Position numbers and translations under genes: made by a program. The notes beneath the pieces are model-generated. The model saw only the letters and a program-made list of their open reading frames with translations. It was not told the DNA's origin and made no database searches. Of a DNA stretch of 50,603 nucleotides, positions 1 through 50,603 are shown in pieces. Origin of the DNA: Bacillota bacterium (GTDB taxonomy: Bacteria > Actinomycetota > Aquicultoria > Aquicultorales > Aquicultoraceae); assembly GCA_023511485.1 (NCBI GenBank), contig JAIMBH010000017.1, positions 1-50,603 on the forward strand. The letters are read 5' to 3'. The first letter of the stretch is position 1. Each line of letters opens with the position of its first letter.

Positions 1-2
1 CA

Positions 3-266
3 TTTGGCAAGCGAGGCCATTTCTTCAAGGAGTGGACGGAAGGCGGCGGGACTTGGGAGCGTATTCAGATAACGGCCCTTGACTGCCCCAGGATAAGCCC
101 GGTGTTTCTGGAGGAAGAGAGGCAGGCCCTTGGGGATTGGTGGTTTAGGCAGGAATACCTTTGCAAATTTGTGGAGACAGAAGACCAGCTATTTACTTAC
201 GACCAGGTAATGACGGCTATAACCGATGAAGTTAAGTCTTTGTTCGGAGGTGTTGGCAATGTATAA
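3..266 (+). CDS. Phage terminase large subunit, C-terminal part of ATPase portion (5' cut by window edge)
   Basis: An open frame runs from the window edge to a stop at 264-266. The last 87 residues contain FFKEWTEGGGTWERIQ and a QEYLCKF segment, which resemble the end of the ATPase domain of large terminase subunits, the motor that packages phage DNA. Usually one polypeptide carries both ATPase and nuclease. Here the frame stops just as the nuclease begins, and the two frames overlap by 8 bp, so the subunit is either naturally split or broken by a frameshift. The start lies outside the window. The family call rests on the neighbouring nuclease as much as on this fragment. Confidence 0.6.
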   Translation, partial: FGKRGHFFKEWTEGGGTWERIQITALDCPRISPVFLEEERQALGDWWFRQEYLCKFVETEDQLFTYDQVMTAITDEVKSLFGGVGNV

Positions 267-846
267 CTTCTTCCTTGGCCTTGACTTGGGACAGGCCCAG
301 GACTATACGGCCCTAGCGGTGCTGGAGCGAATTGAAAACGGGGAATACCACGTTAGGCACCTGGAACGGTTTAAACTTGGCACTCCCTACCCGGCGGTGG
401 TCGAGAGGGTGCGAATGCTCATGCTTACCAGGCCATTGCTTAATAGGAGCGTCCTGGTGGTGGACAGAACTGGCGTAGGTGCCCCAGTAGTGGATATGTT
501 CAGGCTAGAGAATCTGCGGCCCATAGCTATTACCATTACCGGCGGGAATTCGGTTAGCAGCGGCGAGGGAGGCTACCACGTCCCAAAGCGTGACTTAGTT
601 TCCACCTTGCAGGTGCTATTCCAGACCGGGAGGCTTAAGGTGGCGGCGGGACTGCCGGAGGCCCGAACGTTGGTTGAGGAACTACTTAACTTCAAAGTGA
701 AAATCAACGTCAAGACGGCCCATGATTCTTACGAGGCATGGCGGGAAGGAATACATGATGATTTGGTCCTTGCGGTGGCCCTGGCCTGCTGGTACGCGGA
801 GAGACATAAAAAAAAGACCCCTGTACCTAAACCGGCAGGGTGGTAA
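259..846 (+). CDS. Phage terminase large subunit, nuclease domain
   Basis: This encodes about 195 residues with an RNase H-like fold typical of the terminase nuclease, which cuts concatemeric phage DNA during packaging. The acidic residues expected in the active site are visible: FLGLDLGQAQD near residue 10, VVDRTGVGAP near 80 and HDDLVLAVALA near the C-terminus. I chose ATG 259 because GGAGG at 246-250 lies 8 nt ahead; an in-frame ATG at 226 has no ribosome site. It overlaps the upstream ATPase frame, so translation is probably coupled. The last 20 residues are basic. It marks prophage or prophage-derived DNA. Confidence 0.75.
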   Translation: MYNFFLGLDLGQAQDYTALAVLERIENGEYHVRHLERFKLGTPYPAVVERVRMLMLTRPLLNRSVLVVDRTGVGAPVVDMFRLENLRPIAITITGGNSVSSGEGGYHVPKRDLVSTLQVLFQTGRLKVAAGLPEARTLVEELLNFKVKINVKTAHDSYEAWREGIHDDLVLAVALACWYAERHKKKTPVPKPAGW

Positions 847-963
847 ATTGGGTTATATTTGGGTCATAAGGCATTAAAACCCCCTTAAATCAGGCCCTAC
901 GAGGAACCCATTAGATATACTATCAAGAGGCGGTTTAATTCGGACTCAGAAATGCGCCAGAAG

Positions 964-992
964 TTGAATACTTTTACATACAAAGCTATACT
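964..992 (+). promoter_or_regulatory. Probable sigma-A promoter upstream of the integrase
   Basis: TTGAAT (964-969) and TATACT (987-992) are separated by exactly 17 bp. It lies in the 330-bp gap between terminase and integrase and would give a leader of about 175 nt. That leader includes a possible 15-codon ORF (1051-1098, ahead of it GGGAG), whose reality I cannot judge. Nothing else is recognisable in the gap. Confidence 0.55.
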
Positions 993-1176
993 AAACTATA
1001 GATAAATAGACCAAAGGAAACCAAAGGGAAGAAAAAGGGAGATGAAATAAATGCGTCAAAGTTTCCCCCTTCTAACTTCTCTAACAAAGGTGTTCTAAAA
1101 TTACAAAGACAAAATCAACTTCATCAATTTCTTTTTCTGGCCAGCAATTATTTTGACGCATAAAGGAGGACCATAA

Positions 1177-2361
1177 ATGGCCAAACGGCGTGGCAACGGG
1201 GAAGGGAGTATTTACAAGCGTTCTGACGGCTTATGGGTGGGTAAAATAAGCGTTGGCTATGACCCTGTTACCGGCAAGCTGAAGCGGAAGAGTTTTTACG
1301 GCAAGACCCGTAAAGAGGTTATGGACAAGATGGCCCAAATCCTCCAGGAAGTGAGGAACGGGACTTATGTTGAACCGGTACAGACCAGCTTTGGTGAGTG
1401 GTTGGACAAGTGGCTGACCGGCTATAAGAAAGGCCAGTTAAAACCCAGTACTTTTGAAAACTATGAAGTACTGATTAAAACCCATATCAAGCCAGCTTTA
1501 GGGAAAGTCCCATTGGCGAAGCTACAGGCCCATATGCTGCAAGCCTTCTATAACGAGAAACTGGAGAAAGGCAGGGTGGACGGTAAAGGCGGCCTGTCAA
1601 CCCGGATGGTGCGCTATCTCCATGTAATTATCCGGCAAGCCCTGCAGCAGGCCGTAAAAGAGGGACTATTGCCCCGGAACGTGGCCGATGCTACCAGCCC
1701 CCCAACCGTGAAGAATAAGCAAATGCGGCCCTTGACCGAAGAGGAGCTATTGGTCTTCTTCAAGGCGGCCAAAGATGACCGGTTATTTGCGGCTTATGTA
1801 TTGGCGGTTACTACTGGCCTTAGGCGCGGCGAATTGTTAGGCTTATGCTGGGATTGTGTGGACCTGGAGCAGGGTACGATTACCGTTAAGCGGCAGTTAC
1901 TAAAATTGAAACAAGGTATTGTCCTGGAGGAAACTACAAAGAGCAAGAGCGGCAGGCGGAACATTATCCTGACCGATGACGCAATTAGAGAACTGAAAGA
2001 ATATAGGAAGCGGCAATTACAGGAGAAATTGCTTTTAGGCGAAGCCTACCAGGATAACGGCCTGGTATTCTGCAAAGAGGACGGGACCCCGTTGCAACCA
2101 GAGGAATTTACAAAACGTTTCCAGCGGTGGCTGGAGAAAGCGGGACTGTCCAGGGTAAGACTGCATGACCTGCGGCATACCCATGCAACCCTACTTCTTA
2201 AAGCGGGAGTACCAGCCAAAATTGTCCAGGAACGGTTAGGACATTCTTCAATCACCATGACCCTTGACCTATACAGTCACGTTACCCCGGAAATGCAGAA
2301 GCTGGCGGCGGCAACCCTAAACGGCCTATTGAGCAAAGAAAAAGGCCTTGCCGGAATGTAA
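1177..2361 (+). CDS. int: Tyrosine-type phage integrase
   Basis: A full-length tyrosine recombinase (394 aa) that would insert and excise the element at an att site. The N-terminus (about 8-60) is an Arm-type DNA-binding domain that starts GNGEGSIYKRSDGLW. A SAM-like core-binding domain (about 70-165) follows, then the catalytic domain. The catalytic set is complete: Arg near 216 (TTGLRRGEL), HDLRH near 330-334, LGH near 356 and the nucleophile Tyr near 366 (TLDLYSHV). AAGGAGG lies just before ATG 1177. A tRNA-Leu 3' fragment lies about 260 bp downstream and is the likely att site. The protein resembles integrases of Firmicute prophages and conjugative elements. Confidence 0.93.
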   Translation: MAKRRGNGEGSIYKRSDGLWVGKISVGYDPVTGKLKRKSFYGKTRKEVMDKMAQILQEVRNGTYVEPVQTSFGEWLDKWLTGYKKGQLKPSTFENYEVLIKTHIKPALGKVPLAKLQAHMLQAFYNEKLEKGRVDGKGGLSTRMVRYLHVIIRQALQQAVKEGLLPRNVADATSPPTVKNKQMRPLTEEELLVFFKAAKDDRLFAAYVLAVTTGLRRGELLGLCWDCVDLEQGTITVKRQLLKLKQGIVLEETTKSKSGRRNIILTDDAIRELKEYRKRQLQEKLLLGEAYQDNGLVFCKEDGTPLQPEEFTKRFQRWLEKAGLSRVRLHDLRHTHATLLLKAGVPAKIVQERLGHSSITMTLDLYSHVTPEMQKLAAATLNGLLSKEKGLAGM

Positions 2362-2389
2362 GGCCAAAGCGAATAAATTAATTACCACT

Positions 2390-2419
2390 AGCAGGGACCC
2401 GACCCCTGCTATTTTTTTT
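2390..2419 (+). terminator. Rho-independent terminator of the integrase
   Basis: A perfect 7-bp stem (AGCAGGG / CCCTGCT) with a 7-nt loop is followed by eight T residues, 28 bp after the integrase stop codon. Confidence 0.85.
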
Positions 2420-2620
2420 GCCTTAATATTGGTGAGGGATGTAGAATGCCTTAATACTACTGCAATTGCAGCTACTTAACGTTAAAATTATGCTTATTCT
2501 CCTCCACTTTGGCGGTTTTTCCCCATAACTGGAAATAAAAATTGGGTTAAAACTGGGACAGTAACACCTTTTTATAATAAATTCCAGGATTTCTCAAAAC
2601 CCCGGAAGCCTTGATTTTCC

Positions 2621-2678
2621 TGGTGCAGAAGGGGGGAGTCGAACCCCCACGGGCGCAAAGCCCGCTTGACATTGAGTC
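2621..2678 (-). other. 3' half of a tRNA-Leu (attachment-site remnant)
   Basis: Read on the minus strand, the segment has an encoded CCA end, discriminator A, a 7-nt acceptor strand, a GGGGG/CCCCC T-arm with loop TTCGACT, a long variable arm with a perfect CGGGC/GCCCG stem and the 3' side of an anticodon arm with loop CTCAATG (anticodon CAA). The long variable arm plus A73 point to leucine. Similarity stops at the anticodon stem and no 5' half is present, as expected for an att site inside a tRNA gene. The rest of the 2420-2823 gap shows no gene or clear signal. Confidence 0.7.
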
Positions 2679-2823
2679 TAAAAGACGTATCAAGGCCATT
2701 CTCATACGCGTTGGCTGTAACTTCAGGGATATTATTTGTGGTTGCTCTTATTGTACTTCTGATTACATTTCGAACGGTAAGCCCGCGATAAAAAAGCTAT
2801 ATCCGGATAAATAGACGATTTAG

Positions 2824-3957
2824 CTAGCTCAGTAAATCTTCGTATACCTTAAACGTTTTATCTGCCATTGATTTTATTGTAAACCTATGTTGCACTGCTA
2901 GTTGGCAATTCTTTGCTAGTTGACCTCTCAAATCCTCGTCGCCCAGCAACCTCTCAATCGATTCAGCAAGCGACTTATCATCTCCTGGCTCGGCTAATAA
3001 ACCAGTTACACCATCCTCTATAATATCCAGGACACCGCCAGATCTAGTCGACACAACTGGAATTCCCATCGCCATTGCCTCGAGTAAGACGATCCCAAAG
3101 GGTTCGTTAATCGACGACAATACGAACACATCTAGAGCTGACATGTAGCGACCCGGCTCATCGACAAAGCCAAGAAACTTTATATATTGAGCGATGCCAA
3201 GTTCCTTAGCTTGCTCTTCTAACGTATCTCGAAGCGGACCGTCTCCTAAGATGATTAGATAAGCATTAGGATAGTTATCTATAATTCTGCGCAAGCTTTT
3301 AAGTAAGATATTAAATCCCTTAAACGGAACAAGTCGTCCGACAGCTCCAATTAGAACCGTGCTATCGGCTAACCCTAGCTCCTCCTTGACAAGATGCCTG
3401 TCGATGTGGCGGTAGAAGGCCCATTTAATAATGTCGATGCCATTAGGGATTACAGTGACCTTGCGTTCATCGACTCCGATATCTTTTTCAAGGCACCTTC
3501 TGATTTCAGATGATACGGCGATAATTCGCTTTGCGCTATTAAAAACTACTCTGTTTGCTTGTTTTACAATAGGGTACATCTTCGAGGTAGAATTTAAATT
3601 ACTAGGGAAGTTATGTACTGTTATCACCGTGCGTTTCACTGGCCGTAGATGCGTTGCAAGCCAACCTATCATAGCGGCTTTGTTTCCATGGATATGCAGG
3701 AGGCTGGGTTTGATTTTTAGTAATTTTTTAGCAACAAACCTAGCGGTAATAAAGTCTGCTTTAGGGGAGAGCGAATCGGACATCTCGACTTCATGGTATT
3801 CGATGCCGATATCATCTAAAAAAGCAAAAAGTTTGGGTGCCCTTGGGGATATTACAACGGGCTCGTATCTGGAGCTGTCTAGTTCTGCAAGAAGACCGGT
3901 GATATGCGTTTGCATGCCACCGCTTGTTTTCCGAATAAGATACGCGATACGATTCAT
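2824..3957 (-). CDS. Glycosyltransferase family 4 (GT-B fold)
   Basis: A 377-aa retaining glycosyltransferase that would transfer a sugar from a nucleotide-sugar donor to a cell-surface polymer or lipid. The N-terminal acceptor domain has the glycine motif SGGMQTHITGLLAEL near residue 12. The C-terminal donor domain has IGAVGRLVPFKGFNILL (about 200) and the E-x7-E motif EPFGIVLLEAMA (about 285). The length is normal for the family. No SD is strong; AGGCGG lies about 8 nt ahead of ATG 3957. It is followed in the same direction, upstream, by a HAD phosphatase. The acceptor cannot be told from sequence. Confidence 0.85.
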   Translation of the reverse strand: MNRIAYLIRKTSGGMQTHITGLLAELDSSRYEPVVISPRAPKLFAFLDDIGIEYHEVEMSDSLSPKADFITARFVAKKLLKIKPSLLHIHGNKAAMIGWLATHLRPVKRTVITVHNFPSNLNSTSKMYPIVKQANRVVFNSAKRIIAVSSEIRRCLEKDIGVDERKVTVIPNGIDIIKWAFYRHIDRHLVKEELGLADSTVLIGAVGRLVPFKGFNILLKSLRRIIDNYPNAYLIILGDGPLRDTLEEQAKELGIAQYIKFLGFVDEPGRYMSALDVFVLSSINEPFGIVLLEAMAMGIPVVSTRSGGVLDIIEDGVTGLLAEPGDDKSLAESIERLLGDEDLRGQLAKNCQLAVQHRFTIKSMADKTFKVYEDLLS

Positions 3958-3991
3958 TTTATACCGCCTGGTTAAGTAGCCGATCCTACGC

Positions 3992-4669
3992 CTATTTACT
4001 GGGTGACTCTTGTAGTTCTTGAAGATCGAATACCGGCAAGACTATTGGAATAATTTCTTCTATACTATCAATTATATAGTCGGGGCTACTATCTGCAATT
4101 CTCGTACCATGAAAACCGTAAGTTACGCCTATGGTCAGGGTACCCGCGTTTTTGCCCGCCAACACATCGACATCGGTATCGCCGGTCATAACAGATTCAT
4201 GCGGTTTGGCGTCTAAATAATGAAGGGCTTTAAGGACAGGCTCCGGATCAGGCTTTAAGTTTACCACATCTTCTAGGGCTACAAGGTAATCTATGTGCAC
4301 GGATAAACCTGCAGCTTCTAGAGTCCCGACGACTGTCCGTCTGCTTCGTGTTGTTACCGCGGCTACTTTTATTCCCGCGCCTTTTAACTTTGCAAGTGTT
4401 TCGTTTGCGCCAGGATAGGGCTTTGCAAGGTGCAGGTGGCCGGCCTGAAACGCGCGATGAGTTGCCGCTAAAAGGTCGACATTAGCGCCTGGAGCCAGCA
4501 TTTGATAGCAGAACTCCAGCGGCTGGCCGATTAGCCTTGCTATTTCTGCACGGCTTCTGGGTGGCAGAGCATACTTACCTAAAGTATGCTCGTAAGCCTG
4601 AAATATAAATTCGGATGTATCGAGGATTGTTCCATCGACATCAAATAAGGCGGCTTTAAATACTTGCAT
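3992..4669 (-). CDS. HAD-superfamily phosphatase (Gph/PpaX-like)
   Basis: A 225-aa haloacid-dehalogenase-type hydrolase, close in layout to phosphoglycolate phosphatase and PpaX. Motif I is FDVDGTILDT at residues 8-17 with both catalytic aspartates. Motif II is the TTRS segment, motif III is LKPDPEP and motif IV is TGDTDVDVLAGKNAG. The helical cap domain lies between motifs I and II. I start it at ATG 4669, just before the Rossmann strand; an in-frame TTG at 4717 would add 16 residues with no homology. No clear ribosome site is seen at either. The gene upstream of it on the other strand begins about 150 bp away. Confidence 0.82.
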   Translation of the reverse strand: MQVFKAALFDVDGTILDTSEFIFQAYEHTLGKYALPPRSRAEIARLIGQPLEFCYQMLAPGANVDLLAATHRAFQAGHLHLAKPYPGANETLAKLKGAGIKVAAVTTRSRRTVVGTLEAAGLSVHIDYLVALEDVVNLKPDPEPVLKALHYLDAKPHESVMTGDTDVDVLAGKNAGTLTIGVTYGFHGTRIADSSPDYIIDSIEEIIPIVLPVFDLQELQESPSK

Positions 4670-4823
4670 GACAATTATTATACCACGTATACAACGAAAA
4701 AGGCGTTTTGACGCCAAGCTAGTTTGCCTACCCCTATTATAGCTTTACTTCATTATGGTTATTTTTATTTACTTTAGGATTGGGAATATAGTAGGCAGAT
4801 AAATCATAAGGAGGCTAGCGCCA

Positions 4824-5390
4824 GTGGACAAAAAAATAAAGGTTCTTGGATTTGCCGGAAGCCTTAGGCTGCGGTCGTACAATAAAGCCTTGCTTCGCGC
4901 AGCCCAGGGTTTAGTGCCGGACAACGTGGAGCTAGAGATAATTGAGATAGGTAATATACCGCTTTTTAATGAAGATGTAGAAGCACAAGGTTATCCAGAG
5001 CCGGTTCGTGAACTCCACAGTAAAATTGATCAGTCAGACGCAATACTGATAGCGACGCCTGAGTATAACTATTCTATCCCGGGGGTTTTAAAGAATACGA
5101 TTGACTGGGCATCGCGGCCAGAGATGACGTGTTCTATAATGGGCAAGCCAGTTGCTATTATGGGTGCATCAACCGGCAGGTTTGGCACACTCAGGTCCCA
5201 GATGCATTTAAGACAGGTCTTTGTTGCACTGAACATGCCTGCCGTGCAAAAACCCGAAGTGTACGTAACCAAAGCTGCCGAAAAGTTTGACGATAAGGGC
5301 AACCTCATAGACGATAGGACCAAGTCGCAGGTTAAGAAACTTCTTCAGGCTCTTGCAGACCTAACAATTAAACAATTAAGAAATAATTAA
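4824..5390 (+). CDS. NADPH-dependent FMN reductase (ChrR/YieF type)
   Basis: A 188-aa flavodoxin-like flavoprotein that would pass electrons from NAD(P)H to quinones, azo dyes or metals such as chromate. It has the N-terminal FMN-binding loop GFAGSLRLRSYNKALL and the ATPEYNYSIPGVLKNTIDW motif at about 78-96, which is typical of this family, followed by GKPVAIMGASTGRFG. The start is GTG 4824, with AAGGAGG 4810-4816 ahead of it. Family members usually form dimers or tetramers in the cytoplasm. The gene appears monocistronic. Confidence 0.88.
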   Translation: MDKKIKVLGFAGSLRLRSYNKALLRAAQGLVPDNVELEIIEIGNIPLFNEDVEAQGYPEPVRELHSKIDQSDAILIATPEYNYSIPGVLKNTIDWASRPEMTCSIMGKPVAIMGASTGRFGTLRSQMHLRQVFVALNMPAVQKPEVYVTKAAEKFDDKGNLIDDRTKSQVKKLLQALADLTIKQLRNN

Positions 5391-5507
5391 GAAGCAACTA
5401 AGGTGATTTCATAGAGGTAGACTCATAGGGTTCGATCAATATTTAGCTCTTTAGCGCTGCGTAGCACCGCGGCGGGGAGCAGCAGCGGCAAGCAATCTTA
5501 AAACTTG

Positions 5508-5723
5508 CTAATCTTGCGCCGGATACCCAAGTTCAGCAAGTTTAGCTTTTATATCCTCTATGCTGACCTTATCAGAGTCATAATTAACCGTTACTTCTTT
5601 TGTTTCAGGGTTAGCATCAACGCTATATACACCCGGCATAGAGACTATACCGTTTTTCACTGTCATGACACAGTGCATACACGAAATATCTGGTGAGATA
5701 AGGTTTGCCGTTGTGGCTGGCAT
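5508..5723 (-). CDS. Heavy-metal-associated (HMA) domain protein, copper chaperone-like
   Basis: A 71-aa single HMA domain of the CopZ/Atx1 type, with the metal-binding motif ISCMHCVMTV (C-x-x-C) and the following VNSMPGVYSV-type loop seen here as IVSMPGVYSVDA. Such proteins bind Cu(I) and hand it to copper ATPases or repressors. The frame is open from ATG 5732, but AAAGG there overlaps that codon; ATG 5723 has it at 9-nt spacing and is preferred. A TATAAT element lies further upstream on the minus strand near 5800. No copper ATPase lies next to it. Confidence 0.85.
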   Translation of the reverse strand: MPATTANLISPDISCMHCVMTVKNGIVSMPGVYSVDANPETKEVTVNYDSDKVSIEDIKAKLAELGYPAQD

Positions 5724-5846
5724 ACAATTCATCCTTTCAAGAACGGGTGACAGGCACCGTTTGATTTTCTGATCTGCATGTTTGCAGGTATATTATATCA
5801 AAAGTGTGCAGTTGTGAAAAACCACGATTTCCCCAGCGGGAGCCCC

Positions 5847-5870
5847 ATACCCATTCGCGTAATCGGGTAT
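5847..5870. promoter_or_regulatory. Inverted repeat in the divergent copZ-like / PEP-synthase-like gap
   Basis: ATACCC and GGGTAT face each other across 12 bp. The arms match half-sites of CsoR-type operators, but the spacer is longer than usual. It lies about 125 bp from the copper-chaperone start and 58 bp before the dikinase gene. Confidence 0.3.
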
Positions 5871-5928
5871 ATTCATAACGCACGAATGCATATGCGCAAA
5901 TCTAACTAAACATAGCAAAAGGAAAACC

Positions 5929-8145
5929 ATGAAGCTCATATACTCATACGATGAAGTAAAGCCAGATCAGATATTGTTGGTGGGCGGCAAAGCCCGAAAT
6001 GTTGCCTTAGTACACCAGGCAAATTTTAATGTGCCGCGCGGGTTGATTCTCTCTACAGAGGCGTTTCGCAAAACTATATCTCAACTTGACATCGGCCACG
6101 ACCTAGCAGCATTTTTTACGCCTGGCACTCCCTTCCCAGCGCTTGAAGAAATAAGCAAGTCCTTAAGAGGGAAAATAGCGACAGCAGCGGTCGATGAGGA
6201 TACTCAGGACGCCATTCAGCAAATTTACGATAGTCTGATTGGCTCTGCGCCTGCCGGTCTTATAGTTAGAAGCTCAGCAACTGTCGAAGACACACCGAAG
6301 GCCAGTTTTGCAGGGCGTCTATCGTCTTATCCCGATATCAGAGATTTCGAAGACCTTGTCGAGGCGGTACGTAGATGCTGGGCGTCGGTATTCACGCCTG
6401 AGACCCATATTTACCTGGAAGAACAAGGTCTTCTAGCAAGCGACATAGCGGTTGCAGTGCTCATACAGGTAATGGTCCCGGCAGAGCGGTCAGGCATTGT
6501 GTTCTCGATGGATCCGGTTACCGCAGACAAGGATAAGGTTGTTGTTGAGGCAATTTTTGGCTTCGGTGAGGAAATAGTATCGGGTGAGGTGACTCCAGAG
6601 CGTGATATCTACTCCCGAAAGCGCAGGATGATTGTAAGTCGCAGGCTGGGCAGGCAGGCAGAATTTATTACCCCGACTGGTGAGAGAAAACCGGTCTTTG
6701 AAGAGCTGAGAATGGTACCAAAATTAAGTGAGCGCGAGGTGAGCGAACTTGCTGGCATTGGGATCAAGCTAGAAGAGCTGTTTGGGATGCCTCAGGACAT
6801 CGAGTGGGTGTTTAGTGATGGCGCATTTTATATCTTACAGTCAAGACCAATTGTTATCGGCGAACGGTATGAGAAGCTATTTCCTCAAATAGGTGAACAA
6901 ACCGTGTTGTTGCACGGTACTGGCGTTAGTCCGGCTGTTGGTTCGGGGCGGGTTAAGGTCATTGGATTGGATGGCATACCCGAGGTTGACCCAAATACAG
7001 TAGTTGTGGCGCAGCGGATAACTAATGAACTCGCCGTTTATTTAAGGCGGGCTGCGGCTGTTGTGACAGATGAGGGTGGTGCGACAAGCCACGGGGCAAA
7101 TATCCTCCGTGAGTTTGGGGTCCCATGCGTTCTTGGTACCGGCAATGCAACAGAAAGGCTAAAGGAAGACCAGCTTGTAACTGTAGATGGGCTAAGAGGT
7201 GTCGTTTATGAGGGAGATATTGCAATAAGGGTCAGTCAGATATCTCATGTTCCTAAGACCAATATGGAGGTGTTTGTCTCCGTACTTATTCCAGAGAAAG
7301 CAAGAGGGGTAGCTCCATTTGCCGATGGCGTATCATCGCTTAGGGATGACTATTTCATGTTCGAGTCGGGTGTCCATCCGATGAAAATGATTAGCGAAGG
7401 GATGGGTCTTTACCTAGAAGATAATATAACTAGTGGCATAATACAGACAATTGAGTATTTTGGCAATAAACCGGTTTGGTATAAAACCATGGATGCGCCG
7501 ACGGATGAATTCAGAAGGCTTAGAGGCTCTGAAGATCCGGAAGAGCGAAATCCCCTTTTTGGATGGAGGGGCATCGGGCGTGAGCTTGAAGAGCGTGATA
7601 TGTTTGAGCTTGAGCTGAGGGCAATAAAGAGAGCGCTTAAGAAGACCGGTGGAAATATCGGAATCAAACTGCCTTTTATAAGGTTTGTTAGTGAGCTACA
7701 AGATGCCAAGAATATAATGCGGGAGATGGGTTTGCGGCCGCATGACGATGTTAAAGTCGGCATTTCTGTTGAGAATCCGGCGGTTGTTTTTACTCTAAGC
7801 GATTTTATAAAAGAAGGAATCGACTTTATAAGCGTAGGCTTAAGCGATCTCGTTATGTGCGTGCTTGCATTAGACCGTGAGAGCCAGAAAGTTGCCAGAT
7901 TTTTTAAACCCAACCATCGGGCAGTCCTGCAACTCTTAGACGAGGTAGCCAGAGTTTCCAAAAAGTATGGCGTTTATACCTGTATCACCGGCGAGAGTGC
8001 CAGAGACCCCGCAGTACTTCCACATATCGTCTCGATGGGGTTTAATGCAATTGGTGTGACTTTATCTTTCTTTGCCGAGATTAAGCAAAAGATAGCTCAG
8101 ATTGAAGACGAGATTGCTCACGGGTGGCGTGTAGCAGGGTTCTAA
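5929..8145 (+). CDS. PEP synthase / pyruvate dikinase-like enzyme with altered active site
   Basis: A 738-aa protein with the three-domain layout of pyruvate, water dikinase: an N-terminal ATP-grasp domain (about 10-320, with RSSATVEDTPKASFAG), a phosphohistidine swivelling domain (GGATSHGAN, His388) and a C-terminal PEP-binding barrel (NPLFGWRG, then the SVGLSDLVMCVLALDR strand). PEP synthases make PEP from pyruvate and ATP. Two things are odd: it is shorter than the usual 790-870 aa, and where the family has ICGQ the sequence reads CITGES, so the usual catalytic cysteine position is Thr687 with a Cys two residues earlier. It may be a PEP synthase variant or a related phosphotransferase. AAAGGA precedes ATG 5929. 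Confidence 0.75.
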   Translation: MKLIYSYDEVKPDQILLVGGKARNVALVHQANFNVPRGLILSTEAFRKTISQLDIGHDLAAFFTPGTPFPALEEISKSLRGKIATAAVDEDTQDAIQQIYDSLIGSAPAGLIVRSSATVEDTPKASFAGRLSSYPDIRDFEDLVEAVRRCWASVFTPETHIYLEEQGLLASDIAVAVLIQVMVPAERSGIVFSMDPVTADKDKVVVEAIFGFGEEIVSGEVTPERDIYSRKRRMIVSRRLGRQAEFITPTGERKPVFEELRMVPKLSEREVSELAGIGIKLEELFGMPQDIEWVFSDGAFYILQSRPIVIGERYEKLFPQIGEQTVLLHGTGVSPAVGSGRVKVIGLDGIPEVDPNTVVVAQRITNELAVYLRRAAAVVTDEGGATSHGANILREFGVPCVLGTGNATERLKEDQLVTVDGLRGVVYEGDIAIRVSQISHVPKTNMEVFVSVLIPEKARGVAPFADGVSSLRDDYFMFESGVHPMKMISEGMGLYLEDNITSGIIQTIEYFGNKPVWYKTMDAPTDEFRRLRGSEDPEERNPLFGWRGIGRELEERDMFELELRAIKRALKKTGGNIGIKLPFIRFVSELQDAKNIMREMGLRPHDDVKVGISVENPAVVFTLSDFIKEGIDFISVGLSDLVMCVLALDRESQKVARFFKPNHRAVLQLLDEVARVSKKYGVYTCITGESARDPAVLPHIVSMGFNAIGVTLSFFAEIKQKIAQIEDEIAHGWRVAGF

Positions 8146-8289
8146 ACAGATTAAATAAAGTAACTCTGTTACAACTCGGGAAATCAGGGAATGAGATAAT
8201 CAAGTCGGTAATTTGATCGAGCAGGTATTTTGTATACTTGGTATCGCAAAACAGCCGGCTGATGAATGAAGCTAGTGGAGGTGAGATTG

Positions 8290-8580
8290 ATGGCAACGGC
8301 AAGACCGTCAAGGCTTAGCTGGTTCGATTGGACTGCACTGGTTATAACGGTTATCGGTGCACTTAACTGGGGTTTGGTAGGCTTCTTCAACTTTGACCTT
8401 ATCCGTGCGATTTTCGGAACCGGTGCAGCCGGAACTGACCCGATCAGCACTGTGTCTCGTGTTATTTTTGCAATCGTTGGTTTAGCTGGTCTTTACTCGA
8501 TCTACTCACTCTACAAGGTTGGCCAGATACAGGCCAGGATTCCGATGGAAGAGCGCGAACGTATGAGAAGGGCAGCTTAA
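8290..8580 (+). CDS. DUF378 small membrane protein
   Basis: A 96-aa protein with two transmembrane helices (about 12-32 and 56-78) and the DUF378 signature ALNWGLVGFFNFDLIRAIFG. The family includes B. subtilis YuzA; its function is unknown. ATG 8290 is chosen because GGAGGTGA lies 5 nt ahead; an upstream in-frame ATG at 8266 has none. The C-terminus is charged (MEERERMRRAA). The gene has its own terminator and looks monocistronic. Confidence 0.85.
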   Translation: MATARPSRLSWFDWTALVITVIGALNWGLVGFFNFDLIRAIFGTGAAGTDPISTVSRVIFAIVGLAGLYSIYSLYKVGQIQARIPMEERERMRRAA

Positions 8581-8617
8581 GGACACTCATTTCATAACGG
8601 CTTAAGTAAAAGGACAT

Positions 8618-8646
8618 GACGGGCGGTCCAGAGCCGCCCGTCTTTT
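8618..8646 (+). terminator. Terminator after the DUF378 gene
   Basis: A perfect 9-bp GC-rich stem (GACGGGCGG / CCGCCCGTC) with a 7-nt loop is followed by TTTT. Confidence 0.85.
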
Positions 8647-8815
8647 ACGTGCTTTTATAGCTATTTGTCGGATTAATATTTTCTTCTTGTCGGGATGGTG
8701 ATTTCGACCACAGGAGAAAACCAATAAGAATGGATAAAAAACGGTAAAAACAAGAACTTGCCAGTCAGCCTTAAAAGTTAGATACTTAAGTAAATAGTTA
8801 GTTAAGGGAGAAAAT

Positions 8816-9064
8816 ATGTCTGGAAAATGCCCGGGCTCTGATATGAGAAACATCACGGCAGGAGTGTACGCCTGTCCTGAATGCGGTTATGCCGTTGAGA
8901 TTTTCTCAGATGAGATGCGCAGAAGGTGTCCGAAATGCAAAGCATGGGTTGAGAAAAAAGAAACGCCATCTTGCGTGCAGTGGTGCAGTGCAGCCAAGTC
9001 GTGCCTTGGTGAGGAGCGCTGGAAGGCCGTGATGGAAGCTCTAGGTAAAGAATCCGAAGAGTAA
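8816..9064 (+). CDS. Small zinc-ribbon protein
   Basis: An 82-aa protein with two CxxC knuckles, CPECGYAVEIF and CPKCKAWV, forming a zinc ribbon at about residues 20-45. Two more cysteine pairs (CVQWC and CLGE) lie in the second half. Similar short proteins occur in many anaerobes and are sometimes labelled phosphohydrolase without evidence; I assign no function. GGGAG lies 6 nt before ATG 8816. It stands alone between a terminator and a 300-bp gap. Confidence 0.75.
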   Translation: MSGKCPGSDMRNITAGVYACPECGYAVEIFSDEMRRRCPKCKAWVEKKETPSCVQWCSAAKSCLGEERWKAVMEALGKESEE

Positions 9065-9301
9065 CCCACGCAGTTATAAGGCAGACCTTTTACTTTACCG
9101 AAAATTTTTTCCACAGATCTAACGAATTGCAATTACGGAAGATTAAAATTGTTCCCGCTTTATTAATTATCAATAGATGAATTTATCTATTAAGCCAAAA
9201 CATGCTTGTCCGGGGCAGGTGTAAATTGAAACTAGCTGGAAGTAAATACCTGCAGCCCTGCAATTATACTTTCATCAATTGAGCAAATCATAAGACGATA
9301 C

Positions 9302-9345
9302 TGTAGGATAGCTTTCCTAGTGCCGATAAAACCACTGAAGGCAAC
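9302..9345 (+). promoter_or_regulatory. Possible structured 5' leader
   Basis: In the 304-bp gap before the next gene, a TAGGA/TCCTA hairpin (9304-9319) is followed directly by a TGCC/GGCA pairing (9321-9343), ending 19 bp before the ribosome site. I could not match it to a known riboswitch. The rest of the gap (9065-9301) shows nothing clear. Confidence 0.25.
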
Positions 9346-9368
9346 CCACATTTATCCAGGAGGACGGT

Positions 9369-9941
9369 ATGGCAACGGAAGATAAATTTGAATTGACGGA
9401 TGCGGATTTAGCTGAGGCGAAGCGTTACGTCGGATCATCCGGGAATTGCTCGATTACAAGGTCATACTTTAAAGAAACGCACTCATCAGTAGAGAACGCG
9501 GAGATGGACAGCGGGGGTCTCTACTGTCTCGAGAAGCTGGTTCGCCTAGCCTTCATCCAGGAGATGAAGAATGACCCGCAATTGGGTGCACAAACAGGTT
9601 TTATGCAATACTTAAATGGACTGATCAACGATTTTGAGTCGACCATAATAAGTGATTGGCGACCGGAGAGGTCTGCTAAAAGGATATGTGATTTCATGGT
9701 TGGCTTCTATAACCTTTATAATTATCAGTGGAAGAGGCGTGGTCGCTCAGACACCGAATTATGCGAGCAGTTTGTAACTATTATGCAGAAATGCCTCGAT
9801 TTTGCTTATATGGAGTTAAGCAAGCGTTTTGATTCTCTTCCAAAAGAGATCGAAGATGTCATCAACGAGGCGTTTTTTTATGCTAATAGTAGGATAGAAG
9901 AGTGGCATGAGGAAATATCAATGGAGATTCCGGCAGCATAG
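9369..9941 (+). CDS. Hypothetical protein, 190 aa
   Basis: I do not recognise a family. The protein is soluble, mostly helical by composition, with no signal peptide or membrane segment. The first 45 residues are polar; the rest has amphipathic stretches rich in aromatic residues (FMVGFYNLYNYQWKRRGR) and an acidic C-terminus. The ribosome site CCAGGAGGA ahead of ATG 9369 makes it a convincing gene. The inositol monophosphatase gene begins about 60 bp after it, so they may be cotranscribed. Confidence 0.7.
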   Translation: MATEDKFELTDADLAEAKRYVGSSGNCSITRSYFKETHSSVENAEMDSGGLYCLEKLVRLAFIQEMKNDPQLGAQTGFMQYLNGLINDFESTIISDWRPERSAKRICDFMVGFYNLYNYQWKRRGRSDTELCEQFVTIMQKCLDFAYMELSKRFDSLPKEIEDVINEAFFYANSRIEEWHEEISMEIPAA

Positions 9942-10003
9942 CTTTATCTGTCGTGTCTGTTTTGCTCGATATGAGAAGTGGGCATATCAAATTAAGAAGA
10001 AAA

Positions 10004-10783
10004 ATGACTAGCTATTTGGAGACGGCAGTTGAGCTGGCGGTTAAAGCCGGCAAACAAATAAAAAAGGTATCAAGGCAAACCCATACGATCACCTATAAGG
10101 GTGTGGTCGATCTGGTGACCGAGGCTGATTTACAATCAGAGACCCTGATAACTAAAGGCATTAAGGAGCGCTACCCCGATCATGGTATCCTGGCCGAAGA
10201 AGAAGGTATCTCAAAAGCAGAATCTGATTACCTCTGGATAATTGATCCTTTAGATGGAACGACTAATTATGCGCATAACTTTCCTATCTACGCTGTTTCA
10301 ATCGCCCTTGAATACAGGGGCGAAGTAATAGTCGGTGTTATCTACGACCCTAATCTGGATGAGCTTTTTACCGCAGAGAAGGGAAAGGGAGCGTATTTAA
10401 ACGGCAGCCCTATTGAAGTATCTAAGACAAAAGAGCTGGACAAGTCGCTTCTTGCAACCGGCTTCCCATATTATTTCAGAAATAACCCCAATCAGATACT
10501 GGATCTTTTTACTGCTTTTTCGCTTAAAGCACAGGGAATACGGAGAGCAGGTGCGGCAACCATCGACTATGCTGCTCTTGCCTGCGGCCGTTTTGACGGC
10601 TATTGGGAGGTTGGGCTCAAGCCTTGGGATATGGCAGCTGGCAGTCTGATAGCAATTGAAGCCGGAGCTAGGATAACCAGGTTTGACGGCTCGGCATTTG
10701 ACATCCGCATTCCCGAAATGGTCGCAAGCAACGGTTTGATACACGATGAGATGCTGGAGATGATAAGTAAGCAGTTAAAATAG
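10004..10783 (+). CDS. Inositol monophosphatase family protein
   Basis: A 259-aa Mg-dependent phosphatase of the SuhB/IMPase family, which removes phosphate from inositol-1-phosphate or related sugars. Metal-site motifs are in order: ILAEEEG (about 60), WIIDPLDGTTNYAH (about 75-88) and GLKPWDMAAG (about 205-214). The open frame extends upstream to 9953, but homology begins at ATG 10004, which is only weakly backed by a purine-rich AAGAAGA. The length fits the family. The true substrate (inositol phosphate, fructose bisphosphate or PAP) cannot be told from sequence. Confidence 0.88.
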   Translation: MTSYLETAVELAVKAGKQIKKVSRQTHTITYKGVVDLVTEADLQSETLITKGIKERYPDHGILAEEEGISKAESDYLWIIDPLDGTTNYAHNFPIYAVSIALEYRGEVIVGVIYDPNLDELFTAEKGKGAYLNGSPIEVSKTKELDKSLLATGFPYYFRNNPNQILDLFTAFSLKAQGIRRAGAATIDYAALACGRFDGYWEVGLKPWDMAAGSLIAIEAGARITRFDGSAFDIRIPEMVASNGLIHDEMLEMISKQLK

Positions 10784-10797
10784 GTTTTCCTTCGTTG

Positions 10798-11217
10798 CTA
10801 CCCTTCATTCATTTTCTTCAAAATACGGATAAGCTCAACTTGTTCTTTCCTGGTTAGGCGTTCAACATACGGGGCCATTATCATGCGGTGTGCTTCTCTT
10901 GACCTATCGACAATGTCGCGGCCTTTATCTGTTAGATGAAGGCGGGTAACCCTGCGGTCGGCGGTGCATGGCGTACGCGTTACATAGCCGGCTTCTACTA
11001 AGCGGTCGATCGTGACAGTTGCTGTAGGCTGACTTACCCCAACAGCGGCGGCAAAGGTGGAAATATCGCAGCCTTCGTTGACTGAAAGTATTCGTAAAGC
11101 GTGGTGCTCGGCCCTGCTTATCCCCAGTACACGGGCTACATGCTGAGGTCGGGATTTCCTTAGCACGCTTAGCAGACCGTCTAATATCTCATCAACATGC
11201 CGGTCAAGAAACTGCAT
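10798..11217 (-). CDS. MarR-family transcriptional regulator
   Basis: A 139-aa winged-helix repressor. The DNA-reading helix region is ISTFAAAVGVSQPTATVTIDRLVEAGYV (in part, about 55-82), followed by the wing RTPCTADRRVTRLHLTDKG. Helices at both ends would form the dimer. AGGAG is placed correctly before ATG 11217. It is divergent from hemE, 197 bp away, and an operator-like palindrome overlaps its own promoter. Autorepression is likely; control of the hem genes is possible but not shown. Confidence 0.9.
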   Translation of the reverse strand: MQFLDRHVDEILDGLLSVLRKSRPQHVARVLGISRAEHHALRILSVNEGCDISTFAAAVGVSQPTATVTIDRLVEAGYVTRTPCTADRRVTRLHLTDKGRDIVDRSREAHRMIMAPYVERLTRKEQVELIRILKKMNEG

Positions 11218-11234
11218 CTTGCATTTCTCCTAAA

Positions 11235-11276
11235 ACTTAGATAAACTAAGTATAACATGCTTTTGGAAAATGTCTA
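11235..11276 (-). promoter_or_regulatory. marR promoter with overlapping operator palindrome
   Basis: On the minus strand, TAGACA (11271-11276) and TATACT (11249-11254) are 16 bp apart. The inverted repeat ACTTAG-N5-CTAAGT (11235-11251) overlaps the -10 and start site, which is a usual place for a MarR autorepression site. Confidence 0.6.
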
Positions 11277-11413
11277 TAGCTTTAAATTACTATCCTGACG
11301 TGCTAATATTGGTATCGGTGATGTAATTACAAGGCTTAAAGCATAGATTAGAGGTTCAATAATATAGAAATACTAAGCTTCGGTTCTTTTGGCCATCTGA
11401 AAGGAGCTGACAA

Positions 11414-12460
11414 ATGGCATTTAATGATCGATTTTTAAGGGCGTGCAGGCGCGAGCCGGTTGATATGACTCCGGTGTGGCTTATGCGCCAAGCAGGACGG
11501 TACATGCAGGAGTACCGCGATATCCGGGCAAAGCATGATTTCTTAACCATGTGCAAGAGACCGGATGTCGCAGCTGAGGTCACGCTTCAGCCGGTTGATA
11601 AACTTGGCGTTGATGCTGCAATTCTCTTTGCGGATATTTTGCTACCCCTTGAGGGCATGGGTATAGACCTTGAGTTTGCAAAAGGCGAGGGACCGGTCAT
11701 CCATAATCCTGTTCGCTCTAAAGCAGATGTTGCCAAGGTACGCGTTGCGGAGGCTGAAGAGGCGACTCCCTATGTCGCCGAGACGATAAAGATACTGCGG
11801 CGCGAGCTGGAGGGTCGGGTCCCGCTAATTGGCTTCTCAGGCGCTCCATTTACTCTTGCAAGCTATATAGTTGAAGGCTCCGGTTCTCGCGATTACCGTT
11901 ACACAAAAGCAATGATGTATGAGGCCCCTGATGCCTGGCATGGTTTGATGGAAAAACTTGCCGAGATTGTAACCCGTTATTTGCGTATGCAGATTAGAGC
12001 TGGCGCACAAGCGGTCCAGATGTTTGATTCCTGGGTTGGCGCACTGGGGCCGGTTGACTATGAAAAGTATGTGATGCCATATAGTAAGATGGTCATGGAT
12101 AACCTCAAGGACGAGGGGGTTCCAAGGATACACTTTGCAAACAACGCTTCGACTTTGCTGGAGCTGGTCTCGGCGGCGGGCGGCGATGTAATCGGTGTCG
12201 ATTGGAGGATAAACCTTGATGTCGCATGGGAGAGGATTGGATATGACAAGGCGATCCAGGGAAATTTGGATCCGATTACTTTGTTTGGTCCGGTTAAGAC
12301 AATCGAGGAGCGCGTAAAAGATATTCTCAATAGAGCTGGCGGACGTCCGGGGCATGTTTTTAACCTTGGCCACGGCATCCACAAAGATACTCCGGTAGAA
12401 CATGCGCAGGCACTTGTTGAGTCCGTTCATAAGTTAAGCCAGCGCATATTGGTTAACTAA
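11414..12460 (+). CDS. hemE: Uroporphyrinogen decarboxylase
   Basis: A 348-aa TIM-barrel enzyme that converts uroporphyrinogen III to coproporphyrinogen III by four decarboxylations, in the cytoplasm. The diagnostic N-terminus PVWLMRQAGRYMQEYR (about 21-36) carries the substrate-binding arginines. FSGAPFTLASY, the DSWVG segment and the C-terminal FNLGHGIHKDTPVEH are also present. AAAGGAG lies before ATG 11414. It begins a hemE-hemH-hemY series in the same direction, with gaps of 116 and 114 bp. Confidence 0.97.
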   Translation: MAFNDRFLRACRREPVDMTPVWLMRQAGRYMQEYRDIRAKHDFLTMCKRPDVAAEVTLQPVDKLGVDAAILFADILLPLEGMGIDLEFAKGEGPVIHNPVRSKADVAKVRVAEAEEATPYVAETIKILRRELEGRVPLIGFSGAPFTLASYIVEGSGSRDYRYTKAMMYEAPDAWHGLMEKLAEIVTRYLRMQIRAGAQAVQMFDSWVGALGPVDYEKYVMPYSKMVMDNLKDEGVPRIHFANNASTLLELVSAAGGDVIGVDWRINLDVAWERIGYDKAIQGNLDPITLFGPVKTIEERVKDILNRAGGRPGHVFNLGHGIHKDTPVEHAQALVESVHKLSQRILVN

Positions 12461-12576
12461 TCAGTGAGAGATAGGTTAAGAAGGTACTCACGCACCAGAA
12501 TCAAGTAAGGTAAAGTTGCTTGAGTTGCCAGTTAGTAGTGCTGCGGTTAATATGTTAGATATAAGGAGAGCTTAAT

Positions 12577-13521
12577 TTGACTCCTGACAAAGATAACAGC
12601 ACAACGATAGGTGTTATGTTGCTCGCTTTTGGTGGGCCGGATTCTCTCGACTCGGTTGAGCCATTTATGGAGAGACTCATGAAGGGTAGAAAACCGACCC
12701 CTGAGATAATCGCGAGAGCAAAAGATAAATATAAATTGATCGGTGGCAAATCACCTCTCAACGAGATCACCCAGAGACAAGCAGATGCACTCCAGCTAAA
12801 GTTGAACGAAATATGCAATAAATCGCTTAAATTCAAGACCTATGTCGGCATGCGCTATTGGCACCCCTTTATCGAAGAGACCATCGAGCAGATGATTTCA
12901 GATGGAATTAAAAGGGCTTTTGCTATAAGTATGTCTCCGCACAGTTCTCAGGTGAGCACAGGCGCCTATACGGACGAAATAAACCGTGTGGTTTCCGAGA
13001 AAAACCTCGATATACAGATAGAAATGATTAAGGGCATGCACAAAAACCCGATTTTTATCGATGCAGTGGTTGAGCGGATCAACGACGCAATTGCCAGGTT
13101 TCCCAAAGAAAAAAGGGATGACATCCAGGTTATATTTAGCTCGCACAGTCTTCCGGTAGCTTATATTGAGGCCGGTGACACTTATGTTGACGAATTAAGA
13201 GTGACAATAGAAGAAGTCTTGAAGAAAACAGGTTCCTTGTCTTGGCATCTTGCATACCAGAGCAAGGGCAGCATACCAGGAGATTGGCTTGGCCCAATGG
13301 TTGAAGATGTTCTGCAAGATATTGCAGAGGCGGGATACAAAGAAGTGCTTCTAGTGCCGATCGGATTTGCATCTGACCACATGGAAACGCTTTGGGATCT
13401 GGACATATTGCATAAAAAGCAAGCTGAGTCCCTAGGGCTCAAATGCGAGCGTTCAGACGCGTTGAACGACTCGCCAAAATTCATTGAGGCCTTGGCATCA
13501 ATGGTATGCAAGCAGTTATAA
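12577..13521 (+). CDS. hemH: Ferrochelatase (coproporphyrin or protoporphyrin)
   Basis: A 314-aa chelatase that inserts ferrous iron into a porphyrin. It starts at TTG 12577, with AAGGAGAG ahead of it. MLLAFGGPDSL is the N-terminal family motif. The catalytic histidine lies in IFSSHSLPVAYIEAGD (about 188-203) and the acidic metal-site residues follow VPIGFASDHMETLWDLD (about 265-281). Placement between hemE and hemY matches Gram-positive clusters in which the substrate is coproporphyrin III; the matching HemQ is not in this window, so the substrate is inferred. No Fe-S cysteine cluster is obvious. Confidence 0.95.
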   Translation: MTPDKDNSTTIGVMLLAFGGPDSLDSVEPFMERLMKGRKPTPEIIARAKDKYKLIGGKSPLNEITQRQADALQLKLNEICNKSLKFKTYVGMRYWHPFIEETIEQMISDGIKRAFAISMSPHSSQVSTGAYTDEINRVVSEKNLDIQIEMIKGMHKNPIFIDAVVERINDAIARFPKEKRDDIQVIFSSHSLPVAYIEAGDTYVDELRVTIEEVLKKTGSLSWHLAYQSKGSIPGDWLGPMVEDVLQDIAEAGYKEVLLVPIGFASDHMETLWDLDILHKKQAESLGLKCERSDALNDSPKFIEALASMVCKQL

Positions 13522-13635
13522 GTAACCAGCATTCAGTAATTGGCTGATAATTAGCAGAAAAGATAAAAGATTTATCAATTAAATACTGTTGGTAGCTAAT
13601 TGCTGATAGCTGGCGGCTAATAAAGAAGGGACGGC

Positions 13636-15135
13636 ATGAAAAGGATAGCGATTATCGGTGGTGGCATAACAGGTCTTTCAGCAGCCTATACTATTAAAAG
13701 GGCAAATGATGATGGGAATAAGATTGACTATGTGCTTCTGGAGCGGGATTCACGCTTGGGTGGCAAAATCTGTACCGAGCGGACTAAAGACGGGTTTGTA
13801 ATCGAAGGCGGTCCGGATTCATTTCTCTCAACAAAGCCCTGGCTATTTGAGCTTGCGCGAAAGCTAAATTGCGAGGACATGATTATCCCAAGCAACGATG
13901 AGCTGAAGAAAACCTACATCCTCGTAAAGAACAAGCTGCGCACGTTACCTGACGGCGTTATGATGGTCGTGCCTACCAAAATTATGCCTTTTGTAACCAC
14001 CGATCTTTTCTCCTGGTTGGGCAAGATTCGTATGGCAATGGACTACTTCATTCCCAAGAAAAAAGAGCCTGGGGACGAAACGTTATCAAGCTTTATAACA
14101 AGGCGGTTAGGTAAAGAGTGCTTGGACAGGCTCGCAGACCCACTGGTGGCAGGTGTGTATTCAAGCGACCCCGATTTGATGAGCCTGCAGGCAACTTTTC
14201 CGGTTCTTCTGGATATGGAGCAAAAGTATGGGAGTCTGATAAAAGGCACCATTGCTTCGATGAAAGCCAGGCAAAAGGTGGTCGCACAGGATGTAGGTCG
14301 TGGGGAGCCGCCAGCCGGGGGAAAACCGGGTGCTCCTGGTGTGCTGAAAAGAACGCTTCATATGTCTTTTAAGGGCGGGATGCAGGATATTGTCGACCGG
14401 CTCTATGCGGCGATAGACAAAGACAAAGTTTTTATTGGCTCTAATGTGCTTAAAGTCGATGAAGTTAAAGATGAGCGGGGTGCAACTATCTATAAACTCC
14501 AGATGGCTGATGGAAAAACTATCGAGGCCGATGCCCTGATTCTTGCGTCTCCCGCAAATGATACGGCAGGTTTGGTAAGCGACATTGATAAAGAGCTTGC
14601 GAGCGTCTTGCGTGAAATACCGTATGTGTCGTCTGCAACAGTGTCTTTAGCTTACCGCAGAAAAGATGTAAAGCATGATTTTAAGGGTTTTGGTTTTCTT
14701 GTACCACTGGGGGAGGGCCGTAAAATCAAAGCCTGTACATGGAGTTCAAGTAAATGGAGCGGGAGAGTCCCCAGCGATGATTTTGCTATTGTTCGCGTGT
14801 TTCTCGGTGGTGCAAGGACTCAGGAACTTGCGTTACTACCGGATAATAAGATGCTTGCGGTTGCCAAATCTGAGGTAAAGAATATTATGGGCATAGAAGC
14901 GGAGCCCATCAATAATTGGGTATTTCGCTGGCCAAATGCTATGCCGCAGTATACTATCGGACACCTTGACCGCATAAAAAAGATCGAGGAGCGGGCCTCG
15001 AATCATCCCGGCTTGTTCCTGGCTGGTGGATCTTACCGTGGTGTTGGCATACCTGACTGCATCAATTCGGGAACAAAGGCCGCAGAAGAAGCGATAACCT
15101 ATCTGGCGGAGTCTTTAGAGCCGGCAAAGGTTTAG
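13636..15135 (+). CDS. hemY: Protoporphyrinogen / coproporphyrinogen oxidase, HemY type
   Basis: A 499-aa FAD-dependent oxidase that takes six electrons from the porphyrinogen. The dinucleotide-binding motif IAIIGGGITGLSAAY lies at residues 4-18, followed by the LLERDSRLGGKICTE segment. The C-terminal FAD motif is LAGGSYRGVGIPDCI. GAAGGGA precedes ATG 13636. This oxygen-using type, as in Bacillus, would act on coproporphyrinogen III if the cell uses the coproporphyrin branch. An unusual Gly/Pro-rich insert (AQDVGRGEPPAGGKPGAPG) lies near residue 218. Confidence 0.93.
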   Translation: MKRIAIIGGGITGLSAAYTIKRANDDGNKIDYVLLERDSRLGGKICTERTKDGFVIEGGPDSFLSTKPWLFELARKLNCEDMIIPSNDELKKTYILVKNKLRTLPDGVMMVVPTKIMPFVTTDLFSWLGKIRMAMDYFIPKKKEPGDETLSSFITRRLGKECLDRLADPLVAGVYSSDPDLMSLQATFPVLLDMEQKYGSLIKGTIASMKARQKVVAQDVGRGEPPAGGKPGAPGVLKRTLHMSFKGGMQDIVDRLYAAIDKDKVFIGSNVLKVDEVKDERGATIYKLQMADGKTIEADALILASPANDTAGLVSDIDKELASVLREIPYVSSATVSLAYRRKDVKHDFKGFGFLVPLGEGRKIKACTWSSSKWSGRVPSDDFAIVRVFLGGARTQELALLPDNKMLAVAKSEVKNIMGIEAEPINNWVFRWPNAMPQYTIGHLDRIKKIEERASNHPGLFLAGGSYRGVGIPDCINSGTKAAEEAITYLAESLEPAKV

Positions 15136-15260
15136 AAAACAACGATCTATATACTATCCTTTACATCCGGAGTAACCTACATTTTAACTGCCTATTGTGT
15201 TTTGACATGAAAGTCCGAATAATAGAAGTTACCTTGGGCTTATCGGATTAATTTGAAATC

Positions 15261-17711
15261 ATGGATGATTCTGTAGGCAGGCAAAGCCGCTTCCAAAATA
15301 ATTTTATATCCGCTCTGGGCGGCGTAATCGTTCTGGCGGGACTATATGCCTCCAGTCTTTACAGTTACAATCTTTTCCATAGTATTGCCGAACTATTTAG
15401 CGTTATCGTTGCCGTGGGAATTTTTATGGTCGCCTGGAACTCACGGGGCTTCCTTGGCAATAACAATTACCTGCTATTTCTTGGTATCGCTTACCTTTTT
15501 GTCGCGGGTGTCGATTTAGTTCATACACTGGCTTATAAGGGTATGGGTGTATTTGTTGGGTATGGAGCCAATCTACCGACCCAGCTCTGGCTTGTCGCCC
15601 GATATTTAGAGAGTACTGCGCTTCTTATTGCCCCTTTCTTTGTTGCTAGAAAATTAAACGGCAAGCTGGCATTTGCTGTTTATGCTGTTATTACAGCCGT
15701 TTTATTAGGGACTATTTTTTACTGGGATATTTTCCCGACGGCTTTTGTCGAAGGCGTTGGATTAACCCCGTTTAAAGTAGTAAGTGAGTACGCTATTTCG
15801 GCAGTTCTTTTGCTGGCGATAATTCCACTGATTCAAAGGCGCAAGTCTTTTGAGTCGGACGTGTTAAGCTTAATCATCGCATCTATCCTTGTTACCGTTG
15901 CCGAGGAAATGTCATTTACCTTGTACACAGATCCGTATGGTTTTACCAACCTTCTAGGCCATTTTCTCAAGATCATATCTTTCTATCTAATCTATAAGGC
16001 GATTATTGAAACCGGCTTAGTGCGGCCTTACGGTCTTTTGTTTAGAGAATTAAAGCAAACAGAAGAAGCTGTTCGCGAAAGCGAAGAGAAGTACAGGCGG
16101 CTGTTTAACAATTCGAATGAAGGCATAGTAGTCTGTGACCTTGTCTATGATGATTTAGGTAGGCCGATTGATTACGTTATCAAGGACGTAAACCCAGGTT
16201 TTGAGAGGATTGTTGGGGCAACGAGAGAGCAGGTAATAGATCGGATGGCGTCATCACTTTACGAAACAGGGGGAGCCCACCACTTAGATACCTTTGCAAG
16301 AGTGGCGCAAACAGGTATTCCGGAGAGTTTTGAGGCGTATCTGCCTCAAATAAAGAAATATTTTAGCATTTCCGCGTTCTCTGCCGATGTGGATCGGTTT
16401 GCGATTGTATTTATTGATATTACTGAGAGAAAGATTGCTGAACAAGAGCTGAGAAGCTCAAAAGAATTAAGCGATGCACTAAACAGCATTGATGCACTTT
16501 TAAGCTCGACTCTTGATGTAGGCGAGGTTATGCAACAGGTCTTGTTAGAGTCGGCTAAGGCGGTTGGTGCTGAGACAGCTGCAATAGCTCTGCATGAGGA
16601 CGGGCAATGGATAGTTAGGTATACCTATGGATTCCCAAACGATTTAACTGGGATGGGATTTGCCGACGAAGATATGCCGCATGCCATGATGGCTGCAAGA
16701 GCCAGAAAGGCGGTTGTTATAAACGATGTTGAACACGAGGAGATGGCGGGTCTTAAAAGTGTAAAAGAATTTGGCATTCGGTCGGTCATGGTTGTGCCTT
16801 TAATAATTAAGGAAGAGATTCTGGGGGCGATTTTTTTCAACCATAACTCGCAAACCACTATCTTTACCCGTGTGCAGGTTGATTTTGTAAATAAGCTTTC
16901 GCTGGCTATCTCGCTTGCCCTGGAGAACACACGCCTTTACAAAGCCGAACGGAATATCGCTGATACGCTTCAAGCTGCAATTCTGAAAGTGCCGAATAAA
17001 ATACCGGGTATAGACTTCAGCTATCTTTATCGCTCGGCAACAGTGGTCGCAAAAATCGGCGGCGACTTCTACGACTTCTTTGAGCTTGATAGCGGCAAAG
17101 TAGGTTTCATGATAGGGGATGTATCGGGAAAGGGAATTGAAGCGGCTGCGGTAACTTCTGTGGTAAAAAGTACGGCGAGGGCTTTTGCCTATCGGAACAA
17201 TAACCCATCCTATGTACTTAGTGAAACAAATAATGCTATCTCAAAGCAGGTAGAGGCTGGCCTATTTATTACAATGTTATACGGCACTATTGATATATCT
17301 AGCGGCCGGTTGACCATGTCAAGTGCAGGGCATCCTGACCCATTTATCTGTAGGCCCACCGGCTGCACCTTGGAAGTTGCACGGCGTAATCCTCCGCTTG
17401 GCATATTCCCGGATACCGGCTTTGAATCTTTTGAAACCAAACTTAGCCCTGGTGACTCTGTGGTTCTTTACACTGATGGTTTGGTTGAGGCAAGGAGAGA
17501 TAGTGAATTGTTAGGAGATGAACGGGTACGCCAAACTTTAGACGGTCTTAATGCTGCCTCTCCAGATGAAATCGTTAGCAGCCTTCTTTCGTTGGCGATA
17601 GAGTTTTCTAGTGACCAGCTATCGGACGACATGGCACTCGTTGCTTTCAGGTACGAAGGCAATTTGGTTGATGCCCAATCAAAGCGCGATGTTACGTCTC
17701 GCTCATTGTGA
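15261..17711 (+). CDS. MASE3-PAS-GAF-PP2C (RsbU/SpoIIE-type) sensor phosphatase
   Basis: An 816-aa membrane sensor. An N-terminal MASE3-like domain of seven or so helices covers about 15-255. A PAS domain (about 275-395) and a GAF domain (about 410-565) follow, and a PP2C-type serine phosphatase makes up 590-800. The phosphatase has FDFFELDSGK-like and GGDFYDFF, GDVSGKGIEAA, SSAGHPDP and LYTDGLVEAR motifs with the metal-binding aspartates. Such proteins dephosphorylate STAS-domain anti-anti-sigma factors in partner switching; an RsbV/RsbW-type pair at 47.9-48.7 kb is a possible target. The ribosome site before ATG 15261 is poor. Confidence 0.9.
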   Translation: MDDSVGRQSRFQNNFISALGGVIVLAGLYASSLYSYNLFHSIAELFSVIVAVGIFMVAWNSRGFLGNNNYLLFLGIAYLFVAGVDLVHTLAYKGMGVFVGYGANLPTQLWLVARYLESTALLIAPFFVARKLNGKLAFAVYAVITAVLLGTIFYWDIFPTAFVEGVGLTPFKVVSEYAISAVLLLAIIPLIQRRKSFESDVLSLIIASILVTVAEEMSFTLYTDPYGFTNLLGHFLKIISFYLIYKAIIETGLVRPYGLLFRELKQTEEAVRESEEKYRRLFNNSNEGIVVCDLVYDDLGRPIDYVIKDVNPGFERIVGATREQVIDRMASSLYETGGAHHLDTFARVAQTGIPESFEAYLPQIKKYFSISAFSADVDRFAIVFIDITERKIAEQELRSSKELSDALNSIDALLSSTLDVGEVMQQVLLESAKAVGAETAAIALHEDGQWIVRYTYGFPNDLTGMGFADEDMPHAMMAARARKAVVINDVEHEEMAGLKSVKEFGIRSVMVVPLIIKEEILGAIFFNHNSQTTIFTRVQVDFVNKLSLAISLALENTRLYKAERNIADTLQAAILKVPNKIPGIDFSYLYRSATVVAKIGGDFYDFFELDSGKVGFMIGDVSGKGIEAAAVTSVVKSTARAFAYRNNNPSYVLSETNNAISKQVEAGLFITMLYGTIDISSGRLTMSSAGHPDPFICRPTGCTLEVARRNPPLGIFPDTGFESFETKLSPGDSVVLYTDGLVEARRDSELLGDERVRQTLDGLNAASPDEIVSSLLSLAIEFSSDQLSDDMALVAFRYEGNLVDAQSKRDVTSRSL

Positions 17712-17724
17712 GTATATATAAGAT

Positions 17725-18159
17725 ATGAGTGACATTAAGATTTGCCCCTTTGTAAAAGCAAAAGAGCATATGAGCGACGATGAATATTTCAAGGCTCTAG
17801 TTGCAGAGGTATTTCAGGTGGTAATCGGAATAGAACCGGTCATTGCCCGCTGGCGATATATCGAGCGCGCATTTGATGGTTTCTCAGTTGATAAGGTTGC
17901 AAAGTTCAATAACGCCGACATAGAAAGATTAATGCTAGATGCCAGGATTATTAGAAATCGCAAAAAAATAAGGGCGGTTATTCAGAATGCTAGGGAGTTT
18001 TTAAAGATAAAGAGTGAGTATGGCTCGTTTGAGTCATATATTAAGAGTTTTGAGGGCGATACAAAGCGGCTGGTTGCTGACCTGGATAGTCGGCTCCACT
18101 ATGTTGGAGCACCGTCTATACGCAGGTTTTTATCCTGCGTAACTCAGAAAGCGGCTTAA
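17725..18159 (+). CDS. Divergent DNA-3-methyladenine glycosylase I-like protein
   Basis: A 144-aa protein that follows the Tag family pattern in its core: YFKALVAEVFQVVIGIEP, then AFDGFSVDKVAKF, RIIRNRKKIRAVIQNAREF and FESYIKSF, ending near YVGAPSIRRFL. Tag removes 3-methyladenine from damaged DNA. It is shorter than the usual 185-195 aa, lacks the N-terminal Cys/His part of the zinc site and ends before the second one, so activity is uncertain. It starts 14 bp after the sensor phosphatase, suggesting an operon, though no ribosome site is clear. Confidence 0.6.
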   Translation: MSDIKICPFVKAKEHMSDDEYFKALVAEVFQVVIGIEPVIARWRYIERAFDGFSVDKVAKFNNADIERLMLDARIIRNRKKIRAVIQNAREFLKIKSEYGSFESYIKSFEGDTKRLVADLDSRLHYVGAPSIRRFLSCVTQKAA

Positions 18160-18169
18160 AGTAGTAGTT

Positions 18170-19054
18170 TTAGGCGGCGAATTCTCCCCGTGGTATTTCA
18201 AGCAGATCCTCGACGTCAAGCTGCATCTCAACTATATCAAGCATTAGCCCAGGGGTCATTTTTGCAAATAGCCGAATCATGCCTTCGATTTCTTCAAAGC
18301 TCTCCCTGCGCACACCTGCAGACTCCATCGCATCTCTGCTTAGCTTAACCGGATAGGCCAGCAGATTAACTGCATGCGCCGCAAAATCGGCAAGAGAATT
18401 TACCCCTTGATCGTAAGCCGGATTGCTCATGAATATAACAAGGTTATCCCAGGCAAGTTTTAAAAACCCGGGCCAGTTGGCCATGGTTTTAAAGATGGTA
18501 TCCACTACCGGTGTATTAAGGGTTGATTTGATATCCTCGTAAATTGATGTGATTTCTTCCGAGGCTTCGTTTTCTTCCACCGGATTTATCTCTATTTTTC
18601 TAATAAACTGATTTCCAAAGTGGTTATGAGATAGTGCAAGGTCACCGTTTCCGCCGATTGTAATCCCGCCAAGTGAGCTGGACAGAGCATGGGATATAAG
18701 CAGTAATTTCGGGATTCCGTAATTGAAAGCTTCAAGCTTAGTCCGAATTTCCAATAAATCATTAATGGATAGGTTATTTCGCAGGGCATCCTCATGTTTA
18801 TAGCTTGTTATATGCATCTCAGACACGAATGTTTCGGCAAACCCGCGAGCACGGTCGGAATCAGCGTGGAACTGCTCGGTTAAAGTGGATGGTTTTAATT
18901 GTGTCCATGCGAACTCTAGAAATTCAGGATACGCAGCGAAGATTTGAAACATTACTGGAGTCCATGGGATTTCAAGCGATTGTTTTATGTCTTCATATAT
19001 CTGTCTTACATTATCGGGCGCGTTGCTTTCTCTAACTAGGTTGATATCTAGCAC
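18170..19054 (-). CDS. DehI-like halocarboxylic acid dehalogenase family protein
   Basis: About 294 residues, matching the DehI family of group I 2-haloacid dehalogenases, which replace a halogen by hydroxyl. The protein shows the internal duplication known for DehI: VRQIYEDIKQSL...PEFLEFAW at about 15-50 and ITSIYEDIKSTL...PGFLKLAW at about 165-205. GTG 19054 is preferred because AGGGGTGA precedes it; GTG 19063 is in frame. It converges with the Tag-like gene. Many homologues outside Pseudomonas are uncharacterised, so dehalogenation is not assured. Confidence 0.65.
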   Translation of the reverse strand: MLDINLVRESNAPDNVRQIYEDIKQSLEIPWTPVMFQIFAAYPEFLEFAWTQLKPSTLTEQFHADSDRARGFAETFVSEMHITSYKHEDALRNNLSINDLLEIRTKLEAFNYGIPKLLLISHALSSSLGGITIGGNGDLALSHNHFGNQFIRKIEINPVEENEASEEITSIYEDIKSTLNTPVVDTIFKTMANWPGFLKLAWDNLVIFMSNPAYDQGVNSLADFAAHAVNLLAYPVKLSRDAMESAGVRRESFEEIEGMIRLFAKMTPGLMLDIVEMQLDVEDLLEIPRGEFAA

Positions 19055-19360
19055 GCCGATCACCCCTATATCTTTTTTCTAATTTTTCATCCTATGCGTC
19101 TTCATCCGGTGCCTCGTATGCTTTTAGGTATACCAAAAAGAAAGTGTATCTAAAAGTAATGTACCTAAGATGGTAATTCAAAATAATTAACTGGTGTGCT
19201 CAACTCTAGTTTTGTCTTTTGTTTTTTAGATCGGTAGTCGGGAATTGTATTGTCGGCCGGCAGCTGTTGGAAATTTTTAATCAATAGTCTTAGGCTCTTA
19301 TGAAGGCTGGAAGCATATGCGTATAAGATAAAAATGGATACGTTAGGGGGTAGCAAACCG

Positions 19361-19780
19361 ATGCAAACATTGAAAATCGTTGCCGACACCAATCTTTGGA
19401 TCGCGGCCAGGTTTAACCTGAGAAGTTTTTCGGCCGAAATCCTAAATTTGGCAGGGGAGGGTAGGGTGAAGCTGCTTTGGAGTGCAGATACCAGAGCGGA
19501 GCTCGAGAGGGTCCTCTCAAACGTGAAAGCAACGCCTGAATTTAAGGCGGGGGTTGAAAGGTTGCTTTCAAAATCAATCGATGTTGGCCCGACCGAGAAG
19601 CTACAAGTAGTTGAAGCTGACCCCGATGACGATAAAATTCTGGCCTGCGCACAAGCCGGCCAGGCCGACTATATCGTAACAAGCGACGAGCACCTTCTCT
19701 CTCTGGGAAGATTTGGTCGCACCGAGATAGTAACACCAAAAGCTTTTCTGCAACACCTAGGTCGGAGACGAACCTTTTAG
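19361..19780 (+). CDS. PIN-domain protein (putative toxin component)
   Basis: A 139-aa PIN domain of the COG1569 type, a Mg-dependent RNase fold common in toxin-antitoxin systems. The acidic active-site residues are visible in IVADTNLWIAA (about 7-17), the RAELERVL helix, and EADPDDDKILACAQAGQADYIVTSDEHLL (in part, about 88-116). ATG 19361 follows GGGGG; an upstream ATG 19334 has no ribosome site. No antitoxin gene is next to it, and the 280-bp gap upstream (19055-19333) holds no recognisable gene. It may be an orphan or act in RNA turnover. Confidence 0.8.
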   Translation: MQTLKIVADTNLWIAARFNLRSFSAEILNLAGEGRVKLLWSADTRAELERVLSNVKATPEFKAGVERLLSKSIDVGPTEKLQVVEADPDDDKILACAQAGQADYIVTSDEHLLSLGRFGRTEIVTPKAFLQHLGRRRTF

Positions 19781-19789
19781 GTCACTAGG

Positions 19790-20188
19790 TCACGCCCCGG
19801 TTGGTTTTACAAAACCCAAGGCAAAAAGAACTCCATTGAAAGATATGGGGACCATAAGCAACCTTGCCCGAAAAGATGAACCGTCCTTTCTAATGCCAGT
19901 AATTGGCAATTCAGCAGGTGCCCGCTCGGCAATGATTTTTTCATAATAGGTTGCCATGATGTCGTCTCTACTTTCTTTGGAGAATAAATGCGAAAATGGG
20001 GAGAATTCTTCCCATTGTAGGGGCGTATACCCAAACATATCAGCCAGTAGTTCATTGCATGCTTTATGGTCGTCATCTAGATATACAAAAACTCCCTCTG
20101 TTGAGTTTTCGAATACAGGTATTAGTTGTTTCACAAGCTCCCCTATGGCCTTTCTATGGTGCAGGCGTTCGCTTTCTTCTTCAAGCAT
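19790..20188 (-). CDS. Single PAS-domain protein
   Basis: A 132-aa protein that is almost all one PAS domain (about 25-125; core motifs ENSTEGVFVYLDDDHKACN, MFGYTPLQWEE and GIRKDGSSFRARL) after a charged helical start. There is no output domain, so it would act by binding a partner or ligand. AAGGCGG is 8 nt ahead of ATG 20188; an in-frame GTG lies at 20197. It is divergent from a LuxR-type regulator with an unusual receiver, which is a possible partner, and a sigma-B-like promoter lies upstream. Confidence 0.75.
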   Translation of the reverse strand: MLEEESERLHHRKAIGELVKQLIPVFENSTEGVFVYLDDDHKACNELLADMFGYTPLQWEEFSPFSHLFSKESRDDIMATYYEKIIAERAPAELPITGIRKDGSSFRARLLMVPISFNGVLFALGFVKPTGA

Positions 20189-20229
20189 GATATCCACCGC
20201 CTTTTTGCTAATACTTTGCTTATAAAGAA

Positions 20230-20255
20230 TTTCCCTATTTATTGGGGCTAAAAAC
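20230..20255 (-). promoter_or_regulatory. Possible sigma-B-type promoter of the PAS gene
   Basis: On the minus strand, GTTTTT (20250-20255) and GGGAAA (20230-20235) are 14 bp apart, close to the GTTT-N12-15-GGGWA pattern of sigma-B-type factors. The gene starts 42 bp downstream. Confidence 0.35.
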
Positions 20256-20318
20256 TAACTGCTGTGAATTGCACTGCCTTACTACACACAACCTTGTCGT
20301 GTAATGAGCTTTTCTAAC

Positions 20319-20374
20319 TTCAAATCTAATGGTAATATGGTTATAATTGGTAGTAATTACCTATTGCAGGTAAT
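20319..20374 (+). promoter_or_regulatory. Promoter and lux-box-like operator of the LuxR-type gene
   Basis: TTCAAA (20319-20324) and TATAAT (20342-20347) are 17 bp apart. Nine bases after the -10 lies the perfect inverted repeat ATTACCT-N5-AGGTAAT (20356-20374), which resembles sites bound by LuxR-type proteins. Its position at the start site suggests repression, possibly by the downstream product. Confidence 0.55.
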
Positions 20375-20547
20375 GGACTTAAGCTTCCGACTGAAGACCT
20401 GACGGGGATTAACCTATTTTTAACATTGTTAAAGAGGATTTAACCCAGGCGGCGTGGAATTATAGACTTGGATTTCCTTCTTTGTCTATATTTTGTGTAC
20501 AGGGAGAGTTTTTACCCAAGAAAATAGTTGCGGAAAAAGAGGATAAC

Positions 20548-21213
20548 ATGCCTGCCATTAAAGTATTGATCGTCGACCACTACACATTACTAAGAGAAGC
20601 TATAAAGGCAATACTCAGTCAAGAGGAAGACATAAACGTTATTGCGGAAACTTTCTTAGCTGACGAAGCGGTAGATTTAGTATCAGAGCATAAGCCCGAT
20701 ATAGTCATAATTAGTCTTTTAAAACCCAATGTATCGAATTCTAATCTTGTTAACCGGATCAGAAAGGTCAATCCAGATACCAAATTTATCGCATTTATTG
20801 ATGTAAAATCAAAAGAGGTCGAAAAAGCGCTTTTCGATTTCAAGGTTTCCGGTCTGCTTCGGATCGATATCGAGCCCGATGAGGTAAAAACCGCCCTGAG
20901 GAGGGTATTCAAAAACGATAGCTATATCGATTCTCGTATAGTTGATAACCTATTTACCAAGAATGGAAAGAATGGAGAATTTAAGCTATCCGTTAGGCAG
21001 CTGCAAATACTAGAGATGATAGCGGATGGGTTTACTAATAAACGCATATCTGCTGAACTGGGAATAAGTCACGATACGGTTAAGACTCATGTAAGAGTTA
21101 TCCTTCGGAAATTAAATGCTGCCGATAGGGCGCAAGCTGTATCAAAGGCATATGAGTTAGGCGTTTTACGCCACCCCGATAGCTTGAACCCTGATTTAAT
21201 CGGGTGGTACTAA
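20548..21213 (+). CDS. LuxR/NarL-type regulator with degenerate receiver
   Basis: A 221-aa protein with a receiver-like domain (1-115) and a LuxR-type helix-turn-helix (about 148-210: LSVRQLQILEMIADGFTNK, then ELGISHDTVKTHV). The phosphorylation chemistry is missing: the acceptor aspartate is Ser56 (IISLLKP), the paired aspartates are Asp10-His11, the switch Thr is Ile84 and the conserved Lys is Arg105 (GLLRID). It therefore probably works without phosphorylation, as an atypical or pseudo-receiver. ATG 20548 is at the homology start, with AAGAGG upstream; the frame is open to 20482. No histidine kinase lies beside it. Confidence 0.87.
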   Translation: MPAIKVLIVDHYTLLREAIKAILSQEEDINVIAETFLADEAVDLVSEHKPDIVIISLLKPNVSNSNLVNRIRKVNPDTKFIAFIDVKSKEVEKALFDFKVSGLLRIDIEPDEVKTALRRVFKNDSYIDSRIVDNLFTKNGKNGEFKLSVRQLQILEMIADGFTNKRISAELGISHDTVKTHVRVILRKLNAADRAQAVSKAYELGVLRHPDSLNPDLIGWY

Positions 21214-21292
21214 CCTAATTCTTTCAAATTCCGCAAACTTCCTTGCCCATTACGAATTGCTACATACCATTCACGTACCGGTCAATAGAATG

Positions 21293-21321
21293 TTGACAAT
21301 ATACCCCATGGGGTATAGAAT
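21293..21321 (+). promoter_or_regulatory. Promoter with CsoR-type palindrome in the spacer
   Basis: TTGACA (21293-21298) and TAGAAT (21316-21321) are 17 bp apart. The spacer and -10 contain an 18-bp perfect palindrome, TATACCCCATGGGGTATA (21300-21317). ACCCC/GGGGT palindromes of this kind are bound by CsoR/CstR/FrmR-family repressors rather than typical ArsR proteins. The first gene downstream is arsR-like at 21414. Confidence 0.7.
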
Positions 21322-21413
21322 GGAAGCAAGCCTATGTTCATCGCGTTAATGATATAGCGAATAATGTAGCGTTGTTTTAGAGGTTTGAATCTTAGCTAGA
21401 GGCTGGAGGCGGT

Positions 21414-21704
21414 ATGTTGAAGGATAGCTTTAAGGCGATGGCAAATCCCGCACGGCTCAATATACTTGCCCTTCTCAGTAAAGCTGAGAAAAACAGTAAC
21501 CGAGAGCCGCTCGCTAAGCAGGGAGAATTAAGCGTGCACAGAATATTGGATGGCGTTTCCCTATCTCCTTCTACGATATCGCACCATCTGAATGTTCTAA
21601 AAAAGGCTGGGCTTGTAAAGGCCCGGAAAGATAAACAATGGGTATACTATTCGCTCAATAGAGGGACCATTGATGAGATGAAAGATTATCTGGCCAGATT
21701 ATAA
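21414..21704 (+). CDS. ArsR-family winged-helix regulator
   Basis: A 96-aa regulator with KAMANPARLNILALLSK at the N-terminus and the recognition region SPSTISHHLNVLKKAGLVKAR (in part, about 52-72), then WVYYSLNRG. It lacks the ELCVCEL metal-binding cysteine motif of arsenic sensors, so its signal is not arsenite of the usual type. A 17-residue polar insert (KNSNREPLAKQGELSVHR) sits between the first two helices. GGAGG precedes ATG 21414. It heads a probable transcription unit with wrbA-like and NifX-like genes. Confidence 0.85.
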   Translation: MLKDSFKAMANPARLNILALLSKAEKNSNREPLAKQGELSVHRILDGVSLSPSTISHHLNVLKKAGLVKARKDKQWVYYSLNRGTIDEMKDYLARL

Positions 21705-21739
21705 AGCATTTCCCCTATCCTATTACCTGATTAGATCAC

Positions 21740-21790
21740 CTTATAATTTGGTATAAGAGGCTTGTCTTAAGATGCACTCTTAGTCAAGCC
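21740..21790. promoter_or_regulatory. Two inverted repeats between arsR-like and wrbA-like genes
   Basis: CTTATA-N6-TATAAG (21740-21757) is followed at once by a hairpin with outer arms GGCTTG/CAAGCC (21759-21790) and an inner CTTAAGA/TCTTAG pairing. There is no T-run, so it is more likely an operator or a transcript structure than a terminator. Confidence 0.35.
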
Positions 21791-21836
21791 AAATAAATGC
21801 AATGTTAATCAGGTACGCATTATGAGGGGTGAGATT

Positions 21837-22490
21837 ATGGCAGAGCAGAGAAAAACGCGGGTTTTAGTTGTGTTTTACAGCATGTATGGCAATACGGCTA
21901 CTCTAGCCCGGGCGGTGGCGGAGGGAGCTCAAGAATCCGGGGCAGAAGTTAGGATTCGCCAGGTTGAAGAACTTGTGCCAAAGGATGTAATCGAGAGAAA
22001 CCCTAGGCTCAGGGAGGTCAAAGAAAAGCTAGCCGAAATTCCTGTGGCTACAAATGATGATCTTACATGGGCGGACGGGATTGCTTTTGGTACACCGACA
22101 AGATACGGCAATATGACGGCGCAGATGAAAGAGTTTATTGATAAAACAGGGGAACTTTGGGCGGCAGGCGTATTAACTGATAAAGTAGCGGGTTTCTTCA
22201 CGACCACATCAACGCTTCACGGAGGCCAGGAAAGTACTATCTTAAGTATGATGATTCCAATGTTTCATTTTGGCATTATACCGGTCGGTGTTCCCTATAG
22301 TGAAGAGCAGTGTTTATTTGAAATGGCTGTAGGTGGGGGGAGCCCGTACGGAGCATCTGCGGTTGTCGGGCCAAATAGCGATAGGCCACCAACAGAGAAC
22401 GATCTTACAATAGCAAGAACCCTGGGCTCTCGAATTGCAAAGGTTGCATCCAGGATGGCTGGTACAGCAATTGAGCGCAAAGCAGCTTAA
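21837..22490 (+). CDS. wrbA: NAD(P)H:quinone oxidoreductase, WrbA type
   Basis: A 217-aa flavodoxin-like FMN enzyme that reduces quinones by two electrons, avoiding semiquinone radicals. The FMN phosphate loop YSMYGNTATLARAV is near residue 14, FGTPTRYGNMTAQMKEFID near 90 and TSTLHGGQESTILSMMIP near 127, all as in WrbA. ATG 21837 has AGGGGTGA 5 nt ahead; an ATG at 21822 does not. It is followed 26 bp later by the NifX-like gene. The length is normal. Confidence 0.93.
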   Translation: MAEQRKTRVLVVFYSMYGNTATLARAVAEGAQESGAEVRIRQVEELVPKDVIERNPRLREVKEKLAEIPVATNDDLTWADGIAFGTPTRYGNMTAQMKEFIDKTGELWAAGVLTDKVAGFFTTTSTLHGGQESTILSMMIPMFHFGIIPVGVPYSEEQCLFEMAVGGGSPYGASAVVGPNSDRPPTENDLTIARTLGSRIAKVASRMAGTAIERKAA

Positions 22491-22516
22491 CAGGGGAATT
22501 CTTAGGAGGTTTTAGG

Positions 22517-22909
22517 ATGAAAAAAATTGCGGTATCAACAGCTGATGGTGTTTCTATTTGTGGTCACCTGGGCAGGGTGAGTAAGTTTTTCATTTATGAA
22601 GTTAAGGATGGTGCGATTGTATCGAAAAACTTGCGGGAGGTAACTCCTGTGCACGGTTCTCATGAGCGCCATAACCACGACCACAATCACAATCACCATC
22701 ACCATGCCGGGCATGGAACACTTATAGATTCCCTTTCGGATTGTTCGGCTGTTATAACTAATGGTATGGGTGGAGGAATGGTCGCTGCACTTACCAGTGC
22801 TGGTATGGACCCTGTTATAACCGCGGAATCTGATCCGGATACGGCTGTTTTGGCCTATTTGAACGGGGCTCTTGAAGCAAGTGAGGGTTGCAGTCACTGC
22901 AGTCATTAA
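22517..22909 (+). CDS. NifX/NifB-associated (dinitrogenase Fe-Mo cofactor) domain protein with His-rich loop
   Basis: A 130-aa protein with the family start KKIAVSTADGVSICGHLG, the middle strand SDCSAVITNGMGGGMVAAL and the C-terminal AVLAYLNG. The family binds metal clusters or cofactors and is widespread in organisms without nitrogenase. An insert at about 48-66 is almost all His, Asn and Asp (HNHDHNHNHHHHAGHG), and the C-terminus ends CSHCSH, so extra metal binding is likely. AGGAGG precedes ATG 22517. It shares a unit with wrbA and the ArsR-like gene. Confidence 0.85.
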   Translation: MKKIAVSTADGVSICGHLGRVSKFFIYEVKDGAIVSKNLREVTPVHGSHERHNHDHNHNHHHHAGHGTLIDSLSDCSAVITNGMGGGMVAALTSAGMDPVITAESDPDTAVLAYLNGALEASEGCSHCSH

Positions 22910-22957
22910 ATAGTAAATAGGTGCGCATTGAAGTTCGTCATTTGCAGTTCGATATTT

Positions 22958-24190
22958 CTACAGCCACCCCATTGGATTAACCGGATTTCCATTCGACCTT
23001 ACTTCAAAATGTACGTGTGGGCCGGTAGAGATGCCGGTTGATCCGGCGTAGGCAATAACCTGGCCTTGACTAACACTTTGCCCGACGCGCACCGCCAGAG
23101 ATGAGTTGTGACCGTAGAGCGTAGTGATACCTCCGCCGTGGTCTATTACTACAGCATATCCGTATCCTCCCATCCATCCGGCTATAACGACGTTGCCGGA
23201 TGCTGCAGCATGGACCGGAGTACCGGTGGGTACCGCAATATCTATTCCGGTGTGCATTCTTGAGTAACCCAGCACCGGATGGTATCTCCAGCCAAATGGG
23301 GAAGTGATTGGTCCAGATACCGGATAAATGAATCTACCAGGTCTTCCCCCGCTTCTTGAAACCTGCCTTCCCCCGCCTGTTAGTTGTCTGATCTGGTTGG
23401 CTATCATATTTGAGGTTGATTCAAGCATGTCCTCGGCTGCCTCAAGTTGAGCCTTGTTGTTCCTAATTTGCGCTAGCAGAGATTTCTGGGCTTCTAACTC
23501 AGCTTGGAGGGCGTTTTGGCGGGCCTGGATGCTGTTTTTGACAGCTACAATACGGTTTTCTTCGTTAATGAGGGCGAGTCTTTTTTCGGCAAGAGCTTTT
23601 TTCTCGGCATCTATTTGGTTGACTTTCTCTTGGATCAGTTGAGTCAGGTGCTTTATCTCGACAAAGAGTTTGCCGTCATTTTCTGCAACCATCCTGATAA
23701 ACGAAATGCGCTCAATAAGATCACCCAAGTCTTTTGAATTAAGCAGTATTTCAAGAGCATTGTTCTTGCCGTTTCGGTAGATACCGTTTAATCTCTTATT
23801 GTATACTGTTCGCCTTTGCTCGAGCTTTGCCCGGCTAACAGCTAACTCAGCTTGAGCAGCATCCAGCCTTTTTTGCGTTTCGTTTAGATCAACCTCGATG
23901 GCCTGCCTTTTGGCAATAGTTTGATCGAGCTCTCTTTGTTGGGCAAAGATTTCGGTTTGAAGCTGGCTAATTTTTTCGTCGTTTTGCTTGATCTGGGCAA
24001 GTACGCTGGCTTCACGTTTTTTGGCATCGTCGATTTGGCGCCTGGTTGATTCAATTTTGGCTTTAACATCGTTTAGTTGCCGGCGTTTGTCATCAAGCTG
24101 TGATGCGAAAGCCGTTGAAGTAAGTAGAGTAAGCGCTAATGTGACTATTATTAGGATTCTTGTACGGTAAAGTCTACGAAAGTGTACCAT
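22958..24190 (-). CDS. Secreted murein hydrolase (EnvC/PcsB-like coiled coil plus M23 peptidase)
   Basis: A 410-aa exported protein. Residues 1-29 form a signal peptide ending STAFA. Residues 30-265 are a long coiled coil as in EnvC/NlpD activators. Residues 295-405 are an M23 (LytM) zinc peptidase with all metal ligands: the H-x3-D motif in [10 protein letters not shown] and the [10 protein letters not shown] motif. It would cut peptide cross-links in the cell wall, probably during division. There is no clear ribosome site before ATG 24190. It is separated from the next minus-strand gene by a strong terminator. Confidence 0.92.
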
Positions 24191-24365
24191 GCAGTTTCAA
24201 AATTTAAACACTGGAAGGAGAAGTAGTCAACAAATTAAGCAAGTGGTTTTTGATATATTAGCCTATGACCAGGTTGTTTAGGAAAAAATTTTTTTCTAAA
24301 TTTTACAGCTAACTATCGCTTGATTCTATTGTCCAAACGGTAATTAGCCAAGCAAAATATGCCAT

Positions 24366-24395
24366 AAATGGCAACTAAAATTTTAGTTGCCATTT
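24366..24395 (-). terminator. Terminator hairpin, 30-bp perfect palindrome
   Basis: Arms AAATGGCAACTAAAA (24366-24380) and their exact complement (24381-24395) follow the LigD-like gene on the minus strand and end in T-rich sequence. The region 24191-24365 between the two genes is otherwise AT-rich, with no gene. Confidence 0.7.
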
Positions 24396-24402
24396 TCAAA
24401 AA

Positions 24403-24879
24403 TCATTTGAAAATTAGCCAGTCTTTTCCCTCGCCGCGCGTTGTTCTGACTAAGTGAAACTCACCCGAGAGGCGCTTTCCATGCAGGACAAACTTAAGAC
24501 TTTTCGGTTTTTTTTGCAATATCTCAAAAGTTCCTTTATCCCAAATAGTAACCTTGCCTGCTCCGTATTCTCCTTCAGGAATAGTTCCCTCGAAATCTAT
24601 GTAGCCTACGGGATGGTCTTCGACCTCAACAGCCAGTCTTTTAATTCCCTTTTCATCTGACACCCCTTTAGGCACCGCCCAACTTTTAAGTACTATTTCT
24701 CCAGTTGGCTCATCAGATTCAAAGAAGTCAGCAGGTAGCTCAAGCCGGAAGTCGAAGTGGTGGTGACGGGAAAAATGCTCTTGCACTACAAAACGTTTTT
24801 GCCAGGCGCTTTGCGCCTCGCCTGTTGGCTCGGGTGTTTTATCGAATTTTCGCTTTGCACGGTATTCTTCTAAGGGCAT
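24403..24879 (-). CDS. Stand-alone LigD-type 3'-phosphoesterase domain protein
   Basis: A 158-aa protein equal to the phosphoesterase module of bacterial LigD, which trims 3' ribonucleotides and phosphates at DNA breaks in end joining. Key residues are seen in RFVVQEHFSRHHHFDFRLEL (the His cluster and Arg of the active site), LKSWAVPKG, HPVGYIDFEGTIPEGEYGAG and KDWLIFK. No ligase, polymerase or Ku gene is close by. The first Met of the domain is ATG 24879. TATAAT lies only 6 nt upstream of it on the minus strand, so the mRNA may be leaderless. Confidence 0.88.
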   Translation of the reverse strand: MPLEEYRAKRKFDKTPEPTGEAQSAWQKRFVVQEHFSRHHHFDFRLELPADFFESDEPTGEIVLKSWAVPKGVSDEKGIKRLAVEVEDHPVGYIDFEGTIPEGEYGAGKVTIWDKGTFEILQKKPKSLKFVLHGKRLSGEFHLVRTTRGEGKDWLIFK

Positions 24880-24925
24880 GTCTGTATTATATAAGGAGTC
24901 GGAAGTTGAAAACCAGGAGTCGGAA
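24880..24925 (-). promoter_or_regulatory. Promoter with 11-bp direct repeat, 21-bp period
   Basis: AGGAGTCGGAA occurs at 24894-24904 and again at 24915-24925 (plus-strand reading), two helical turns apart. The TATAAT of the LigD-like gene (minus strand) sits just before the start codon. The repeats would put a protein dimer in the -35 area. Confidence 0.4.
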
Positions 24926-25040
24926 TAAATTAATTGCAAACTGAAATGCTGCGCACTGGAAGGGCGGTTATGTTTTGCAGATTACGAACTACGGCAAGAA
25001 CTTTGTTTCTTGTTCTTTGTTCTAGGCAACATAATTTAAT

Positions 25041-25073
25041 AAGCGAGAAACAAGCGAGAAGCAAGTGAGAAAC
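25041..25073. repeat. Three tandem 11-bp repeats
   Basis: AAGCGAGAAAC, AAGCGAGAAGC and AAGTGAGAAAC stand head to tail just before the dehydrogenase gene. A TTGTTTCT stretch about 30 bp upstream could pair with AGAAACAA in the repeats. Confidence 0.6.
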
Positions 25074-25094
25074 ATATTACAGGGGGTTTATAAA

Positions 25095-26054
25095 ATGCAA
25101 GTTTTGGTGACCGGGGACGTGCTTGTCGATAAAGTGGTGCGCGAGTTCGAAGAACACGATATAGCTGTTATAAAGAAGCCTGCTACTCTTAACGAAAACG
25201 AGCTAATAGAGGCCGTAAAGAACGTTGACGGATATATTCTTGGAGGGAACGAAAAAGTAACGGGAAGAGTCGTTGATGCCGCCAATAAGTTGAGAATAAT
25301 AGTTTTCTGGGGTGCCCAGCCGAGCACTTTTTTTACTTCTGATGCCATGGATAAGATGAAGAAGCGCGGTATCGCCCTTGAGACGACTGGCTCGTCTGTA
25401 AATGCCGTTGCCGAGATGACTGTATTTTTGATTGGGGCTGCGATACGAAATATTCCCTATCTTGTTGGGGAAGTTTACAAGGGTAATTGGAGTGAGATGA
25501 AAGGAAGTGAAGTTAAAGGCAAGACTGTTGGGATTGTAGGGCTGGGTAAGATAGGGCAAACCGTTGCAAAGAAGCTCTTAGGACTTGAGTTAAAAGAGAT
25601 CTTGTATTATGATGTGCGCCGTAACGAGGATGCTGAGAAAGAACTCGGTGTAAGATTTAGCGATTTGCAAGAGCTCCTGCAAAAAAGCGACATTGTAAGC
25701 CTGCATTTGCCTTTACTTCCGCAAACACAGGGCATGATAGGAAAGGAGCAGCTTAGCCTAATGAAACCGACGGCAGTATTGGTCAACACCGCAAGACCTC
25801 AGCTTGTAGATGGAGAGGCCCTTTACGAGGCGTTAAACAAGGGTATTATTGCTAAAGCTATCTTCGATGGTTACTATGTTGAAGGTGCCGATTATTCACT
25901 CGGTGCAGCTGGAAAACTCGTTACGCTTCCTATCACTAAGTTCTGGTTTACACCGCATGTCGCATTTAATACGCACGAAAATGATATCGAACAGAGCGAA
26001 ACCGCTTTTAATTTGATGATCCAAGTTTTAAGTGAGCAGTCTTCTGTTGCATAA
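25095..26054 (+). CDS. D-isomer-specific 2-hydroxyacid dehydrogenase
   Basis: A 319-aa NAD(P)-dependent dehydrogenase for a 2-keto or 2-hydroxy acid. The Rossmann motif is VGIVGLGKIGQTVAKKLLG (about 143-161), the catalytic Arg lies in LVNTARPQLVDGEAL and the catalytic His in WFTPHVAFNT. The usual NTARG is NTARP, and the segment around the acidic partner (FDGYYVEGADY) differs from the usual VxxxEP, so the substrate may be unusual. ATG 25095 has AGGGGGT ahead. The redoxin gene starts 16 bp later and is probably cotranscribed. Confidence 0.88.
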   Translation: MQVLVTGDVLVDKVVREFEEHDIAVIKKPATLNENELIEAVKNVDGYILGGNEKVTGRVVDAANKLRIIVFWGAQPSTFFTSDAMDKMKKRGIALETTGSSVNAVAEMTVFLIGAAIRNIPYLVGEVYKGNWSEMKGSEVKGKTVGIVGLGKIGQTVAKKLLGLELKEILYYDVRRNEDAEKELGVRFSDLQELLQKSDIVSLHLPLLPQTQGMIGKEQLSLMKPTAVLVNTARPQLVDGEALYEALNKGIIAKAIFDGYYVEGADYSLGAAGKLVTLPITKFWFTPHVAFNTHENDIEQSETAFNLMIQVLSEQSSVA

Positions 26055-26070
26055 ATGGAGTGATGGCCTG

Positions 26071-26559
26071 ATGGTGCAGCTAAAAGAAAAGATAAGAATA
26101 GATGCAATTATTCCCTTTTTCGATCTCCCCTCAAACAAGGGGAAAAATATAAGGCCTTGGGATTACAAGCAGCGCAAACACCTTGTAGTCTATTTTTTTG
26201 GAGGAGCTGATTGCGTTGAGTGCAGGAATACCTTAAGGCAGTTTGCCGAGCATTATACCAACTATCGGCAGCTAAATGCCGAGGTGCTTGCTATAGGAAG
26301 GGATAATCTGGACAATCTATCCAGGCTTGCAGACAGCCTTAGCTTGCCGTTCCCGGTTCTTTCTGATAAAAACGGTGAGGTAACCAATGCATATACCTAT
26401 ATCAATCCAAAAACAAGTATGCCTTACCCATCCATTTTTGTGGCGGATAAATTTGGCTCTCTTGAAGAGGAGTGGATTGTAGAATCGGAGTATGAGCTTC
26501 CCACGCAAGACGAAATACTGTCAGTTTTGCAACTATTTGAGCTCAGATGTCCTGAGTGA
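26071..26559 (+). CDS. AhpC/TSA-like thioredoxin-fold protein
   Basis: A 162-aa peroxiredoxin-like protein with FFDLPSNKGK at the N-terminus, VVYFFGGADCVECRNTL (about 41-57) and PFPVLSDKNGEV (about 92-103). Instead of the peroxidatic TxxC it has a CxxC pair, C50 and C53, so it resembles redoxins or BCP-like proteins that work on disulfides or peroxides. ATG 26071 has GGAGTGA 8 nt ahead. It is directly downstream of the dehydrogenase. Confidence 0.75.
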   Translation: MVQLKEKIRIDAIIPFFDLPSNKGKNIRPWDYKQRKHLVVYFFGGADCVECRNTLRQFAEHYTNYRQLNAEVLAIGRDNLDNLSRLADSLSLPFPVLSDKNGEVTNAYTYINPKTSMPYPSIFVADKFGSLEEEWIVESEYELPTQDEILSVLQLFELRCPE

Positions 26560-26726
26560 GGAGTCTAGACGGGCAGTTTGCTCGTTTATTACAGAATAGT
26601 AAGTTAAAGAAGCTCTGGCATGGCAGACCATACAAGGGCGCCCCGCTATCTTGTTTTGTCTCTTACGGATGGCTGGACAAAAGCGCACGAGGTAGAAGCT
26701 AGAGAAAAAACCCAATGGGCTTTAAT

Positions 26727-26755
26727 TAGCTTATTATATTTAGCAGTTATATAAT
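26727..26755 (+). promoter_or_regulatory. Possible promoter before the M42 peptidase
   Basis: TATAAT (26750-26755) has only a weak -35 (TAGCTT, 26727-26732, spacer 17). It lies in a 296-bp gap (26560-26855); the rest of that gap holds nothing I can identify. Confidence 0.35.
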
Positions 26756-26855
26756 AGTTAATTAACACCTTCCCATTGCCGTTAGGCTATCCTTGGCAAG
26801 GGTAGAAATTCAAAAGCGATTTGTACTGGGCTTAGCGCTAGAAGGGAGATTGGCA

Positions 26856-27926
26856 ATGTCTAATTCGATTGAGGTTCTTGCAGACTTGGTGAATGCAGCC
26901 GGTCCTTCCGGCTTCGAAGGAGAAGTTAGAGAAGTTATAAGGCGCCACCTTGGTCCTATTACGAACATTGAGATTGATAATTTAGGAAGTATTATTGCGC
27001 AAAAGGAAGGCTCTGATGAGAAGCCCCGGGTAATGCTTGCCGGCCACATGGATGAGGTCGGCTTGATGGTTTCTTTTATCACCAAAGACGGATTTATTAA
27101 GTTTCAGCCGCTAGGCGGTTGGTGGGATCAGGTTATGCTTTCCCAAAGGGTTATGATAAGGGGTAGCAAGGGGGATGTTCCGGGGGTAATTGGATCCAAG
27201 CCACCCCATCTTCTTTCACCTGAGGAGCGGAAAAAAGTTGTAGAGATGAAGGAGATGTTTATAGATATTGGTGCTTCGAGCGATGAGGATGTAAAAGATA
27301 TGGGCATAAAGCCGGGCGATCCCGTTATAGTTGTAAGCCCATTTACCCAGATGAAAAGGGAAAACATGCTGATGGGTAAAGCAATGGATGACAGGGTTGG
27401 CTGCGCCGTATTTGTTGAAGTTATCAAGAGACTCAAAGACATCGGGCATCCCAACACGGTTTATGGAGTTGGAACCGTGCAGGAGGAAGTAGGCTTAAGA
27501 GGAGCAAAAACCAGCTCCGATTTTGTAAATCCCGATGTTGCTTTTGTTGCCGAGGTTTCAATAGCTGGCGATACACCTGGCGTTGCGGAGAACGAGGCCC
27601 AAGCAAAACTTGGCAAGGGTCCATCAATAGTTGTCCTTGATGGCAGCATGATCCCAAATACCAGGCTTCGAGATTTAGTTGTCGAGACGGCAGAGGAAAA
27701 TAATATTCCTTACCAGTTTCAGGCGGGCATCCGGGGAGGAACCGATGGTGGCAGAATACATCTGCATGGTATCGGTGTGCCGAGCCTTGTTATTGGGGTG
27801 CCTGCACGTTACATCCACAGCCATGTCGGGATTATCGACCATAACGATTTTGAAAATACCGTCAAGTTACTCGTTGAAGTCGTAAAAAAACTTGACGTGG
27901 CTACCGTAAATAGCCTGAAACCATAA
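26856..27926 (+). CDS. M42-family aminopeptidase
   Basis: A 356-aa dinuclear metallo-aminopeptidase, also annotated as endoglucanase M or FrvX, that forms large shells and trims peptides. Metal ligands and catalytic residues appear in order: VMLAGHMDEVG (His and Asp), MGKAMDDRVGCAVF (bridging Asp), VGTVQEEVGLRGA (catalytic and ligand Glu), FVAEVSIAGDTPG and ARYIHSHVGI (last His). ATG 26856 has GAAGGGAG ahead, whereas the longer frame from 26793 has no ribosome site. It stands alone. Confidence 0.93.
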   Translation: MSNSIEVLADLVNAAGPSGFEGEVREVIRRHLGPITNIEIDNLGSIIAQKEGSDEKPRVMLAGHMDEVGLMVSFITKDGFIKFQPLGGWWDQVMLSQRVMIRGSKGDVPGVIGSKPPHLLSPEERKKVVEMKEMFIDIGASSDEDVKDMGIKPGDPVIVVSPFTQMKRENMLMGKAMDDRVGCAVFVEVIKRLKDIGHPNTVYGVGTVQEEVGLRGAKTSSDFVNPDVAFVAEVSIAGDTPGVAENEAQAKLGKGPSIVVLDGSMIPNTRLRDLVVETAEENNIPYQFQAGIRGGTDGGRIHLHGIGVPSLVIGVPARYIHSHVGIIDHNDFENTVKLLVEVVKKLDVATVNSLKP

Positions 27927-27985
27927 AAAGCTGCCATATCACCATAAAAATCTGGTGTAAACTTTAGGTTATAAGAATGTATTGC

Positions 27986-28378
27986 CTAAAGATTCAATTT
28001 ATCCCTAAGCTTGATAATCTCTTCAACTTCATCGTTGGTTTTAAGCTTCAACAGGTGCCGCAAGACAGGCGTATTGGAGCCACCCAGCACTTTATCTACA
28101 ACGCTATCTATAATTAGTTTAGCTACCTTATCTCTACCTAAGGCTGGGCTGTAGATATAAGCTTTATCGTTTCTATTCTGCTTCAATAAACCTTTCTGTG
28201 CGAGGTTGTTCATAGCCGCCATAACGGTCGTATAAGGGATGTAGCCTCTCTTTAGACGCTCTTCATGAACTTCCCGCACTGTTACCTTCTTTTTTTGCCA
28301 AATTACCTGCATGATATCTGCTTCTAGAGTACTGAGGCCACTGATATCGATTTTACGTTTGCGATATTTCTTCTCCAT
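27986..28378 (-). CDS. BlaI/MecI-family repressor, copy 1
   Basis: A 130-aa winged-helix repressor. The DNA-binding domain (about 12-80) has STLEADIMQVIWQKKKVTV and YTTVMAAMNNLAQKGLLKQN; the C-terminal helices form the dimer. In BlaI/MecI systems the repressor is cut by an M56 membrane protease. Most positions from residue 14 to 115 match the second BlaI-like gene at 31246-31656, so they arose by duplication. AGGGGAGG precedes ATG 28378. It lies downstream of the radical SAM gene in the same direction, with a promoter of its own in between. Confidence 0.93.
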   Translation of the reverse strand: MEKKYRKRKIDISGLSTLEADIMQVIWQKKKVTVREVHEERLKRGYIPYTTVMAAMNNLAQKGLLKQNRNDKAYIYSPALGRDKVAKLIIDSVVDKVLGGSNTPVLRHLLKLKTNDEVEEIIKLRDKLNL

Positions 28379-28512
28379 AAAACCTCCCCTAAAGACATAA
28401 TTTCTTAAATCGCATAGTCTGATAAGGATGCTAGGTTATTCTCGTCGGTGCTATGCAAACTTTCATTCTGTAGGATACGAAGCGATTAATATTAAATAAA
28501 CTAAACAACAAT

Positions 28513-28540
28513 ATTATAGCAATATAAAATTCTAGCGCAA
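28513..28540 (-). promoter_or_regulatory. Probable promoter of blaI copy 1
   Basis: On the minus strand TTGCGC (28535-28540) and TATAAT (28513-28518) are 16 bp apart. The leader to ATG 28378 would be about 125 nt. There is no clear terminator after the radical SAM gene, so readthrough is also possible. Confidence 0.5.
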
Positions 28541-28607
28541 GGTGCGTAAGCTAAAAAGAAGTAATTTATAGTTTAGCCTCTATGGCAGGATTCTATTGAT
28601 TGTAGTT

Positions 28608-29975
28608 TTAGGCGCAGGCTTTTTTGGCTAAATCATTTTTTATGTAATCAAGATAGGCGAGTATAACTTCCCGCGCCCTGCCGCATACTGGCTTGTTAAT
28701 GTCACTATTTACCGAAAGAGCTGAGTACGCACAGCCGCCGCCGCAAAGCAGAGCTATATTACACTGCCTGCACTTTTTCATTGTAAGTACGCTTCGCCTG
28801 CTCCACATATCAATTGCTTTGTCGTATACCTTAAGGGTCGGTCGAAATTTACCAATTGCAAATTTTCTACCACTTCCCATGACTTCTGTGCATGCATAGA
28901 TATAGCCATCAGGCCCAAAGACGATATTCTCAAGGTTATCTGCTTCACAGTAATGGAATAATGGCTGTATTGGTTTTCCGCTAGAAAGTACCGATCTGAT
29001 ATGAGCAATAGTTCTGAACATGTTCAGGTGAAAAACCTTCTCAAAACCTGGATTCTTTTTAAACAGGTCAAATATCTTGCTTACCAGTTCGTCCTCAGGC
29101 AGGAGATAGCCATATTTATTTTCCTGCGCATGGTCCTGGATGGGGGAAAGATTACATGTAATGTTGGGCTTTGCTAGCCAGCCGTTAATTTGCATATGCG
29201 TAAATAGCTGTGGAATTGTATTTATGTTTTGAAGGTCAACGTTAATTCTTATTGTTGTCTCTATGCCCATATCAAGGAGGTCACTTATTGACCGATTAAC
29301 AGCTTCAAAAGTCCCCCTGCCACTTGCCGACTTCCGGCGCTTATCATGTACTTCCTGGGGCCCATCTAGCGTAACCTGTATCGAATGGATTATATCTTTA
29401 TTTGCGCTTAAGATATCGGTGAACTTATCTAAGTGGACCCCATTTGTAACGATGCTTAACAATAGCGATCTTTCTCTGGTTTTCTCAAAAACTTTTTTAA
29501 CGAGCGGTTTTGTTTTTGGCAGCAGCGGTTCTCCTCCAAAGAGCTCAACTGTGCATTTGCGCTTTGGGTATGCACTCATAAACCTATCGATAGCAGAGAA
29601 TGTATGATCGATATCCTCGATTCTCATGAAGGCGCTGTGGTCACGGGTAAGTTCGCCCTCAAAACAGTAAGTACACCTTAAGTTACAGCTGTACGTGGGG
29701 CAGATAACAAAGAGAAACTGCCTCTTTGAATCGGCAAATTTGCTAACTATATACTGCAAGCGTGCCTCTTCTGCGGCATCGCTTTCAACAAGGTAGCCCC
29801 TCTTTTCAAGCCGATCGATTGTTGAGTTATCTATTCTAACATGAATCGGTTCATGCGCTTGTAGAAAGCGGTAGACCCGTGGGTCCACGATGTCTACCGC
29901 CCCAGTTAGTGCGTTGATCAGCAGAACCGATTCTTCAGATATTTGGTATGACAAAACATATTTACTAGTCTTCAC
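28608..29975 (-). CDS. Radical SAM/SPASM peptide maturase
   Basis: A 455-aa radical SAM enzyme. The N-terminal 90 residues (with LINALTGAVDIVDPRVYRFL) look like the small leader-binding region found in RiPP maturases. The SAM cluster motif is CNLRCTYC (C97, C101, C104), followed by ELFGGEPLL. The C-terminal SPASM domain has CRQCNIALLCGGGC (C-x2-C-x5-C-x3-C), plus an earlier and a later cysteine, so it should hold two extra Fe-S clusters. It would install a thioether, C-C or similar crosslink on a peptide. It starts at GTG 29975, only 15 bp after the small peptide gene, which is its obvious substrate. Confidence 0.92.
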   Translation of the reverse strand: MKTSKYVLSYQISEESVLLINALTGAVDIVDPRVYRFLQAHEPIHVRIDNSTIDRLEKRGYLVESDAAEEARLQYIVSKFADSKRQFLFVICPTYSCNLRCTYCFEGELTRDHSAFMRIEDIDHTFSAIDRFMSAYPKRKCTVELFGGEPLLPKTKPLVKKVFEKTRERSLLLSIVTNGVHLDKFTDILSANKDIIHSIQVTLDGPQEVHDKRRKSASGRGTFEAVNRSISDLLDMGIETTIRINVDLQNINTIPQLFTHMQINGWLAKPNITCNLSPIQDHAQENKYGYLLPEDELVSKIFDLFKKNPGFEKVFHLNMFRTIAHIRSVLSSGKPIQPLFHYCEADNLENIVFGPDGYIYACTEVMGSGRKFAIGKFRPTLKVYDKAIDMWSRRSVLTMKKCRQCNIALLCGGGCAYSALSVNSDINKPVCGRAREVILAYLDYIKNDLAKKACA

Positions 29976-29990
29976 TTTATCTCACTCTTT

Positions 29991-30098
29991 TTACCATTCC
30001 CAGCATGCCAACCAGAAGCAGCACGAGGCGTTATCTGCCAGGTCTTCTTTTTGGTCGACTACATCCCAGAGCATGTTATCTTCGATAAGAGATTTCAC
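29991..30098 (-). CDS. Candidate RiPP precursor peptide (35 aa)
   Basis: A 35-codon gene between the M56 peptidase and the radical SAM maturase. It starts at GTG 30098, with AGGAGGTGAT 9 nt upstream, which is the best ribosome site in the operon. Residues 1-25 are a polar, acidic leader (Glu6, Asp7, Asp12, Asp15, Glu18, Asp19, Asp22). The C-terminus is CCFWLACWEW, with Cys26, Cys27, Cys32 and Trp29, Trp33, Trp35. That composition, the position and the 15-bp spacing to the maturase are typical of precursor peptides changed by radical SAM/SPASM enzymes. The mature form is unknown. I do not recognise a named family. Confidence 0.8.
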   Translation of the reverse strand: MKSLIEDNMLWDVVDQKEDLADNASCCFWLACWEW

Positions 30099-30143
30099 GC
30101 GCCATCACCTCCTAAAACTCAGTACAATGGCAGAATGAAATGA

Positions 30144-31223
30144 TTAATGAAGGATTATGATAAGGTTGCCCTTGAAGACGAACCCTAAAACCGGGTGGAT
30201 AAAGAGAATTGCTATAGCGGCGAATGCTATTAAAAAGCCCTTTAATAAGCGAAGTGGCAAAAACGAGCATCTATCTGCCTTTTGCTCGGTAATTGAATCT
30301 ACCCTTCGCTTAAGTACAGAATGGCGATATAGAAATCCTTTTGCAAGGGCGGGATAAAGTACTTTTTGCGTTGATTCGATGTTTCTGCGGAAAATCGCTA
30401 CATCCAATAGTGCGCCAGCAATTTTTACGGCAGGTAAGCCAGTCTTCTCAAGCGCTACTCTGTCACAAGCCATCTCTTTTTCTTCCTCGATCATGTGGTA
30501 TATCGGATAGACTATCGGATTGAAAAATAAAAGGTCTCTAAGTATGAGGGATATCCAGCCCGTTAGGTTATCGTAGCGCTTTATGTGTGCTAGCTCATGT
30601 GCTAGCATTATTTCAAGCTGCTCCTCCGAAAAACTGTCGATTAAAGCCTGCGATATTACAATTATCGGCATTTTATGGCCAATACTAAAGGGGACAAAGT
30701 GGTATTTTGTAGTAACTACTAATTCAGGCTGCTTGACCTTGAGCTTATCGGCCAACCTGTTAAGTATTGCGTAAATTTGAGGATAATCGTCCCTGCTAAG
30801 GCGCGTTTCTTTCTTAAACGAGCTTAGGAAACAGAATAGCTGTACCCACCGCGCTACCATGATAAGGACAACTGAGACCGTAGCTAGCAATAACCCTATT
30901 TTAATAACCGAATACTCGACCGTAAAAGATTGGGGAGGGTCAAAGTATTTTAAGGTGTTATCTCGTAGATTAATCAGCCCCAATGGGTCATCAAATCTGA
31001 GTGAGAGTATAAATCGTTTAAAAGTTATGCTCGGATGCCAGGATCCGCCTTCCGTAAAAGCAATCTGCGCTTTTATTAACGGCAAGAAAAGGAAAACAAA
31101 TCTTATGGCATGATCTTTTATCCTAAAAAGCTTTAGGATTGTAAGCACTAACAAAAGCGTTACCGCCGCCTCGATAATCGACGGTACAACCTTATCAAGT
31201 AAAATTGATTGCGGTAGGGGCAC
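30144..31223 (-). CDS. M56-family membrane metallopeptidase (BlaR1-like, no sensor domain)
   Basis: A 359-aa integral membrane zinc protease related to BlaR1/MecR1. Transmembrane segments lie near 10-30, 40-58, 105-128 and 325-350. The zinc motif is HELAH (His209-His213), followed by EEEKEMACDRVALE with the third ligand. The C-terminal penicillin-binding sensor domain of BlaR1 is absent, so the signal is not beta-lactam through that domain. It starts at GTG 31223 with AAAGGG ahead. It lies between a BlaI-like gene (22-bp gap) and the peptide gene (45-bp gap). It may cleave the repressors, the precursor leader, or both. Confidence 0.9.
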   Translation of the reverse strand: MPLPQSILLDKVVPSIIEAAVTLLLVLTILKLFRIKDHAIRFVFLFLPLIKAQIAFTEGGSWHPSITFKRFILSLRFDDPLGLINLRDNTLKYFDPPQSFTVEYSVIKIGLLLATVSVVLIMVARWVQLFCFLSSFKKETRLSRDDYPQIYAILNRLADKLKVKQPELVVTTKYHFVPFSIGHKMPIIVISQALIDSFSEEQLEIMLAHELAHIKRYDNLTGWISLILRDLLFFNPIVYPIYHMIEEEKEMACDRVALEKTGLPAVKIAGALLDVAIFRRNIESTQKVLYPALAKGFLYRHSVLKRRVDSITEQKADRCSFLPLRLLKGFLIAFAAIAILFIHPVLGFVFKGNLIIILH

Positions 31224-31245
31224 AGAAAAACCCTTTGCCTGTTAT

Positions 31246-31656
31246 TTACCTATTATCGTTTAGCTTTTTTTTCATTTCCAACAGCTTTTCCACATCTTCT
31301 TCTTTCTTTAACTTAAGGAGATGGGAAACAAGCGGTGTTGCGACGCCGCCAAGGATCTTGTTTACAACAGAATCCACAATACTCTTTGCCATTGCATCTC
31401 TGCTAACAGCCGCTGAATAAATATAGGCTTTGCCATCTCTATTTTGCTTAAGGAGACCTTTTTGGGCCATGTTGTTCATAGCCGCCATGACGGTTGTGTA
31501 AGGAATATATCCCTCCTCAAGCATAGTTTCATGAACCTCACGGACTGTTATTTTCTTGTGCTGCCACACGATGTTCATAATGTCGGCCTCAAGCGTACTT
31601 AGGCCATTGATTCCAAGTTTCTTGGATCTCTTTCTTGTTAAAGGTTGTCTTTCCAC
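31246..31656 (-). CDS. BlaI/MecI-family repressor, copy 2
   Basis: A 136-aa winged-helix repressor that closely matches copy 1, including STLEADIMNIVWQHKKITV and YTTVMAAMNNMAQKGLLKQN. It starts at GTG 31656 with GAGGAG 6 nt ahead. It is the first gene of the M56/peptide/maturase unit, as blaI often stands beside blaR1. A promoter with an inverted repeat that suits BlaI binding lies just upstream, so it probably represses its own operon. The conserved basic N-terminus (RKRSKK) is longer than in copy 1. Confidence 0.93.
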   Translation of the reverse strand: MERQPLTRKRSKKLGINGLSTLEADIMNIVWQHKKITVREVHETMLEEGYIPYTTVMAAMNNMAQKGLLKQNRDGKAYIYSAAVSRDAMAKSIVDSVVNKILGGVATPLVSHLLKLKKEEDVEKLLEMKKKLNDNR

Positions 31657-31679
31657 TTTTGACTCCTCTCACCTAATAC

Positions 31680-31720
31680 TTTACTTGTAAAAGTTTATAT
31701 ATTAAATACTTAATAGTCAA
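31680..31720 (-). promoter_or_regulatory. Promoter and BlaI-type operator of the peptide operon
   Basis: On the minus strand TTGACT (31715-31720) and TAAACT (31692-31697) are 17 bp apart. The inverted repeat TTTAC-N2-GTAAA (31680-31691) follows the -10 directly, at the start site. It resembles the TACA-N2-TGTA core of BlaI/MecI operators. A second repeat, ATTAA-N4-TTAAT, lies in the spacer (31701-31714). Confidence 0.6.
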
Positions 31721-31736
31721 CAGTTTAGAGATACTA

Positions 31737-31758
31737 AAAGCCATTGTTTGATGGCTTT
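31737..31758. other. Hairpin upstream of the peptide operon
   Basis: AAAGCCAT and ATGGCTTT flank a 6-nt loop; TTTTT follows 8 bp later on the plus strand. It may be a boundary terminator. The rest of 31759-31980 holds no recognisable gene. Confidence 0.35.
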
Positions 31759-31981
31759 GTGGGCGTTTTTATGTTTAAGAAAAGTGCGGTGGCTTATTCC
31801 AATATAAATCGCCTTTAAAATGCCTCCTATTCTATATAAGCTCAACTCAAATCTGAATCATTTACTTTTAAACCTCATATATTGGCACCTAATACAGTTA
31901 TATAATATCACTTGCCGTCTGTATTGTTAAGCGGTTAAACAACGGCAAAATTAACGATATTTTAGATCAATGGCGGTATTT

Positions 31982-32010
31982 TTTGTTATTGCTATCTGGC
32001 AATGTACTAT
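31982..32010 (+). promoter_or_regulatory. Probable promoter of the ferritin-like gene
   Basis: TTTGTT (31982-31987) and TACTAT (32005-32010) are 17 bp apart; TTGC-N6-GCAA lies in the spacer. Confidence 0.4.
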
Positions 32011-32069
32011 GCGGATGGGTACAATGTGGATTACGGTCATTAAGAAAACCATTCTCAAAGGAGGGTGCT

Positions 32070-32270
32070 TTGGCTTTAGACTTAAAGAAACTCATTGAAA
32101 ATGCAATTAAAGAAGAGCAGGAAGCTCAAAAGAATTACCAGAAGGCTGCAGATGAAGCTTTGGATCTGGAGACGAAGACTTTTTTTGAGCAGTTAGTGAG
32201 AGAAGAAATGGCTCACGAGAAGCGTCTTAAAGATAGGTTGATAGCGATTAAGCTAATCCAGGGTGATTAG
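32070..32270 (+). CDS. Short ferritin-like (rubrerythrin-type) protein
   Basis: A 66-aa two-helix protein with half of a rubrerythrin-type diiron site: EEQEAQKNYQKAADEA and EEMAHEKRL (E-x2-H). Two chains would have to pair to make a full four-helix bundle. It starts at TTG 32070, with AGGAGG 7-8 nt ahead; the frame is open much further upstream, but that part has no homology. It probably takes part in peroxide or iron handling, like the rubrerythrin 1.4 kb away. Its stop overlaps the stop of the convergent gene by 3-4 bp. Confidence 0.75.
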   Translation: MALDLKKLIENAIKEEQEAQKNYQKAADEALDLETKTFFEQLVREEMAHEKRLKDRLIAIKLIQGD

Positions 32271-33583
32271 GTATGGGTTTTTAAGGTTACCGTTACCATA
32301 AGCAAAATGGCGACGACGGTACTAAGTCCAGATAAGAGAAGGCCCACGCTTGCCTTCTCTTTTCGCATTAGTTTTGCTGCATAATGCGTAAAAATTACGA
32401 CTGAGGCCGCAAAGAAAACATCGATTCCAAGGCGCGCCGGTATTGGTATATGTTCAAAGACCTCCTTAGTGGCAAGGAGCTCCCATGCTTCAAGTGTGTA
32501 GAACCAGACAACAAAGAGTTCAATAAATCCAGCTGCTGTTTGAACCGATACACCCTCTTTCTGCAGTAGTACGCTTTCTCGGCTTCGCTCAAGGTCAATT
32601 CGGGTCCTTACCACATCAATTGCCGCCCGCGTGTCGTCTAGGGAGCGGTGAAGCAGTTTGGCGTCAAGATTCAGGCTCTGCAGCATGTCCTTATGCTTGC
32701 CCAGGAGGGAATCATTTAAATAGCCAAGCCCGACTCCAGTCTCGTTATTTTTGAATAGATGCTCCAGCTTGTCTATATCCCTTGCCACGGTGTTTTGTGA
32801 GTTTTTTATGAGCTTCTGACACCCCATTAACTCGCTATACATGTTAGAGAGGTTCTCGATATCTTTCTCTAGTAGTTCGATTCTGTTCTCGGGTGAGGAT
32901 ACTGTGTTTGACCATTTGTTAAGGATATCGCTTAACCTCCGATCAAATTCTTCTTTTTTTGCGTTAACGAAGCTACGCTGATCTTTAAAATAGGTCTCCT
33001 GCCTTTGAAGTTTAAACAGTAGTGCTTCGATGGAAGGAAGTTTTTTTGTCAATAGGCTGGCTGCAAGGATGCCGCTTTTTGGAAATGCAGTATAATATCG
33101 ATGCCAGATATTATCTGAGTGGATATTGCTAAATAGCACCCCTTTGATTTCGTATTCGCCGAGTTTTGTGCCAGTAAACGGCCCACTCATGCTGCCTGGG
33201 AGTATATCATGGCCATCGGGATTGCCGATGATACTAACAGTGGTTTCTCCTATTATATAGTCTGCCTTGTTTTGCAGGTTCTGTTTGGCATCAGCCAGCT
33301 CCCTAATTATCTCGGCCGTTGGTTTTAGGTCTGTAAGGTAAAGGATCTCAAGGGCCGTTATACTTCTCAAGACTAAAAGACCGATAGCCACCTGCGAATT
33401 TTTAAGAAGGAAAGGTGCGCTATGGGTGAGTTTCTTATCTAAGGGTTGATCCAGAATAGGGTTTGTATCTTTAAGGCCGTATTTATGAACAAGTCTACTC
33501 CATATGCTTTTAATTACATCGTAATCCTCGCTCGGAACATATATATAGTGAGCCAGTTTTATGTTGTAGATCTCATGCTCCAT
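32267..33583 (-). CDS. Hypothetical coiled-coil membrane protein
   Basis: A 438-aa protein I do not recognise. Residues 1-195 look like a soluble globular domain. Residues 200-350 are helical and heptad-like, with many Glu, Lys and Leu. Residues 355-438 contain two or three hydrophobic helices (about 358-378, 388-405, 415-432), so it is anchored at the C-terminus, with a large domain probably in the cytoplasm. The layout recalls CorA- or RMD1-like proteins, but no family motif is seen. Its stop overlaps the stop of the convergent ferritin-like gene. Confidence 0.65.
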   Translation of the reverse strand: MEHEIYNIKLAHYIYVPSEDYDVIKSIWSRLVHKYGLKDTNPILDQPLDKKLTHSAPFLLKNSQVAIGLLVLRSITALEILYLTDLKPTAEIIRELADAKQNLQNKADYIIGETTVSIIGNPDGHDILPGSMSGPFTGTKLGEYEIKGVLFSNIHSDNIWHRYYTAFPKSGILAASLLTKKLPSIEALLFKLQRQETYFKDQRSFVNAKKEEFDRRLSDILNKWSNTVSSPENRIELLEKDIENLSNMYSELMGCQKLIKNSQNTVARDIDKLEHLFKNNETGVGLGYLNDSLLGKHKDMLQSLNLDAKLLHRSLDDTRAAIDVVRTRIDLERSRESVLLQKEGVSVQTAAGFIELFVVWFYTLEAWELLATKEVFEHIPIPARLGIDVFFAASVVIFTHYAAKLMRKEKASVGLLLSGLSTVVAILLMVTVTLKTHT

Positions 33584-33658
33584 TGTTTTAAGCCAGCCTT
33601 TTTGGAAACTACGCCTCTGGTTTTTGTCTCTTACCCTTGATGTTTACCTGTCTTGTAC

Positions 33659-34180
33659 TTAGTAGTTCTCACAAAATAGTTCATAATAAGCCTGCGGATG
33701 GTCGCATGCCGGACAGGTAAGAGGAGCCTCCATACCCTCGTAGATATAGCCGCAATTGCGGCATTTCCACCTTACTTTGCTCGTCTTCTTGAAGACAGTG
33801 CCGCTTTCAAGGTTGTTTAGAAGTGCTTTGTAGCGTTTCTCGTGTTCTGCCTCAACTTTTGCAACTTCTTTAAAGAAGTCGGCAATCTCAAGATAGCCTT
33901 CTTCCCGCGCCACTTTTTCAAATTCTGGATACATGCTGGTGTGTTCGTAGTTCTCGCCTTCGATTGCTGTCTTTAAATTTGCCCGGGTGTCTCCAAGAGC
34001 TTTTAGAAACTTAAAAGCTCTTTTGGCATGCTCCTTTTCATTTTCGGCAGTCTCTTCAAAAACTGCAGCTATTTGCTCGTATCCCTCTTTTTTTGCTACT
34101 TTGGCAAAGTAATTGTACTTGTTTCGGGCCTGGGATTCGCCAGCAAATGCTTTCCAGAGATTTTCCTCAGTTCTATCCAT
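33659..34180 (-). CDS. Rubrerythrin
   Basis: A 173-aa classical rubrerythrin, a peroxide reductase of anaerobes. The four-helix diiron domain (1-135) shows ENLWKAFAGESQARNKYNYF, EETAENEKEHAKRAF and EVAKVEAEHEKRY with the Glu/His ligands. The C-terminal rubredoxin-like domain has WKCRNCGYIYEG and PLTCPACDHP (two CxxC pairs) for an Fe(SCys)4 site. AAAGGAGGAG precedes ATG 34180. The Fur/PerR-type gene lies about 170 bp upstream in the same direction and probably controls it. Confidence 0.96.
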   Translation of the reverse strand: MDRTEENLWKAFAGESQARNKYNYFAKVAKKEGYEQIAAVFEETAENEKEHAKRAFKFLKALGDTRANLKTAIEGENYEHTSMYPEFEKVAREEGYLEIADFFKEVAKVEAEHEKRYKALLNNLESGTVFKKTSKVRWKCRNCGYIYEGMEAPLTCPACDHPQAYYELFCENY

Positions 34181-34352
34181 TGTCTCCTCCTTTGAGCTTA
34201 TTCGTAAAGTAAATAAGCAATCAAAACTAAAAATATAGGCTGTAAAAGTAATGCAGGGTTTAAGCCCATAGCGCGTAATGCGGGGCTTTAGCTTTGCATA
34301 GTAGCCCTAAAGGGCTGTACTAAGGTTTCCAATTTAGTATTTTCAATTTTAA

Positions 34353-34751
34353 TCAGCGCTTACGGTTGTTGAGACAGTCAGCGCATATCCCGATAAGGTT
34401 TAGCCGATGCCCCGCGACTTTGCCTCTTACATACTTGCTTAGCTTTTGCTCAATACCTTCGATTACAGGGGCATTGATGTCCATTACCGTATTGCAAGAG
34501 CTGCATATGAAGTGATAATGGTTGGTTGGGTTACCATCAAACCTTGAATAGCCCTGACCAGCATCAATCTCAAGCAGCATGCCCTGTTCTTTAAGAAAGT
34601 TCAGCGTTCTATACACCGTAGCAAAGCTTATCTGTGGAAGCTTGCCTTTTACAGCCTTGTAAACCGTGGCTGCAGCAGGGTGGCTGTCCGTGCTTTTCAG
34701 ATAATCCAATATGACTCTGCGTTGATTGGTCATTCTAAAATAAGTTGCCAT
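34353..34751 (-). CDS. Fur-family regulator (PerR-like)
   Basis: A 132-aa metalloregulator with the winged helix FATVYRTLNFLKEQGMLLEI (about 43-62), the metal-site HYHFICSSCNTVMDI (His-x-His and CxxC) and C-terminal ICADCLNN (CxxC). The two CxxC pairs make a structural zinc site. Next to rubrerythrin genes a PerR (peroxide) role is more likely than iron uptake, but Asp104-type PerR markers cannot be settled by eye. There is no ribosome site before ATG 34751. A large dyad with Fur/PerR-like half-sites lies just upstream. Confidence 0.9.
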   Translation of the reverse strand: MATYFRMTNQRRVILDYLKSTDSHPAAATVYKAVKGKLPQISFATVYRTLNFLKEQGMLLEIDAGQGYSRFDGNPTNHYHFICSSCNTVMDINAPVIEGIEQKLSKYVRGKVAGHRLNLIGICADCLNNRKR

Positions 34752-34755
34752 ATGA

Positions 34756-34802
34756 GCATTAGATAATTATTACCATTTAGTAACCATTATCAATAATAAT
34801 GC
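34756..34802. promoter_or_regulatory. AT-rich dyad, likely Fur/PerR operator
   Basis: Forty-seven bp bounded by GCATTA and TAATGC. The two arms share GATAAT and TTAC elements around a TTAC-N6-GTAA centre (34780 area), resembling overlapping Fur/PerR boxes 5 bp upstream of the regulator's start codon. Confidence 0.55.
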
Positions 34803-34922
34803 TTGTTTTGTCAAGCAATAAAGCTACCAGATACAGGTTTTATGCCAGCGGCTTTATTGCTCAATTTTATATTGCTTAAATATTAACCAATTGGGAGGTT
34901 TACTGGTGTGAGGCTTGCAGTT

Positions 34923-36251
34923 TTATACTGCTTTTTTACCAGCGATATCCCGGTAAGAGAGGATTTTGTTCCCACCTGATCGCTTAGCTGCATACATGGC
35001 TTCATCAGCTTGTTTAAGGAAAACTTCAAGCTCTTGCGTTTTATAGGTGCAACTAGATAACCCCATGCTCACTTTTATGCCATGTTCATTGAGATTCTTG
35101 ATTAGGCGGTTTCCTATTTCAAGGGCCTGGGTTTCACTGGCTTCAGGGATGATTATCGTAAACTCGTCCCCACCATAGCGGTAAGCTGAATCTACCCCAG
35201 TTCTTATAGATTCCTTTGTTACGTTACCCACAGTAATGAGTATCTTGTCTCCCGCGACATGACCGTAGTCATCGTTGTACTTTTTGAATTTGTCGATGTC
35301 AAAAATAATTATGAACAAGTCATGCCCCTGTCTTAATGCCCTAGCAACTTCTTTCTCCAGCTCCTTGTAGAAGTTTCTTTGGTTGTAGAGCCCGGTTAGG
35401 CTATCGGTGATAGATAATCGCTCAAGTTCGCACGTTCTTTTCCAGACCTCTTGTTCAAGGTGTTCATTTAGGCGTTGCAATTCAATCCTGGAGACCAGCA
35501 AGGTATCGGTCATTATATTAAAGGCATTTGCCAGTTCGCCCAGCTCGTCATTAGAACTAAAATTAGCTTTTTCTTCCAGCTTACCTGCTGCAACAGACTT
35601 GGTGACTGCGATGAGCTGCTTAATTCTTTTGGTTATACTGCGGATAGTAACAAAGCTAATGCTGAGAGCCAGAAGGATTATCAGGATACTTACGAGGGTG
35701 ATGGCGATTCTGTATTCATCTTGTATTCTTTTTATATCGGATGAGGCATTTGCCGCTATATTTTTTGATAACTTGGATACCAATGCGAGATTATCTGTAA
35801 GGCTGGTTATTGTTTTATCCAGATCTTTTATGTAAATGGTTGACTCAGGATTTGTGGTTGGGTTTTCGAGCGAAAATATTTGCTGCGCTTTAGTGTCGAT
35901 ATTTTTTATATCTTTTGGTGTGCTTGCCAGCAGTTTGTGGCAGCTAGTGCAATCGCCGACACCTGGATTTGCTGCACATACCTCTATGGATGAATTTAAT
36001 CTTTTGAAGGCATCGAGGTACTTTTGCTTTGCCTCCGGATTTCCGCTTCTTACATAATCATGTACCGGCGTGCTTAATGCTTCCGCATTTAACCTTATTT
36101 CTTTGATTCTGCTATCCAGGGTAAGCGATTTTGTTAAGGCGTCTACTTGCTGGTCAACCTTAGTCATATAGATGATACCGATGATACTGCTTACAACCAT
36201 CAGCGTCAGTATACTGATTATTAGGGCATAAAGTTTCCGGCTTATTGACAT
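34923..36251 (-). CDS. Membrane diguanylate cyclase with CxxCH sensor
   Basis: A 442-aa GGDEF protein that makes cyclic di-GMP. A transmembrane helix (about 7-29) and a second one (about 184-205) enclose an extracytoplasmic sensor, then come HAMP (about 205-258), a coiled coil and GGDEF (about 280-440; YRYGGDEFTIII). The sensor contains CTSCH (Cys101-His105), the covalent haem c motif, in a DUF3365/Tll0287-like helical setting. It may sense redox state or a gas. AAGGA precedes ATG 36251. It is a single gene with 255 bp of unassigned sequence upstream. Confidence 0.88.
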   Translation of the reverse strand: MSISRKLYALIISILTLMVVSSIIGIIYMTKVDQQVDALTKSLTLDSRIKEIRLNAEALSTPVHDYVRSGNPEAKQKYLDAFKRLNSSIEVCAANPGVGDCTSCHKLLASTPKDIKNIDTKAQQIFSLENPTTNPESTIYIKDLDKTITSLTDNLALVSKLSKNIAANASSDIKRIQDEYRIAITLVSILIILLALSISFVTIRSITKRIKQLIAVTKSVAAGKLEEKANFSSNDELGELANAFNIMTDTLLVSRIELQRLNEHLEQEVWKRTCELERLSITDSLTGLYNQRNFYKELEKEVARALRQGHDLFIIIFDIDKFKKYNDDYGHVAGDKILITVGNVTKESIRTGVDSAYRYGGDEFTIIIPEASETQALEIGNRLIKNLNEHGIKVSMGLSSCTYKTQELEVFLKQADEAMYAAKRSGGNKILSYRDIAGKKAV

Positions 36252-36506
36252 AAAGTGTCCTTTAGCAGTAATGCCTTAGGCGGCAAGAGTTTCTGCTGGC
36301 TTACTAGATTAAATCGGCATTTTTAACGGAAACTTTATAACCATGCCATAATATGGTAATTATCCTGCGTTTGACCAGGCCAAGGAGCGGAGGCCCCAAA
36401 TATCCCTAAAATTCGCCATTTCTTTATTTTTTCTTTACAAGCTATTCATAACTTGAAGGTAAATTAATAAATGCAGAGCTATGTTTGGTCGAAGGGAGGT
36501 GCAAAT

Positions 36507-37061
36507 ATGAGGAAAAGAAGAAAGTTTTTAACCGGTTTAGTTTTGGTTGCTCTGGCTTTCAGTGCATTTGCTGGTATCGCCTACGCGGCTGATAGTACCG
36601 GTACGGCAAATTCTGCGACTAACTTTGTTAATGGCTGTAGAGGTTTCTTTGGCGGTGTGGCCGCTGAGCTATCTAAACTTTTGGGCTTAAGTCCCGAGCA
36701 GATTGCCGAAAAGCGCCAAGCAGGAGAGAGTTTAGCGGATATAGCTAAAGACCGGGGAGTATCTGAAGATCAGGTTATCGATACCATGATCAACGCTAGG
36801 AAAAAGATCCTGGACGAGCGTGTAAAGGCAGGTATCATTACGCAAGAGCAAGAAAATGCGATCCTTGATAGGATGAGGACCAACATGAGTGCTCGTATTA
36901 AAGATCCTGCTATCGGTCCAGGAGCTGGAGGATGCGGCGGCTGCATCGGAGGTGGACCTGGCGCAGGTTTCGGTTGCGGTCTCGGTGCTCGGGGTGGAGC
37001 ATGGGGTGGTCAAAGAACCAACCCACCTACTAACCAGAGCACAGCAACAGGCAGTATTTAA
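36507..37061 (+). CDS. Secreted protein with DUF2680-like region and Gly/Cys-rich tail
   Basis: A 184-aa exported protein. The signal peptide covers about 1-30 and ends AGIAYAA. The middle (about 55-125) has LGLSPEQIAEKRQAGESLAD and KAGIITQEQENAILDRM, a pattern seen in DUF2680-type secreted proteins. The tail is Gly-rich with four Cys (CGGCIGGGPGAGFGCGLG), then a Pro/Thr/Asn-rich end. ATG 36507 has GGGAGGTG ahead; the frame from 36471 lacks one. It precedes the two-component system and may be its target or sensor partner. Confidence 0.72.
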   Translation: MRKRRKFLTGLVLVALAFSAFAGIAYAADSTGTANSATNFVNGCRGFFGGVAAELSKLLGLSPEQIAEKRQAGESLADIAKDRGVSEDQVIDTMINARKKILDERVKAGIITQEQENAILDRMRTNMSARIKDPAIGPGAGGCGGCIGGGPGAGFGCGLGARGGAWGGQRTNPPTNQSTATGSI

Positions 37062-37076
37062 GAGGGTTAAATTATT

Positions 37077-37121
37077 GGGGTCTAAGCTGTATCGGGCAGT
37101 AAACTCTTTACCTTAGACCCC
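37077..37121 (+). terminator. Hairpin after the secreted-protein gene
   Basis: A perfect 10-bp stem, GGGGTCTAAG / CTTAGACCCC, with a 25-nt loop lies 15 bp after the stop. There is no T-run, so the terminator function is uncertain. Confidence 0.45.
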
Positions 37122-37176
37122 GACTTGAATACCAGGTTAATATGGTTTGGATTAATATGGTTTGCGATTAAGACCG

Positions 37177-37235
37177 ATACTAGACAAAATCCTAAGGATT
37201 TTGTCTAGTATAATCTAGAAGACTATTTCTAGATT
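37177..37235. repeat. Two adjoining long CTAG-containing palindromes
   Basis: ATACTAGACAAAATCCT and its exact complement flank a single A (37177-37211). One bp overlaps the next palindrome, AATCTAGAA-N6-TTCTAGATT (37212-37235). A CGGCT-N4-AGCCG hairpin follows at about 37241. Two further TCTAG motifs lie before the response-regulator gene at 37289. Confidence 0.75.
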
Positions 37236-37288
37236 CTGGTCGGCTTAACAGCCGCTCGGTTTCTAGTTTCTAGAGGATTGATGAAAAA

Positions 37289-37984
37289 TTGGGTAAAAAG
37301 ACAATACTCGTCGTAGATGACGAAGAACAGATTGTAGAATTGCTCTCTGCTTATCTTGAGCGCGAGGGCTACAGCGTAATTGCCGCCTATGACGGGCGCA
37401 CGGCGCTTGACATCGCGCTTCGTGAAAAACCTGACCTTATCCTGCTTGATTTGATGCTTCCAGAGATCAACGGTTTTGAAATTTGCCGCCTAGTGCGTAG
37501 CGAATCCCCCATCCCTATTATTATGTTAACAGCAAGAGATGACGAAATGGATAAAGTCCTCTGTCTTGAGGTTGGCGCTGACGATTATATTACAAAACCC
37601 TTTAGTCCGCGCGAAGTTTTGGCAAGAGTAAGGGCAGTCATGAGGCGGGTATCAAGTGAGCCTGTAGAAAAAGAGCGTATAAAAATAGGAAAGCTTGAGA
37701 TCGACACTGTAAAGCATGAGGTTACAAAATCGGGAACTCCCATTCAGCTAACACCAACCGAGTTTAAAATACTGGAGGCTATGGCTAAAAGTCCTGGTAG
37801 GGTTTTCACTAGGCTTCAGCTTATAGATTACGTTCAGGGATACTCATTCGAAGGATATGAGCGTACAATTGATGCCCATATTAAAAACCTGCGGCAAAAG
37901 GTAGAGGATAATCCCAAAAATCCAAGCTACATAGTTACCGTCTTTGGAGTTGGCTATCGTATGGAGGATGGCGAAAGTGCGTAG
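37289..37984 (+). CDS. OmpR/PhoB-family response regulator
   Basis: A 231-aa two-component regulator. The receiver (1-120) has VDDEEQ, phospho-acceptor Asp in LILLDLMLPEINGF, the switch Thr in IIMLTARDD and the Lys in ADDYITKPF. The winged helix (about 133-228) ends with the typical YIVTVFGVGYRMED. The start is TTG 37289; GAGG lies 12 nt ahead, a long gap, and an ATT at 37277 is an alternative. Its last codons overlap the kinase gene, so translation is coupled. Confidence 0.95.
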   Translation: MGKKTILVVDDEEQIVELLSAYLEREGYSVIAAYDGRTALDIALREKPDLILLDLMLPEINGFEICRLVRSESPIPIIMLTARDDEMDKVLCLEVGADDYITKPFSPREVLARVRAVMRRVSSEPVEKERIKIGKLEIDTVKHEVTKSGTPIQLTPTEFKILEAMAKSPGRVFTRLQLIDYVQGYSFEGYERTIDAHIKNLRQKVEDNPKNPSYIVTVFGVGYRMEDGESA

Positions 37985-39182
37985 CTTGGTAGTAAAGCTT
38001 GCGCTGACTTTTACTATAGTTGCACTTCTTTCGATAACTGTGGTTTCAATAATAATTAACTGGGCTATTGGCAGGCAGTTTAATAATTATCTAGAGCGCG
38101 GGCCGTTTGGAGTTCCTGGAGGACCTCCGTGGTACAGGGGTATGGGACCTGGGGAAATGTTCTACCACCATGTGATAGGGCCACTTGAGCAGAGTTTTTT
38201 GCAATCTGTGAATAAGTGGATATGGGTTGCCGGCCTTTTAGCAGCAGCTATAGCTGCCCTGGCAGGATTTATAATCGCCAAGAGAATGACTGCCCCATTA
38301 AAGGACCTTGCGGTTGCAGCAAAGGAGATCTCGCGCGGCGACCTGGCGCATAGAGTTGAAATCCAGTCCGATGACGAGATCGGGCAGGTTGCCAGATCGT
38401 TCAATGCTATGGCAAGAAGCATTGAGAAGAGCAACGAACTTAGGCGACGATTGCTAGGCGATATTGTCCACGAGATAAAGACCCCGCTTACTGTTGTGCG
38501 TGGCAATATCGAGGCGATGCTTGACGGCGTTATTGAGCCAACACCAAAGAAGCTGGCCGCGATACATACCGAAACACTTCTTCTTGCCAGGCTTCTAAAT
38601 GATTTAAGAGATTTATCTCTTGCTGAGGGTAAACAGCTTAAACTTGAAACCCAGGTAGAGGATATCGGCTCTATAATACGCCAGGTTGTTGAGATGTTTA
38701 AACCGCGTGCCACTGAGGAAGCCAAACAGCTCAGCATCGAACTTAATAACGATATCCCACCAGCGCTTGTTGACCGGGACCGTATCAGCCAGGTGCTTTA
38801 CAATCTCATTGCCAACGCTTTTCAATATACGTCAAAAGGTGATTATATAAAGATAAGCGCGCGTGTCGATACAGCGGTTGGAGGAGGTATCGACAATCCG
38901 GTTGTACTAGTCTCGGTGGCCGATAGCGGCGAAGGGATATCGGAAAAAGACCTCCCCTATGTTTTCGATCATTTCTACCGGGTTGATGAATCACGTGCCC
39001 GCTCCAGCGGTGGTTCTGGTATTGGGCTTGCCATAGTAAAGCACCTTATCGAGGCACACGGCGGTCACGTATGGGTAAAAAGCAAGCCTGGTGAGGGCAG
39101 TACCTTCTTCTTTACTCTCCCTATCGCTCAGGAAATTGAGCTTAGCGATGTTAAAGAAGAAGGGAACGTTAGCCTGGGTTAA
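37977..39182 (+). CDS. Sensor histidine kinase
   Basis: About 401 aa. A transmembrane helix (about 5-27), a short extracellular loop rich in Pro/Gly (PFGVPGGPPWYRGMGPGE) and a second helix (about 78-100) are followed by HAMP (about 100-155), the phosphoacceptor GDIVHEIKTPLTVVRGNIEA, and a HATPase domain with NLIANAFQYT, VADSGEGIS and GGSGIGLAIVKHLIEAHGG. It is BaeS/PhoR-like. GTG 37977 has GGAGG at 9-nt spacing; ATG 37968 touches GGAGG directly and is less likely. It overlaps the response regulator by 8 bp. Confidence 0.95.
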   Translation: MRSLVVKLALTFTIVALLSITVVSIIINWAIGRQFNNYLERGPFGVPGGPPWYRGMGPGEMFYHHVIGPLEQSFLQSVNKWIWVAGLLAAAIAALAGFIIAKRMTAPLKDLAVAAKEISRGDLAHRVEIQSDDEIGQVARSFNAMARSIEKSNELRRRLLGDIVHEIKTPLTVVRGNIEAMLDGVIEPTPKKLAAIHTETLLLARLLNDLRDLSLAEGKQLKLETQVEDIGSIIRQVVEMFKPRATEEAKQLSIELNNDIPPALVDRDRISQVLYNLIANAFQYTSKGDYIKISARVDTAVGGGIDNPVVLVSVADSGEGISEKDLPYVFDHFYRVDESRARSSGGSGIGLAIVKHLIEAHGGHVWVKSKPGEGSTFFFTLPIAQEIELSDVKEEGNVSLG

Positions 39183-39217
39183 ATCGAAGAATAGTCCTGG
39201 CAAAGATTGGAGTCAAA

Positions 39218-40024
39218 ATGGCTGAACACCCAAAAAGTACGTCAAAACGTCGCGGCTTGAGAGCCGTATCCGGATTTTTATTTACCGCTTTCCTGATAAC
39301 ATCGCTTTTCTCCTACCATATTTACAGGCTGACCAGTTTTGAGATGGTTGAGAAAATCGGAACCACTACGATAAGCAGTATGAACGAAGTGCAGTCTCTC
39401 TTTAAACTTTATTATTCTGAGCTAGTTGAGCTGGCTGAGCAAAGCCCTGAGGCTGACCTTGTCCTACCCGGCTTCGATATCCAGCTTGGTGTTAAGCTAA
39501 AGGATATAAAAGGTATCTCTGAGGATGAGTTCGGCAACTTCATAGTTCGATCTCTTCTTAAGCGCATTTATTACGAAGGTTTCTCAAATGTCATCAAACC
39601 ATCCGACCTTGCAGGGGTCGACAAGGAAAATCTACGTGGTTTAAATGATGTAGCCGATGGATTTGTTAACAAGAAATTCAATGACTTCATTTTCCTTGTC
39701 TTTATTGTTTCGACCGTGTTGGCGGCGCTTTTTGCGCTACCGTTTTTCATATTCAGTTCGGGCTGGAATAGACCAGCTGGATTTGGCACGGGATTTGTTG
39801 TGGCGGGCATACCCGCTCTGCTTCTTTTATACACACGTTCTAAAATTGAGGGATTGGTATCTTCTGACGATGTTGCTGCCGGGATGTTGCGGGGGGCGAT
39901 CTTGCCCTTTGTCGATAATGCAGCATCCAATTACTTTATTGTTTTGCTGCTTGGCGTAGGCTTGCTTTTAGTTAGCGCCTCAGGTATTTTCATAACCAAG
40001 AGGAGAAAAAGCAAAGCACTTTAA
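39218..40024 (+). CDS. Hypothetical four-helix membrane protein
   Basis: A 268-aa protein of no recognised family. It has an N-terminal membrane segment (about 17-37), a soluble domain facing outside (about 40-145) and three more segments (about 152-178, 185-205, 235-258) before a basic tail (TKRRKSKAL). GGAGTC precedes ATG 39218, 35 bp after the histidine kinase gene, so it belongs to the same transcription unit. It may be part of an envelope function controlled by the kinase. Confidence 0.65.
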   Translation: MAEHPKSTSKRRGLRAVSGFLFTAFLITSLFSYHIYRLTSFEMVEKIGTTTISSMNEVQSLFKLYYSELVELAEQSPEADLVLPGFDIQLGVKLKDIKGISEDEFGNFIVRSLLKRIYYEGFSNVIKPSDLAGVDKENLRGLNDVADGFVNKKFNDFIFLVFIVSTVLAALFALPFFIFSSGWNRPAGFGTGFVVAGIPALLLLYTRSKIEGLVSSDDVAAGMLRGAILPFVDNAASNYFIVLLLGVGLLLVSASGIFITKRRKSKAL

Positions 40025-40077
40025 ATCACGGTAGATTTATGGCTTTTTTGCACTAGATAAGCGCCAACAGGTGAAGC

Positions 40078-40626
40078 ATGGGCAACCTTACCAATAAGGT
40101 CAAGAAAAAAAAGGCGAGACAGAAGAAGGCCAAATTTGTCTCACTATTTGTTATTTCAGCTGCAATTGCCTTTTTTCATGCCACCTCTACCATTTACTTA
40201 AGGCAGTTATTTAATGTAAAGACCCTATTGCCAGCCGGGGATATTCCTAAAACCGATACCATATTCAATGTTGGTGATTTGATGGTTCTTAAGTACGAAA
40301 TGGGTCTTAAGATATTAAACGATAAAAGCTTTCTACTGGCTGAGCAAATTCGCCCCGGTGCAATTTTACTGCTGCTTCTTGTTGTAATCTATATGGTAGG
40401 AAAGGAAAAACTGGATAGGTTAGGGTTGTTTCTGTACATAAGCGGTCTTTTCAGCGTGGCGTATTACGCTATCTTGTACGGCTTTTTAGGTTGGCCCGAT
40501 TCGCTACTGGCTAAAGATGTAGTATCGTTTTTGCCTGTCCCGATTATCGTCCCGGTTTACATGCCTGTTTTACTTAGCTTACTTGTCTTTATGGTTGGAT
40601 TCTTTTTGGTATTCAAAAAGAAATAG
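40078..40626 (+). CDS. Hypothetical small membrane protein
   Basis: A 182-aa protein of no recognised family, with a very basic cytoplasmic N-terminus (KKKKARQKKAK) and about four membrane helices (about 20-42, 92-108, 113-137, 155-178). AGGTGA precedes ATG 40078. It follows the previous membrane protein by 53 bp in the same direction and shares its size class and likely operon. The function is unknown. Confidence 0.62.
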   Translation: MGNLTNKVKKKKARQKKAKFVSLFVISAAIAFFHATSTIYLRQLFNVKTLLPAGDIPKTDTIFNVGDLMVLKYEMGLKILNDKSFLLAEQIRPGAILLLLLVVIYMVGKEKLDRLGLFLYISGLFSVAYYAILYGFLGWPDSLLAKDVVSFLPVPIIVPVYMPVLLSLLVFMVGFFLVFKKK

Positions 40627-40721
40627 TTCGCTGCTTACCTCAAACCCCAACAGGGAATTATCTGCCTATGTGAGTATTAGATGTGGACAATGGTGTTTTT
40701 ATTCAATGGGGGGTAGTTTAG

Positions 40722-41633
40722 ATGAAGAGATTTACGGCGTTACTGGTGGCAGCGGTTCTAATAACCGCAATATTTGCGGTGCCAGTTTGCGGGGCCGTGA
40801 AGGCGGACATAACACAGTTTGGTTCAGACGTAACTGTACCCGCAGGCCAGGTGGAGGAAGGTAGCGTTACAGTTTTTGGAGGAAATGCAATCATTGACGG
40901 TGAGGTTAAAAGGGATGTAACGGTGTTTGGTGGGAACCTTACCATTAACGGCAGGGTGGGCAGAAACGCAACTGATTTTGGTGGCAACGTTACTCTTGGC
41001 GGCAATTCGGTCATAAATGGCGATCTAACTTACTTTGGAGGTCGCTTAGATAGAGATCCGAGGGCGCAGGTTAAAGGAAACATATCTGCCGGCGTACCGA
41101 GATTCAATCCCTTTACAAGTTTTATTTTCGGTTTATTAAGTCTCATCGGCATGTTAGCAATAGCTGCTCTAATCGTGGCCCTATGGCCAAATGCAACATC
41201 GGTGCTGGCCGATACAATCGAGAGAGAACCGCTACAATCACTCGGTGTTGGTTTTTTAACTGTGGTCTTGATACCATTTGCAATAGGGGCGCTGGCGGTT
41301 ACCATAGTCGGTATCCCACTGATATTCTTACTGCTGTTTGCAATACCGTTTGTGTTCCTTTACGGTTATACAGGCTCAGCTAGATGGTTAGGAAGAAGGA
41401 TCGGCCAGAATAATCCGTCAATAGTCAATGCGCCGGTTTTGCAAGTTGTAATCGGCACACTTATTATCGGGGTTATAGGGTTTATTCCGGTGCTTGGCTG
41501 GCTTGTATCGGTTGTTGCAGTGCTTTTTGGCTTGGGGGCGGTAATTCTATCCAAATTCGGCACGGGTCGGCCCTGGTTCGGAAGAAGAGCAGCCCCGCCA
41601 CCAACGGAAGAGGCTGCTAAGGGGGCAGCATAG
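40722..41633 (+). CDS. Bactofilin-like repeat plus membrane protein
   Basis: A 303-aa protein. A signal peptide (1-25) is followed by short beta-type repeats (about 35-115) built on V-x-VFGGN-x-x-IDG, as in polymer-forming bactofilin or YcnA-like proteins: VTVFGGNAIIDGEV, VTVFGGNLTINGRV and TDFGGNVTLGGN. Residues 128-280 hold four hydrophobic segments. The C-terminus is Ala/Pro/Glu-rich. GGGGGGTAG precedes ATG 40722. It ends the gene set that begins with the two-component system, and fits an envelope-stress or cell-surface role. Confidence 0.75.
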   Translation: MKRFTALLVAAVLITAIFAVPVCGAVKADITQFGSDVTVPAGQVEEGSVTVFGGNAIIDGEVKRDVTVFGGNLTINGRVGRNATDFGGNVTLGGNSVINGDLTYFGGRLDRDPRAQVKGNISAGVPRFNPFTSFIFGLLSLIGMLAIAALIVALWPNATSVLADTIEREPLQSLGVGFLTVVLIPFAIGALAVTIVGIPLIFLLLFAIPFVFLYGYTGSARWLGRRIGQNNPSIVNAPVLQVVIGTLIIGVIGFIPVLGWLVSVVAVLFGLGAVILSKFGTGRPWFGRRAAPPPTEEAAKGAA

Positions 41634-41825
41634 CTAACAAACGCTATGCAAGCATTTAAGGCTTAGTTATATAATGATTCAAAATTAGATAAAAGCTTTT
41701 TAGCTTTCAGCACTTAAGCATTCAGCTTTTACTTCTTTGTCTTTGGGTAGATAGCTGAAAACTTAAAGGCTAGCAGTTATTAGTCGTTTTAGGCTAGAAT
41801 TTTAACTGCTTATTTGGAGGCATGG

Positions 41826-42986
41826 GTGAGCGAACCGGTTGCATTTCTGTATAACGAGCGATTTCAGGAGTATGAGCTCTCTCCTTCCCACCCTTTAAAA
41901 CCGATAAGGCTTAAGCTGACCTATGAGCTATTAAAGGATTATGGGGCTTTCGATAAGTCGCAGTTGGCTGTTTTTCCCGGTCGGCTGGCAACCGATGAGG
42001 AGCTTATGCTGGTGCATTCAGCTGCATATATCGACGTTGTAAAAAGGGTTGGCGGTACCGGCAGTGCAGATACGCTTGCCTATTCGCATGGGATTGGCCC
42101 CGGTGATAATCCACCGTTCAAGGGAATGCATGAGGCATCAAGCCTTATAGCAGGCTGTTCGATTGCCGCAACCGAGCAGGTCATGGATGGAAAGACCAAG
42201 CATTCTATTAACATATCTGGCGGTCTCCACCATGCGCTGAAGGATAGGGCTTCCGGTTTTTGCATCTACAACGACGCAGCAGTTGCTATAGCACATGCTA
42301 TCAAGGCGTATGGCATAAAGGTAGCCTATATAGATATCGATGCGCACCACGGCGACGGTGTGCAGTGGGCGTTTTACGACCGAGACGATGTCCTCACCAT
42401 CTCGCTGCACGAGAGTGGGCAATATCTCTTTCCCGGTACAGGGTTTATCGACGAGGTTGGGATAGGGAAAGGTGAAGGCTACTCGGTAAACGTGCCTCTT
42501 GATCCGGGCACATTTGATGATCTCTATTTATTAGCTTTCGATGCGATCGTGCCGCCACTTATAAAGGTATTCAAGCCCGACTTAATCGTCTCACAAAATG
42601 GCTGCGACACGCATTATACCGATCCCCTTGCTGAGCTAAGTCTTACGACAAATGCTTACGAGCAGCTCTATTCCAGAATTCACGAGCTGGCACATGAAGT
42701 CTGTGAGGGAAGACTTGTTGCGCTTGGCGGCGGCGGATACCAGGCATATCAGGTTGTCCCGAGGGCGTGGGCACTTCTTTCGGCTGAGCTTGCCGATTTT
42801 ACTCTGGATGATGCCGTGCCGCAGCAGTGGCAGGAATTTTGCTCAGCGAAAGCCCACAGCCGGTGCCCAGATAAACTCCGGGATAAAGCGGCCGCTCCAT
42901 CGGTCTTTACTGACTCTATTGAGCAGAGAACCAAAGATACTATAGCTAATGTAAAGAAAAGAGTTTTTCCGTACTTCGGGTTGTAA
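41826..42986 (+). CDS. acuC: Acetoin utilization / histone-deacetylase family protein
   Basis: A 386-aa zinc-dependent deacetylase of the AcuC type, which removes acetyl groups from proteins such as acetyl-CoA synthetase. SPSHPLKPIRLKLTYELL near the N-terminus and SGGLHHALKDRASGFCIYND (His-His, catalytic) are present. VAYIDIDAHHGDGVQWAFY supplies the zinc Asp and His, and LIVSQNGCDTHYTDPL the further Asp. The C-terminus has GGGGYQ. GTG 41826 has GGAGG 5 nt ahead; TTG 41814 is in frame. A 192-bp gap upstream holds repeated CAGC/TTTT hairpin-like stretches (41692-41707 AAAGCT/AGCTTT). Confidence 0.93.
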   Translation: MSEPVAFLYNERFQEYELSPSHPLKPIRLKLTYELLKDYGAFDKSQLAVFPGRLATDEELMLVHSAAYIDVVKRVGGTGSADTLAYSHGIGPGDNPPFKGMHEASSLIAGCSIAATEQVMDGKTKHSINISGGLHHALKDRASGFCIYNDAAVAIAHAIKAYGIKVAYIDIDAHHGDGVQWAFYDRDDVLTISLHESGQYLFPGTGFIDEVGIGKGEGYSVNVPLDPGTFDDLYLLAFDAIVPPLIKVFKPDLIVSQNGCDTHYTDPLAELSLTTNAYEQLYSRIHELAHEVCEGRLVALGGGGYQAYQVVPRAWALLSAELADFTLDDAVPQQWQEFCSAKAHSRCPDKLRDKAAAPSVFTDSIEQRTKDTIANVKKRVFPYFGL

Positions 42987-43041
42987 TCGATTACAACCGT
43001 GCCGCCATTATCCATGCTATAGTTAGTATTCCTTTCGGCAG

Positions 43042-43067
43042 CGCTGCAGCACTTACAAACTGCAGCG
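43042..43067. repeat. Inverted repeat before the QueD-like gene
   Basis: CGCTGCAG and CTGCAGCG flank a 10-bp spacer. Confidence 0.5.
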
Positions 43068-43094
43068 GCGCAGCGCGATTACTTAACATCGGCA

Positions 43095-43110
43095 CCTTGG
43101 TATACCAAGG
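43095..43110 (+). promoter_or_regulatory. 16-bp perfect palindrome, possible operator
   Basis: CCTTGGTATACCAAGG lies 62 bp before the QueD-like start codon. No matching copy is seen elsewhere in the window. Confidence 0.4.
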
Positions 43111-43171
43111 CTTTGGCATATTAATCTGCACTTCAGTTGACAAATTTTGCTGCCCGCAATACTCTTTTTAC

Positions 43172-43657
43172 ATGGGAAAGTACTCCATCCATGTAGAAAA
43201 GGATTATCTTAAATTTAGTGCTGCGCACTTTCTTATCTTTGGTGAGAAATGCGAAAGGCTACATGGGCATAATTATGCCGTATCCGTTGATCTGGAGGGT
43301 GAGCTTGACGAAATAGGCTATATATTTGATTTTATAGCTCTTAAAGAGTTTGCCGAGCATCATTGCAATACACTTGATCACAAGACGCTCATCCCGGCGA
43401 AAAATGAGCATTTAACAATAAAAGAAGGCAATGGCATTGTAGAGGTGTCGTTTAGGGATAAACAATTTATGTTCCCGGAATCAGATGTTTTGATTCTTCC
43501 CATAAAGAACTGTACGGCTGAGCTCCTTGCTTACTATCTTTGCCAAAAGATAAAGGACGACCTTGAGGATATGGGTATGGGCAATATCACCAGGATAAAA
43601 GTAGGAGTTGAGGAGTCTCCTGGACAGGCCGCTTATTATGTCGAAGAAATCCGCTAA
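43172..43657 (+). CDS. 6-carboxytetrahydropterin / 6-pyruvoyltetrahydropterin synthase family
   Basis: A 161-aa T-fold enzyme of the QueD/PTPS family, acting on dihydroneopterin triphosphate in the queuosine or pterin pathways. Zinc ligands are seen in LKFSAAHFLIFG and CERLHGHNYAV; the catalytic region VGVEESPGQAAYY is at the C-terminus. It is longer than E. coli QueD and contains an insert near 85-110. ATG 43172 has no ribosome site, and the frame is open to 43097 without homology. No other queuosine genes are in the window. Confidence 0.85.
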   Translation: MGKYSIHVEKDYLKFSAAHFLIFGEKCERLHGHNYAVSVDLEGELDEIGYIFDFIALKEFAEHHCNTLDHKTLIPAKNEHLTIKEGNGIVEVSFRDKQFMFPESDVLILPIKNCTAELLAYYLCQKIKDDLEDMGMGNITRIKVGVEESPGQAAYYVEEIR

Positions 43658-43728
43658 TTAAAGAATCTTTCTTTCTATTTTTGTTGATGAATAAATACCA
43701 ACGTTTGTATAATGAAAGGTTTTAATGG

Positions 43729-43758
43729 TCGCTGGGCAAGCATATGCTTGCCCAGCGA
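43729..43758. repeat. 30-bp perfect palindrome
   Basis: Arms TCGCTGGGCAAGCAT and its exact complement meet with no spacer, in the 223-bp gap between the QueD-like and amidotransferase genes. The stem is GC-rich and has no T-run on either side. GCAATTGC follows within 5 bp. Confidence 0.8.
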
Positions 43759-43880
43759 ATGCAATTGCGCTAAAACCATGGGCTGATATAGTAAAGATAG
43801 CTTTTAGCAATTGATCGTGTGTGGACTAGTTATAAACCCGTAATCGAGGGTAGAAAAAAGTAGTTAAGAGGTGTACCTGT

Positions 43881-44708
43881 ATGTGCAGGCTTTTCGGTTT
43901 AATTGCGGATACTCCTGTTAGTATCGAAAATCCTATATTGGAAGGTATAAAGCCTTTCGTAGAGTTGTCATATAAGCATCATGACGGTTGGGGAATTGGC
44001 TATGTAGATGGCTGCCCGCCGGGCGAGAAAAGCATTCGCGTTGTTAAATCTGACTACCCTGCTTGGAAGGATGAGCATTTCTCCAGACTTATCAAGCATC
44101 TTGTTTCCTGCCTTGCGATTGTACACTTAAGAGATGCTAAGTATGGACCAGTTGCTCTTAGAAATACCCATCCGTTTTTTGCTGAGGGATGGATATTTGC
44201 CCATAACGGCTCGTTAAGAAACTTTAGAAAAATCGAACGTGAGCTTAGAGGTAAAAGATTTAGCGGAGAAACTGATAGTGAGAGATATTTCTACCTCCTG
44301 CTTAAACACATTAAACAAAAAGAAGACGTGCCCAGAGGTGTACGTTCAGCCATCGAGTGGCTCCACAAGAACTACATCGAGGGTGCTAAGAACTTTCTTA
44401 TGTCTGATGGCAACCATATTTACGCATACCGCGAGGGAAGAGAACTGTATTATGTAGAGCGAGAAGTACCTATCTCGCCAATCGAACCTTTAAGGCGGAT
44501 TTTAGGCGGAAGCTTAGGGAACGGCTCAGGAGAGGCTTTGGCAGAGGGAGAGGTTAATAAAACGGCGAGAATGGTTGTTATTGCCTCGGAGATATTGACT
44601 GATGAGAGCTGGCATGAGGTGCCCGAATCCCATCTCTTGATTGTTAACGATAAGCTGCAGGTAGTGATCGAGCCTATTTTAGAGAAAGCAGGAGTCCCAA
44701 TTGCCTAG
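43881..44708 (+). CDS. Class II glutamine amidotransferase
   Basis: A 275-aa Ntn-type amidotransferase of the EgtC/YafJ group. Met1 is followed by Cys2 (MCRLFGLIAD), which would be the nucleophile after Met removal. HHDGWGIGYVDG, VHLRDAKYGPVALRNTHPF, FAHNGSLRN and GETDSERYFYLLLKH are all typical of the fold. The acceptor domain is not attached, so its partner and product are unknown. GAGGTG precedes ATG 43881. It converges with the DUF1232 gene, with only 1 bp between stops. Confidence 0.9.
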   Translation: MCRLFGLIADTPVSIENPILEGIKPFVELSYKHHDGWGIGYVDGCPPGEKSIRVVKSDYPAWKDEHFSRLIKHLVSCLAIVHLRDAKYGPVALRNTHPFFAEGWIFAHNGSLRNFRKIERELRGKRFSGETDSERYFYLLLKHIKQKEDVPRGVRSAIEWLHKNYIEGAKNFLMSDGNHIYAYREGRELYYVEREVPISPIEPLRRILGGSLGNGSGEALAEGEVNKTARMVVIASEILTDESWHEVPESHLLIVNDKLQVVIEPILEKAGVPIA

Positions 44709-44709
44709 A

Positions 44710-45159
44710 TCATCCTCGAGTCGACTTTGGGCCGAACATTTTCTTGCCAATGTAGCGGCCTGCCTTAAGCAACCCACGCCCTGTTTTCTTTACCAATGTT
44801 ACCGAGATATCTTTTAGGACGCGCTTGATGGTTACAATATCCTTATCTACTATAGCGTAGGTTAGACCTGCTTCTGCAAGGTGCGGTTCAATAATTTCTT
44901 TGGGGGAGGATGACAGCACGTTATTTACGGCTATTAGAACAGCTAGAATATCATCCAGTTGGCCCAAGATAGGTATTATGCCAGGGATAAGGTCTATTGG
45001 AGAAGCAAGATAGCCAAGTCCGGCTGCCAGCTTCGCCTTATCAGACTTTGCTATACGTGGGTCTTTTGCAAGCCCTGCAGTCAGCTTGGCATATGCTGGC
45101 ATTCGCTTTAATATCGGCATGAGGTCATGCTTTAAATCTTCCAGGCGATACTCTTCCAT
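44710..45159 (-). CDS. DUF1232 protein (YkvA-like)
   Basis: A 149-aa protein with the DUF1232 core YLASPIDLIPGIIPILGQLDD (in part, about 51-70). The helical ends are basic at the C-terminus (KKTGRGLLKAGRYIGKKMFG), suggesting membrane contact. The family is widespread; its function is unknown. GGAG lies before ATG 45159. It is divergent from the RmuC gene, across a gap with four 11-bp tandem repeats. Confidence 0.85.
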   Translation of the reverse strand: MEEYRLEDLKHDLMPILKRMPAYAKLTAGLAKDPRIAKSDKAKLAAGLGYLASPIDLIPGIIPILGQLDDILAVLIAVNNVLSSSPKEIIEPHLAEAGLTYAIVDKDIVTIKRVLKDISVTLVKKTGRGLLKAGRYIGKKMFGPKSTRG

Positions 45160-45226
45160 TTTACCAGCTCCAGCGGAATTCTGCTGTAATTGTGACGAGG
45201 TGATTATCTATTTTACTCAAGCCTTT

Positions 45227-45270
45227 GTCAACTGAGTGTCAATTAAGTATCAACTGAGTGTCAACTGAGG
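45227..45270. repeat. Four tandem 11-bp repeats
   Basis: GTCAACTGAGT, GTCAATTAAGT, ATCAACTGAGT and GTCAACTGAGG stand head to tail between the divergent DUF1232 and RmuC genes. Confidence 0.75.
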
Positions 45271-45348
45271 CCGCTCCTTTCGATTTGCTCTTTTTGTGGT
45301 TCCCGTCTATCCTATTGCTTATAGTACAGACAATCTATCGGAGTAGTT

Positions 45349-46359
45349 ATGGATGCAGTTGTCATAGCATTGGTAGCATCGGTCATCATTTTAGTCATTG
45401 CCGTTATTTATCTCTCTTCAAGAAAACCCACGGGAGATATATCATCGCTTCGAGATACCTTAGAACGCCAAAATATGCTAATGCAGGAGATGAAAACCTA
45501 TGCGGAGTTTGGTGGTCGGGGGCAGGATATCCTGCGTGAAGAGCTTTTAAAGGCTCAGCGTACAATCGACTCTTTGAAGACCGATTATGAGGCTCGAAAA
45601 CAACTTGAGGAGGAGAGCAGGCAAGTCATAAAGAGGCTTGAGAGCATGATTGTCGGCAGCTATTCTAAAGGACAAGCTGGCGAGAACATCCTTCATGAGA
45701 TATTTAAGCTTTTTCCCCGGGAGATGATCGCCTACAACTTTAGCGTCGGCGGCAAAGTCGTCGAGTTCGGGCTTGTCCTATCCGATAAAAAGGTCCTTCC
45801 TATCGATTCTAAGTGGCCGGCAACCAGCCTCCTCATCGCGCTTGAAGAGGAAAAAGACGAGAAAGTAAGGCTTGGAATTGTTGAACAAATCGAGAGAGAA
45901 GTTGCAAAGCGTATCCGTGAAGTCTGCCAGTATATCGACCCGGATGTTACTGCACCCTGGGCTATCGCAGCTGTTCCTGATGCCGTGTTTTCAGCTTGCA
46001 AGCGAGCGTATCTTGATGCTTACAAGAGGCATGTTATTCTAATGTCCTACAGCATGACCATTCCTTATATCCTTACCGTCTATAGCCTTCACCTGCAATA
46101 TTCGCGCTCAGTTGATATAGATAATTTGCAAGGCCACCTCATTAACATCGGACGCCAGCTTGATGAAATGGAGCAAATCCTGGAAAACAAGGTTGCGCGA
46201 GGGAGCACTATGATAAATAACGCCTACGGCGAGTACAAGCAGCTAATTTCGCGCATAAGAGCCTCGGTAACCTACCTACAAGAGACCAAATCGATGGATG
46301 ATTTGGACCAAAAAGCACTGGTTAAAGGTACCGAATACCACATTAAGCCAGATTCTTAA
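45349..46359 (+). CDS. rmuC: DNA recombination protein RmuC family
   Basis: A 336-aa protein with an N-terminal membrane helix (about 4-24), a coiled coil (about 30-110) and the RmuC nuclease-like domain (about 110-320). The domain shows GQAGENILHEIFKLFP, VEFGLVL, VLPIDSKWP and APWAIAAVPDAVFSACK. RmuC limits DNA inversions and rearrangements in E. coli, probably by nuclease action. GGAG precedes ATG 45349. It stands next to the HEPN/MNT pair, 58 bp away. Confidence 0.9.
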   Translation: MDAVVIALVASVIILVIAVIYLSSRKPTGDISSLRDTLERQNMLMQEMKTYAEFGGRGQDILREELLKAQRTIDSLKTDYEARKQLEEESRQVIKRLESMIVGSYSKGQAGENILHEIFKLFPREMIAYNFSVGGKVVEFGLVLSDKKVLPIDSKWPATSLLIALEEEKDEKVRLGIVEQIEREVAKRIREVCQYIDPDVTAPWAIAAVPDAVFSACKRAYLDAYKRHVILMSYSMTIPYILTVYSLHLQYSRSVDIDNLQGHLINIGRQLDEMEQILENKVARGSTMINNAYGEYKQLISRIRASVTYLQETKSMDDLDQKALVKGTEYHIKPDS

Positions 46360-46417
46360 TTTGCCGATTTAATATATGGCCACTTTATGTCCCTCTTTAT
46401 TTTTGATTGGGGTGCTG

Positions 46418-46867
46418 ATGGGAAGGCGTCGTGGTAACGGAAATAGAGATGGTTCTTACTGGGGGCAATCGAGCCCTGAGCTTTTTGCTGAGGAGTGGCT
46501 CGACAATGCAGAACAGGACTTAAATGTTGCAGAAGACCTTTTTGCTGCCGGTCACTATGGTTGGGCTGCGTTTGCCTGCCAGCAGGCCTTAGAGAAACTT
46601 CTTAAAGCAGCCTATGTGCGTTCCAGACATAAAATACCGCCCCATGTACATAAGCTTGAGCGTCTCTTTGCGATAATGAAACTTAACCCGCCCGAGGAGC
46701 ATATAAATAATGTGCTTGAGATTGATCAGTGCTACACTTCAACAAGATATCCAGGATACAAAAACGATCTTTACTGCCGCGATAGAGAAGGCGCACGGGC
46801 GATACTTGATAAGGCCCGGGAGACTTACGGATGGATAAAGCAAGAGCTTCAACTAGACAAGCTATAG
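46418..46867 (+). CDS. HEPN-domain protein (toxin of HEPN/MNT pair)
   Basis: A 149-aa HEPN-fold protein. WLDNAEQDLNVAEDLFAAG is the first helix pair, CQQALEKLLKAAYV the second, and RSRHKIPPHVHKLERLF carries the R-x4-6-H region seen in RNase-active HEPN proteins. The first 25 residues are basic and disordered (GRRRGNGNRDGSYWG). ATG 46418 follows GGGGTG; the longer frame from 46376 has no ribosome site. Its 3' end overlaps the nucleotidyltransferase gene by 37 bp, which marks a HEPN/MNT toxin-antitoxin pair. Confidence 0.88.
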   Translation: MGRRRGNGNRDGSYWGQSSPELFAEEWLDNAEQDLNVAEDLFAAGHYGWAAFACQQALEKLLKAAYVRSRHKIPPHVHKLERLFAIMKLNPPEEHINNVLEIDQCYTSTRYPGYKNDLYCRDREGARAILDKARETYGWIKQELQLDKL

Positions 46868-47166
46868 ACCGCTTTATAAGGGTAGCCGAGAAAAAAATTA
46901 ATATAGAAAAGGTAATTCTTTTCGGCTCGTATGCGACCGGTGAGGTGCACGAGTGGAGCGATATTGATATTGCCGTCATATCCAGCGACTTTAAGGATAT
47001 GGATAATAGGGAAAGGCTTCTGCTTTTAAACAGGATAGCCTGGGACGCCGGCGTGACCGAGATCGATGCCCTTGGTTATACCCGGCAAGAATTTGACTCC
47101 GACGATCCTCTTGATCTTGTAACCGAGATCAAAGAACACTGTATCGTGGTTTATGAAAAGCCCTAG
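46831..47166 (+). CDS. Minimal nucleotidyltransferase (antitoxin of HEPN/MNT pair)
   Basis: A 111-aa MNT protein with the nucleotidyltransferase motif VILFGSYATGEVHEWSDIDI (G-S-x9-10-D-x-D). In characterised type VII systems the MNT enzyme adds AMP to the HEPN toxin to silence it. GGGAG precedes ATG 46831, inside the HEPN gene. The catalytic Ser and the two Asp of DID are present, so it should be active. Confidence 0.9.
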   Translation: MDKARASTRQAIDRFIRVAEKKINIEKVILFGSYATGEVHEWSDIDIAVISSDFKDMDNRERLLLLNRIAWDAGVTEIDALGYTRQEFDSDDPLDLVTEIKEHCIVVYEKP

Positions 47167-47182
47167 CTTTTCATTTAAACAT

Positions 47183-47207
47183 GTTTAAGAAAATTGCTAC
47201 GGGGTAT
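47183..47207 (+). promoter_or_regulatory. Sigma-B-type promoter of the DUF2795 gene
   Basis: GTTTAA (47183-47188) and GGGTAT (47202-47207) are 13 bp apart, an exact match to the sigma-B general-stress consensus. The start codon is 56 bp downstream. Confidence 0.7.
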
Positions 47208-47262
47208 TTTTCGAATTATGAACCCATAGCCATGTAGCTGTGTAAGCAGGAGGCTGTTTTTC

Positions 47263-47451
47263 ATGGTATCAGTAGCAAAAGTGTCACAGTTTCTAGAAGG
47301 AATAGAATTTCCAGCTAATAAGCAGCAGATAATAGACCATGCAAGGAATAAAAATGCACCTAGAGATGTGCTTGATGTTCTAAATCAGATACCAGAAGAT
47401 ACATATTTCAGCATGGCTAAAATATGGGAAGCCATGGGAAGAGCTGCTTAA
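47263..47451 (+). CDS. DUF2795 protein
   Basis: A 62-aa protein that is one DUF2795 domain: VSQFLEGIEFPANKQQIIDHA, then APRDVLDVLNQIPEDTYFSM. The family is common in Actinobacteria and many other bacteria; its function is unknown. CAGGAGG lies before ATG 47263. A consensus sigma-B-type promoter upstream suggests a general-stress gene. Confidence 0.85.
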   Translation: MVSVAKVSQFLEGIEFPANKQQIIDHARNKNAPRDVLDVLNQIPEDTYFSMAKIWEAMGRAA

Positions 47452-47687
47452 GGATACATTAATTGACCCTGCGGGTTTTCTGTAAATGGATCCACATCAT
47501 GATGCAATCTCGCCGGACTATTTCTATTTATAGCAGCCAATCTCTTTAGCCTTCTGCAATGTTTTTTATGTTAAGGTTTCATTATATCTCCGGTAGGAGC
47601 TTTGTTCTTCAGCGTATGACCGCCTGCTTATTTTACAGCGTGAATGGGAATATATTGATAGCAATGCACTACATGGCATAATAGATA

Positions 47688-47719
47688 TGTGAACTTGTTG
47701 TGGTGTGAACTTGTTGTGG
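47688..47719. repeat. 16-bp tandem duplication
   Basis: TGTGAACTTGTTGTGG occurs twice without a gap, in the 423-bp stretch 47452-47874 that has no gene. The first 230 bp of that stretch shows nothing clear. Confidence 0.8.
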
Positions 47720-47746
47720 GCCGGTAAGTTTTTGCCGATATTATTC

Positions 47747-47810
47747 TTGGTAAGAAAGACTTACCAATAAGGTGATGTTTTTAGGGGTTTTAGGGTTGAG
47801 TGAAAGGTAT
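47747..47810 (+). promoter_or_regulatory. Hairpin and sigma-B-type promoter of the STAS/anti-sigma pair
   Basis: TTGGTAAG-N5-CTTACCAA (47747-47767) is followed by GTTTTA (47787-47792) and AGGTAT (47805-47810), 12 bp apart, close to the sigma-B pattern. RsbV/RsbW operons are often driven by their own sigma factor. Confidence 0.5.
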
Positions 47811-47874
47811 AAGTGGCGCCACAGCGGGTTGGATTAACTGTGGATCTGCAGTGATTAAGAGAGGGGAGGATAAA

Positions 47875-48237
47875 TTGGAGGTGCAGATGCTACCCGGCCG
47901 CATTCCCATTTTTGACGTCAATGGCGAGATCGACCATTATGTAGTTCCAGAGCTCGAAAGCAAGATAATGGCGGTTATGGACGAGGGCCACGCATCCATT
48001 ATCCTTGATTTTACCGATGTCAACTACATCGATAGCGCAGGTATTGCTCTTATTATCTTAGCCATTCAGAAGAGTGCTCCGCTAGGCGGCAAGATTGGAC
48101 TTGTTGTAACGAACGAGAATGTCTTGAAGATACTTGAGATAGTTGGCATTACTAAGCTGGCTGAGGCATTTTCGCTTTATCGTTCAGTGGATGAGGCGCT
48201 GGCAGACATGATGAAAGAAAGCCGTTCTGGAGATTGA
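47875..48237 (+). CDS. STAS-domain anti-anti-sigma factor (RsbV/SpoIIAA type)
   Basis: A 120-aa STAS domain. The phosphorylated serine lies in DFTDVNYIDSAGIALIILA. GRIPIFDVNGEIDHYVVPEL is the N-terminal strand region. In partner switching the unphosphorylated form binds the anti-sigma kinase and frees sigma. TTG 47875 has GGGAGG 5 nt ahead; ATG 47887, also with GGAGG, is an alternative. The anti-sigma gene follows after 7 bp. Confidence 0.9.
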   Translation: MEVQMLPGRIPIFDVNGEIDHYVVPELESKIMAVMDEGHASIILDFTDVNYIDSAGIALIILAIQKSAPLGGKIGLVVTNENVLKILEIVGITKLAEAFSLYRSVDEALADMMKESRSGD

Positions 48238-48244
48238 TTAGCAG

Positions 48245-48673
48245 ATGGTACGGAAGATTGAGTTCGAAATCCAAAGTGAAATGAAGAATCTTGCTGTCGT
48301 TAGGCAGAGGGTTGAGGAAATGGCTGCCGATTGTGGTTTCACGGATACCGACATTTATCAGATGAAAGTTGCTGTGAGTGAGGCGGTAGCAAATGCTATA
48401 GAACACGGTTCGCCTAATGGGCCGAGAAATCGCGTTCAGGTACTTATCGAATGCGACGGGGATAAGATAGTTATTGAAGTACTTGATCAGGGTATATTCA
48501 AAGCCAGGCTTCCCGTAACAGATGGCAGACCAAGCCATCGAGGCAGAGGGATATTTCTCATGACCGCATTGATGGACGAGGTTAATATAACTGAGCGGCA
48601 GGATGGAACACTTGTGCGTCTTGTCAAACTTAAAGAACCAGCTATGGAGAAAAAACAGCATGTCCTGTCCTAA
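48245..48673 (+). CDS. Anti-sigma factor serine kinase (RsbW/SpoIIAB type)
   Basis: A 142-aa HATPase-fold protein. The N-box is MKVAVSEAVANAIEHGSP, the G1 box VLDQGIF and the G2-like box GRGIFLMTALMDEV. It would phosphorylate the STAS protein and hold a sigma factor inactive. GGAG lies 12 nt before ATG 48245. In the usual rsbV-rsbW-sigB order the sigma gene would come next; here there is none before the tRNA, so the sigma factor is elsewhere. Confidence 0.9.
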   Translation: MVRKIEFEIQSEMKNLAVVRQRVEEMAADCGFTDTDIYQMKVAVSEAVANAIEHGSPNGPRNRVQVLIECDGDKIVIEVLDQGIFKARLPVTDGRPSHRGRGIFLMTALMDEVNITERQDGTLVRLVKLKEPAMEKKQHVLS

Positions 48674-48736
48674 ATTTCTCCCCTTTCGCTAGGTTAAGTA
48701 ATGTCTTTTATCCTAAAGCAAGCAGGCTTTACACAC

Positions 48737-48765
48737 TTGATTTTCCACGTAAGTATTGCTAAAGT
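48737..48765 (+). promoter_or_regulatory. Possible promoter of the tRNA
   Basis: TTGATT (48737-48742) and TAAAGT (48760-48765) are 17 bp apart, about 80 bp before the tRNA. Confidence 0.35.
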
Positions 48766-48845
48766 TTATATGCCGACCCGGATGGAGACGATTCTCGCAA
48801 AGTTTGCGCGACTGGGGTTTTGCTTTGAAAAACTAGAATAAAACC

Positions 48846-48919
48846 GGGCCCTTAGCTCAGCCGGTCAGAGCAGTGGACTCATAATCCATTGGTCGTAGGT
48901 TCGAATCCTACAGGGCCCA
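48846..48919 (+). tRNA. tRNA-Ile2 (CAT anticodon, lysidine type)
   Basis: A 74-nt cloverleaf: acceptor GGGCCCT/AGGGCCC, D-arm TTAGCTCAGCCGGTCAGAGC, anticodon loop CTCATAA, T-arm GTAGGTTCGAATCCTAC, A73. CCA is not encoded. The GGGCCC acceptor and TTAGCTCAG match tRNA-Ile2 (CAT, changed to lysidine by TilS) rather than initiator or elongator tRNA-Met, though the latter is not excluded. An integrase remnant sits directly after it, so it is the att site. Confidence 0.88.
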
Positions 48920-48936
48920 CAAGCAAAACCACAGAT

Positions 48937-48965
48937 AGAGGGCTTATGGCCCTCTACTTTTTATT
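48937..48965 (+). terminator. Terminator after tRNA-Ile2
   Basis: AGAGGGC / GCCCTCT, a perfect 7-bp stem with a 5-nt loop, is followed by a T-rich run. It overlaps the stop codon of the convergent integrase remnant. Confidence 0.75.
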
Positions 48966-49154
48966 TTTAATTTCTTCTCGTGGTAGCTGTATGGTAGCAA
49001 AAATCTGGTCTAGCTTCTCGGCGGCATCTTTTTCGGCATCGGGCAATAGGTGCCCGTAAATATCAAGTGTTTGTCTGATGTCTGAGTGTCCGAGCTGTCT
49101 TTGAACATATTTTATGTTTTGCCCTGCTGAGATCATGGCCGCTACGGTGTGCCT
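48954..49154 (-). pseudogene. C-terminal fragment of a tyrosine integrase
   Basis: About 66 residues from the end of a tyrosine recombinase: RHTVAAMISAGQNIKYVQ, then LGHSDIRQTLDIYGHLLPD, with the last His and the nucleophile Tyr. Everything before the second catalytic box (HxxR) is missing. Upstream codons from 49155 to 49202 read as the reverse of the helicase/methylase gene. The fragment must be left over from an element that was inserted in tRNA-Ile2 and later lost its middle. Confidence 0.85.
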
Positions 49155-50531
49155 ATTGAAGACCTCGAAGAAATTATCAAGACAGCTTGGCGAAAATGCC
49201 AAGAAGACAATTATTTTGGCGAGTTAGATGACCGTTATCTCACCAGCCTGACCGCTGACGAGGTCTATAGAGCACTTAACCCCTCTCGGATCGTCGAGAG
49301 CGCTGACGGCTGGGATTCTGAATTGATGATATGGTTTTGGCAGTTTGTTGCTGAACCAAACGGGATTAGGGCGGTGATAACTAATGACGGCGCAATCGTT
49401 TGGGATGAAGAGTTAATTGTCAAGGATGCCAATACTGGCAAGGCTACCACCGTTGAAAGTGGCGACAAAGACACAGTAACGGCAGCGATTGAAGAAAGCC
49501 AAAAGCATGTGGTTGAAAAGCCTGAAACTATGGTAGAATCTATACAAGAGACAAAGGAGGGTATAGATGAAGGAACCTCTAAGCCTGGGAGTACAGAGGT
49601 ACATGGAACTGGCGAGAGCCCATTGGAAGGAGCATCGCCCGAAGATGTATCGGGAACTCAAAGCCAAAGGCCAGCTAGAACAGGCACTTCAGCGAGCAGC
49701 GGAGAACACGCTGGAAGCGAAATATCAAATAATAGATCATCTGAGGGAAGTGAATACACCGCCGCAGGACTTCGAGGAGAGAGTGAAGTTCGAGAACATG
49801 ATAGCGCACCAGGCGTGGGAGCTGGTGAGGGAGGAATGGATATTCCTTCCGAGCGAGGAGGACGTACCGAACCTCGGGCAAAATACATAACTCCAGCAGG
49901 AAACAACTACAAGATAACCGCCGATGACCGGCTAGGTGAAGGCTCTCAGAAGCAGAAATACAAAGACAATGTAGCTGCTATTCGTCTACTAAAACAGATC
50001 GAGGCCGAAGGACGCCTTGCTACTCCAGATGAGCAGAAAATCCTTGTAAAGTATGTTGGCTGGGGCGGCATGTCGGGTGTCTTCAACGCCTACACCAACC
50101 GAGAAGAATACAACGGGCTAAAAGAGCTTCTAACAGATAAAGAGTTTGAAGCAGCTCGCGAATCTACGCTTAATGCGCACTATACATCAGAGCCGGTAAT
50201 CCGTGGCATGTACCGTGCGCTTGAGAGGTTTGGCTTTGATGGCGGACGCGTGCTTGAGCCCTCTATGGGCATCGGCAACTTCTTCGGGCTTATGCCGCAT
50301 GACATTCAAGTAAAGTCTAAAATGACCGGCGTTGAACTAGACGATCTCACTGGAAGAATCGCCAAGCAGCTCTATCAAAACGCCGATATCCGGGTGCAAG
50401 GCTTCGAGACTACCAAGCTGCCGGATAACTTCTACGATGTGGCGATATCCAACGTGCCATTTGGTAACTATAAGCTACATGACCCTAAATACAACAAGTA
50501 CAACCTGTCTATCCATGATTATTTCTCCTGA
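49149..50531 (+). pseudogene. Truncated helicase/N6-adenine methylase-type protein of a conjugative element
   Basis: A 460-codon frame from GTG 49149 to a stop at 50529-50531. Residues 1-95 are a small domain with LTSLTADEVYRALNPSRIV and WFWQFVAEPNGIRAVI. Residues 100-245 are Ser/Gly/Glu-rich and low in complexity. Residues 255-460 match the very large helicase plus DNA methylase proteins of integrative elements: LVKYVGWGGMSGVFNAY, VLEPSMGIGNFFG (SAM loop) and ISNVPFGNYK (motif IV). It ends at SIHDYF, where relatives run on for more than a thousand residues. Both ends are broken, so it is a remnant. Confidence 0.8.
49567..49890 (+). CDS. TnpV-like protein, nested in another frame of the preceding gene
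   Basis: A 107-aa frame with its own ribosome site (AAAGGAGGG, 8 nt before ATG 49567). It resembles TnpV of Firmicute mobile elements: RYMELARAHWKEHRPKMYRE, then LKAKGQLEQALQRAAENT, and MIAHQAWELVREEWIF near the end. It is charged, helical and well-formed, whereas the host frame over the same bases is low-complexity Ser/Gly/Glu. So the TnpV-like frame looks like the constrained one. Its role in the element is unknown. Confidence 0.65.
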   Translation: MKEPLSLGVQRYMELARAHWKEHRPKMYRELKAKGQLEQALQRAAENTLEAKYQIIDHLREVNTPPQDFEERVKFENMIAHQAWELVREEWIFLPSEEDVPNLGQNT

Positions 50532-50603
50532 CTTTATCAGTTGAATTTGCAAAACCCCAGGCAGCTGAAGTATAGATGATAAAAAAGCGTGCATTTTGCC
50601 ACT

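Follow-up and report, generated by a model that had tools for sequence, protein, structure and literature searches.

The window, a 50,603-nucleotide stretch of DNA, carries on its minus strand a compact operon in which a small Cys- and Trp-containing peptide gene lies between an M56 metallopeptidase gene and a radical SAM/SPASM maturase gene. The best explanation of the whole, which we favor with modest confidence, is a new subfamily of radical SAM-modified RiPPs in which the M56 peptidase would process the peptide and BlaI would control expression. Reading of the open frames gave the order blaI, M56 peptidase, 35-codon peptide, maturase and second blaI, with intergenic gaps of 22, 45, 15, and 229 bp. 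The gene order, coordinates, and first three gaps given in the initial annotation proved exact, with open reading frames and Pfam matches in agreement. The features are as follows.

31693 to 31720, minus strand: operon promoter, comprising TTGACT (31720-31715) and an operator-like dyad, called from conservation 5′ of blaI
31246 to 31656, minus strand: blaI-like repressor 1, 136 aa (PF03965, 6.6e-27)
30144 to 31223, minus strand: M56 membrane metallopeptidase, 359 aa (PF05569, 4.7e-26)
30104 to 30113, minus strand: Shine-Dalgarno sequence AGGAGGTGAT of the peptide gene, read from the sequence
29991 to 30098, minus strand: predicted RiPP precursor gene, 35 codons, translated as MKSLIEDNMLWDVVDQKEDLADNASCCFWLACWEW, with family members at 31 non-duplicate loci
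30024 to 30098, minus strand: precursor leader, codons 1-25, with the SL... and LW motifs (from the alignment; boundary inferred)
29994 to 30023, minus strand: precursor core, codons 26-35, CCFWLACWEW (invariant Cys; boundary inferred)
28608 to 29975, minus strand: radical SAM/SPASM peptide maturase, 455 aa (PF04055, 2.3e-13; invariant cysteines)
29721 to 29975, minus strand: RRE-like N-terminal domain of the maturase, approximately residues 1-85 (model secondary structure and CteB alignment)
27986 to 28378, minus strand: blaI-like repressor 2, 130 aa (PF03965, 4.4e-25), set apart by 229 bp

Several lines of evidence indicate that the peptide gene is real. It begins with GTG, 5 nt after its strong Shine-Dalgarno sequence, and homologues at the 31 loci follow the pattern M-x-S-L-N...LW...CC[WF]...C[WY]. 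Within an alignment of 27 peptides, residues M1, W11, C26, C27, and C32 (window numbering) were invariant, the leader approximated M-K-S-L-N-x(2-5)-L-W, and the core read C-C-[WF]-x(1-5)-C, varying in length and sequence outside CC..C. The residues preceding CC differed: members of the window's family have [N/D][A/T/V]S, others GPx. Comparison with the counterpart in genome G002 gave a dN of 0.31 and a dS of 1.23, indicating that the gene is under purifying constraint. A 17-row profile matched the window peptide and peptides in 18 other genomes of the class (1e-8 to 1e-16), which, together with the dN/dS constraint, argues that the small frame did not arise by chance. One might take the peptide gene for an open frame that arose by chance in the M56-maturase interval, since short ORFs are common and an NCBIfam search of ten precursors assigned no family. 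However, the peptide has its own ribosome-binding site and is conserved across phyla with W11, C26, C27, and C32 invariant; we give this reading a negligible probability and regard it as ruled out by the profile matches and the cross-phylum alignment.

The initial annotation had presented the small ORF as the substrate of the adjacent maturase. A conserved family of such ORFs was indeed found beside homologous maturases across phyla, and the profile returned a single copy in the window's own genome, hence no alternative precursor of that type. On these comparisons, it is almost certain that precursor and maturase form a RiPP pair, with modification of the peptide predicted.

The maturase retains the AdoMet motif C97-x3-C101-x2-C104 and seven SPASM cysteines (343, 362, 402, 405, 411, 415, and 431), all invariant among relatives. 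CteB was the best PDB fold match (5WHY) of its AlphaFold model (pLDDT 92) and also ranked first among solved structures in the sequence-profile comparison (5e-29). The model opens with three strands followed by three helices, a region spanned by the CteB alignment; this layout is that of an RRE, and leader binding is predicted for it. No NCBIfam model reached its cut-off on the window maturase, the scores being 166 bits against 600 for CefB (NF038107), 147 against 525 for TIGR04463, 146 against 600 for Clo7bot, 114.5 against 340 for PapB (NF047865), and 91.5 against 425 for TIGR03974. The CefB model gave 107-153 bits on the other clade members scanned. A plasmid search (tblastn) yielded only matches below 60% identity, at best approximately 31%, all to general radical SAM proteins.

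A tree of 55 maturases contained a branch (SH-aLRT 91) that separates the 24 linked to M56 from the 31 relatives without M56, and the linkage trait required 1 change versus 18 with shuffled labels. The tree thus indicates that the M56-linked maturases are a single clade with one origin. Their tree neighbors are Bacillota maturases, several of which adjoin peptides with the same leader and without the CCW core, for example, MQMKSLTKDSDIWTNLSAKELKELPVPSACCAK in Paenibacillus and MKNLNENLWTEISVEEMETREEFCFWNTCFSCFCFTFNW in Lachnobacterium, and a more distant group accompanies peptides of the form MKSL...QCCAK...AGCHD. Many peptides of related maturases also have two adjacent cysteines close to where the core begins, and this pair is thus a likely site of chemistry.

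Maturase homologues were present in 18 of the 99 relatives searched, including each of the 10 other members of the window's family, and the peptide profile matched 19 of 36 class genomes, the window's own included. Peptide and maturase co-occurred in all 18 maturase-bearing class relatives, counting genome G005, where the peptide is cut by the contig end and adjoins its M56 gene. The peptide is also present in genome G034, which is 74% complete and whose contig starts within M56. Every one of the 11 genomes of the window's family carries the peptide, usually in single copy. A phylum-wide search added 6 genomes in two other families. While a single-sequence scan of genome contigs found no relative, an alignment-based scan of GTDB genomes recovered the four-gene set in a Chloroflexota, an Aerophobetes, and a "Bacillota" MAG, to which one further relative of the "Bacillota" MAG was added. 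The hosts are therefore Candidatus Aquicultoria, two other Actinomycetota groups, and single Chloroflexota, Aerophobetes, and "Bacillota" genomes; with 1 of 400 sampled Chloroflexota genomes bearing the system, its occurrence outside Actinomycetota looks sporadic. One Armatimonadetes contig carries two clusters (L092 and L110) whose CCWNICPAW and CCWNVCGSW segments lie in a frame that stays open into the maturase, and L110 lacks an ATG at the maturase start. A precursor-maturase fusion is likely there, short of proof because G+C-rich frames stay open easily.

Inspection of the small ORFs flanking the homologous maturases recovered this shared peptide family. The M56 part of the expected gene set held, with M56 directly upstream of the peptide and on the same strand at 29 of 31 non-duplicate loci; the BlaI part held only partially, blaI lying directly upstream of M56 at 22 of 31, being clearly non-adjacent at 6 (L034, L035, L036, L038, L042, and L085, the last as far as the contig end), and unreadable at 3. 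The distance between M56 and the peptide was at most 128 bp, with overlapping ORF limits in two cases. The two exceptions to the linkage are a contig break (L149) and a locus (L034) where M56 is convergent and next to the maturase. At the loci with a divergent maturase (L036, L037, L038, and L042), the peptide remains beside M56, and peptide-only searches of new genomes also landed beside M56. Across 16 loci, distance matrices correlated at 0.954 for maturase and M56, in part through shared descent, and at 0.910 for M56 and BlaI (permutation p ~0.0005). Genome-wide, no BlaI was found in G030 (87% complete), and in G015 and G026 BlaI is located elsewhere. Judged by gene order, M56, and not BlaI, is the near-constant partner of the peptide. 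A second, closely related BlaI-M56 pair at locus L176 of genome G305 lacks peptide and maturase, and such M56s can hence also occur simply paired with BlaI; other pairs without peptide or maturase (G000 contig 20, G017, and G023) contain distant M56s.

The M56 peptidase has the zinc motif HELAH at residues 209-213, and H209, E210, H213, E250, and D254 are invariant in 19 relatives. Its model (pLDDT 76) has four long helices predicted to span the membrane (3-32, 38-58, 104-137, and 322-341) and best matches the fold of S. aureus BlaR1. The chain ends approximately 15-20 residues past the last helix, none of the 19 aligned relatives has a longer C-terminal extension, and there is accordingly no penicillin-binding sensor domain; alignment, model, and fold match revealed no other sensor domain either.

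At the promoter, the hexamers are sigma-70-like and no more frequent than in shuffled sequences. The dyad GTATTTAATATATAAAC (31693-31709) spans the -10 region of the first blaI and is close to GTTTAACAAATAAAC, which is conserved 5′ of that gene in the window's family. A genome search allowing one mismatch returned, for each of 8 genomes, a single mismatch-free copy located at the blaI promoter and, for a ninth, a copy with 1 mismatch. The dyad is a putative operator, consistent with autoregulation. A classical TACA-type BlaI operator was also sought at the promoter and was not conserved in the family. The second blaI follows the maturase in every family genome whose contig reaches that far.

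A search around the loci for transporter, immunity, or extra enzyme genes that recur found none. Genes for an M42 peptidase, an M23 peptidase, LigD, and rubrerythrin recur only inside the window's family and were set aside as synteny for that reason. Rubrerythrin, Fur-type, and AhpC-type genes lie close to the operon in the window.

By analogy with known families, the RRE at the maturase N-terminus would bind the SLN...LW leader, and the AdoMet cluster, with two auxiliary clusters, would cross-link the CC[WF]...C core. The radical SAM enzyme thus probably cross-links the CC-W...C peptide, most likely through a thioether or C-C bond between a Cys and a neighboring residue. This half of the mechanism is grounded in conserved anatomy and in what has been established for radical SAM RiPPs. 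The hydrophobic modified precursor would then pass to membrane-bound M56, whose cytosolic zinc site may cut near the [G/S][P/S/T]x|CC junction, a site that is a guess given the variable residues before CC, and a small Trp/Cys macrocycle would be released into the membrane without a dedicated exporter. We lean slightly toward direct action of M56 on the peptide: the linkage of M56 to the peptide is tighter than that to BlaI, and the G305 pair opposes this view. BlaI likely represses its own operon by way of the dyad that overlies the -10 box. The same M56 would probably relieve repression by cutting BlaI, a cleavage to which we give even chances. A single M56 could even combine the roles of RiPP maturation protease and BlaI antirepressor, with the peptide competing for or activating it so that the operon meters itself, a speculative and rather unlikely arrangement. 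If true, this would add M56 to the RiPP proteases for the first time and provide the first example of a sensor-less BlaR1-type module that an internal peptide gates.

The loci lacking an adjacent BlaI also bear on whether M56 is a signal transducer only, which would cut BlaI upon sensing the finished peptide or an envelope signal while general proteases, such as the nearby M42 aminopeptidase, remove the leader. BlaI-M56 is a known sensor module, its genes are adjacent at the 22 loci noted above, and the G305 pair, of the same clade, and the other peptide-less pairs do without a precursor. However, the M56 here has no PBP or other sensor domain, it accompanies the peptide or maturase at loci with a non-adjacent BlaI (L034, L035, L036, L038, and L042), L085 has no BlaI on its contig and G030 none at all (87% complete), and the M42 gene is a neighbor only within the window's family. 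We consider this account credible but unlikely.

The fate of the product allows two further readings. An unsecreted intracellular cofactor or sensor for redox or metal binding, comparable to PQQ or mycofactocin, would agree with the lack of a recurring exporter or immunity gene, with the capacity of Cys-Cys and Cys to bind metal, with the stress genes near the operon, and with presence in 11 of 11 family genomes, usually in single copy, which argues against a patchy bacteriocin. Yet the core is variable beyond CC..C, which is unusual for a cofactor, no dedicated enzyme using the product was identified, and the stress genes are common to the window's family only, making this improbable. An antimicrobial or self-acting membrane peptide, for which M56 would provide both processing and immunity, is more improbable still. 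Its short, Trp-rich hydrophobic core and the membrane protease in the cluster recall the epipeptides, for whose production the intramembrane M50 protease EpeP is described as sufficient (PMC10885120), but the missing transporter and immunity genes and the near-universal vertical presence in the family speak against it.

With M56 processing and BlaI control as the preferred reading, the operon would define a RiPP subfamily set apart by its precursor signature, and probably by a dedicated protease, in Candidatus Aquicultoria and other little-cultured Actinomycetota, lineages with a poorly known RiPP repertoire. It also offers a testable role for one branch of the sensor-less BlaR1-like M56 peptidases, whose substrates and signals are mostly unknown, and the small size of the CC[WF]..C core permits direct reconstitution. 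The earlier statement that no described RiPP class has this gene set stands for the NCBIfam models and literature searched. Full-text searches returned no relevant paper joining M56 with a radical SAM RiPP, an unnamed bioinformatic cluster in subscription papers being conceivable, and none on BlaR1 with a precursor peptide or Aquicultor with radical SAM. A review of RiPP leader proteases names metalloproteases of families M1, M16, M50, M61, M79, and M103 and never mentions M56 (PMC10885120).

Four known systems invite comparison. Epipeptides are radical SAM-modified. Their clusters (EpeX and EpeP) likewise pair a small peptide with a membrane metalloprotease (PMC10885120), but that protease belongs to M50 rather than M56. 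CteB of the SCIFF system (5WGG, 5WHY; TIGR03974) is the closest structure by profile and fold, with an RRE-like region plus SPASM, whereas its precursor has six Cys, in contrast to the few Cys among Trp seen here, and the model scores 91 bits versus 425. BlaR1/MecR1-BlaI/MecI shares a BlaI-type repressor and an M56 peptidase of BlaR1-like fold in one operon; here, a peptide and a radical SAM enzyme take the place of the penicillin-binding sensor domain and beta-lactamase. CefA/CefB provides the closest maturase model (NF038107, 166 bits over the full length), and related Bacillota maturases outside the clade include some whose peptides carry the same MKSLN...LWT leader. In contrast, CefA-type peptides have a Cys every fifth residue rather than a CC[WF]x(1-5)C core, M56 and BlaI are part of the cluster described here, and the score lies far below the cut-off of 600.

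At gene loci L177, L178 and L040 (genomes G000 contig 20, G023 and G016), another BlaI-M56 pair, which lacks the peptide, is repeatedly found close to a CcdA-like membrane protein, accompanied by genes that we named ABC-transporter-like or metal-ATPase-like by reading the sequence rather than by profile searches. This pair would represent a second, distinct role for sensor-less M56 proteins. At a further locus (L176, 2497-4046 on G305 contig 8), BlaI is paired with a close relative of the peptide-linked M56, and no peptide or maturase was found anywhere on this 7-kb contig.

In the window, the cluster is flanked by a rubrerythrin, a Fur-type regulator, an AhpC-type peroxiredoxin and a small ORF called ferritin-like by sequence reading. 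A rubrerythrin-like gene is likewise close by in several genomes of the window's taxonomic family (L027, L029-L033). A coiled-coil protein with membrane helices at its C-terminus, features recognized by eye, gave nothing over the cut-off in Pfam and zero matches in PHROG.

Window 31983-32270, 33659-34751 and 26032-26559: flanking rubrerythrin, Fur-type, AhpC-type and ferritin-like genes
Window 32267-33583: coiled-coil protein, 438 aa, with C-terminal membrane helices

An Armatimonadetes contig (JAFAZD010000348.1) carries the BlaI-M56-maturase cluster twice, in tandem. In both copies, the frame of the CCWN[IV]C core runs unbroken into the maturase N-terminus, and the precursor appears to be fused to its maturase.

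3671-5335: L092 cluster
3644-5584: L110 cluster

Related maturases occur in pairs in Paenibacillus (L086, L088, L090, L091, L094, L095). The peptide between or alongside them either has the shared leader KSLT...LWTNLS or is a longer, Cys-rich variant. Scans covered the maturase listed first for each of L086, L088 and L095, and these reached none of the named NCBIfam cut-offs. A second peptide family, with a leader mostly starting with KSL and a C-terminus of CCAK or CCSK...[AS]GCHD or similar, adjoins distant maturases in Bacteroidales, Spirochaetales and others (L101, L105, L106, L111, L112, L117, L120, L124, L131, L139, L142).
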